DNA of 38,330 nucleotides from Chitinophagaceae bacterium. Its GTDB lineage: Bacteria > Bacteroidota > Bacteroidia > Chitinophagales > Chitinophagaceae. Position numbers and translations under genes: made by a program. The stretch lies in NCBI GenBank assembly GCA_028288585.1, contig JAQBNL010000040.1, forward strand, positions 1 to 38,330. The letters are read 5' to 3'. This document shows, in pieces, positions 1-38,330 of this stretch (its first letter is position 1; every line of letters starts with the position of its first letter). The notes under the pieces are model-generated. The model did no database searches. It saw only the letters and a program-made list of their open reading frames with translations, and had not been told where the DNA came from.

Positions 1-356
1 ACAAAAACCTGTTGCAGGTTCTCTCTTTTACGTAAATAATTTTCTATCATTTGCTCCCACCTTCTCCTGCTTCTTTGGGATATTTTTGCAAAGCCATAGC
101 CGGGAAGATCAACTAAATACCATCTTATATTTTTTACCTTTTCAGATGCGCTCGCTATTTCAAAATGGTTTATCATCTGTGTTTTCCCGGGACTGTTGGA
201 TGTTTTTGCCAGCTTATCATTATTGCACAGCATATTTATCAGGGATGATTTACCAACATTACTTCTTCCTATAAAAGCATATTCCGGCCGGTCAGGTACA
301 GGGCATTTTGTATAATCCGGACTGCTTATTAAATATTTTGCATTCTTAATTTGCAT
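1..356 (-). CDS. engB: Ribosome biogenesis GTPase EngB/YsxC/YihA (3' end cut by window)
   Basis: This is a TRAFAC-class GTPase needed for assembly of the large ribosomal subunit. I translated the minus strand from an ATG at 356. The first 118 residues are present and the frame stays open to the window edge, so the C-terminal part (roughly 80 residues in this family) is missing. Visible motifs are the G1 P-loop GRSNVGKSS at residues 30-38, the G2 region with SPGKTQ near 55-60, and the G3 motif DLPGYG at 83-88, which is typical of EngB rather than Era or Der. The gene is divergent from ubiE; the 158-bp spacer holds a 15-bp direct duplication and a heptamer array. The family assignment is secure. 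The start is the only ATG that leaves a normal N-terminus before the P-loop. Confidence 0.93.
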
Positions 357-368
357 GTAACAAAAATA

Positions 369-397
369 GTCATTAAGTCAATGGTCATTAAGTCAAT
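369..397. repeat. Direct duplication with 15-bp period
   Basis: A 14-base sequence beginning GTCATTAAG occurs at 369-382 and again, identical, at 384-397. It lies 13 bp upstream of engB, between the divergent engB and ubiE genes. The 15-bp spacing can be read as alternating 7- and 8-base units, so it may be a decayed relative of the heptamer arrays elsewhere in the window. No function is visible. Confidence 0.75.
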
Positions 398-461
398 AAA
401 CTGCAACATATAATTACTGATTTGCCAAATGATGAAATGACTATAAGAAATTTTAACGATT

Positions 462-496
462 AACTATCAACTACCAACTTCCAACTATAAACTATC
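462..496 (+). repeat. Heptamer tandem array upstream of ubiE (5 units of AACTAYC type)
   Basis: Five exact 7-base units follow one another without gaps, each beginning AACT (consensus AACTATC, with one or two substitutions in some units). There is no G on the ubiE-sense strand. The array ends 4 bases before a TATCTTTA hexamer-like -7 element and so occupies the place where the -33 element would lie. It may affect ubiE transcription, but that is inference; it is also one of several period-7 arrays in the window. Confidence 0.8.
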
Positions 497-500
497 AACC

Positions 501-508
501 TATCTTTA
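501..508 (+). promoter_or_regulatory. Candidate -7 promoter element for ubiE-porT
   Basis: TATCTTTA differs at the last base from the Bacteroidota -7 consensus TAnnTTTG. It ends 6 bases before the ubiE ATG at 515, so the transcript would be nearly leaderless. No TTG-type -33 element is visible; that position is taken by the heptamer array. Confidence 0.45.
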
Positions 509-514
509 CAGCCA

Positions 515-1259
515 ATGACTACCTATCAGCACGATACAATAGTTCCGTTTAAAGACTCAGCAGAAAGTAAGAAAAAGCAGGTAGAAAAGATGTTTGACAA
601 AATTGCCTTCCGCTATGATTTTTTAAACCACTTTTTAAGTGCAGGCATTGATAGGGGTTGGAGGAAGAAAGCTATCAGGCAATTAAAAACATTGGATCCC
701 AAATCTATTTTAGATGTGGCAACCGGTACCGGCGATATGGCTATCTTAGCTGGCAAATTATTAAATGCAGAAAAGATTATCGGGATTGATATAAGTGAAG
801 GCATGCTGGAAATAGGTAAAAAAAAAAATTGAAAAGCTTGGCTTACAGCAGCGTATCAAATTGTTAAAGGGTGATAGCGAAACAATAATTTTTGGCAGCG
901 GCTCGTTTGATGCAGTAACAGTCGCCTTTGGCGTACGTAACTTCCAGGATCTTGAGCTGGGGCTTAGTGAAATAAAAAGGGTTTTAAAGCCCGGCGGAAA
1001 ATTAATAGTACTGGAATGTACAAAACCTAAATTACCGGTTATAAAAAATTTCTACAATCTTTATTTGAATGTGATAGCGCCCTGGATAGGAAGGGTGATC
1101 TCAAAAAATAAAAATGCATACCAATATCTCAATGAATCCGTACAAAAGTTTCCGGAAGGAAATGATTTTGTTCAAATTTTAAACAAGCTTGGATATAAAA
1201 ACGCTTCATGCAAAACATTGAGTTTAGGAATAAGCAGCATCTATTCTGGAGAAAAATAA
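515..1259 (+). pseudogene. ubiE: Demethylmenaquinone methyltransferase UbiE/MenG, interrupted by a +1 frameshift in a poly-A run
   Basis: This SAM-dependent C-methyltransferase makes menaquinone from demethylmenaquinone. The N-terminal part (515-832) has the family start KKKQVEKMFDKIA, the FLNHFLSAG segment, and SAM motif I DVATGTGDMA. It ends in a stop right after a run of 11 A at 818-828. The rest (VTVAFGVRNFQD, LKPGGKLIVLE, SLGISSIYSGEK) continues in the +1 frame to 1259. Removing a single A restores one frame of 247 residues, the normal family length, with IGKKKIEKLGL across the junction. The gene therefore looks intact apart from one base. I think a homopolymer sequencing error is most likely; a real mutation or polymerase slippage are the alternatives. 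The last 52 bases overlap porT. Confidence 0.9.
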
Positions 1260-1948
1260 TTATTGCCGGTATCGCTGTATTATGTTGGTCAAATGCTTTC
1301 AGCCAGTTAAGGAATGGCCCTAACCTGCCCGACCATGATAGTAAGCCATATCATTTCGGTATAAACCTCGGCTACAATAAATCACATTTTTTATTTACCC
1401 ATCATCCTTATTTTTTACAGCGTGATACTATAATGGATATTGAAAGCGTAAATAACGCCGGGATAAATCTTGCATGGCTGGTAAACATGCGGATGAATGA
1501 TCATTTTGATCTGCGGATGCATCCCCTCGATCTTACTTTTAGTGAAAAAACATTTTTATACAGGGAAAATTTTACAGGAGACACTTCGCTTGTTGAAAAG
1601 AAAGTATCATCCATTACACTTAGCTTTCCTGTTCATGTAAAATTCAGCAGCGACAGGATAAATAATTTTAAAGTATATACCCTTGGCGGAATTAAATTTG
1701 ATTATGACCTTGCCAGTAATGCCGGTGCAAGGCAGGCCGAAGATCTTATAAAATTAAAAAAGGGAGATATAAGTGTGGAGGTTGGACTTGGCTTTCATTT
1801 TTACTTCCCTGTATTTGTTCTTACACCTGAAATAAAACTCAGCAGCGGTTTACTTAATCTTCACAGCCGTGATGAAAGCTTACGTTACTCCAACGTAATA
1901 GATAAGATCAATTCCAAAATGATAACTTTTTCACTAACGGTGGAATAA
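1208..1948 (+). CDS. porT: Type IX secretion/gliding outer-membrane protein PorT (SprT family)
   Basis: PorT is an eight-strand-type beta-barrel protein required for the type IX secretion system and gliding in Bacteroidota. The 246-residue protein has a hydrophobic signal segment at about residues 16-32 (IIIAGIAVLCWSNAFS, then Q). It also has family features in order: HFGINLGYNKSHF, LAWLVNMRMNDHFDLRMHP, an SFPVHVKF strand, VYTLGGIKFDYDLAS, and the C-terminal half with FYFPVFVLTPEIKLSSGL and INSKMITFSLTVE ending in a barrel-type strand. Adjacency of ubiE and porT is common in the phylum. The gene starts inside the 3' end of ubiE (52-bp overlap, different frame), suggesting coupled translation. 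No other ATG lies before the signal peptide, so the start at 1208 is favoured. Confidence 0.88.
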   Translation: MQNIEFRNKQHLFWRKIIIAGIAVLCWSNAFSQLRNGPNLPDHDSKPYHFGINLGYNKSHFLFTHHPYFLQRDTIMDIESVNNAGINLAWLVNMRMNDHFDLRMHPLDLTFSEKTFLYRENFTGDTSLVEKKVSSITLSFPVHVKFSSDRINNFKVYTLGGIKFDYDLASNAGARQAEDLIKLKKGDISVEVGLGFHFYFPVFVLTPEIKLSSGLLNLHSRDESLRYSNVIDKINSKMITFSLTVE

Positions 1949-2077
1949 AGATTTGTTTCTCCATAGTACATGTGTTCACGAACATCTTCACTAATTAATA
2001 TTTCGCCTGGAGAGAAGGGTTCTCATGCCTATTAAATGTTGTTTAGTATCTTCATCTTTTCTTTACAATATATTTTA

Positions 2078-2701
2078 ATGAGAACATTTACAAAAGAAAC
2101 CCAGGATGAGCTTACTCCCGAACTTGCACTTAACCTTTTAAAGGACGGAAATGAAAGGTTTGTAAATAATATAAAGGCTCACCGTAACTTATTACAACAG
2201 GTTAATGAAACATCTGCAGGGCAGTTTCCCTTTGCTGCCATTTTAAGTTGTATTGACTCAAGAACTTCTGCAGAGCTGATATTTGACCAGGGCCTGGGAG
2301 ACATATTAAGCATTCGTATTGCCGGTAATATTTTAAACGATGACATATTAGGCAGCATGGAACTGGCCTGCAAAATTGCAGGTTCAAAACTTATTGTTGT
2401 ACTTGGCCATACTAACTGCGGTGCAATAATAGGCGCCTGTAATAATATTGTGTTGGGAAACATAACCGGTTTATTAAATAAAATTAAACCGGCTATTGAG
2501 CTGGAAACTGAAACTAAAACAGACAGGAATGAGAAGAATGAATCGTTCCTGAGAAATGTTACCGTGAATAATGTTTTTATAACGGTTAAAAAAGTTAAAG
2601 AACAAAGTCCCATCTTACGTGAAATGGAACAAACAGGAGAAATAAAAATTATTGGTGGGCTTTATGATGTGGATACGGGCCAGGTAACTTTTTTTGAATA
2701 G
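2078..2701 (+). CDS. Beta-class carbonic anhydrase
   Basis: This enzyme hydrates CO2 to bicarbonate with a zinc centre. From the chosen ATG the protein has 207 residues. The ligands and dyad are in the expected places: Cys58-x-Asp60-x-Arg62 in SCIDSR, and His111-x-x-Cys114 in GHTNCGA. IRIAGNI and the end GLYDVDTGQVTFFE are typical of bacterial beta-carbonic anhydrases. An in-frame ATG at 2036 would add 14 hydrophobic residues; I prefer 2078 because the family begins just before the TPELAL helix. A TATCTTCA sequence at 2047-2054, a weak -7 candidate, lies between the two ATGs. No signal peptide is expected with this start, so the enzyme should be cytoplasmic. Confidence 0.9.
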   Translation: MRTFTKETQDELTPELALNLLKDGNERFVNNIKAHRNLLQQVNETSAGQFPFAAILSCIDSRTSAELIFDQGLGDILSIRIAGNILNDDILGSMELACKIAGSKLIVVLGHTNCGAIIGACNNIVLGNITGLLNKIKPAIELETETKTDRNEKNESFLRNVTVNNVFITVKKVKEQSPILREMEQTGEIKIIGGLYDVDTGQVTFFE

Positions 2702-2742
2702 TAGGTATGCTGATTATTCGATGCAATCTTAAAAAACAAAGT

Positions 2743-3045
2743 ATGAGAAATGAAAATAATAAATCTCCTCATATTCTAAATGCCTCCTCAAATCTTTTAG
2801 GGCTTTGCTTTGTAGTGCTAACATCCTTAAAGCTTCTAAATATCTCCCATAAAACAATACTGGATGAACTAACAACTGTTGCTACTGTTTTGTTTATGTT
2901 TAGCTGCCTTCTTTCATTTTTATCCATTCGCGGAAATATTAAAGCAACAGGTGCTTTTGAGAATATTGCTGACTATTTATTTATTTCCGGCATCCTGTTA
3001 TTATTTGTAACTACCATTTTGTTTTCGTTTAATATAATAGTATAA
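2743..3045 (+). CDS. Small membrane protein, unknown function
   Basis: The 100-residue protein has three hydrophobic segments: about residues 16-33 (LLGLCFVVLTSLKLL), 46-60 (VATVLFMFSCLLSFL) and 80-100 (ISGILLLFVTTILFSF). These suggest a three-helix inner-membrane protein. I do not recognise a named family. An ATG at 2707 is in frame, but the extra 12 residues are poorly hydrophobic and charged, so 2743 is preferred. It follows the carbonic anhydrase by about 40 bp and precedes a lipoprotein gene by 16 bp, so the three may form one transcript. Confidence 0.65.
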   Translation: MRNENNKSPHILNASSNLLGLCFVVLTSLKLLNISHKTILDELTTVATVLFMFSCLLSFLSIRGNIKATGAFENIADYLFISGILLLFVTTILFSFNIIV

Positions 3046-3061
3046 AAAAATAAGACGAAAC

Positions 3062-3550
3062 ATGAAAAATTTTATACCGGTTGTATGCTGCGCAATAATT
3101 GTTTTAATTTCTGCATGTTCACCAACAAAAAGCAACCAGGCTAATCTGCCTCAACCGTATGAGCCGGTAGATAAAAAATTATACGACACTATCGTATACC
3201 TTGACAGTGTCTTATTTGAAGCCTACAACACCTGCAAACTGGACAGGTTTGAAAAATATTTTTCTGAGGACATTGAGTTTTATCATGATAAAGGCGCCTT
3301 AACTACATCTAAAAAAGAATTAATTGAATCTCTTAAAAATAATATTTGCGGAAAAATAACAAGAGAACTTATAAAAGGAAGTATAGAAGTATACCCTATT
3401 CATAATTACGGAGCAGTGCAAATGGGTAGCCACAGGTTTCATAATAACCAGGAAAAAGAAGGCACTCCTTCGCACATCGGAAAATTTGTTCATACCTGGC
3501 AATATAAAAACGGGGAATGGAAAATTACCCGGGTAATAAGCCTGCATTAA
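3062..3550 (+). CDS. DUF4440/SnoaL-like lipoprotein
   Basis: The 162-residue protein begins with a lipoprotein signal: MKNFIPVVCC, a hydrophobic stretch, then the lipobox LISAC with the acylated Cys at about residue 19. The mature part looks like the NTF2-like fold of DUF4440. It has an N-terminal helix (YDTIVYLDSVLFEAYNTCKLDRFEKYFSEDIEFYH split over the first third), then strands including VYPIHNYGAVQMGSHRF, and the final FVHTWQYKNGEWKITRVISLH that is typical of these proteins. The ligand or reaction is unknown. It is convergent with the Wzi-like gene, with a 14-bp spacer and no terminator hairpin visible. Confidence 0.8.
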   Translation: MKNFIPVVCCAIIVLISACSPTKSNQANLPQPYEPVDKKLYDTIVYLDSVLFEAYNTCKLDRFEKYFSEDIEFYHDKGALTTSKKELIESLKNNICGKITRELIKGSIEVYPIHNYGAVQMGSHRFHNNQEKEGTPSHIGKFVHTWQYKNGEWKITRVISLH

Positions 3551-3564
3551 ATCAGTGAGTGCTT

Positions 3565-5286
3565 TTAATAATCATACTCCCTCCTGCCCATATTCCATCT
3601 TATACCAATGGAGAGCATTGTTGTATTATTGGTGGTAGACGCTTCCCTCACTTTAAAAGTTCTAAGCAATGCAGTGGCATCAACAAAAAGATTTTCCCTT
3701 AATTCATAAGAAGCAACAAAGGTTGCATTCAAACAACTTGCCCTGTATCCGCTGCCAATTTTAAAACCGAAATCTCTTGGTCTGGTACCATAGTTCTCAA
3801 GAGGATTGGCGCCAAAATTTCTTCCCAGGGAATCAAGCCCCTGCACATAATAAATAAGTCTTCCATACAAATAAATTTTAGGCTTTGGCTGGTATTTAGC
3901 AATCCCTATAAACTCCCTGAAATTAGCTCCCAGCGGGTGCGCCAACGGCTGATTATAATGAGTATAGTTAGCAATCGTGTCGTTGTGCGAATAAGTAAAA
4001 GGGCGTGCTATATTAGTTTCCAGCTGCAGGTCAAGATTATTTATATTGAATGCATCAACATATTTAAAACCAAGCTGTACGGCATATTTATTAGCCCAAT
4101 AACCTGTTTTCTTTTTTATTTGAGACAATATAAATTCATCCAATAAAAACTGCCCGTAAATTTGTGCAGTATGCGCAACATTTGCTTTAAAATCAAGGCC
4201 CGCAACCGCATTATCGGGGCTGCCAACGGTGCCTTCAATATGCCTGTAAAAAATTACCGGGTTTAAATATTGAAAATCAAAATGATTTTTTCTTCCAAAG
4301 ATTACACCCTCAAATAAGCCAATATTCAGCCACTTTGTAACATCCATGCTTAAGTGGTGCATTGCTGAATATTTCCTGTCGAGCAAAGTATCCGGGCCCG
4401 TTTTTTTAAATTGAGGCATCAGCTCCATAAAAATATTCTGGTAATTAAACTTCCATATTCTTGTGTTGATCTTAAAGAACAAATAGCTGTTTCCATGATC
4501 ACTTAAAAACAAACTCCTGTATCCGTTGCCGATAAAATTTTTATCATATCCAAATTGAAAGTCAATAAACTTTGCTGCATTAAAAGTTATATAGCCCCTT
4601 GCATCAAAATAATCGTACCCATTTTTTTTGAAAGTCTTGTAAAAACCAACCCCTGGCACTGCATGAAATTGATTTGTTCTTGCCTGGAAAAAATCGGGAC
4701 CCTTTTCCTGGTTCTCTGTTATCATCGCCGAAAATCCTACTTTGTTCGCTATCATTCCCCTTGCAGATACTCCTCTTGTATTAAGATAAATACCGTTACC
4801 ACCTGAAGATGCGCCGAATTGTAAATTCAGCATTGGGTTTATAGCAAGAAAAAAATCTTTGTTATTTACTTCTAAAAAGTTAGCCTTTGTTTTATAAAAA
4901 TTTTTTAAGAAAGGAGTAGCGCTTTCAAATTCAGGACGATCTTTTTGTACCCATTCTATATTATTCATCAGCAGGCTCCTTAAGTTATATTCATCAACGG
5001 GTGTAAGTATAAGGTCAGAGCGGTCACCATATTTATTAAAACCCATTGCCGAATCAGTAGGTGTCATCCGTGTGCTGTCAAGATATTCAACCTCTCTTAC
5101 GATTGCTTTACGGCTGTAAGGCTTAACTGTAGAAAAATTCAGGTTCCTGTTTTCCTGCAATTTTATTTCCATACGTTCTATAAAATCATAAGCCTTGGAG
5201 CCCAGCGGGATATAGGTTGACTGGCTAAAAGCAAAAACAGGACAAAGAAAAGCAGCCATTCTGATAAAGCATTTCATAATTTGCAT
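3565..5286 (-). CDS. Outer-membrane beta-barrel protein of the Wzi capsule-assembly / RemB-like family
   Basis: This is a predicted outer-membrane barrel of 573 residues. A short signal peptide (MKCFIRMAAFLCPVFAFSQ) starts 3 residues after the chosen ATG at 5286; an ATG at 5277 is equally plausible. The open frame extends to 5463, but that would run over the start of the divergent pyrC, so it is not used. The body has many alternating amphipathic strands. Diagnostic pieces of the Wzi-like domain are FGYDKNFIGNGYRSLFLSDHG, the PVIFYRHIEGTVGSPDN segment, and FLLDEF followed by a KYGVQLGFK-like strand. In Bacteroidota, relatives include RemB-type gliding proteins and capsule assembly proteins. 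The 24-bp gap to pyrC implies overlapping divergent promoters. Confidence 0.75.
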   Translation of the reverse strand: MQIMKCFIRMAAFLCPVFAFSQSTYIPLGSKAYDFIERMEIKLQENRNLNFSTVKPYSRKAIVREVEYLDSTRMTPTDSAMGFNKYGDRSDLILTPVDEYNLRSLLMNNIEWVQKDRPEFESATPFLKNFYKTKANFLEVNNKDFFLAINPMLNLQFGASSGGNGIYLNTRGVSARGMIANKVGFSAMITENQEKGPDFFQARTNQFHAVPGVGFYKTFKKNGYDYFDARGYITFNAAKFIDFQFGYDKNFIGNGYRSLFLSDHGNSYLFFKINTRIWKFNYQNIFMELMPQFKKTGPDTLLDRKYSAMHHLSMDVTKWLNIGLFEGVIFGRKNHFDFQYLNPVIFYRHIEGTVGSPDNAVAGLDFKANVAHTAQIYGQFLLDEFILSQIKKKTGYWANKYAVQLGFKYVDAFNINNLDLQLETNIARPFTYSHNDTIANYTHYNQPLAHPLGANFREFIGIAKYQPKPKIYLYGRLIYYVQGLDSLGRNFGANPLENYGTRPRDFGFKIGSGYRASCLNATFVASYELRENLFVDATALLRTFKVREASTTNNTTMLSIGIRWNMGRREYDY

Positions 5287-5310
5287 GGGTAGTTTATTTA
5301 ATTTCAAGAT

Positions 5311-6651
5311 ATGCAAAAATATCTCTTTAAAAATATATCGGTAGTAAATGAAGGAACAATAATTATTGCAGATGTATTTATTCAAAAAGGAAGAATAGAA
5401 AAGATAGAGAAGAATATAAATGTAAAAGAGAACGTAACAGAAATTAATGGTGAAGGAAAACATTTATTGCCCGGCGCTATTGATGACCAGGTGCATTTCA
5501 GGGAACCGGGTTTAACGCATAAGGCAACTATCTATACTGAAAGCAAAGCAGCAGTGGCAGGCGGTATTACCAGTTTTATGGAAATGCCTAATACGATACC
5601 CAATGCACTCACAGAAAAAATACTGGAAGAGAAGTATGCAATTGCATCAAAAACTTCATTGGCCAATTATTCTTTCTACATGGGTGTCAGCAATAATAAT
5701 GCTGATGAAGTTTTACGAATGAACGCAAGAAAAAATGAAATATGCGGAGTAAAGATATTCATGGGATCCAGCACCGGCAACATGCTGGTTGATAATGAAG
5801 CGACGCTCAACAGGATATTTAGTGAAAGTGAATTACTGATAGCTACACATTGTGAAGATGAAAATATTATCAAAGCAAATTATGAGAAGTTAAAAAGGGA
5901 AAAGGGAGAATTATCAGCATCCGATCATCCGGTAATAAGAAATGAAGATGCCTGTTATCGGTCTTCATCATTTGCAGTTTCGCTTGCAAAAAAATACAAC
6001 AGCCGTTTACATATCCTGCATATCTCAACAGAAAAAGAATTATCACTGTTTGAAAATACCATCCCTTTAAAAGAAAAAAAGATAACTGCAGAAGTTTGTG
6101 TTCATCATTTACATTTTACAGCAGACGATTATGAAAAGCTTGGTTATCTTATCAAATGCAATCCTGCCATTAAATCTTCTAACAATAAAAAGGCATTGTG
6201 GAATGCCTTACTGGATAACCGTTTGGATGTGATAGCCACAGATCATGCGCCACATGTTATAAGCGAAAAAGAGCCTCCTTACGAAAATGTTCATTCAGGT
6301 TTACCACTTGTTCAGCATTCATTGTTATTAATGTTGAAGTATTATAAAGTACAAAAGATCTCTTTAGAAAAAATAGCGGAGAAGATGAGCCATGCCGTTG
6401 CAGATTGTTTCAAAATTAATAATCGTGGCTACATTCGTGAAGGATACTCTGCAGACCTTGTTGTAGTTGATCTGAATGAAGCAACAACAGTAAAAAAAGA
6501 AGATCTTTTATATAAATGCGGATGGAGCCCGTTGGAAGGTGAAACATTTCCTGCAATGATCACTCATACTTTTGTGAATGGCAATTGTGCGTATGGAAAT
6601 AGTGTGTTCAATGAATCTATAAGAGGAGAAAGACTAAAATTCGATCGCTGA
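5311..6651 (+). CDS. pyrC: Dihydroorotase
   Basis: Dihydroorotase closes carbamoyl aspartate to dihydroorotate, step three of pyrimidine synthesis. The 446-residue protein is a class I-type amidohydrolase. It shows LLPGAIDDQVHFREPG with the metal-binding HxR pair, FMEMPNTIPN, GVKIFMGSSTGNM, ATHCEDE, LHILHISTEKE, and IATDHAPH with the metal/catalytic Asp. A C-terminal strand region follows (SADLVVVDL, GWSPLEGETF). It is divergent from the Wzi-like gene, and its stop overlaps the start of the MutS-like gene by one base (TGATG), so the two are probably translationally coupled. The other pyrimidine gene, pyrD, lies about 15 kb away. Confidence 0.95.
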   Translation: MQKYLFKNISVVNEGTIIIADVFIQKGRIEKIEKNINVKENVTEINGEGKHLLPGAIDDQVHFREPGLTHKATIYTESKAAVAGGITSFMEMPNTIPNALTEKILEEKYAIASKTSLANYSFYMGVSNNNADEVLRMNARKNEICGVKIFMGSSTGNMLVDNEATLNRIFSESELLIATHCEDENIIKANYEKLKREKGELSASDHPVIRNEDACYRSSSFAVSLAKKYNSRLHILHISTEKELSLFENTIPLKEKKITAEVCVHHLHFTADDYEKLGYLIKCNPAIKSSNNKKALWNALLDNRLDVIATDHAPHVISEKEPPYENVHSGLPLVQHSLLLMLKYYKVQKISLEKIAEKMSHAVADCFKINNRGYIREGYSADLVVVDLNEATTVKKEDLLYKCGWSPLEGETFPAMITHTFVNGNCAYGNSVFNESIRGERLKFDR

Positions 6652-7967
6652 TGGAAATAGACAAAACAACTTTAAATGACCTGTCCATCTTCAATCATGA
6701 AGAGGAGTTTTCTATTTTCAATAAGCTTGATCTCACAAGAACTATGGGTGGGAGAGAAAAACTCAGACAATTTTTTAGTAAGTCCCTTACAACTATTGAA
6801 GCTATCCGTGGCATTCAACAAACGATAGAAATAATTCGTAAGAATTTACATTCATGGCCGGAGATCATAAGCAACGGCAGCATAATGGTCATACATAAGT
6901 TTTATGAAACCGGTATTGATCAAATTCCTGCCGGTGCATCTGCTGCTGCTGCTTATGCATATAAACTATTTCATACCCATGATTTTTCTTTGGTAAAATA
7001 TTCAACAGGGCATGCATTTGATTTTATAAAAGGAATGAGATCACTTATTGCCACTTTTTTAAATGACGAATGCCCTGCACCATTAAAAAAAATATTACAA
7101 AGGGCAGAAAACATAATTGATAAAGGACAGTTTGCTATCACACAAAAAAAAGAAAAACCAAATGATCTTTCAATGACCGAAATGTTACGGCTTGCCTATT
7201 TTCTTCGATATCATTATAAGCATAACATTTTCGAACTGACGGAGATTTACGCTCAAATTGATGCATGGTATGGGATGGCAATGGCAATGGATAAGTACGA
7301 TCTTGTTTTCCCTGAATTTATTGAAAGTGATACACCCATAGTGAGGGCTTCAGCACTTTATCATATTTTATTGCCGCATCCTGTTTCGTATGACATAACC
7401 CTGGATCAACAAAATAATTTTTTGTTTTTAACAGGAGCCAACATGGCTGGTAAAAGCACTTTCATAAAATCAGTTGGCGCAGCAGTATTTCTTGCACATA
7501 TTGGTATGGGTGTACCTGCACAGGCACTGCAACTTTCGCTGTTTGATGGGGTGCTTAGCAATATTAATGTTGTAGATAATCTTTCAAAAGGGGAAAGTTA
7601 TTTTTATAATGAGGTACAGCGGGTAAAAGACACTATCCTAAAGATTAATGATGGCAGGAAATGGCTGATATTGATCGATGAACTCTTTAAAGGAACTAAT
7701 GTACAGGATGCTATGAAATGCAGTACCGTGGTCATCGAGGGACTTATAAAAGTTAAACAATCTTTATTTATTCTCTCAACACATCTTTACGAAATCGGAG
7801 AAGCACTTAAAGAACACAATAATATTGTATTTAAATATTTTGAAACCACCGTTGATGATGAGCAGTTGAAATTCAGTTACCAGCTAAAAGAAGGCATCAG
7901 CAACGACAGGCTTGGTTACCTGATCTTAAAAAGAGAAAAAGTTATTGATCTGCTGGAAAAATTGTAG
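6651..7967 (+). CDS. MutS-like ATPase lacking the mismatch-recognition domain
   Basis: The 438-residue protein has the C-terminal half of the MutS family: part of the lever/clamp helices (residues about 1-230) and the ABC-type ATPase domain. Walker A is GANMAGKST at 262-270, followed by the conserved aromatic/hydrophobic ring VGAAVFLAHIGMGVPA. The signature-like region is DNLSKGESYFYNEVQRVK, Walker B is WLILIDELFKGT, and a switch histidine is in ILSTHLYEI. There is no N-terminal domain I with a Phe-x-Glu mismatch motif, and no Smr or KOW domain as in MutS2. It is therefore a member of the short MutS-related group seen in Bacteroidota, not the repair MutS. Function is unknown. It is coupled to pyrC by a one-base overlap. 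Confidence 0.85.
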   Translation: MEIDKTTLNDLSIFNHEEEFSIFNKLDLTRTMGGREKLRQFFSKSLTTIEAIRGIQQTIEIIRKNLHSWPEIISNGSIMVIHKFYETGIDQIPAGASAAAAYAYKLFHTHDFSLVKYSTGHAFDFIKGMRSLIATFLNDECPAPLKKILQRAENIIDKGQFAITQKKEKPNDLSMTEMLRLAYFLRYHYKHNIFELTEIYAQIDAWYGMAMAMDKYDLVFPEFIESDTPIVRASALYHILLPHPVSYDITLDQQNNFLFLTGANMAGKSTFIKSVGAAVFLAHIGMGVPAQALQLSLFDGVLSNINVVDNLSKGESYFYNEVQRVKDTILKINDGRKWLILIDELFKGTNVQDAMKCSTVVIEGLIKVKQSLFILSTHLYEIGEALKEHNNIVFKYFETTVDDEQLKFSYQLKEGISNDRLGYLILKREKVIDLLEKL

Positions 7968-7995
7968 CTCCCAAAATTTTCTCTAATTTCAATAC

Positions 7996-9537
7996 ATGTT
8001 AGTTAAAACCTATGGCAGCGCTGTGTATGGTGTAGAGGCAATAACTATAACTGTAGAAGTAAATGTTAGCAGCGGCAAGTTCACATCCATTGTGGGGCTT
8101 GCAGATAATGCCGTTAAAGAAAGCCTGGAAAGAATGGAAAGCGCCATAAAAACAAACGGCTATCATTTTCCCCGAACTAAAGTTGTTGTAAATCTTGCTC
8201 CCGCAGATATAAGAAAAAGCGGAACTGCTTTCGATCTTCCCATTGCCATTGCAACTTTAGCAGCCAGCGAACAATTTGAGAATGCAGAAAAGCTTTCAGA
8301 TTATGTTATCATGGGTGAGCTGAGTTTGGATGGCACAATACGACCCATCAAAGGAGCCTTGCCAATTGCCATACAGGCCCGCAAAGAAAACTTTAAGGGA
8401 CTTATTGTTCCCAAACAAAATGCAAGAGAAGCAGCAATGGTGAATAACCTGAACGTATATGGAGTTGAACATATAACTGATGTTATCAATTTCTTTGTTG
8501 ATGAAAACACTTTACAGCCAACCATTGTAAATACAAGAGAAGAATTTGCACATGCACAAAGTGATTATGAAATTGATTTTTGTGATGTGAAAGGGCAGGA
8601 AAATATTAAACGGGCTTTGGAGATCGCTGCTGCCGGCGGACACAATGCAATTTTGATCGGGCCGCCGGGTGCAGGCAAAACTATGCTGGCAAAACGTTTG
8701 CCGACAATCCTTCCTCCCCTTACATTGCAGGAAGCTTTGGAAACAACAAAAATTCACAGCGTTGCTGGTAAACTTCCGGAGAATGCAACACTCATTTCCA
8801 AACGTCCTTTTCGTTCGCCACATCATACAATTTCTGATGCCGGTCTCGTTGGCGGCGGAGGCATTCCTCAACCCGGAGAAATTTCTCTTGCACACAATGG
8901 TGTTTTATTTTTAGATGAGCTGCCTGAATTTAAACGGACAGTTCTTGAAGTTATGCGGCAGCCAATGGAAGAAAGAAAAGTTACTATCTCAAGAGCCAAG
9001 ATCGCTTTGGAATTTCCTGCAAGCTTTATGTTGATAGCTTCTATGAATCCCTGCCCATGCGGCTTTTATAATCATCCTGAAAAAGAATGTACCTGCCCTC
9101 CCGGCGCTGTTCAAAAATATCTTAATAAAATATCCGGACCATTATTAGACAGGATAGATCTTCATGTAGAAATAACCCCTGTTGCATTCAATGAATTATC
9201 TTCTAACCAGCGCTCAGAAAAAAGTGAAGACATTAGAGAGAGAGTTATTAAAGCAATGGAGCGGCAATCGGAACGATATAAAAATAATCCCGGTGTTTAT
9301 TGCAATGCACAAATGAGCAGCAAAATGCTTAAAGAAATTTGTGTAATAACACAGCCGGGATCCAACCTTTTAAAAGTGGCAATGGAAAAATTAAATCTTT
9401 CTGCGAGAGCTTATGACAGGATATTAAAAGTAAGCAGGACCATTGCCGACCTTGCCGGTACGGATGATATAAAAGTTGAACATCTTGCAGAAGCTATTCA
9501 ATACAGAAGCCTTGACAGGGAAGGATGGGCAGGGTAA
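7996..9537 (+). CDS. comM: ComM/YifB family Mg-chelatase-like AAA+ ATPase
   Basis: The 513-residue protein has the three parts of the family. First is an N-terminal Lon-protease-like S5 fold (MLVKTYGSAVYGVEA, VVNLAPADIRKSGTAFDLPIA). Second is a central AAA+ domain with Walker A GPPGAGKT at about 222-229, GEISLAHNGVLFLDELPEF as Walker B, and the Cys motif MNPCPCGFY..C.C. Third is a C-terminal Mg_chelatase_C helical region (LSARAYDRILKVSRTIADL). In naturally competent bacteria ComM is a hexameric helicase promoting branch migration during transformation. Whether that applies here is inference. It follows the MutS-like gene by 28 bp. Its stop codon directly abuts the stop of the convergent glycosyltransferase. 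Confidence 0.92.
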   Translation: MLVKTYGSAVYGVEAITITVEVNVSSGKFTSIVGLADNAVKESLERMESAIKTNGYHFPRTKVVVNLAPADIRKSGTAFDLPIAIATLAASEQFENAEKLSDYVIMGELSLDGTIRPIKGALPIAIQARKENFKGLIVPKQNAREAAMVNNLNVYGVEHITDVINFFVDENTLQPTIVNTREEFAHAQSDYEIDFCDVKGQENIKRALEIAAAGGHNAILIGPPGAGKTMLAKRLPTILPPLTLQEALETTKIHSVAGKLPENATLISKRPFRSPHHTISDAGLVGGGGIPQPGEISLAHNGVLFLDELPEFKRTVLEVMRQPMEERKVTISRAKIALEFPASFMLIASMNPCPCGFYNHPEKECTCPPGAVQKYLNKISGPLLDRIDLHVEITPVAFNELSSNQRSEKSEDIRERVIKAMERQSERYKNNPGVYCNAQMSSKMLKEICVITQPGSNLLKVAMEKLNLSARAYDRILKVSRTIADLAGTDDIKVEHLAEAIQYRSLDREGWAG

Positions 9538-10446
9538 TTAATAATTAGGCTTAAAGAACATCTTGATACAATAAAGAATTTTTCTAAATTCCGACTTGTT
9601 TTTTATGATAAGAATTTCATCGCGGTGTTTAAAAAAAAATATACTTCTTTGCAGGCTCCATTTGCGGTTAAACAATGTAAGCATCCTGTTAATAATTAAT
9701 TTGGTCTCCGCGCTTTTTACAGGTGCTGTTGCAAGTGTTTGTAACTCCTGCTTTTTATACAAAAATTTATGTGCATTGGTTTCCCGGTGCGTTTTATTTT
9801 TTGAGTTACCTGTAATGCCGATAGCATTGGTTTCATGTTGCCTGTATTGAACCAAAGGCTTATCAATATATTTTAACCCATTATTGGCGGCAGCACAATA
9901 GCTTATCCACCTGTCGAACAATACACCATCAGGAAATGGTAAAAGTGTATTTAAAAAATCTCTTTTCATGAGAAGAGTATGCCCCGGCACACAGTTAGAC
10001 AATAAAAAAGGTGCACCCGAATAATATGACTGCAAATTCATTAATGACTTAAAATCTATTTCTAATAACCTGCCCTCTTTATCAACCAGCTGCGAATTAG
10101 AATACAAAGCATCTTCTTTACCAACCTCATTTACCATCACCTCTATTTTATTTAATGCCCATATATCGTCCTGGTCCGAGATGGCTATATATTCACCTTT
10201 ACAATGCCTTATCGAATTTTCAAAAGTTTTTGTAACCCCTGCATTTGTTTTATTAGAGAATAAAAATATATAACTATATTTTTTTTGAAACTCCTTAATA
10301 ATTTGTAAAGTATTGTCGCTGGAATCATCATCGGTAATTATTACCTCGATATTGGGATAAGTTTGATCCACAATGCTCCGGAGTTGTTCCCAGATATATT
10401 TTTCCCCATTATAAGCTGCCATTGCAATAGATACCAGGGGGCCCAT
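9538..10446 (-). CDS. Family 2 glycosyltransferase
   Basis: This 302-residue inverting GT-A glycosyltransferase has the classic start VSIAMAAYNGEKYIWEQLRS. It continues with IEVIITDDDSSDNTLQII (nucleotide-binding Asp), then EYIAISDQDDIW as the DxD-type metal site, and CVPGHTLLMKR further on. It resembles rhamnosyl- or glycosyltransferases of cell-surface polysaccharide synthesis. The sugar donor and acceptor cannot be told from sequence. It is a lone minus-strand gene between comM and an ABC exporter. Its stop touches the comM stop with no spacer, so transcripts of the two genes must overlap at their 3' ends. Confidence 0.9.
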   Translation of the reverse strand: MGPLVSIAMAAYNGEKYIWEQLRSIVDQTYPNIEVIITDDDSSDNTLQIIKEFQKKYSYIFLFSNKTNAGVTKTFENSIRHCKGEYIAISDQDDIWALNKIEVMVNEVGKEDALYSNSQLVDKEGRLLEIDFKSLMNLQSYYSGAPFLLSNCVPGHTLLMKRDFLNTLLPFPDGVLFDRWISYCAAANNGLKYIDKPLVQYRQHETNAIGITGNSKNKTHRETNAHKFLYKKQELQTLATAPVKSAETKLIINRMLTLFNRKWSLQRSIFFFKHRDEILIIKNKSEFRKILYCIKMFFKPNY

Positions 10447-10534
10447 TTATTAATTTTTTGTTTTAAAAATAGCTGAAGTTTTTTAAATGGAAGCAGTAAT
10501 CACAAATAACACAATCTAAAAATTATATAAAACT

Positions 10535-10542
10535 TAAATTTG
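10535..10542 (+). promoter_or_regulatory. -7 promoter element TAAATTTG for the ABC exporter
   Basis: This is a perfect match to the Bacteroidota -7 consensus TAnnTTTG. It ends 4 bases before the ATG at 10547. Transcription would start at or within a base or two of the ATG, implying a leaderless mRNA. No clear -33 TTG is present. Confidence 0.6.
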
Positions 10543-10546
10543 CTTT

Positions 10547-12364
10547 ATGAAATTATTACTCTCGTATTTAAAGCCCTATAAATGGTTATTGGCATTGGCT
10601 CTTTTCCTGGCTGCCATTAACCAGGTATTTTCCATGCTCGACCCCTATTTTTTTGGTAAAATGTTCCAGGTATATGGCGTGCATGCTCATGAAACAGGCT
10701 ATTACGACAGTAAAAATATATTTCACTCAACAGGCACACGCACGCAATCAGATTTTACGTGGGGAGTACTTGGATTTTTGGGAATATTGGTTAGCGTGGC
10801 AATGATATCCAGGATCGCAAAAGCTTTCCAGGATTATTTTGGAAATGTAATAGTGCAAAAATTCGGGGCTAAATTATTTACAGACGGACTCCGTCATTCA
10901 CTGCGGCTGCCTTTCCAGGAATTTGAAGACCAGCGAAGCGGCGAAACACTCAGCATACTTACCAAAGTGCGCACGGACACAGAAAGATTCATCGTATCAT
11001 TCATTAATATTTTATTTGGTTTACTGGTAGGTGTAATCTTTGTTTCAGTTTATTCTTTTACACTTCATTGGTCAATAATGCCGGTGTACTTTGGCGGCAT
11101 TGTTTTATTATCATTACTCACGGGCTTTTTAAGTAAGAGAATTAAGCTGATACAGCGAACCATTGTTAAAGAAACAACTTCACTGGCCGGAACCACAACG
11201 GAAAGCTTACGGAATATTGAGTTAGTGAAAAGTCTTGGGTTAACTGAACAGGAAGTAAAACGGCTTAATAATAATACCTATAAAATCCTGGGGCTTGAAT
11301 TAAGAAAAGTAAAAAGCATACGTACGTTAAGTTTCATACAGGGAACATTTGTAAATGCATTGCGGCAGGTAATTATGTTCATGTTGATGTGGCTGATATT
11401 TGGAGATATAATTTTACCGGGGCAATTACTTACACTTACTTTTTATTCCTTCTTTATTTTCGGGCCGCTGCAGGAAATTGGAAATATTATTATCACTTAT
11501 AGAGAAGCGGAAGCGTCGCTAAATAACTTTCATAACCTGATGATAAAAAAGCCGGAACAAAAACCGGATTCTCCCCATCACTTTGGCAATATTGAAGAAC
11601 TGGAATTCCAGAATGTAAAATTTAAGCACCAAACTGCCAACCAGCCTGCATTAAACAATATAAGCTTTGATGTAAAAACAGGAGAAACCATTGCATTTGT
11701 AGGGCCCTCGGGCTCAGGTAAAACAACGTTAGTAAAATTATTGGTTGGATTATACCGGCCACTGGAAGGAAAAATATTATACAATAATATTGATGGAAAT
11801 AATATTGACTTTGATACCCTGCGTACACAGATAGGTTTTGTAACACAGGATACACAACTGTTTGCCGGCACTATAAAAGAGAATATGCTGTTTGTAAATC
11901 CACAGGCAACTGACAAAGAAGTTTTAGATGCATTGCATAAAGCATCGTGCGATAATTTATTAGCAAGAGCAGACCATGGGCTGGAAACTTTAATTGGTGA
12001 AGGCGGTATAAAAGTTTCAGGGGGAGAAAAACAAAGGCTCTCCATTGCAAGGGCATTGCTTCGCCATCCGCATTTATTAATTTTTGATGAAGCCACCTCT
12101 TCACTGGATTCTATTACAGAAGAAGATATTACCAACACTATTAAACAGGTTTCATCACAGCGGCAGCAAATAACTATCTTAATTGCCCATCGCCTCAGCA
12201 CCATTATGCACGCCGACAGGATTTATGTTTTGGAAAAAGGAGAAGTGGTTGAAACAGGAACACATGAAAATCTTATTTCTCAAATGGGATTATACTATGC
12301 CATGTGGCGCCAGCAAATTGGTGAAAGAAAGAAGATAGAAGTACAGCCTGTGGCGTTAAATTGA
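10547..12364 (+). CDS. ABC exporter, fused permease and ATPase (MsbA/multidrug type)
   Basis: This 605-residue half-transporter probably works as a homodimer in the inner membrane. Six transmembrane helices occupy about residues 10-320, with an ABC_membrane-type fold (LLLSYLKPYKWLLALALFLA at the start). The nucleotide-binding domain follows. Walker A is GPSGSGKTTL near 385, the Q-loop is in GFVTQDTQLF, the signature is VSGGEKQRLS near 490, Walker B is LLIFDEATSSLD, and the H-loop is LIAHRLST. Substrate is not predictable; MsbA-like lipid export and drug export are both possible. Genes of this type with an N-terminal substrate-sized periplasmic insertion (HETGYYDSKNIFHST) are common in the phylum. 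DUF983 follows 19 bp downstream, with its own promoter. Confidence 0.92.
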   Translation: MKLLLSYLKPYKWLLALALFLAAINQVFSMLDPYFFGKMFQVYGVHAHETGYYDSKNIFHSTGTRTQSDFTWGVLGFLGILVSVAMISRIAKAFQDYFGNVIVQKFGAKLFTDGLRHSLRLPFQEFEDQRSGETLSILTKVRTDTERFIVSFINILFGLLVGVIFVSVYSFTLHWSIMPVYFGGIVLLSLLTGFLSKRIKLIQRTIVKETTSLAGTTTESLRNIELVKSLGLTEQEVKRLNNNTYKILGLELRKVKSIRTLSFIQGTFVNALRQVIMFMLMWLIFGDIILPGQLLTLTFYSFFIFGPLQEIGNIIITYREAEASLNNFHNLMIKKPEQKPDSPHHFGNIEELEFQNVKFKHQTANQPALNNISFDVKTGETIAFVGPSGSGKTTLVKLLVGLYRPLEGKILYNNIDGNNIDFDTLRTQIGFVTQDTQLFAGTIKENMLFVNPQATDKEVLDALHKASCDNLLARADHGLETLIGEGGIKVSGGEKQRLSIARALLRHPHLLIFDEATSSLDSITEEDITNTIKQVSSQRQQITILIAHRLSTIMHADRIYVLEKGEVVETGTHENLISQMGLYYAMWRQQIGERKKIEVQPVALN

Positions 12365-12371
12365 TTCGGGC

Positions 12372-12379
12372 TACCTTTG
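12372..12379 (+). promoter_or_regulatory. -7 promoter element TACCTTTG for the DUF983 gene
   Basis: This perfect TAnnTTTG match lies in the 19-bp gap after the ABC exporter and ends 4 bases before the ATG at 12384. It has the same geometry as the promoter of the exporter itself, again pointing to a leaderless transcript. Confidence 0.55.
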
Positions 12380-12383
12380 CCGA

Positions 12384-12830
12384 ATGACCGAGCGGAAACC
12401 TAAGCCCAATTTTTTATGGAGCATTTTAACCATGCGCTGTCCACGCTGCAGAAGGGGGCCGATGTTTAAAAACAATAATCCTTATAAAAAATTAAGTCTT
12501 AAGCACATCTTTGATATGTATGATCATTGCCCCGTATGCAAACAAAAATTTGATCTTGAAGTTGGCTTTTGGTATGGCACGGGCTACGTTAGTTACTTCC
12601 TCGTAGTGCTTTTATCCGGCTTTACTTTTATTGCGTGGTGGCTATTGATAGGTATTTCCACAGAAGATAACAGGATATTTTACTGGCTGATCACTAATAC
12701 TGTTTTAATAGTTGTACTGCAACCCTGGCTTATGCGCCTGAGCAGATCGGTATATATTTATTTCTTTATTAAGTATAATGAAAATTACGAGAGTGCTCCT
12801 GCAGTAGAGCTTCATATCAACGAAGAATAA
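12384..12830 (+). CDS. DUF983 membrane protein with zinc-ribbon motif
   Basis: The 148-residue protein has an N-terminal paired CxxC motif (CPRCRRG at about residues 19-25 and CPVC at about 50-53), which could bind one zinc ion. The conserved DUF983 segment FWYGTGYVSYFLVV follows, then two membrane helices (about 65-88 and 95-115). Function is unknown across the family. It lies downstream of the ABC exporter but has its own -7 element. It is convergent with the DUF2721 gene over a 20-bp gap that contains a three-unit heptamer repeat. Confidence 0.85.
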   Translation: MTERKPKPNFLWSILTMRCPRCRRGPMFKNNNPYKKLSLKHIFDMYDHCPVCKQKFDLEVGFWYGTGYVSYFLVVLLSGFTFIAWWLLIGISTEDNRIFYWLITNTVLIVVLQPWLMRLSRSVYIYFFIKYNENYESAPAVELHINEE

Positions 12831-12836
12831 TACTAC

Positions 12837-12857
12837 CAATTGCTTATTGCCTATTCA
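12837..12857. repeat. Heptamer repeat of ATTGCCT type at a convergent junction
   Basis: Three 7-base units (CAATTGC, TTATTGC, CTATTCA) run across the gap between DUF983 and DUF2721 and into the last two codons plus stop of the DUF2721 gene. It is shorter and more decayed than the other period-7 arrays, and unlike them contains G on the plus strand. Confidence 0.5.
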
Positions 12858-13303
12858 CCTTTGTGTTCTTCTTTATAAAACATATCGGTAAAAATATTTG
12901 CCCTTCCTAATTCTTCGATATCACTTAGCTCCAGTTCAAGCGCCTTGGTGCTTTGTTGTATCTCCAGAAATGAGAGCACTATAGAACCAAGTAAGGTTAT
13001 CATGCTGGCGGCAAAGATGATATTGGCGGCATGCATCCATGTTCTGTAAATAAAATACATACACAATACACAACAAAAAAAACTGAATGCGCCCAGCCCC
13101 TGCATATAGCGTATCAGGTTCAGCCTTGCACGCAGGCTTTTTATTTGCCTGATGGCCGTATGTTTTATTTCCATTGCCGGGTAGTTCTCATGTAAACTTC
13201 TTATCCTGTTGGCAATTGCCAAAAACCGGTTTGTATAAGCCAGCATCAGTAATGTAATTGCCGGGAATAATAATGCGGGTGTGTTAATGGATATTTCTAT
13301 CAT
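12851..13303 (-). CDS. DUF2721 family membrane protein
   Basis: The 150-residue protein has an N-terminal hydrophobic segment (ALLFPAITLLMLAYTNRFLAI). A charged middle part carries RIRSLHENY, a hallmark of DUF2721, and two more membrane helices follow at about 70-90 and 92-112. The C-terminus is acidic (LELELSDIEELGRANIF). No function is established for the family. The stop codon and final codons are made of heptamer repeat sequence shared with the intergenic gap, so the C-terminal residues may have been altered by the repeat. Confidence 0.85.
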   Translation of the reverse strand: MIEISINTPALLFPAITLLMLAYTNRFLAIANRIRSLHENYPAMEIKHTAIRQIKSLRARLNLIRYMQGLGAFSFFCCVLCMYFIYRTWMHAANIIFAASMITLLGSIVLSFLEIQQSTKALELELSDIEELGRANIFTDMFYKEEHKGE

Positions 13304-13373
13304 GTAATAAAATTACACAACATTATTTTTACGCTAAGGCATAAATATTGATAATGAAATAAAAAAAAGTAAG

Positions 13374-13898
13374 ATGGAATTTTCAATTAGTAAGAACCCT
13401 CAAATTATTAAACAGCTGCTTAAGGATGATGGACAATTCCCAAACAGCAACTTACCCGTACTTATCTATAAAGCTGCATTAACGCTTCCTGAAGAACATG
13501 CGGCAACAATTATTGAAGACATCTTTAAAAAAAATAACTGGACAAATTCATGGCGCAATGGTATTTATGATTACCACCATTACCACAGCATTACGCATGA
13601 AGTGCTGGGTGTGTATGAAGGAAATACAACTGTTGAGTTAGGAGGGGCAAAAGGAATAACGCTGCTTATTGAAAAAGGCGATGTTATTATCATCCCTGCA
13701 GGTGTTGCCCATAGAAATGTTACTCCTGAAAGTAATTTTAAATGTGTTGGCGCATATCCCGGCGGAAGTGATTATGATATTAAAAAAGGAGAGCCGGGTG
13801 ACAGGCCCGAAGCTGATAAGAATATTAAAAAAGTTCCTCTTCCTGAAAATGACCCTGTGTATAATACCAACAGCTCATTAAAAAATAACTGGATGTAA
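13374..13898 (+). CDS. YjlB-like cupin domain protein
   Basis: The 174-residue protein is a single-domain cupin. Motif 1 is visible as YDYHHYHSITHEVLGVYEG, with three or four possible metal-binding histidines. Motif 2 is GDVIIIPAGVAHRNV, with the last metal histidine. The flanks (NNWTNSWRNGIY before the cupin, GAYPGGSDYDIKKGEPGDRPEADKN after it) match the Bacillus YjlB type of cupin. The reaction is not known. Its 3' end is followed by a strong bidirectional terminator shared with the TonB receptor. Confidence 0.85.
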   Translation: MEFSISKNPQIIKQLLKDDGQFPNSNLPVLIYKAALTLPEEHAATIIEDIFKKNNWTNSWRNGIYDYHHYHSITHEVLGVYEGNTTVELGGAKGITLLIEKGDVIIIPAGVAHRNVTPESNFKCVGAYPGGSDYDIKKGEPGDRPEADKNIKKVPLPENDPVYNTNSSLKNNWM

Positions 13899-13917
13899 AT
13901 ATTTTTTAAAGATGAAG

Positions 13918-13966
13918 TACAAGGAAAACGGTAAGCTGGCGCTTACCGTTTTTCCTTGTATAAAAA
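13918..13966. terminator. Bidirectional intrinsic terminator between cupin and TonB receptor genes
   Basis: There is a long palindrome at 13918-13960: arms TACAAGG...CGGTAAGC and GCTTACCG...CCTTGTA, loop TGGC, one bulged base. A-rich and T-rich tracts within the arms and an A run just after it give a U-tail in both directions. It lies exactly between the ends of two convergent genes. Confidence 0.85.
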
Positions 13967-13970
13967 ATTA

Positions 13971-16457
13971 TTAGTTAGAATTAAAACTTAATGGCACATT
14001 TATTTTAATGCTGAAATTTCTTCCCATATTATAAATACCATAGTGACCATTAGGGGAAGGATAATTTGCAGGGTCCTCAAAATACTTTAACCTGTTTAAA
14101 TGTGATTGATACGCAACATCAAATAAATTATTTCCCATCACGGAAAAAATAAGCACAGTGTTTCCCTTCCTGTTGGTAATATCAGCGCCAATTCCGGCAT
14201 TCACTAAACTATAACCCGGCGTAGGTGTTTCTGTTCCAAAAGCAAGATAAGCCCTGTTTTGTGCAGCATAATGATCCAATTGAATTTTTGCAAAACCATT
14301 GGCAATACCTTTTGAAACCCTTTTCATATTAGCCCGCAATTCAGAAAAAGTATGCAGTGGGGGAATGAATGGCAGGTACTTTGAACTATCATTTATCTTG
14401 GTAAGATTGCTTGCGTCTTTATTAGTTCCATACACAACCGATAATGAATTTTCAAAATGCAACCAATCCAGCGGGTGAGGATGAATATCAAGACTCAGTT
14501 CAGCGCCATACAACTGTGCCTTGCCCTGCAAAAACTGGAAGGTTTCATTGCCGGGAACAATAATGGAATCCTGCCCCTGCCCGTTCAATAATTTTGAATT
14601 AAAAATATAGTTGGTGATATTATTATTAAATATTTCAGCATCCAAAGTAAAATGGGGAGTATTATAATTTATACCGATATCCTCCTGCAAATTAAATTCG
14701 GGTTTAAAATTAAGGTTACCCAACTGGTAAGTATTGGTTCCCGGGTGAACCCCGTTGGCAGATATCTCCGAAATATTGGGAGCCCTGAAACCCCTGCCGA
14801 TATTGAATTTACCAGTTACATGATCTGAGAAACGATAAGATAATCCAAAGCTGCCGCTTATACCTGAAAAAGTATGCTGGTACGCAAAAAATGGCTGATC
14901 GGCGCCGGGAGTACTGCCGGGAACAGGCTTATCAAACCCGGTTACGGGATCAGGCGTTGTAAACAATTCTTTATTTGTAAAAGATCTTGTGTCATAACGC
15001 AAGCCTCCTGCAAGTTCCAAATCCTTAATCGTTTTTGTTATAAAGATGAACGGCCCAATATCAAACTGGTGATAAGAAGGTATTATAAATTCAGTTCCTT
15101 TTTCTGCATTATTATTTTGGTACATGCCATTAATTCCTGCAGTAATTCCCCATCCGTTTTTTTGGGCGAAATTATATTTAGCATCATAAGAAACAGTGTT
15201 AAGAATAAGGTATAATCCCGGAACTATTATTTCCGGATGACTGAACTCTCTTCTTATACTCTTTTGATAGGCAAGATTAAGAGCCAGCCTTCCTCCTCCC
15301 ACCCTAAAGCTGTTTGCAGTATACATCCTGTAATGCTGAACATGCTGATGCAAAACAGGAATGTGATAAGATATTAATTCCCTGTCAGTAACAATTGGGC
15401 GAACGGTATCTGCTTCTGTAATTTGTTTTGTAAATTTTCTTGTTGCTGAATCCCTGCTGCCGTCAGGTATTTCCTGCAGGTCATCAAAAATTGAAAATCC
15501 AAAATGCGAATATCCCCATGATTTATTAACGCCGGCCAGGCCACTAATATCAGTTTCTGCAAAACCTGTATTATAAACACGGCCATCAATTTTATTTGTA
15601 TAATTAGTTGCCAGCTTATGAGATATTCTTCCCATCCACACAAATGAATTTGTATGTCCTGCAAGCATTGCAGAGTTTTCAATAAGCCTGTTGTTAGTTT
15701 GATATTCGTTTACAATTTCACTTATTGTTTTTCCTTCTGCCGGCGGATTTGGGGGTAATAAATTTACTACGCCTGCAACAGCATCTGAGCCGTAAATAAG
15801 GCTTGCAGGGCCTTTTACCACTTCAACTTTATCAACCGTATTTTGATCTACTTCAATTCCATGCTCATCTCCCCACTGTTGTCCTTCCTGGCGAACACCG
15901 TCATAAAGAGTAAGAATCCTGTTGAAACCAAGTCCGCGTATAAAAGGTTTTGAAACATTTGGTCCTGTTGTAACAGCGTTAATTCCCGGTACTCTTGCAA
16001 TTGCATCTATAATATTTGTACTTAAATTTTGCTGAAGAAATTGTTTATTAATTGAAATAATAGGAATAGGATTTCTGCGGATTGACATAGCTCTTGATGT
16101 TCCGGTAACAACTACTTCATTCACTTCGGTAATGGAAACATCCATTGCAAAATCAAGCGTAGTATTTTGTGTTAACGTTACAGTTTTTAATAAATTTTTA
16201 TACCCAACATAGCCCCCCTCTACTAAATATGTTCCCTGCGGAAGATTACGTAAAATATAATTCCCGTCTTGATCAGTTGTTGTTCCTGCTTTTAAATCAG
16301 CGATATAAATACTGGCGCTGATTAATACTGTACCGGTTTTTGAATCTGTAATTTTCCCCGAGAGTGTTACACCTCCTCTTGCTGCATTCTGTGAAGAGGA
16401 TCGAAGGGAGGTCAAAATAAATACCACACTTATTAGTAAGCTATATAATGTTCTCAT
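13971..16457 (-). CDS. TonB-dependent outer-membrane receptor with carboxypeptidase-regulatory-like domain (ZnuD-like, probable metal uptake)
   Basis: The 828-residue protein has a signal peptide (about 1-22, ending SLRSSSQ), then a CarboxypepD_reg-like beta-sandwich (GKITDSKTGTVLISASIYI to about residue 112). The TonB box region EVVVTG follows, then the plug (RRNPIPIISI, FIRGLGFNRILTLYDGVRQEGQQWGDEHG, VEVVKGPASLIYGSDAVAGVVN). The rest is a 22-strand-type barrel ending GIYNMGRNFSIKINVPLSF. The QWGDEHG loop and the C-terminal YNMGRNFSIKINV resemble zinc receptors of the ZnuD type; that substrate is inference. It is preceded by a small secreted protein gene with a good promoter, and the two probably form an operon. 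Confidence 0.88.
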   Translation of the reverse strand: MRTLYSLLISVVFILTSLRSSSQNAARGGVTLSGKITDSKTGTVLISASIYIADLKAGTTTDQDGNYILRNLPQGTYLVEGGYVGYKNLLKTVTLTQNTTLDFAMDVSITEVNEVVVTGTSRAMSIRRNPIPIISINKQFLQQNLSTNIIDAIARVPGINAVTTGPNVSKPFIRGLGFNRILTLYDGVRQEGQQWGDEHGIEVDQNTVDKVEVVKGPASLIYGSDAVAGVVNLLPPNPPAEGKTISEIVNEYQTNNRLIENSAMLAGHTNSFVWMGRISHKLATNYTNKIDGRVYNTGFAETDISGLAGVNKSWGYSHFGFSIFDDLQEIPDGSRDSATRKFTKQITEADTVRPIVTDRELISYHIPVLHQHVQHYRMYTANSFRVGGGRLALNLAYQKSIRREFSHPEIIVPGLYLILNTVSYDAKYNFAQKNGWGITAGINGMYQNNNAEKGTEFIIPSYHQFDIGPFIFITKTIKDLELAGGLRYDTRSFTNKELFTTPDPVTGFDKPVPGSTPGADQPFFAYQHTFSGISGSFGLSYRFSDHVTGKFNIGRGFRAPNISEISANGVHPGTNTYQLGNLNFKPEFNLQEDIGINYNTPHFTLDAEIFNNNITNYIFNSKLLNGQGQDSIIVPGNETFQFLQGKAQLYGAELSLDIHPHPLDWLHFENSLSVVYGTNKDASNLTKINDSSKYLPFIPPLHTFSELRANMKRVSKGIANGFAKIQLDHYAAQNRAYLAFGTETPTPGYSLVNAGIGADITNRKGNTVLIFSVMGNNLFDVAYQSHLNRLKYFEDPANYPSPNGHYGIYNMGRNFSIKINVPLSFNSN

Positions 16458-16528
16458 GATGAATGGTTGAGTAAATTTTAATTTAATAGAAAAATCATGC
16501 CACCAGATTGTGACATTCCTGTAATAAA

Positions 16529-16843
16529 TTAAATGCTTACCGGAGGTCCGCGAAGGAAAGAGAAAAATCCTGAAGTGGAAGTAAAAGAAATATTTTTAGA
16601 AACGTAAAAAGAAAACGAAAAGACCAGGGGAAGTTGAAAAACGTATTGGCCGCTAAGAAAAGTAGATTCTGCTACAAGATTATCGGTATCACAATTATAA
16701 CCTGACTTGTTTAACTGGTATGGTTTATCATTATTCTTTTTAGGCCGGCTATCAATATGTTTTGCAAATACGTTATGCAGAAATCTTTTTGGAGTAATGC
16801 TGAATGCAAAAACCATCAGCAGTAAACCGGAGAGAAACCTCAT
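16529..16843 (-). CDS. Small secreted protein upstream of the TonB receptor, unknown function
   Basis: From the ATG at 16843 the protein has 104 residues, with a hydrophobic N-terminus (MRFLSGLLLMVFAFSITP) that looks like a signal peptide. The mature part has FLHNVFAKHIDSR, a single Cys in YNCDTDNLVAES, and ends in SFLRGPPVSI. An in-frame ATG at 16864 would add 7 residues. Small proteins of this size, with a Cys/His segment before LVAES and a C-terminal RGPP, recur upstream of metal-type TonB receptors in Bacteroidota as I recall them. A chaperone or metal-sensing role is possible but not shown. The gap to the receptor gene is 71 bp, and the best promoter lies before this gene. Confidence 0.6.
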   Translation of the reverse strand: MRFLSGLLLMVFAFSITPKRFLHNVFAKHIDSRPKKNNDKPYQLNKSGYNCDTDNLVAESTFLSGQYVFQLPLVFSFSFYVSKNISFTSTSGFFSFLRGPPVSI

Positions 16844-16884
16844 TATGTAAACAGATCTAAACAAGATTTTTTATATCAGTATTG

Positions 16885-16913
16885 CAAATATAAAACAAAA
16901 TATTATGAAACAA
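16885..16913 (-). promoter_or_regulatory. Promoter of the small-protein/TonB-receptor operon (TTG-N18-TATATTTG)
   Basis: Read on the minus strand, TATATTTG (16892-16885) is a perfect -7 element. A TTG at 16913-16911 lies 18 bases upstream of it, the right spacing for the Bacteroidota -33 element. The predicted start of transcription is near 16880, giving a leader of roughly 15-40 bases depending on the ATG used. This is the most complete promoter match in the window. Confidence 0.65.
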
Positions 16914-17001
16914 GGTTGCAAATTTAAATTATTAGCCATAAGAGAATAAAGGGTAAATGAGTGAGACCATTAATAAGAAAAGGGAGGAGTAAGAAGTGGA
17001 T

Positions 17002-18336
17002 TTACCTTGATAATTTTTTTGTTAGCCCGATATTTAAACCGGTACTGGTAATTGGTAAGCTCCCCATACCAACTCCTTTAAGAGGAATTTTTACATAAGG
17101 TTCAATGCGAAGCGTAATATTTTGTTTAAGCTCCCGGTTATATCCAACACTAAAATTTGCAACGGCCAGTATATTAGTTGAAGAGTTATTATAGGTTGCA
17201 GAATGTTGGTAGGGCTGCCCGTTATTGTAACTAATGGCGTAATCATATTTTTCCTTTTTCATAAAATAAGAAGAGAAGCCGGCAGAGGCTGAAAAATTTG
17301 TTTTGCCTGATGTGAGATTATATTTTACAGTAAGGGGAACCTCGATCATATTACATACCCCATCTACATTTTTTATTTTTGTATTTGCATTTGTATAAAC
17401 TCTTTTGGTATCGAAATATTTACCATCGCTGTAATAATATTTCTTATCCCATAACACACCTGATTCCAAACTGATTTTTTTACTTAAACGGTATCCTGCC
17501 AATATCCCCATATTTACACCAATATTTTTTACAGATTGCAATTTAACAGTGCTTATATCCGGGCTAATAATGATACCTGCATACAATCCACGCTTCTGTG
17601 GTTTCCTGATTTTTTTCTGAGCGCTCTTTGTTATTTCCTTATCCTTATTTTTAACTGTAGCAGCCTCAGTTTTTTTGTCGTCATTTAATTTAATTACTGT
17701 TGTTTCAGTTTTATCCTGATTGCTGCCAGTACTTATATTTTTATCATTACTTACGCCAGGTATTATTACGTTTTCTTTTTTATCACTCACTTCAGCTGCT
17801 GTTGTAATAGAAGAAGGATTACCCGGTATAATTAAAGTGCTCGTATTTCCAGTGATTATCGAATTTAATTTTCCCCTGGTCTTGCGCTGAAAAGGGGAAG
17901 AGTTATTTAGTGCTGAATAATTCTTTGAGGGTACAGTAACTGCCTGTGGAATATTTAAGGTGGAATTAATTAATGCTGAAGAATTTTTTGAAGGTACAGT
18001 AACTACCTGTGCAGTGTTTGAGGTGGAATTAATTTTTCCGGGTAATGATGGTTGCACTAAATTTCTATCTGCAATATTTTTTGATGAAGTGCCGGCAGAC
18101 TTATTATTATTATTATTAGAAACATAGTTATTATAAACCCATCCCAAAGGCAATAATAACAGCAGCCACAGCAAGTGCTTATAATTCTTATTTTTTTCAG
18201 ATTGGTTATCCGGTACAGGGTTCCCTGATGATAATTTTTTAACCATAGCATTCCAATCGGCACTATCCGTTTTCAGAGGGTAATCTTCTGCTGCTCTCCT
18301 GAATAATTCATCCATATCGTCGTTTACGGGTTGCAT
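17002..18336 (-). CDS. Predicted dual-membrane-spanning anti-sigma factor with C-terminal outer-membrane beta-barrel
   Basis: The 444-residue protein reads as four parts. (1) A short cytoplasmic head, residues 1-50 (DDMDELFRRAAEDYPLKTDSADW), like the start of anti-sigma proteins next to ECF sigma genes. (2) One transmembrane helix at about 54-72 (HLLWLLLLLPLGWVYNN). (3) A Ser/Thr/Asn/Lys-rich linker at 73-248, likely disordered, with two tandem 21-residue repeats at 107-148. (4) An OMP_b-brl-type barrel at 250-444 (GLYAGIIISPDIS, VNMGILAGYRLSKKISLESGVLW, end ITSTGLNIGLTKKLSR). The start overlaps the sigma gene by 13 bp. This matches the Dma type of anti-sigma factor reported in Bacteroides thetaiotaomicron, in which one chain links the cytoplasm to the outer membrane. 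The specific partner and signal are inference. No signal peptidase site is evident after the helix. Confidence 0.75.
   Translation of the reverse strand: MQPVNDDMDELFRRAAEDYPLKTDSADWNAMVKKLSSGNPVPDNQSEKNKNYKHLLWLLLLLPLGWVYNNYVSNNNNNKSAGTSSKNIADRNLVQPSLPGKINSTSNTAQVVTVPSKNSSALINSTLNIPQAVTVPSKNYSALNNSSPFQRKTRGKLNSIITGNTSTLIIPGNPSSITTAAEVSDKKENVIIPGVSNDKNISTGSNQDKTETTVIKLNDDKKTEAATVKNKDKEITKSAQKKIRKPQKRGLYAGIIISPDISTVKLQSVKNIGVNMGILAGYRLSKKISLESGVLWDKKYYYSDGKYFDTKRVYTNANTKIKNVDGVCNMIEVPLTVKYNLTSGKTNFSASAGFSSYFMKKEKYDYAISYNNGQPYQHSATYNNSSTNILAVANFSVGYNRELKQNITLRIEPYVKIPLKGVGMGSLPITSTGLNIGLTKKLSR
17911..18036 (-). repeat. Tandem 63-bp repeat within the linker of the putative anti-sigma factor
   Basis: Two 63-bp units, 17911-17973 and 17974-18036, differ at scattered positions. 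They encode 21-residue units sharing VTVPSKN-S-AL-NS (linker residues 107-127 and 128-148). The length is a multiple of three, so units can be gained or lost without breaking the frame. They lie in the segment that would cross the periplasm. Confidence 0.8.
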
Positions 18337-18893
18337 ACCTGCACTTGCAGTTCATTTGTTTTAATATAACTTCTTAATAAAGCTTTTGCTTTTGATAAAT
18401 TAGATTTGGATGTTCCCACCGCAATTTTTAGCTGGTTAGCAATTTCCTGGTGCGTAAATCCATCTATAACATACATGTTGAATACCACCCTATAGCCCGG
18501 TGGCAGTTTCTTTATTTCATTAATAAGTTCCTTGTACAATAAGCTCTGGTCAGCAGATTGTGATTTGTCTGTGATCCATATCTGTTCATCGCTCATTCCT
18601 ATCTCTGGTAAAAAACTATCTTTTCTTAACCTGTCAATAGCCGTGTGGATCATTATAGTTTTGAGCCAGCCCATAAATATCATCTCCAGGTTTTGAGATG
18701 CTTCATAATGAAACTGGTACAGCTTACTAAATACTTTTACGAAGCCGTCATTTACAACATCTGTTGCTTTGTCGTACCTGTAAATATATCTGAAAACTAT
18801 TTTTAGGCTATAGCCATAGTATTTCTCATAGAGATGCCTATGATCTCTACTATTATTTTCCATGCATCCTTCAAGTATCTCCTGCAGGCTCAT
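18324..18893 (-). CDS. ECF-family RNA polymerase sigma factor
   Basis: The 189-residue protein has sigma region 2 (LYEKYYGYSLKIVFRYI, ATDVVNDGFVKVFSKLYQF) and the connecting W-L-K-T-I-M-I-HTAIDRLRKD segment. Region 4 is a helix-turn-helix (LPPGYRVVFNMYVIDGFTHQEIANQLKIAVGTSKSNLSKAKALL). It therefore has the layout of a sigma-70 family ECF factor. The last 13 bp overlap the start of the putative anti-sigma gene, a common arrangement for a sigma/anti-sigma pair. Target promoters are unknown; divergent DUF3078 at 19120 is a natural candidate. No -7 TAnnTTTG box lies directly before the ATG, which would fit control by its own product. Confidence 0.9.
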   Translation of the reverse strand: MSLQEILEGCMENNSRDHRHLYEKYYGYSLKIVFRYIYRYDKATDVVNDGFVKVFSKLYQFHYEASQNLEMIFMGWLKTIMIHTAIDRLRKDSFLPEIGMSDEQIWITDKSQSADQSLLYKELINEIKKLPPGYRVVFNMYVIDGFTHQEIANQLKIAVGTSKSNLSKAKALLRSYIKTNELQVQVCNP

Positions 18894-19119
18894 TGCTCTT
18901 TAAACAGTGTTTATTATTATGAATACGGGATATTATTGTTTTGGTTGCCCTGTTAAGATAATAAAAATTCAGGATACCCTGATATTGGAGCAGAAATTTC
19001 CCTTCCCGTATCGAAGCGCTATTCTTAAACGGATTGGAATGAGAATTGATAATACCCAATTTAAATATAATTGTACCCTTCGTAAGGTGCACATTCTTTT
19101 ATCATCTAAATTTTATTAC

Positions 19120-20043
19120 ATGAGAATTTTTTTTACAACATTTTTCCTTATCTCTTTTTTAAATCTTCACGCACAGGATCAAACAGTTAAAGGCCTGCAG
19201 GCAGAATCCAATAAAACCATTAAAAAAGAAGAGGATACTACTAAAAGACTTTGGAGAACAGGTGGCTTATTCAGCCTGAATCTTTCACAGGGAAGCCTGA
19301 AAAACTGGAGTGCCGGCGGAGATGATTTTTCCCTATCCATCAATTCATTTTTAAATGTATTTGCTTTTTATAAGAAAGATAAATACAGCTGGGATAATAC
19401 GCTTGATCTAAATTTTGGCTACCTGAAAACAACCAGCCTTGGCGCCAGGAAGAATGATGACAGGATCGATCTTCTTTCAAAATATGGATACGCATTTAAG
19501 CCAAAGCTTAGCTTATCCGGCTTATTTAATTTCAGAACACAAATGGCACGGGGATATAATTATGATAATAATACAAGGACTTTAACTTCTGCATTCCTTT
19601 CACCGGCTTATATTTTATTAGGTATTGGTTTGGACTATAAGCCCACAAAAAATCTTTCTATTTTTATTTCGCCACTTACCTCACGCTGGGTAATTGTACA
19701 CAATGATAGTTTATCTGCCAAAGGATATTATGGAGTTGTTCCCGGTAAAAAAAGTAAGAATGAAATAGGCGCATTTGCTTCCATAAATTATTTAAAAGCC
19801 TTAAATAAAAGTGTAGGTTATAAAGGTAGGTTAGACCTGTTCTCAAACTATAAACACAATCCAAAAAATATTGATCTGTACATGACCAACACTTTTACAA
19901 CAAAACTGTCAAAAGTATTAGCAGCAAGCTGGAGCATCGACCTTATTTATGATGATGACGTAAAACTGTTTGGCAAGAATCATAATTCAGCAGGCATGCA
20001 GTTTAAATCTTTGATTGGAGTTGGGTTGAGTGTGAAGTTGTAA
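19120..20043 (+). CDS. DUF3078 outer-membrane beta-barrel protein
   Basis: The ATG at 19120 gives 307 residues that begin with a signal peptide (MRIFFTTFFLISFLNLHAQ). The frame is open upstream to 18907, but that extension is not protein-like. The mature part has the DUF3078 hallmark LWRTGGLFSLNLSQGSLKNWSAGGDDFSLS. Repeated barrel strands follow (SWDNTLDLNFGYLKT, DLLSKYGYAFKPKLSLSGLFNFRTQ, LGIGLDYKPTKNLSIFISP) and the end is LIGVGLSVKL. The function is unknown. It is divergent from the ECF sigma gene over 226 bp, where a TAAATTTT near 19107 is a weak -7 candidate. Confidence 0.85.
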   Translation: MRIFFTTFFLISFLNLHAQDQTVKGLQAESNKTIKKEEDTTKRLWRTGGLFSLNLSQGSLKNWSAGGDDFSLSINSFLNVFAFYKKDKYSWDNTLDLNFGYLKTTSLGARKNDDRIDLLSKYGYAFKPKLSLSGLFNFRTQMARGYNYDNNTRTLTSAFLSPAYILLGIGLDYKPTKNLSIFISPLTSRWVIVHNDSLSAKGYYGVVPGKKSKNEIGAFASINYLKALNKSVGYKGRLDLFSNYKHNPKNIDLYMTNTFTTKLSKVLAASWSIDLIYDDDVKLFGKNHNSAGMQFKSLIGVGLSVKL

Positions 20044-20138
20044 ATTACGTAATTATATAGCAGTAGAACTTACGGTTAAAAAAGTACAAAAGGAAAAGAA
20101 GAAAAACCAAGAATGAAACAGTAATTGACGTTCTCTTT

Positions 20139-20654
20139 TTATCTTACTTTCAATGATGCTACAATACCATCAGCATTTTTTTCCCAAGTCGAACGTAACC
20201 TGTCTATGCAATTAAAAGTAAATACTAATGCCTTTCCATCTACTATTGTAATAAAGTAATAATTAAAAATATTTTGGTCAATAGCTTTTGAAATAAATTT
20301 AAAAAATCCAATTTGCTTACCGTTAACTGTCTTTATTCCCGTGTTAATCACTTTTAGGTCTGGATGATTTTTCTTAAGAGATACCATTGTAAAATTGGTG
20401 TAAGCCTTTATTTGGCTATTAGTTACTTGTTGTTGAGTATATTCTCCAATAAGATTAATCTCACCGTTTTCGTCACTTAAGGCTAAGGTTGGTTCTTTTC
20501 GTCCAGGATATTTAAGGGCAAGTACTTCTCTTGTCATTTTTGCTAAATCAGTCGGTACAACAATTTCTACTTTATCATCAAGAAAAGTAATTTTATTTTG
20601 ATTAGCCTGTGAAAAACAAAAAGAGGGAAATAAAAGAAAGAAAATAAATTTCAT
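20139..20654 (-). CDS. Secreted protein of unknown function (possibly DcrB/PsbP-like fold)
   Basis: The 171-residue protein has a clear signal peptide (MKFIFFLLFPSFCFSQ). The mature part has an amphipathic alpha/beta pattern: VEIVVPTDLAKMTREVLALKYPG, INLIGEYTQQQV, TGIKTVNGKQIGFFKFISKAID, YYFITIVDGKALVFTFNC, and a last helix WEKNADGIVASLKV. The order of strands, with a final helix after a hydrophobic strand, recalls the Mog1/PsbP/DcrB-like fold, but I cannot assign it with confidence. The gene stands alone, between the 3' end of the DUF3078 gene and the 3' end of the thiolase gene, and its base composition is somewhat more AT-rich than its neighbours. Confidence 0.65.
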   Translation of the reverse strand: MKFIFFLLFPSFCFSQANQNKITFLDDKVEIVVPTDLAKMTREVLALKYPGRKEPTLALSDENGEINLIGEYTQQQVTNSQIKAYTNFTMVSLKKNHPDLKVINTGIKTVNGKQIGFFKFISKAIDQNIFNYYFITIVDGKALVFTFNCIDRLRSTWEKNADGIVASLKVR

Positions 20655-20784
20655 TTAAGGTGTTTTTAAGTACTTAGCAAAAACTCAAATATATACTATG
20701 AAGTTTTTTTTATGGTACTGTAATTTTAGTTAATGTTTACCATATCTTAAATTTTTATTTTGTCTCAAATCCTATGCAGTTACT

Positions 20785-21963
20785 TTAATTAATATTCTCA
20801 ATAATCCCAGCAATCCCCTGTCCGCCGCCAACACAAGCAGTTACAATTCCGTATTTTTTATTGAGCCGCTTCATGTCATTTGTAATTTGTACAGTGAGCT
20901 TTGTACCTGTACAACCGAGTGGGTGACCTAATGCAATGGCACCTCCATTTATATTTACAATTTCAGGATTGAGTTCTAATTTATTTATTACTGCCAAAGC
21001 CTGCGATGCAAAAGCTTCATTCAATTCTACCAAATCAATTTGAGAAAGATTCATTCCTGCCTGCCTCAATGCCCTTGGCACAGCCTCTACAGGACCAATG
21101 CCCATAATGCGAGGATGAACACCTGCACTTGCACAGGAAACCAACCGTGCAATGGGTTTCAATCCAAGCTCATTCACCATCTTCTCCCCCATCACAATTA
21201 CAAATGCAGCGCCATCGCTTGTTTGTGAAGAGTTGCCTGCAGTAACACTTCCGCCTGCAGCAAATGCGGGCTTTAATTTAGCCAATGCTTCGATAGTTGT
21301 ATCAGCTCTCACACCTTCGTCTGTATCGACAGTAAAATTTCTTTTTTGTTTTTTGCCTTTTTCATCCAGGTAAATTTCTTCAACGTTCATGGGCAAAATA
21401 CCATTCTTAAAATACCCATTTTCAATGGCTGCCCTTGCCTTCCTGTGAGAATTAAAACTAAATTCATCCTGCGCTTCCCGGCTGATAGAATATTCTTTCG
21501 CAACCGCTTCTGCAGTAAGTCCCATTCCCAAATAATAATCAGGAGTGTCAGAAGTAACTGAATAGGCTGGAACGGTTTTCCATCCGGCAGTGGGAACCAT
21601 GCTCATACTTTCTGTTCCTCCGGCAACTATACATTCTGCCTGGCCGCTGCGGATTTTTGCTGTCGCAATGGCTATTGTTTCCAGTCCGCTGGCGCAATAA
21701 CGGTTAACGGTCATGCCGGGCACTTCAATTCCCAAAGCCCTTACACTAATCATCCGGCCAACCTGTAAGCCTTGCTCTGCTTCAGGTACAGCATTGCCAA
21801 CAATAAGGTCGTCTACCCGTTTGCTATCCAGTTGTGGTACCGTTGCCATCAATCCTTTTATTACATCCACTGCCAGGTCATCAGGGCGATAAAATCTAAA
21901 TCCGCCTTTTTTTGATTTGGTAACTGCTGTTCTGAATCCTGCAACTATATATGCTTCCTGCAT
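20785..21963 (-). CDS. Thiolase (acetyl-CoA C-acyltransferase / acetyltransferase)
   Basis: The 392-residue enzyme starts at the ATG at 21963 (MQEAYIVAGFRTAVTK); the frame is open to 22044 but the extra residues are not family-like. The nucleophile Cys90 is in VNRYCASGLETIA. The second set of catalytic residues is NINGGAIALGHPLGCTGTK (His), and the last Cys is in GIVTACVGGGQGIAG. Such enzymes either cleave 3-ketoacyl-CoA in beta-oxidation or condense acetyl-CoA; with no neighbouring beta-oxidation genes in the window the direction is open. The gene is divergent from pyrD, separated by 119 bp. Confidence 0.92.
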   Translation of the reverse strand: MQEAYIVAGFRTAVTKSKKGGFRFYRPDDLAVDVIKGLMATVPQLDSKRVDDLIVGNAVPEAEQGLQVGRMISVRALGIEVPGMTVNRYCASGLETIAIATAKIRSGQAECIVAGGTESMSMVPTAGWKTVPAYSVTSDTPDYYLGMGLTAEAVAKEYSISREAQDEFSFNSHRKARAAIENGYFKNGILPMNVEEIYLDEKGKKQKRNFTVDTDEGVRADTTIEALAKLKPAFAAGGSVTAGNSSQTSDGAAFVIVMGEKMVNELGLKPIARLVSCASAGVHPRIMGIGPVEAVPRALRQAGMNLSQIDLVELNEAFASQALAVINKLELNPEIVNINGGAIALGHPLGCTGTKLTVQITNDMKRLNKKYGIVTACVGGGQGIAGIIENIN

Positions 21964-22082
21964 TTGAATTATAAATTTGATATTTGAAATTATATTGCAA
22001 TTTACTTTTAAAAAAACAGTAACAATGAAAATTTCAGCAAACAAAATCCTAATAATCCTTTAATCCCAGTTCAGGCTACTTC

Positions 22083-23141
22083 ATGTATAAGCTGCTCCGT
22101 AATATTTTGTTTTGGTTTGATGCAGAACAGGTTCATTATTTCTCCATGAACTTTCTAAAAACTGTTTGCAGGCTTGGTTTCATAAAAAAAATAATCAGTA
22201 AAAGATATACTCCCCAAAATTCCCCGGTAAATGTTTTTGGCCTGACATTTAAAAACCCCGTTGGTCTGGCTGCCGGCTTTGATAAAAATGCAAAATATCT
22301 AACTGAATTAGAAACACTGGGTTTTGGTTTTATAGAAATTGGAACTGTTACTCCGTTGCCTCAAAAAGGGAATGACAAACCAAGATTGTTCCGCCTGCCG
22401 AAAGACAAAGCTTTAATAAACCGGATGGGATTTAATAATGATGGGGTTAAAGAAGTAGCTAAGAGATTAAAAGAGTGGAAGGAGAAAAAAGAGGTTCAGA
22501 ACTACAAACTACAAACTACAAACTACAAACTTATTATCGGTGGAAACATTGGTAAAAACAAAAACACTCCAAACGAAGATGCATGGAAAGATTATGAAAT
22601 TTGTTTCCTGGAGTTATTTGATGTGGTTGATTATTTTGTAGTGAATGTTAGCTCACCAAATACACCGGGACTAAGGGAACTTCAACAAAAAGACTCTTTG
22701 AATATCATCCTGTCTCATCTGCAAAACTTAAATTTCAGGAAAAAACATCCTAAACCTCTTTTAGTAAAAATCTCTCCTGATCTGGATAAAAATGAGATTG
22801 ATGATATTATTGACCTGTCGATAGAATTAAATTTAAATGGTATCGTTGCAGCCAATACTACTATCAGCAGAGAACAACTACAAACTACTAACAACAAACT
22901 ACAAACTATTGGTGCCGGAGGATTAAGCGGCTTGCCTTTACGAAAAAGATCTACCGAATTGGTAAGATATATTTCTGAAAAAACAAATAACAACATACCA
23001 ATCATTGCAAGTGGCGGCATATTTGCAGGTGATGATGCAAAAGAAAAAATACATGCAGGTGCATCTTTGGTACAGGTTTGGACCGGCTTTATTTATGAAG
23101 GCCCGGCCATTGTAAAAAATATTTGCAAAGCATTGTCTTAA
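22083..23141 (+). CDS. pyrD: Dihydroorotate dehydrogenase, quinone-dependent (class 2), with two in-frame heptamer-repeat segments
   Basis: This membrane-associated FMN enzyme oxidises dihydroorotate to orotate with quinone. The 352-residue protein has the class 2 N-terminal helices ([22 protein letters not shown]) and [19 protein letters not shown]. It continues with [25 protein letters not shown]-type [12 protein letters not shown], and [11 protein letters not shown] carrying the class 2 catalytic Ser. The end has [16 protein letters not shown] and [12 protein letters not shown]. Residues 140-150 ([11 protein letters not shown]) and 265-275 ([11 protein letters not shown]) are encoded by 7-bp tandem repeats and are not family sequence, though the frame is kept and the motifs around them are intact. 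The gene should be functional. TerC follows 20 bp downstream. Confidence 0.95.
22500..22534 (+). repeat. In-frame heptamer array inside pyrD (AACTACA, 4 perfect units plus 1 degenerate)
   Basis: Four identical copies of AACTACA at 22500-22527 are followed by a degenerate fifth (AACTTAT). The array starts on a codon boundary and encodes [12 protein letters not shown], a period of 7 codons (21 bp, three units). There is no G on the sense strand. Confidence 0.9.
22876..22910 (+). repeat. Second in-frame heptamer array inside pyrD (5 units of AACTACA type)
   Basis: Five 7-base units of the same AACTACA family, with substitutions in three of them, encode [11 protein letters not shown] in the loop between AANTTISRE and GAGGLSG. 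There is no G on the sense strand. It is 376 bp from the first array in the same gene. Confidence 0.85.
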
Positions 23142-23161
23142 ATTCGCAGCTAATTTTAATT

Positions 23162-23971
23162 ATGGAACATTTATTTACAAGTGAAAGTATTATCAGCTTT
23201 TTAATACTTGTTGTTTTGGAAATTGTGCTGGGTATAGATAATGTGATCTTTGTAAGCATTATTATGAACCGGCTTAGGGAAGCAAAAGATAAATCAAAGG
23301 CAAGAATTATTTGGATGATCACGGGAATTATTTCAAGGAGTTTATTGCTGATCGGTTTGGGATGGCTGCTTTCGCAAAAAGGGAAATCAATATTTACATT
23401 ATTGGGAAAAGGATTTGACCTGGCAAGTTTAGTGATGATACTCGGAGGATTATTTTTAATTTATAAATCAGTAAAAGAGATACATGGCAAGCTGGAAGGC
23501 GAAGACCCCAATGAAGATCCGAAAAATCAAAAGGGAATTTCTTTAGGCAATTCGATCGGGCAGATAATGCTGATCGACGCAGTATTTTCTTTTGACAGCA
23601 TTATTACCGCAGGTGGAACTGCAAAGTATGTTGAAATTATGATCGCCGCAGTTGTTATTGCCATGATGGTAATGTTTCTTTTCAGTCCTAAAATTTCATC
23701 TTTCATTCATAAACATCCAACCATAAAAATGCTTGCTCTCTCATTCTTAGTTATGATAGGTTTAAGTTTGGTTATTGAAGGATGGAACTCAGAGGCAGCA
23801 CACCTGTTGAATCTTAAAAATTATATTTATTTCGGGATGGCTTTTTCATTCGCCGTGGAAATGCTGAATATGTATATGAGAAAAAGGCAAAAAAGAAGTT
23901 CAGGGCCTGTACAATTACACGAGCCTTATTACAAAGAAAATCAATCGAACGATCCGGATTCTGCCCATTAA
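23162..23971 (+). CDS. TerC family integral membrane protein
   Basis: The 269-residue protein has the TerC hallmarks: EIVLGIDNVIFVSI with the acidic/Asn motif near the N-terminus and LRxAKDKSKARIIWM. The second acidic motif is in QIMLIDAVFSFDSIITAGG. At least seven hydrophobic helices are visible. Family members are linked to tellurium resistance or, in better-studied cases, to manganese export and metal loading of secreted proteins. The ATG at 23162 is chosen over the open frame back to 23123 because MEHLFTSESIISFLILV is the normal start. Its stop lies 6 bp from that of the convergent rsmE, with no terminator. Confidence 0.9.
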   Translation: MEHLFTSESIISFLILVVLEIVLGIDNVIFVSIIMNRLREAKDKSKARIIWMITGIISRSLLLIGLGWLLSQKGKSIFTLLGKGFDLASLVMILGGLFLIYKSVKEIHGKLEGEDPNEDPKNQKGISLGNSIGQIMLIDAVFSFDSIITAGGTAKYVEIMIAAVVIAMMVMFLFSPKISSFIHKHPTIKMLALSFLVMIGLSLVIEGWNSEAAHLLNLKNYIYFGMAFSFAVEMLNMYMRKRQKRSSGPVQLHEPYYKENQSNDPDSAH

Positions 23972-23977
23972 ATTAAA

Positions 23978-24700
23978 TTATTGTTGATTAAGTAAAACGG
24001 CTGCTACTACGCCGGCGGTTTCTGTTCGTAATCTTGTATTGCCTAATGAGACCGGAATAAAATTATTCTGTTTAGCTAATTCAATTTCTTCTTTTGTAAA
24101 ATCACCTTCAGGTCCAATTAAAATTATTGATGGCTGCCCGCCCGTGCCAGTTTGGACGGGATTAATTGCGTCATTGCTTAATTGTTTTTTCTCTTCTTCA
24201 ATACAATGAGCAATATACTTTTTTTCATAAGTGGAGCTTTTAATAATCTCCTTAAACTTTATCGGCTCATGCAATGTAGGCAACCATGCCTGTTGAGATT
24301 GCAGCATTGCACTGATAAGAATATTTTTCATTCGGTCGTGACGAAAATGTTGTTTCTCTGTTCGTTCACATAATAAAGGAATGATCTCTGAAACCCCTAT
24401 CTCTGTTGCTTTTTCAAGGAACCATTCAAAGCGGCTGTTATTTTTTATAAGCGAAATGGCTATGGTAATGTTTGATGTATGATGTTGGATGTGGGATGTT
24501 GAAAGAACTTTTACTTCGGTGGCTTTTTTGTGTTCAGTAATTATTTCAGCAGTAATTATTTTGCCTTTACCATTGGTGAGTTGAAGCTGTTCTCCTTCTT
24601 TCATTCGCAAAACCTGGGAAACATGCTTTGAGGTTTCTTCGCTTAAGGTAAAAAAAGTATCAGGTAATAATTCTCCCTGAAAAAAAATTGGTAATGACAT
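23978..24700 (-). CDS. rsmE: 16S rRNA (uracil1498-N3)-methyltransferase RsmE carrying two repeat-derived in-frame segments
   Basis: RsmE is a SPOUT-class methyltransferase that modifies U1498 of 16S rRNA. The 240-residue protein has the N-terminal PUA-like part (MSLPIFFQGELLPDTFFTLSEETSKHVSQVLRMKEGEQ) and the catalytic domain (IAISLIKNNSRFEWFLEKATEIGVSEIIPLLCERTEK). The knot motif is IILIGPEGDFTKEEIELA followed by VSLGNTRLRTETAGVVA. Two stretches look foreign. Residues 68-79 are encoded by a heptamer array, and residues 181-188 (PVQTGTGG) by a GC-rich palindrome. Both keep the frame and sit in loops between conserved motifs. The ATG at 24700 is used; the open frame to 24787 is repeat sequence. 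Confidence 0.93.
   Translation of the reverse strand: MSLPIFFQGELLPDTFFTLSEETSKHVSQVLRMKEGEQLQLTNGKGKIITAEIITEHKKATEVKVLSTSHIQHHTSNITIAISLIKNNSRFEWFLEKATEIGVSEIIPLLCERTEKQHFRHDRMKNILISAMLQSQQAWLPTLHEPIKFKEIIKSSTYEKKYIAHCIEEEKKQLSNDAINPVQTGTGGQPSIILIGPEGDFTKEEIELAKQNNFIPVSLGNTRLRTETAGVVAAVLLNQQ
24141..24160. repeat. GC-rich palindrome inside rsmE (REP-like hairpin)
   Basis: CCCGTGCC and GGACGGG pair around a 5-base AGTTT loop, with one bulged G. The surrounding bases 24135-24160 are far more GC-rich than the gene. The segment encodes PVQTGTGG in a loop just before the conserved IILIGPEG motif. Confidence 0.6.
24465..24499 (-). repeat. In-frame heptamer array inside rsmE (5 units of ACATCCC/ACATCAA type)
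   Basis: On the coding strand five 7-base units each start with ACAT. The first unit begins at a codon boundary (24499) and the array encodes TSHIQHHTSNIT. There is no G on the coding strand. The unit differs from that of the pyrD arrays, but the period and copy number are the same. Confidence 0.85.
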
Positions 24701-24720
24701 TAAATTAATATTCTCCGTTT

Positions 24721-24749
24721 CCTCTCCCTTCGGGGGGATATAGAGAGGG
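24721..24749. repeat. Hairpin repeat between dnaB and rsmE
   Basis: CCTCTC (24721-24726) pairs with GAGAGG (24743-24748) around a C/G-rich middle. The 52-bp gap between the dnaB stop and the rsmE start is mostly this element. On the minus strand it has no T run after the stem, so it is a poor terminator for dnaB. Its minus-strand sequence with CCCTCTC and TATATCCCC resembles 26436-26463 on the other side of dnaB. Confidence 0.5.
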
Positions 24750-24752
24750 TTT

Positions 24753-26315
24753 TTAAAATGGTGTTTCATCGTCAAACTCACCGTCATTCATTTTACTTCC
24801 TTTTTGAATGTAGAACTTAGCGCCGCCATCAACATCACTAACAGGTTTCCAGCTACCACCTGCAGGAAGCTGCCCACTGGTATCAGTTCCATCTTCTTCA
24901 ATAAATTTTTGAATATGCAGTAACGCTTTTAGTTTGATGGTATCGAGTTGCCCGTTCCTGTGCTTTGCAATACGTACATGGGTTTCACCTTTATTGCTTT
25001 CGCCCATTTCATTTGCAGTGATGTCATAATACTCAGGACGGTACAGGAACATAACCATATCTGCATCCTGCTCAATAGCGCCGGATTCCCTAAGGTCACT
25101 CAACTGCGGAATTTTTTGACCCTCTTTTGCACCACGCTTTTCAACCTCACGGCTTAACTGGCTTAATGCAAGAATAGGAATATTTAATTCCTTCGCAAGC
25201 CCTTTCAGATCTCTTGAAATACGGCTTATCTCCTGCTCACGATTACTGTTGCGGTTCTCACTGGTTCCACTCATCAACTGCAGGTAATCGATAATTATCA
25301 AACCAACATTATGTTTGTTTTTTAAACGGCGGCATTTTGCACGAAGCTCAAAAATATTCAGCGCTGCTGTATCATCAATATGAATCGGTGCGGATGCTAA
25401 TCTTTCAATTCCTTTTTTGTAGAGCTGTTTCATCTCGTGTTCTTCCAGTCGTCCTCTTGCAATTTTCTCTAACCAAATCTCACTTTCGGCACTTAAAATT
25501 CTTTGCACCAATTGTCCTGCGCTCATCTCTAAAGAAAAGAAACCAACTGCCGTAGGCTTTGTTGGATGCAATGCTGCATTGCGGGCAAGGTTTAATGCAA
25601 ATGCAGTTTTACCCACAGATGGACGTGCTGCAAGAATTATCAAGTCGGTTGGCTGCCAGCCATACGTTAACCTGTCAAGCAAATGAAACCCTGTGGGTAC
25701 GCCGCTTATTTCATCCTGGCGTGTACGCAGATCTTCGATCCGCTGAATTGTTTTTACCAAAACAGTATCAATACTTGCATAATCTTTACGAAGATGATTA
25801 TTGGTAATTTCAAACAGTTTGCTTTCTGCTTCATCCAATAATTCAAACACATCTGTGCTATCTTCATAAGCATCACCAATTATTTCACCACTTATTCTTA
25901 TTAATTCTCTTTGAATAAATTTTTGAAGGATGATTCTTGAGTGAGCCTCAATATTTGCAGAGGAAACAACCGCATTGGTAAGCTTTGAAACATAATAAGG
26001 ACCGCCAACCACATCTAACTCCTCACGGAATTTTAATTCCTCAACAACGGTTAAAAGATCGATGGGTAAATTTTTCTGTTGCAAGCCCTGCATGGCCCTG
26101 TAGATGCGCTGGTTTGATTCTACATAAAAACATTCAGGTTTCAGAATTTCTACTACGGTATCAAAAGCGCTTTTTTCCAGCATGATAGCGCCAAGTACAG
26201 CCTCTTCAAGTTCCTTAGCCTGCGGCGGCACCTTGCCATACATCATTGTTCCAAGGTCGAGGGAGCCGCTTTTGCGACGTGTTTTTCTGTCTTTATTTAG
26301 ATTAGTAAGATCCAT
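24753..26315 (-). CDS. dnaB: Replicative DNA helicase DnaB
   Basis: DnaB is the hexameric helicase of the replication fork. The 520-residue protein has the N-terminal helical domain (VPPQAKELEEAVLGAIMLEKSAF, residues about 29-150), a linker, and the RecA-like C-terminal domain. That domain carries Walker A ARPSVGKTAF at 230-239, the DnaB motif FFSLEMSAGQLVQRI, Walker B VGLIIIDYLQLMSG, and LKGLAKELNIPILALSQLSREVE. No intein interrupts these motifs, which is worth noting since dnaB often carries one. The C-terminal tail is acidic (MNDGEFDDETPF), as expected for protein-protein contacts. It is upstream of rsmE on the same strand, separated by a hairpin repeat. Confidence 0.96.
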   Translation of the reverse strand: MDLTNLNKDRKTRRKSGSLDLGTMMYGKVPPQAKELEEAVLGAIMLEKSAFDTVVEILKPECFYVESNQRIYRAMQGLQQKNLPIDLLTVVEELKFREELDVVGGPYYVSKLTNAVVSSANIEAHSRIILQKFIQRELIRISGEIIGDAYEDSTDVFELLDEAESKLFEITNNHLRKDYASIDTVLVKTIQRIEDLRTRQDEISGVPTGFHLLDRLTYGWQPTDLIILAARPSVGKTAFALNLARNAALHPTKPTAVGFFSLEMSAGQLVQRILSAESEIWLEKIARGRLEEHEMKQLYKKGIERLASAPIHIDDTAALNIFELRAKCRRLKNKHNVGLIIIDYLQLMSGTSENRNSNREQEISRISRDLKGLAKELNIPILALSQLSREVEKRGAKEGQKIPQLSDLRESGAIEQDADMVMFLYRPEYYDITANEMGESNKGETHVRIAKHRNGQLDTIKLKALLHIQKFIEEDGTDTSGQLPAGGSWKPVSDVDGGAKFYIQKGSKMNDGEFDDETPF

Positions 26316-26435
26316 AATTACATTGCAGGTTGTTAGGGTTAATAAACTGTTTCATCAGGCAAAAAATGATACAGGGCGGCTAAGGTAAATGAGAAAATTT
26401 TAAAAAAAATAAAGACTTTATCCTTAAGTTATTCT

Positions 26436-26463
26436 CCCCCCTCTCCACTTATATATCCCCGAA
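26436..26463 (+). repeat. C-rich repeat related to the hairpin at 24721-24749, on the opposite strand
   Basis: The plus strand here reads CCCTCTCC, then TATATCCCC and GAA. The same blocks, spaced 4-6 bases closer, appear on the minus strand at 24721-24749. The two copies therefore flank dnaB in inverted orientation. The similarity is short, so the relation is tentative. Confidence 0.4.
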
Positions 26464-26653
26464 TTACTGCCCTTTATTAACACTAAAATTGAGCTTCTTC
26501 ACAATTTAAAATATTTTTCCGTTCTATTTCAAAGGATATTCACAAAACTTAGTGGAGAAAAGAAATTTAATTTTTTGGCTGTAAATTTCATTTTATTTCT
26601 TATTAGAAAAGCAATTCCATCGCTTAAATTCATCTTCCTTATTTTTGAAAAAC

Positions 26654-26738
26654 TTTAACTGCAAAGGGCAAGGAGAAGCAGAGTTTGCGCAAAGTCTCTC
26701 TGCGAAATCTCAATTAACTCTTTATCTCTGCGGTTAAA
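26654..26738. repeat. 85-bp palindromic repeat with CTCTGCG motifs
   Basis: The ends pair imperfectly (TTTAACTGCA at 26654-26663 with TGCGGTTAAA at 26729-26738). A nested stem GCAGAG (26678-26683) and CTCTGC (26698-26703) surrounds the self-complementary TTTGCGCAAA (26684-26693). CTCTGCG recurs near 26700 and 26728. Sequences of this flavour (CTCTGCG units ending in GGTTAAA) are familiar as dispersed noncoding repeats in many genomes. It lies 37 bp upstream of pheT. Confidence 0.6.
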
Positions 26739-26774
26739 TTTTGAATTACAGGAGAATAAGAAAATTATATAGGG

Positions 26775-29195
26775 ATGAAAATCAGTTACAATTGGCTTAG
26801 CGAATACTTAACAGAGATACCGGAACCGGAAAAATTAAGCAGCATTTTAACTTCTGTTGGATTAGAAGTTGAAAACCTGGAAAAATTTGAAGAAATAAAA
26901 GGAGGTTTGGAGGGATTGATAATTGGTGAAGTGGTAGAATGTATAAAGCATCCTGATGCTGATAAATTAAAGCTTACAAAAGTAAATACCGGCAATGGAG
27001 AAGCGCTGCAGATCGTTTGCGGCGCACCAAATGTTGCAGTTGGGCAAAAAGTGATAGTAGCAACGGTTGGCACTACAATACATCCTTTAAAAGGTGATTC
27101 GCTCACCATGAAAAAAGCAAAGATCCGTGGGCAGGAAAGCCAGGGCATGATCTGTGCAGAAGATGAAATAGGTATTGGTGAAAGTCATGAAGGAATAATT
27201 GTACTACCGGGGAATGTTGAAGTTGGAAGTAAAGTTTCAGAATATTTTACTCCTTACTCCGACTGGGTATTTGAATTAGGTATTACACCAAACAGGATGG
27301 ATGCAATGAGCCATCTGGGAGTGGCGAAAGATGTATATGCATACTTATCTCACCATAACAAAAAAAGCGCCCCGGTAAAATCTCCTTTTAAAAATAATTT
27401 TAAGGCCGATAACAATAAATTAAAAATTGAAGTTATAATCGAAAATACAGAAGCCTGCCAGCGCTATGCAGGTGTAAGTATAACCAATATTAAAGTTGCT
27501 GAAAGTCCAAAATGGCTGCAACAAAAATTAAAAAGCATCGGTATTCGCCCTATAAATAATATAGTTGATATCACTAATTATATCCTGCATGAAACCGGGC
27601 AGCCGCTGCATGCTTTTGATGCTGATGAAATAACAGGCAAAAAGGTAATTGTAAAAAATCTTGCTGAAGGAACACCCTTTATAACATTGGATGAGAAAGA
27701 AAGGAAGTTAAACGCAGAAGATCTGATGATATGCGATGGCAGCGAAGTGCCTATGTGTTTTGGCGGCGTTTTCGGTGGAATTAAAAGTGGTGTAAAAGAC
27801 ACAACAAAAAATATTTTTTTAGAAAGTGCATGGTTTCATCCAAGATCAATAAGAAGAACTTCTTTACGCCATAATTTAAGAACTGATGCATCAAGCCGCT
27901 TTGAAAAAGGTGTTGATATAAGCAATACAGTAAATGTTCTTAAGCGGGCAGCAATGATGATAAAGGAAATTGCTGGAGGAGAAATAGCATCAGATGTTGT
28001 TGATGTTTATCTAAACCAAAAAGAAAAAACAGAAGTTGTTTTAAAAAATCATTATTTAAAAAAAATAAGCGGAAAAAATTATCATCCTGATACCATAAAA
28101 AATATTTTACAAAGCCTGGACTTTGAAATATTGAAAGAAGGATTAGATGATATTCGCATTGCAGTACCTTTCAGCAAACCGGATATAAGTTTACCGGCAG
28201 ATATTATTGAAGAAATAATGCGGATAGATGGATATGATAATGTTGAGATCCCATCTGCAATAACCATTTCTCCCGCTGTTGAAACTGCAGGATTTGAAGC
28301 ATCATACAAAGAAAAAGTTGCCAACTATTTAATTGGGCTTGGCTTTTCTGAAATACTTACCAACTCAATAACCAATAGTGCCTATTACACAGAAGACGTT
28401 TTAAATAATTCAGTTAAGCTTCTTAATAATTTAAGTGCAGAGCTTGATGTTATGCGATCCTCTTTGTTAGAGACCGGCTTGGAATGTGTGGCGCGTAATA
28501 TTAACCACAAAAATAATAACCTGCTGTTGTTTGAATTTGGGAAAGCTTATTCAACATCAGCTATAGGTAATTATAATGAAGAAGAACATTTGTGTTTATA
28601 CGCTTCAGGAAATAAAAATGAATCCGGATGGAGAGGTAAAGAAAATAAAGTTGATATCTATTTTATAAAAGGCGTTTGTGAAAAATTATTCCGGTTATCA
28701 GGGATTAATAACACAAATTTTAAAGTTGCAGGTTCTTCATTAAATACTTTTATTAATGATGATTTGGTGGCGGAGATAAATGCTGCAGACAGGAACAAAC
28801 TTGAGCAATTCTCTATTAAACAGCCTGTTTTTTTTGCTGATATAAATTGGGAGAAATTAACAGCCAATGCCAGGAAAATAAAAATTGAATTTTCAGAAAT
28901 ATCAAAATATCCTGAAGTACACAGAGATATTTCGATGATAGTAAGTAAAAACATCTCTTATGAAAATGTGGAAAGATTGACAAAGGATTTGAATATCACT
29001 AAACTGGTTAACATTAAATTGTTTGATATTTTTGAAAGTGAAAAATTAGGATTGGATAAAAGGTCTCTTGCCATTAGCTTCACTTTTGTTGATAAAGAAA
29101 AAACACTTACTGATAAAGAGATCGACGGAATGATGAATAAAATAATTGTATCTTATGAAAAAGAATTGAGCGCAGAAATAAGAAAAGCCTCTTAA
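26775..29195 (+). CDS. pheT: Phenylalanine--tRNA ligase, beta subunit
   Basis: PheT forms the alpha2beta2 synthetase that charges tRNA-Phe. The 806-residue protein begins MKISYNWLSEYL, followed by an OB-fold tRNA-binding domain (VGLEVENLEKF, GEVVECIKHPDADKLKLTKVNTG, LQIVCGAPNVAVGQKV). Next come the B3/B4 editing domain (VGVSITN-type GVSITNIKVAESPKWLQQKLKSIGIRPINNIVDITNYILHETGQPLHAFD, split across about 230-285) and the B5 domain. The last is a C-terminal FDX-ACB anticodon-binding domain (about 715-806, FSEISKYPEVHRDISMIV...RSLAISFTFVDKEKTLTDKEI). The alpha subunit is not adjacent. Its stop overlaps the next start by one base (TAATG), which implies an operon with the coiled-coil gene and zapA. 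Confidence 0.96.
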   Translation: MKISYNWLSEYLTEIPEPEKLSSILTSVGLEVENLEKFEEIKGGLEGLIIGEVVECIKHPDADKLKLTKVNTGNGEALQIVCGAPNVAVGQKVIVATVGTTIHPLKGDSLTMKKAKIRGQESQGMICAEDEIGIGESHEGIIVLPGNVEVGSKVSEYFTPYSDWVFELGITPNRMDAMSHLGVAKDVYAYLSHHNKKSAPVKSPFKNNFKADNNKLKIEVIIENTEACQRYAGVSITNIKVAESPKWLQQKLKSIGIRPINNIVDITNYILHETGQPLHAFDADEITGKKVIVKNLAEGTPFITLDEKERKLNAEDLMICDGSEVPMCFGGVFGGIKSGVKDTTKNIFLESAWFHPRSIRRTSLRHNLRTDASSRFEKGVDISNTVNVLKRAAMMIKEIAGGEIASDVVDVYLNQKEKTEVVLKNHYLKKISGKNYHPDTIKNILQSLDFEILKEGLDDIRIAVPFSKPDISLPADIIEEIMRIDGYDNVEIPSAITISPAVETAGFEASYKEKVANYLIGLGFSEILTNSITNSAYYTEDVLNNSVKLLNNLSAELDVMRSSLLETGLECVARNINHKNNNLLLFEFGKAYSTSAIGNYNEEEHLCLYASGNKNESGWRGKENKVDIYFIKGVCEKLFRLSGINNTNFKVAGSSLNTFINDDLVAEINAADRNKLEQFSIKQPVFFADINWEKLTANARKIKIEFSEISKYPEVHRDISMIVSKNISYENVERLTKDLNITKLVNIKLFDIFESEKLGLDKRSLAISFTFVDKEKTLTDKEIDGMMNKIIVSYEKELSAEIRKAS

Positions 29196-29482
29196 TGAAC
29201 AATCTTGAAGTACATATTAAATCCGTTAACGAAAAACTTCAGCAGCTGTTAAAAAAACATGTAGCGCTTAAAAAAGAAAACGACAATTTAAAAGAGGAAC
29301 TCAACAATTTTAAAGAAAAGGAAGTTGAATACAAATATGCATTGCATGAGCTTGACCAAAAAGTAAGTATTTTAAAAGCATCTTCAGGTGAAATGAGCGA
29401 AAAAGACCAAAAGGAATTTGAGAAACGAATTAACCAATACATAAAAGAAATTGATAAATGCATTGGATTACTAAGTGATTAA
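29195..29482 (+). CDS. Short coiled-coil protein between pheT and zapA (ZapB-like candidate)
   Basis: The 95-residue protein is almost entirely a predicted coiled coil: heptad leucines and charged residues run through LQQLLKKHVALKKENDNLKEELNNFKEKEVEYKYALHELDQKV (in several pieces, about residues 14-60). A second helix, about 69-93, ends in KEIDKCIGLLSD. It overlaps the pheT stop by one base and ends 2 bp before zapA. In size, coiled-coil content and adjacency to zapA it resembles ZapB, the partner of ZapA at the FtsZ ring in other bacteria. There is no sequence identity that would prove this. Confidence 0.75.
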   Translation: MNNLEVHIKSVNEKLQQLLKKHVALKKENDNLKEELNNFKEKEVEYKYALHELDQKVSILKASSGEMSEKDQKEFEKRINQYIKEIDKCIGLLSD

Positions 29483-29484
29483 TT

Positions 29485-29772
29485 ATGCCAGACCAACTTA
29501 TTCCCATAAATATATTGATCGGCGACAGGACCTATCGTATAAAAAGCCTGCCGGATGATGAAGAAGTTATTCGTAAGACCCTAAAAATAATCAACGACAA
29601 AATAATAGAGTTTAAAACCCAGTTTGCCGGCAAGGACATGCAGGATTACATAGCCATGGTATTAATATGGTATGCTACTCAGGCAGCATCCACAGGGAAT
29701 AACCAGCATGTTGAAGGTGAATTTGAGAAAATATTATCCGGCATAGAAGATCAAATAGATAAGGCTCTTTAA
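29485..29772 (+). CDS. zapA: Cell division protein ZapA
   Basis: ZapA binds and bundles FtsZ filaments at midcell. The 95-residue protein has the short beta-hairpin head (IPINILIGDRTYRIKSLPDDEEVIRKTLKIINDKI) and the long dimerising helix that follows. AMVLIWYATQ sits at the position of the family's conserved hydrophobic helix. The length is that of short ZapA proteins. It is in an apparent operon with pheT and the coiled-coil gene. In proteobacteria the 6S RNA gene often follows zapA; here the downstream gap is too short for it. Confidence 0.85.
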   Translation: MPDQLIPINILIGDRTYRIKSLPDDEEVIRKTLKIINDKIIEFKTQFAGKDMQDYIAMVLIWYATQAASTGNNQHVEGEFEKILSGIEDQIDKAL

Positions 29773-29813
29773 TCCTTCTTACGGGTTGTCCATTAATTTC
29801 CACAGTTTTTATT

Positions 29814-29821
29814 TACCTTCG
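29814..29821 (+). promoter_or_regulatory. Candidate -7 element upstream of rny
   Basis: TACCTTCG differs at one position from TAnnTTTG and lies 78 bp before the rny ATG in the 127-bp gap after zapA. A TTG near 29786 is about 26 bp upstream of it, wider than the ideal spacing. It would give a leader of roughly 70 bases. This is a tentative call. Confidence 0.3.
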
Positions 29822-29899
29822 TTTTATCACGATTCTCATTTGAGTATAAGTGGATTAAGTAGTAAAAGATTATGAACCGTTTTAAAACATTAATTATCA

Positions 29900-31462
29900 A
29901 TGACACAAATACTTCCAATAATCATTGGCGCTGCCGCATTAATAATAGGTATTCTACTGGGTAAATTCCTTTTTGCCAAAAACACAAAAAAACAGTTAGA
30001 AGAAGCAGACCAACAGGCACAAAAAATTATTTCCGACGCTAAAACACAGGCTGAGACATTAAAAAAGGAAAAACTCCTTGAAGCCAAAGAAAATTTTGTT
30101 CAGCTTAAGTCTGATCATGATAAAGAAGTTTTTCAACGCAACCAGAAGTTGAGTGAATCCGAGAACCGGCTTAAGCAAAAAGAACAAACTGTAAATCAAA
30201 AAGACCAGGGTATTGCCAAGCTGATTAAAGACAATGAGGTTATAAAAGAGAACCTTAACCGCCAGCTTGAAGTGGTAAATATTAAGCGTACCGAACTTGA
30301 AAAACACCAGGAAGAACACATCCGCAGGCTGGAAAAAGTTGCAGGTCTCTCTGCAGAAGAAGCTAAAGCGCAATTAATTGAAAGCCTGAAGCAGGACGCA
30401 CATTCCCAGGCGCTTAGTATTCAGCAGGAAATTATTGATGATGCAAAATTGCGGGCTAATAAAGAGGCAAGAAAATTAATTATCCAAACCATACAACGTA
30501 CAGCGGCAGAACAGGCAATTGAAAATGCCATTACTGTTTTTAACCTTGAAAGTGATGAAATAAAAGGCTCTATTATTGGAAGAGAAGGAAGAAACATCAG
30601 GGCTATAGAAGCTGCTACAGGCGTAGATCTTATTGTGGATGATACCCCGGAAGCAATTATCCTTTCATCATTCGATCCCCTGCGCCGTGAGATAGCAAGA
30701 CTCTCTTTACAACGCCTGGTAACTGATGGCCGTATTCATCCTGCACGTATTGAGGAAGTGGTTGAAAAAACCCGTAAGCAATTAGAAGATCAGATCATGG
30801 AGATCGGTGAAAGAACCGTAATTGAATTAGGCATTCATGGATTACATAAAGAACTGGTTCGTATAGTTGGTAAGATGCGTTTCCGTTCTTCTTATGGTCA
30901 AAACTTATTAATGCATAGCCGTGAGGTAGCAAATCTTTGCGGAATTATGGCTGCCGAACTGGGAATGAATGCAAAACTTGCAAAACGTGCCGGTCTTTTA
31001 CATGATATTGGTAAAGTTCCTGATGAAGAAACTGAATTAAGCCATGCTTTGCTGGGAATGAAACTGGCAGAAAAATATGGAGAAAATCCTGCTGTTTGTA
31101 ATGCTATAGGTGCTCACCATGATGAGGTGGAAATGCAATATGTTATCTCCCCTATTGTTCAGGCTTGTGACTCCATGAGTGGTGCAAGGCCAGGTGCCCG
31201 CAGGGAAATTATGCAGCAATACCTGCAGCGTATCAAGGATCTGGAAAATACTGCCCTTGCATATCCCGGAGTAGAAAAAGCTTACGCTATCCAGGCGGGG
31301 CGTGAATTACGGGTTATTGTAGAGGCTGAAAAAGTGTCTGATGGCGAAAGTGATAAACTAAGTTTTGAAATTGCCCAGAAGATTCAAACAGAAATGACCT
31401 ACCCAGGCCAAATAAAAGTTACGGTAATCAGGGAAAAGAGAGCTGTAAACATAGCGAGATAA
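29900..31462 (+). CDS. rny: Ribonuclease Y
   Basis: RNase Y is a membrane-anchored endoribonuclease that starts mRNA decay. The 520-residue protein has one N-terminal transmembrane helix (about residues 5-24, [21 protein letters not shown]), then a long coiled coil (about 28-200). A KH domain with the [15 protein letters not shown] loop starts near 224. An HD domain has [12 protein letters not shown] near 365-375 and the metal His-Asp pair, with the later [10 protein letters not shown] motif. The C-terminus is the standard [15 protein letters not shown]. Length equals the usual 510-520 residues. Confidence 0.96.
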
Positions 31463-31474
31463 AAAACTTTTCAT

Positions 31475-31482
31475 TACCTTTG
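31475..31482 (+). promoter_or_regulatory. -7 promoter element TACCTTTG for rplS
   Basis: A perfect TAnnTTTG lies 19 bases before the rplS ATG, in the 39-bp gap after rny. The leader would be about 12-15 bases. No TTG -33 element is apparent at the expected distance. Confidence 0.6.
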
Positions 31483-31501
31483 CGCTCTTAAAATTAAAGT
31501 C

Positions 31502-31852
31502 ATGGATGCTATAGCATTTGTTCACGAACAACTAACTGTAAAAAAAGAACTGCCGAAATTTAAAGCCGGCGACAATATAACCGTTAACTATAAAATTCAG
31601 GAAGGCAATAAAGAGCGTATCCAGAGTTTTAAAGGAGATGTTATTAAACGCCAGGGAGAAGGTGGCACAGCAACATTTACCGTTCGCAAAATAAGCGATG
31701 GTATTGGCGTTGAACGTTTGTTCCCGGTATTCTCACCAAATATTGACAGTATTCAATTGCATAAAGTTGGTAAAGTACGCCGTGCAAAATTGTATTTCCT
31801 TCGTGAAAGAAGCGGTAAGAGTGCCCGTATCAAGGAAAAAAGAATGAAATAA
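31502..31852 (+). CDS. rplS: 50S ribosomal protein L19
   Basis: L19 lies at the interface of the 30S and 50S subunits. The 116-residue protein matches the family from end to end: [37 protein letters not shown] (in pieces, about residues 18-54), [24 protein letters not shown], and [24 protein letters not shown]. It has its own -7 element and a downstream intrinsic terminator, so it is probably monocistronic. Confidence 0.97.
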
Positions 31853-31877
31853 TAATCTTAAAAGAATTATAATGTTT

Positions 31878-31907
31878 AACCGGAAGCTATGGCGCTCCCG
31901 GTTTTTT
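31878..31907 (+). terminator. Intrinsic terminator after rplS
   Basis: An imperfect hairpin (AACCGG and AGC pairing with GCT and CCGGTT, loop TATGGC, one mismatch) is followed directly by a run of T. It lies 25 bp after the rplS stop. Confidence 0.75.
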
Positions 31908-31967
31908 ATTTAATATTGGCTTCCCTATTACAACAATTTATTTAATTACCCCGTTCATACCCATAAG

Positions 31968-32090
31968 ATGAAAAAAATATTAGTTATTGCACTGTTCTCA
32001 GCATTAATCTTAGGAAGTTGTGCCCGGGGCCTAACCCCATATGAAGCCGCAAGTGGCAAACAGAAATGTGGCAGGTCATACATAAAATAA
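31968..32090 (+). CDS. 40-residue lipoprotein, conserved type of unknown function
   Basis: This short frame starts ATG at 31968 and ends TAA at 32088-32090. It encodes a classic lipoprotein signal (MKKILVIALFSALILGSC), with the lipobox LGSC putting the lipidated Cys at residue 18. A 22-residue mature tail follows (ARGLTPYEAASGKQKC and so on) with a second Cys at 34. Similar tiny lipoproteins with a T-P-x-x-A-A-x-G-x-x-K-C-G tail are, as I recall, widespread in Bacteroidota, so it is probably a real gene. Its function is unknown. It lies between rplS and tatA. Confidence 0.75.
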   Translation: MKKILVIALFSALILGSCARGLTPYEAASGKQKCGRSYIK

Positions 32091-32146
32091 TAACCCTGCG
32101 CACTTTATTATTTTATAAGTGATTTAACTACCTTATTTAAATACTG

Positions 32147-32154
32147 TATCTTTG
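32147..32154 (+). promoter_or_regulatory. -7 promoter element TATCTTTG for tatA
   Basis: A perfect TAnnTTTG lies 19 bases before the tatA ATG at 32174, with the same spacing as the rplS promoter. No matching TTG is visible at -33. Confidence 0.6.
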
Positions 32155-32173
32155 AACTTCTAATTTTAAAACT

Positions 32174-32494
32174 ATGTTAGTTACTTTTTTAAACACTTTC
32201 CTTCTTTCCATGCCCGGTGGATCTGAATGGATATTAATACTTCTTGTAGTCTTATTATTTTTTGGAGGCAGGAAAATTCCTGACCTTATGAGAGGTATAG
32301 GTCGTGGCGTACGTGAATTTAATGATGCCAAGACAAATGTAAAAAATGAAATAGAAGCCGGTATGTCTGAGAAAGATAAGAAAGAACAAGATGCTGAACT
32401 TGAGCTTAAGCAAGCCCAGGAAAGATTAATGGCAGCCCAGGCAAAAGTGCAACAGGCACAGGCTACGCAAATGCAAACAGAACTGCCTAAATAA
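32174..32494 (+). CDS. tatA: Sec-independent protein translocase protein TatA/E
   Basis: TatA forms the pore-like part of the twin-arginine system that exports folded proteins. The 106-residue protein has an N-terminal segment ending in a single transmembrane helix (about residues 18-33, EWILILLVVLLFFGGRKIP). The hallmark hinge FGGRKIPDLMRGIGRGVREF is followed by an amphipathic helix. The C-terminus is a Gln/Ala-rich coiled coil (about 62-100). No tatC lies in the window. It has its own promoter and terminator. Confidence 0.93.
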   Translation: MLVTFLNTFLLSMPGGSEWILILLVVLLFFGGRKIPDLMRGIGRGVREFNDAKTNVKNEIEAGMSEKDKKEQDAELELKQAQERLMAAQAKVQQAQATQMQTELPK

Positions 32495-32514
32495 ATTTTA
32501 CTTTTTATATTGCA

Positions 32515-32566
32515 CGGCTGAAGTGTATGATATCCTTATGGGTTTTCTGCGCTTCAGCCGATTTTT
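32515..32566 (+). terminator. Intrinsic terminator after tatA
   Basis: A 9-bp perfect stem (CGGCTGAAG with CTTCAGCCG) encloses a loop of about 27 bases and is followed by ATTTTTATT. It lies between tatA and gatA and probably ends the tatA transcript. Confidence 0.7.
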
Positions 32567-32584
32567 ATTAATAAATAATTCTAA

Positions 32585-34021
32585 TTGCAACAATCCAAAA
32601 CTATACAGCAATACCAGCAGCAACTTGCAAACGATAAAAACGGATGCGAAAATGCTGTACATTCTTATCTGCAAAAAATTGAATCTTCCAAACAGCTGAA
32701 TGCTTTTGTAGAAGTTTATAAAGAAGAAAGTATTGAAAGAGCAAAGGAATTAGATGTAAAAAGAACTAATAGGAATTCTTTAGGAAAACTTCATGGGGTT
32801 GTTATTGCGCTTAAAGATGTTATCTGTTATAAGAACCATAAGGTAAGTGCCGCTTCAAATATTTTAAAGGGTTTTACCTCTGTATATAATTCAACTGCAG
32901 TTGAAAAATTATTGGCTGAAGATGCTATAATTATAGGTAATTGTAATTGCGATGAGTTTGCCATGGGCAGTACAAACGAAAATTCAGCTTATGGAAAAGT
33001 ACTAAACGCATTAGACGAAACAAAAGTTCCTGGCGGCTCTTCAGGTGGATCAGCAGTAGCCGTTCAGGCGGGTTTATGTATGATTAGCCTGGGGAGTGAT
33101 ACAGGAGGTTCGGTAAGACAGCCGGCAGATTTCTGCGGAATTATTGGTCTGAAACCCACCTATGGCAGAGTTTCCCGGCATGGATTAATTGCTTACGCTT
33201 CTTCTTTTGACCAGATTGGAATTTTTGGAAATAATATAGAAGATGTTGCTTTAGTATTAGAAGTTATTTCCGGAGAAGATGATTATGATAGCACAGTCGC
33301 CAATAAAAAAATAGAAAAATTCAGCAGGTCAACCGGCAACAATCGTACATATAAATTCGCTTACTTTAAAAATGCTTTAAATCATCTCTCTCTTGATCCG
33401 GAAATAAAAAAGGGTATAGAAAGCCTTGTGCAAAATCTTGAAAAAGATGGTCATAGCGTGAAAGGAATTGATTTTGAATTACTGGATCATATAGTGCCTG
33501 CCTATTACGTTTTAGCTACCGCTGAGGCTTCCAGCAATCTATCCCGCTATGATGGTGTGCGTTATGGCTATAAGGAACCCTCTGCTGGTAATGTTACAGA
33601 TATGTATACCAAAACCCGTACAAAAGGTTTTGGAAAGGAAGTAAAACGCAGAATAATGTTAGGTACCTTTGTCCTGAGTTCTGGCTATTATGAAGCTTAT
33701 TTTACTAAGGCCCAGCAGGTTAGAAGATTATTGGTTGACCAAACAGAAAAAATCTTTAAAGATTTTGACGCCATCCTTATACCAACAGTGCCTGCCAATG
33801 CGTTTAATATTGGTGCTATGGAAAAAGACCCTGTAGCAACCTATTTAGCTGATATTTATACGGTATTCGCTAATCTCACAGGTATTCCGGCAATCTCAAT
33901 ACCATTATTTAAACACATTAATAACATGCCTTTTGGGGTTCAGATTATGTCAGATAAATTCAATGAAGTAACTTTGCTCGAGATTTCCGACAGGATTTTA
34001 AACGATTATAAACCAGCATGA
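32585..34021 (+). CDS. gatA: Aspartyl/glutamyl-tRNA amidotransferase subunit A, TTG start
   Basis: GatA supplies the amidase of the GatCAB complex, which converts Glu-tRNA-Gln (and Asp-tRNA-Asn) to the amide. The 478-residue protein has the amidase-signature catalytic triad: Lys77 in ALKDVI, cis-Ser152 in PGGSSGGSA and Ser176 in GSDTGGSVRQPADFCG. The start is TTG, since the codon before it is TAA and no ATG lies between it and conserved residues; MQQSKTIQQYQQQL matches the family start. The stop overlaps the next ATG by 4 bases (ATGA), so the transglycosylase gene is coupled. gatB and gatC are not in this window. Confidence 0.94.
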   Translation: MQQSKTIQQYQQQLANDKNGCENAVHSYLQKIESSKQLNAFVEVYKEESIERAKELDVKRTNRNSLGKLHGVVIALKDVICYKNHKVSAASNILKGFTSVYNSTAVEKLLAEDAIIIGNCNCDEFAMGSTNENSAYGKVLNALDETKVPGGSSGGSAVAVQAGLCMISLGSDTGGSVRQPADFCGIIGLKPTYGRVSRHGLIAYASSFDQIGIFGNNIEDVALVLEVISGEDDYDSTVANKKIEKFSRSTGNNRTYKFAYFKNALNHLSLDPEIKKGIESLVQNLEKDGHSVKGIDFELLDHIVPAYYVLATAEASSNLSRYDGVRYGYKEPSAGNVTDMYTKTRTKGFGKEVKRRIMLGTFVLSSGYYEAYFTKAQQVRRLLVDQTEKIFKDFDAILIPTVPANAFNIGAMEKDPVATYLADIYTVFANLTGIPAISIPLFKHINNMPFGVQIMSDKFNEVTLLEISDRILNDYKPA

Positions 34022-35169
34022 GGAGAATTTTATCCATAGCTTTCTTTTTGGCTGTACTACAATACAGTTCCTCTGCAAAAAGCTTTGTAGATAAAAATCA
34101 TTTGCCAAAAATACCTACAGATACAATTGTAACTTCAGTACCCGAAGATGAAACAATCGATGAAATATTAAAATCAAGAGAACTTCCCAGAAAAGAAAAA
34201 ATTCAATACTTAAGCCAGGAAACCAAATATGGCTTTAAGAATCTTTTTAAAAATTATTCCTATAACGCTGCAATGCCTTATTCATCGCAGGTAAATCCAT
34301 ACGCAGAAACATATATGCAGGATTACTTGCAGTCACATGGCAGTTATCTTCAAAAAATGAAAGGCGAAGCCACATTAAAATTTAATTTCATTGATAACAT
34401 TTTTGCCCAGTATGGCTTGCCAAAAGAATTAAAGTACCTCGCAGTTATTGAAAGCAATTTAAATTCAAATGCCTCATCATGGGTTGGTGCCCGCGGACCA
34501 TGGCAATTCATGAGCTATACTGCCAAAGATTATGGCTTGCAGGTAAATGGCTTTGTTGATGAAAGAACAGATTATTATAAAAGTACAAATGCAGCAGCAA
34601 GATATTTGCTCACCCTGTATAAAGATTTAAAAGATTGGTTGCTGGTAATCGCAGCCTATAATGGCGGTCCCGGAAGAGTTTACAGTGCTATCAGGCAAAG
34701 CGGATCAAGAAATTTTTGGGCATTGCAATATTATCTGCCTACCGAATCCAGAAATCATGTAAAGAAATTTATCGCCACGCATTATATTATGGAAGCTGTT
34801 GATAATACCTCTTCTGCTAATATTGATTATTCAACATTAAAAACCGGCAATACTTTTAAATCTACAGTTTCGCAGGAAGATGCTGATAATACTGAAGTGT
34901 TGAATATTTCCGGAAAATATAATTCAGCAATTATTGCCAAAAATCTGACCATGGATATAACCGAGTTTAACCGTTTGAATTCTGGGTTTGATATGGTAAT
35001 GTCTTCAGGTGAAGCATTCGATCTTAGATTACCTGCTGATAAAATGGATCTTTTTGTGGCCAATAAATATCCTATCCTTAATGAATGTGTGCATGTTTTA
35101 TTGAACACGGTTAATACTGAAACCAAAACAGTTTATCCTGATCAGAAAATATTCAAAAAGAAAAAATAA
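34018..35169 (+). CDS. Lytic transglycosylase, MltD/SLT family
   Basis: This enzyme cleaves peptidoglycan between MurNAc and GlcNAc. The 383-residue protein has a signal peptide (MRRILSIAFFLAVLQYSSSA). An SLT domain lies at about residues 120-260, with catalytic Glu in LAVIESNLN, then GARGPWQFMSYTAKDYGL, AARYLLTLYKDL and AAYNGGPGRVYSAI. The C-terminal part (about 290-360, LNISGKYNSAIIAKNLTMDITEFNRLN) resembles a weak LysM-type peptidoglycan-binding region. It overlaps gatA by 4 bases. Its stop abuts the stop of pabB on the other strand. Confidence 0.9.
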   Translation: MRRILSIAFFLAVLQYSSSAKSFVDKNHLPKIPTDTIVTSVPEDETIDEILKSRELPRKEKIQYLSQETKYGFKNLFKNYSYNAAMPYSSQVNPYAETYMQDYLQSHGSYLQKMKGEATLKFNFIDNIFAQYGLPKELKYLAVIESNLNSNASSWVGARGPWQFMSYTAKDYGLQVNGFVDERTDYYKSTNAAARYLLTLYKDLKDWLLVIAAYNGGPGRVYSAIRQSGSRNFWALQYYLPTESRNHVKKFIATHYIMEAVDNTSSANIDYSTLKTGNTFKSTVSQEDADNTEVLNISGKYNSAIIAKNLTMDITEFNRLNSGFDMVMSSGEAFDLRLPADKMDLFVANKYPILNECVHVLLNTVNTETKTVYPDQKIFKKKK

Positions 35170-36456
35170 CTACTGCACCGCTTTTTTCATCGCCTCAATT
35201 TTTACCAGGCATTCCTCATATTCTTTTTCTGCCTCACTGTAAAAAGTAATTGCCGACCCGGCCTGCATACTAATATATTTGTTGGCTGAATTATAAAGTA
35301 TGCTTCGTATCACTACATTAAAATCAAAATCTCCCGCAGGAGTAATATAGCCGATTGCACCTGAGAATAAGCCACGCTTCGTTTTTTCATACTTTTCTAT
35401 TAATTGCATTACACTTTTTTTGGGAACCCCTGTCATAGACCCCATAGGAAAAGTTGCTTTTATAATATCGGAAAAAGTCATAGCCTTATTAATATCCCCA
35501 CTTACCGTAGAAATCATTTGATGCACCTGTGGAAAACTGTAAATGCCAAAAAGCTCATCTACTTTTACCGAGCCTTCAATACTAACCTTGCTAAGATCAT
35601 TTCTTACAAGATCAACTACCATTACATTTTCTGCTGTTTCTTTTGTGCTTTCAAAAAGATCTTTTTTATTTTTTTCATCTTCACTTTTATTAATCAAATC
35701 TCTTTTAGATGTTCCCTTAATTGGTTGCGAAAATATTTTATTACCAACCTTCTTTAAATATCTTTCCGGGCTTGAGCACAACAGGAATTTATTGTCAATT
35801 TTATAAAACCCTGCAAAGGGGTTGGGAGAAAGCCGGCTAAGTTTTAAATAAACGTCTAAAGGATCAATTTCGCAATTATCTGCATAAAATTCCTGGCAAA
35901 AATTTATCTCATAACAATCGCCACGAAGAATATGTTGCTGGATTTGTTTAACAGTTTGCAGGTATTCTTCTTTTGAAAACCTGCTTTTTATTTCAGAAAT
36001 TAATTCTCCTGGCTGCTGCTTATTTTCTGGTATAGAAATAAGATTTTCATAAATAATATCAGCATCCCCATTAATTAAACCTATCTCTAAACTATCTTCT
36101 TTTAAGATCAAAACAAGTTCAGGAACAAAAAAGAAGAGATCAGGAAATTGAATACCATCAAAGTTTTGAGAAGATAGATTTTCAATTTCATTTTTAAGAT
36201 CATATCCAAGATGGCCAAATATCCAATCCTCCTCATCCTGAACAAAATGCTGCAAGTCTTCAAAAGCATTACCCGGTTTAGATTGCAGGGTTTTAATAGA
36301 ACCCACGGCCAATAAACATTCGAATTGGGGATTAGAAAAATTATACTGATGATTATCAAGCAAACAAAAAATGTTGAATTGTTTTGTCCAATTCAACATT
36401 TTAGTTTTAATGTCTAAAAAATTACTTACGGGGTAAGGTGTAAACTTTCTGCTCAC
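35170..36456 (-). CDS. pabB: Aminodeoxychorismate synthase component I
   Basis: PabB converts chorismate to aminodeoxychorismate for folate synthesis. The 428-residue protein has the chorismate-binding domain. PIKGT at 245-249 has Lys247, the lysine typical of PabB where TrpE has Ala. GSMTGVPKKSVMQLIEKYE and GAIGYITPAGDFDFNVVIRSILY follow. The start used is GTG at 36456, since SRKFTPYPVSNF appears to belong to the family N-terminus; an ATG at 36399 (MLNWTKQFNIF) is the alternative. No pabA gene lies nearby. It is convergent with the transglycosylase, with no gap. Confidence 0.9.
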   Translation of the reverse strand: MSRKFTPYPVSNFLDIKTKMLNWTKQFNIFCLLDNHQYNFSNPQFECLLAVGSIKTLQSKPGNAFEDLQHFVQDEEDWIFGHLGYDLKNEIENLSSQNFDGIQFPDLFFFVPELVLILKEDSLEIGLINGDADIIYENLISIPENKQQPGELISEIKSRFSKEEYLQTVKQIQQHILRGDCYEINFCQEFYADNCEIDPLDVYLKLSRLSPNPFAGFYKIDNKFLLCSSPERYLKKVGNKIFSQPIKGTSKRDLINKSEDEKNKKDLFESTKETAENVMVVDLVRNDLSKVSIEGSVKVDELFGIYSFPQVHQMISTVSGDINKAMTFSDIIKATFPMGSMTGVPKKSVMQLIEKYEKTKRGLFSGAIGYITPAGDFDFNVVIRSILYNSANKYISMQAGSAITFYSEAEKEYEECLVKIEAMKKAVQ

Positions 36457-36480
36457 TGGTTTTATAGCAATGAGAGATTA

Positions 36481-36888
36481 TTAAAAATCCTCATCGTCAT
36501 CATCCTCCAACCCTGCACCATCATCAAAAAGGTCAAGCGTTTTAAAATCATCATCAAGCCCCAGGTCATCTTCGTCACCTTTACCTTTTTTGGCAGGCCC
36601 GGCTTTTATTTTTGATTTTGGAATATCAAATTCTTCAAAATCAGGATCGTAATCGTCATCCTCTGCTTTTTCCCAATCATCTTCAACATCTTCATCTGCA
36701 TCATCATCGTCATCTCCCCTTGCTTTTTTTGCAGATGCCTTTCCTTTTTTTACAGGTTTTTCATCCATATCAAGGTCATCATCATCCTCGTCTATATCAG
36801 ATTTTGAAGATTTCTTAGAAGTAATTTCATCATCTTCCGAAACAGCCTTTTTTGTTGAAGTCTTTTTATTATCAATTTTTGATTTCAT
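36481..36888 (-). CDS. Asp-rich, intrinsically disordered protein of unknown function
   Basis: The 135-residue protein alternates short Lys blocks (KKTSTKK, KKGKASAKKAR, AKKGKG) with long Asp/Glu blocks (DIDEDDDDLDMDE, DDDDDADEDVEDDWE, ending EDDDDEDF). It has no predicted fold and no membrane segment. The Asp codons produce ATC/GAT-like triplet runs in the DNA. Its strong charge blocks would suit a polyanionic chaperone or nucleic-acid-protein interface, but nothing proves that. The start is ATG at 36888; a TTG two codons upstream is less likely. It lies between purA and pabB on the same strand, with a candidate -7 box upstream. Confidence 0.7.
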   Translation of the reverse strand: MKSKIDNKKTSTKKAVSEDDEITSKKSSKSDIDEDDDDLDMDEKPVKKGKASAKKARGDDDDDADEDVEDDWEKAEDDDYDPDFEEFDIPKSKIKAGPAKKGKGDEDDLGLDDDFKTLDLFDDGAGLEDDDDEDF

Positions 36889-36935
36889 GTGCAATGAGAT
36901 TATAATGTAAAAATTCTACGAGTTTTTCAATTAGC

Positions 36936-36943
36936 CAAAAATA
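36936..36943 (-). promoter_or_regulatory. Candidate -7 element TATTTTTG for the acidic protein gene
   Basis: On the minus strand this matches TAnnTTTG exactly. It lies 47 bp upstream of the ATG at 36888, in the gap after purA. No TTG lies at the -33 distance, and the region is AT-rich, so chance is possible. Confidence 0.35.
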
Positions 36944-36992
36944 TTTAAATATTTCTTTTAAGATTTTAATTTATACGCTTGCCAAGCCGCAA

Positions 36993-38261
<1,269 letters not shown>

Positions 38262-38263
38262 TC

Positions 38264-38290
38264 AGTTATGATTTAGAATTATGAGTTATA
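38264..38290 (-). repeat. Heptamer array in the presumed purA leader (4 units of CATAACT type)
   Basis: On the purA-sense strand four units (7, 7, 6 and 7 bases) resemble CATAACT, with no G. The array starts 5 bases after the predicted -7 element and ends 5 bases before the purA ATG, so it would make up nearly all of the 5' leader. Confidence 0.6.
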
Positions 38291-38295
38291 AGCGG

Positions 38296-38325
38296 TAAAA
38301 ATAAAATGAAAAAAAGTAAATGCAA
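38296..38325 (-). promoter_or_regulatory. Candidate purA promoter (TTG-N19-TATTTTTA)
   Basis: On the minus strand a TTG at 38325-38323 lies 19 bases upstream of TATTTTTA (38303-38296). That is one base off the TAnnTTTG consensus, with ideal spacing. The predicted transcript would start near 38290 and carry the heptamer array in its leader. Confidence 0.5.
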
Positions 38326-38330
38326 TTTAT

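Follow-up and report, generated by a model that had tools for sequence, protein, structure and literature searches.

A conserved Dma-type sigma/anti-sigma factor pair of a Chitinophagaceae bacterium, its likely promoter and candidate target genes

The window (the whole stretch of DNA analysed, 38,330 nucleotides) comes from a draft genome of 3.3 Mb assembled into 98 contigs. Among named records, its nearest relatives are two metagenome-derived genomes filed as Chitinophagales bacterium and Chitinophagaceae bacterium. Both belong to NCBI class Chitinophagia, which supports the earlier suggestion, made in a sequence-only reading, that the locus lies in another class than that of Bacteroides. Positions 17002-18893 hold a gene pair of the Dma type, which is real and well conserved. 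This kind of pair is known already; what is added here is its likely promoter and a set of candidate target genes. The locus carries the following features.

18924-18948, minus strand: predicted ECF promoter GCAACC-N15-CGTA of the sigma-Dma operon, by motif match (-35 element 18943-18948; -10 element 18924-18927)
18324-18893, minus strand: ECF sigma factor, 189 aa, by Pfam Sigma70_r2 and Sigma70_r4_2
18324-18336, minus strand: 13-bp overlap of the sigma and Dma frames, from the open reading frame coordinates
17002-18336, minus strand: Dma-type anti-sigma factor, 444 aa, by open reading frame and AlphaFold2 fold; conserved partner of the sigma gene
18181-18336, minus strand: predicted cytoplasmic head, residues 1-52, with short helices 7-17 and 28-36, by AlphaFold2
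18121-18180, minus strand: predicted inner-membrane helix, residues 53-72, by AlphaFold2 (helix 53-72) and hydropathy
17590-18120, minus strand: predicted unstructured periplasmic linker, residues 73-249, no secondary structure by AlphaFold2
17903-18034, strand not given: 63-bp (21-codon) tandem duplication in the linker, 2.1 copies, 85% matches
17005-17589, minus strand: predicted outer-membrane barrel, eight strands, residues 250-444, by AlphaFold2 and Foldseek

The upstream gene had been read as an ECF sigma factor, and Pfam bears this out with 50 bits for Sigma70_r4_2 and 30.6 bits for Sigma70_r2, both over the cut-offs. The overlap of 13 bp between the sigma and barrel genes was likewise recovered, with both frames where they had been placed, and suggests coupled translation. 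By protein search, 12 of 39 genomes contain homologues, and profile matches at E <= 0.001 are present in 54 of 296 sampled Bacteroidota genomes, the window's own genome being counted in both figures. The scan of a species-genome collection gave 99 confirmed loci, the best 80 of which form the locus set; these loci are related by ancestry, and counts over them are not independent. Their record titles include many Chitinophagaceae or Chitinophagales, the others being Cytophagales, Pedobacter and further Sphingobacteriales, or "Bacteroidetes bacterium".

In 76 of these best 80 of 99 loci the sigma gene stands directly upstream of the Dma gene (70 adjacent by script, five with the Dma start called too early, and L123, where the Dma frame is cut). 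Three others (L064, L078 and L118) start at the edge of a contig, where the sigma gene cannot be judged, and in one, L068 of Ilyomonas limi (4150-5325), the Dma-type gene is complete but no sigma gene was found in its vicinity. The two frames overlap in 66 of the 70 pairs measured by script. Sigma factor and head also diverge together over 75 of the 76 pairs, L099 being left out since its sigma gene is cut by a contig end: r is 0.84, or 0.585 with the barrel removed, and the plain correlation never exceeds 0.08 in 500 permutations of the labels. This is largely what co-inheritance as a unit gives. The order kept in 76 of the best 80 loci means that the pairing is not due to chance, and it rules out both a chance neighbourhood and mis-joined genes. 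The idea of an outer-membrane protein with an odd N-terminus that simply happens to stand beside a sigma gene is scarcely credible, as it can draw only on the weak Pfam score of the barrel, whereas gene order, overlap and co-divergence all speak against it.

The partner of the sigma factor had been described as a chain of head, helix (54-72), linker of about 175 residues and barrel (250-444). AlphaFold2, given an alignment of 78 sequences with the window protein included, agrees within a few residues (53-72, 73-249 and 250-441). Prediction of the full chain was a check named in advance, and it does yield a barrel, with the OmpA/NspA fold according to Foldseek. Block means of pLDDT are 92-98 for residues 251-440; the strands span 250-441, and the count of eight takes the adjacent segments 375-383 and 387-404 as one strand. 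The best solved folds are those of OmpA, with NspA fourth, and 9fzd is matched at E 2.4e-10 with a target-length TM-score of 0.68. The Pfam barrel family OMP_b-brl_2 reaches 21.4 bits, below its cut-off of 27, so the barrel assignment rests on structure prediction.

The head is predicted with moderate confidence (block means 59-76 for residues 1-40 and 49 for 41-50), and its W28 is nearly invariant. Domain searches recognised no known anti-sigma domain in it, and a profile search of solved structures returned 11 weak matches, none of them named as an anti-sigma factor or an outer-membrane barrel and none credible as a relative. The linker has block means of 43-60 (residues 71-240), is rich in S, N, K and T and measures about 175-177 residues in the window protein. 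Positive charge is greater before than after the helix in 65 of 78 members from the best 80 of 99 loci; in the window protein itself this orientation signal is weak (+1). L125 of Pedobacter insulae, whose linker is the shortest, was modelled on 45 aligned rows, the window protein plus 44 of the 77 relatives; its predicted parts follow in the same order, and its second head helix continues into the membrane helix. The class I anti-sigma domain is associated with only 6% of Bacteroidetes ECFs according to PMC7406223, a figure that fits the short, different head of the window protein.

Lengths of the parts were compared over 78 proteins from the best 80 of 99 loci, namely 77 relatives and the window protein; L123 (no complete Dma frame, contig end) and the incomplete L064 and L118 were left out, and starts called too far upstream were trimmed in L110, L112, L120, L124 and L127. 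The head has a median of 52 aa (CV 0.089) and the barrel one of 198 aa (CV 0.02), and the linker extends over 113-339 residues with a median of 180.5. Mean identity to the window protein in the best 80 loci is 34% for the head, 30% for the helix, 37% for the barrel and 11% for the linker. Only 2 of the 78 linkers contain cysteine. The tandem duplication of 21 residues equals the excess of the window linker over that of the sister L048 (175 vs 154). In our reading, the linker serves as a flexible tether with a lower limit on its length: free in sequence, loose in length and never short.

This pattern bears on how a signal might travel. As the sequence-only reading had proposed, an outer-membrane event could pull on the intact chain and free the head by mechanical or conformational transmission. 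The floor of 113 residues is what a periplasm-spanning chain would need, and with a contour length of 0.36 nm per residue it corresponds to about 40 nm. However, the threefold length variation and the in-frame duplication rule out the linker as a precise ruler, and transmission of this kind is rather unlikely. The floor does provide a handle for testing if spanning matters. A (TTA)6 microsatellite at 18101-18118, right behind the membrane helix, encodes an Asn run of the linker and is a possible site of its length variation. In 11 of the 78 members from the best 80 of 99 loci (L050, L051, L054, L055, L056, L058, L061, L066, L068, L072 and L090), a cysteine lies within or just past the membrane helix, six times as W-x-C; the window protein has none there.

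The motif GCAACC-N15/16-CGTA first stood out upstream of 12 of the 76 pairs, and these 12 served to fit the pattern. With a spacer of 14-18 it immediately precedes the sigma gene in 39 of the 76 pairs from the best 80 of 99 loci, the spacer being 15 or 16 in 38 of the 39. One hundred rounds of dinucleotide shuffling gave a mean of 0.08 pairs and a maximum of 1, figures uncorrected for the fitting on 12 pairs or for the relatedness of the loci. Among controls over the 76 pairs, the reversed motif occurred 0 times and the opposite strand gave 1. Six further pairs carry the motif at the operon head, which makes 45 of 76 at gene or operon head; for the other 31 it was found in neither place. The motif is also absent upstream of the sigma gene in four loci of two NigD-bearing genomes, where a looser pattern gave one stray site. 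With AAC in its -35 and CGT in its -10 element, the motif has the look of an ECF promoter. Its place upstream of the sigma genes lends good support to autoregulation, and the pair is probably self-activating. Among the papers listed by literature searches of a library with few subscription papers, one search by the motif itself included, none describes such a promoter at a pair of the Dma type; those listed for the motif and for barrel anti-sigma factors in Chitinophaga gave nothing on point beyond papers already known.

Within the window, the copy at 18924-18948 is the only exact match. If up to two mismatches are allowed, the N15 pattern occurs 27 times (one exact) against 15.75 expected, and none of 100 shuffles reaches 27; no reading is attached to this excess. 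A two-mismatch copy behind the Dma gene, at 16894-16919, was rejected as being at chance level (18 matches in the window vs 16 expected). The matching position in the two sisters carries a cupredoxin promoter.

Candidate targets come from further copies of the motif. At the operon head it precedes a Lipoprotein_15 gene in L053, L059, L060 and L067, a DM13 gene in L079, and in L101 a protein with no Pfam match that appears exported by eye. L048 and L049 have a second copy, placed after the Dma gene and before the gene of a cupredoxin lipoprotein; a cupredoxin of this type has no match in the window's genome. That genome has two exact N15 sites, one at the sigma promoter and the other 64 bp ahead of a YceI-like gene; a control pattern likewise gives two, so that the N15 count alone is not significant. 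The YceI-like gene is cut by a contig end. Both sister genomes keep the site 60-67 bp before complete YceI genes. In all three genomes, the site falls within the 3'-terminal part of the gene before it, and coding constraint may explain why the site is conserved.

When spacers of 14-17 and a trailing T are considered, the window's genome has nine sites vs one for the reversed pattern. Two of the nine are inside genes (the YceI-side site being one), one is the sigma promoter, and a CHRD-domain lipoprotein and an S41 peptidase are each preceded by a spacer-16 site. From the motif copies in this genome and its relatives, a regulon made up of small exported proteins such as YceI, cupredoxin, DM13 and Lipoprotein_15 may fairly be proposed. 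The conserved promoter makes the family readable, and reporter strains are feasible in cultured Chitinophagaceae or Pedobacter; promoter and candidate targets together make the Dma-type family testable outside the gut. The other four of the nine sites, all with spacer 16, are on contig C78 (L165, L166, L167 and L168). Three stand before exopolysaccharide-like genes (one sugar transferase by Pfam; flippase-like and chain-length-like proteins by eye), one has no gene close downstream, and two are divergent within one intergenic region. The spacer-16 sites of this genome, the C78 group included, may belong to another sigma factor.

The Dma family is described as restricted to Bacteroidota in PMC13088901, and with 54 of 296 genomes matching the profile its occurrence outside Bacteroides is unsurprising. 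Dma1/Das1 and Dma2/Das2 of Bacteroides thetaiotaomicron (as given there) likewise combine a sigma gene with an anti-sigma chain reaching from the outer membrane into the cytosol, but they belong to another NCBI class of the phylum than the window pair and are reported to affect vesicle formation; Dma3 is described as an exception to the trait of a neighbouring sigma gene. The proposal from the sequence alone that this layout is paired here with an ECF sigma factor finds support in the predicted order of parts, the overlap of the genes and the gene order in 76 of the best 80 of 99 loci. PMC13088901, PMC9308784 and PMC13114119 name nigD genes as targets of Das1-Dma1 and EcfO-Reo. Unlike the setting of the Dma1 pair with its nigD target, the window genome has no NigD_N match.

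NigD_N is matched in only 2 of the 296 genomes of the phylum sample and, among 14 named controls, only in Bacteroides ihuae. Both NigD-bearing genomes have a sigma gene and a Dma-like gene divergent from the nigD gene, and these nigD-adjacent pairs served as a stand-in for Dma1. The window barrel aligns with four proteins of the two genomes, two of them beside nigD (hhalign 97.2%, E 3.4e-11). One of the four is matched from the head to the early linker (E 1.9e-5), and its nigD-adjacent sigma factor has 33% identity to the window sigma factor (E 7e-32). By these sequence comparisons, the window barrel and sigma factor were found to be homologous to the nigD-adjacent pairs.

In EcfO-Reo of Bacteroides fragilis and Phocaeicola vulgatus, too, a sigma gene precedes the gene of a large anti-sigma factor that has an inner-membrane helix and a C-terminal barrel (PMC9308784, PMC13114119). 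According to the same papers, the sigma gene is itself stress-induced (33-fold by BcpT), both BcpT and Bd-A induce EcfO-Reo, and BamA is inhibited by bacteroidetocin A. In that system, strains make longer O-antigen when the anti-sigma factor is impaired. Its regulon takes in nigD genes, whereas the window motif points to YceI and that of the relatives to cupredoxin, DM13 and Lipoprotein_15.

The window genes probably form an autoregulated pair of the Dma (EcfO-Reo) type, with a chain anchored at both membranes whose head would free the sigma factor upon failure of barrel assembly or of the outer membrane. At rest, the barrel would sit in the outer membrane and the helix in the inner membrane, a single chain held at both ends, and the short cytoplasmic head would hold the sigma factor. 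Should barrel assembly or outer-membrane integrity fail, the head would release it, and the freed sigma factor would read GCAACC-N15-CGTA promoters, those of its own operon and of small exported proteins, which would be YceI-like in this genome and its two sisters and of the cupredoxin, DM13 or Lipoprotein_15 kind in relatives. Gene pair, predicted fold, conservation and motif were computed; we infer head-sigma binding, membrane insertion, trigger, release step and regulon, barrel assembly being proposed as trigger because of what induces EcfO-Reo and inhibits BamA. Tentatively, such a pair could serve outside Bacteroidales as a self-contained alarm for outer-membrane assembly, in which failed insertion would turn on an envelope-protecting or redox programme instead of nigD and vesicles, and GCAACC-N15/16-CGTA would drive the pair along with one or a few small exported proteins, in part of redox type.

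The release step may involve proteolysis. The presence of proline or glycine in the core of a membrane helix is often linked to intramembrane proteolysis, and one or the other is found there in 72 of 78 members (from the best 80 of 99 loci). The barrel might thus act as a BAM client: left uninserted, its periplasmic part would be cut, then the helix, and the sigma factor would be freed with no force along the linker. Induction of EcfO-Reo by the agents named above and the inhibition of BamA accord with this, and a linker nearly free in sequence suits a simple tether. Yet glycine is common in membrane helices anyway, and the profile consensus of the relatives has no conserved linker stretch usable as a cut site. 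Such a course stands somewhat short of an even chance; failed barrel assembly with proteolysis fits at least as well as proteolysis-free signalling. Cleavage after the helix could also be constitutive, leaving the barrel as an ordinary outer-membrane protein and the remainder as an ordinary short anti-sigma factor. A barrel-less protein of head and helix beside a sigma gene of the same genome (L032) would agree with this. Against it, one unbroken frame with a long linker is kept in 78 proteins (complete frames by selection, from the best 80 of 99 loci), and inspection by eye shows no signal-peptidase-like site beyond the window protein's helix; this reading is improbable.

The chain anchored at both membranes may also be compared with FecR-type systems. 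These likewise pass an outer-membrane input to an ECF sigma factor via one inner-membrane helix, but their barrel (a TonB-dependent transducer) and anti-sigma factor are two separate proteins, whereas the window protein unites both in one chain. Further Dma-type proteins follow other sigma genes of this genome (L042, hhalign 99.0%; L035, 95.9%), and L033 (88.0%) is probably Dma-type too; the type thus makes up about 4 of the 19 places with sigma region 2. Two sigma-gene neighbours are FecR-like by eye (L041 and L045). The L032 protein, 217 aa long, follows its sigma gene on contig C30 (2579-3813) and is only a weak match (hhalign probability 17.7%). On contig C54 (L046, 2836-4606), a sigma gene shares 26 bp with the gene of a one-helix protein of 374 aa with Trypsin_2 (87.7 bits), a candidate anti-sigma factor fused to a trypsin-like protease. 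A candidate for an unusual anti-sigma factor is the one-helix protein with CarboxypepD_reg and TonB_C that follows a sigma gene on contig C90 (L038, 2894-4699). Downstream of the pair in the window, a protein of 111 aa that ends in an RGPP motif (16529-16864, minus strand) precedes a TonB-dependent receptor (13971-16457, minus strand). It is found downstream of the pair in both sisters too (73% and 69% identity), and in L049 it precedes what by eye are an outer-membrane-type protein and metal-uptake-like ABC genes.
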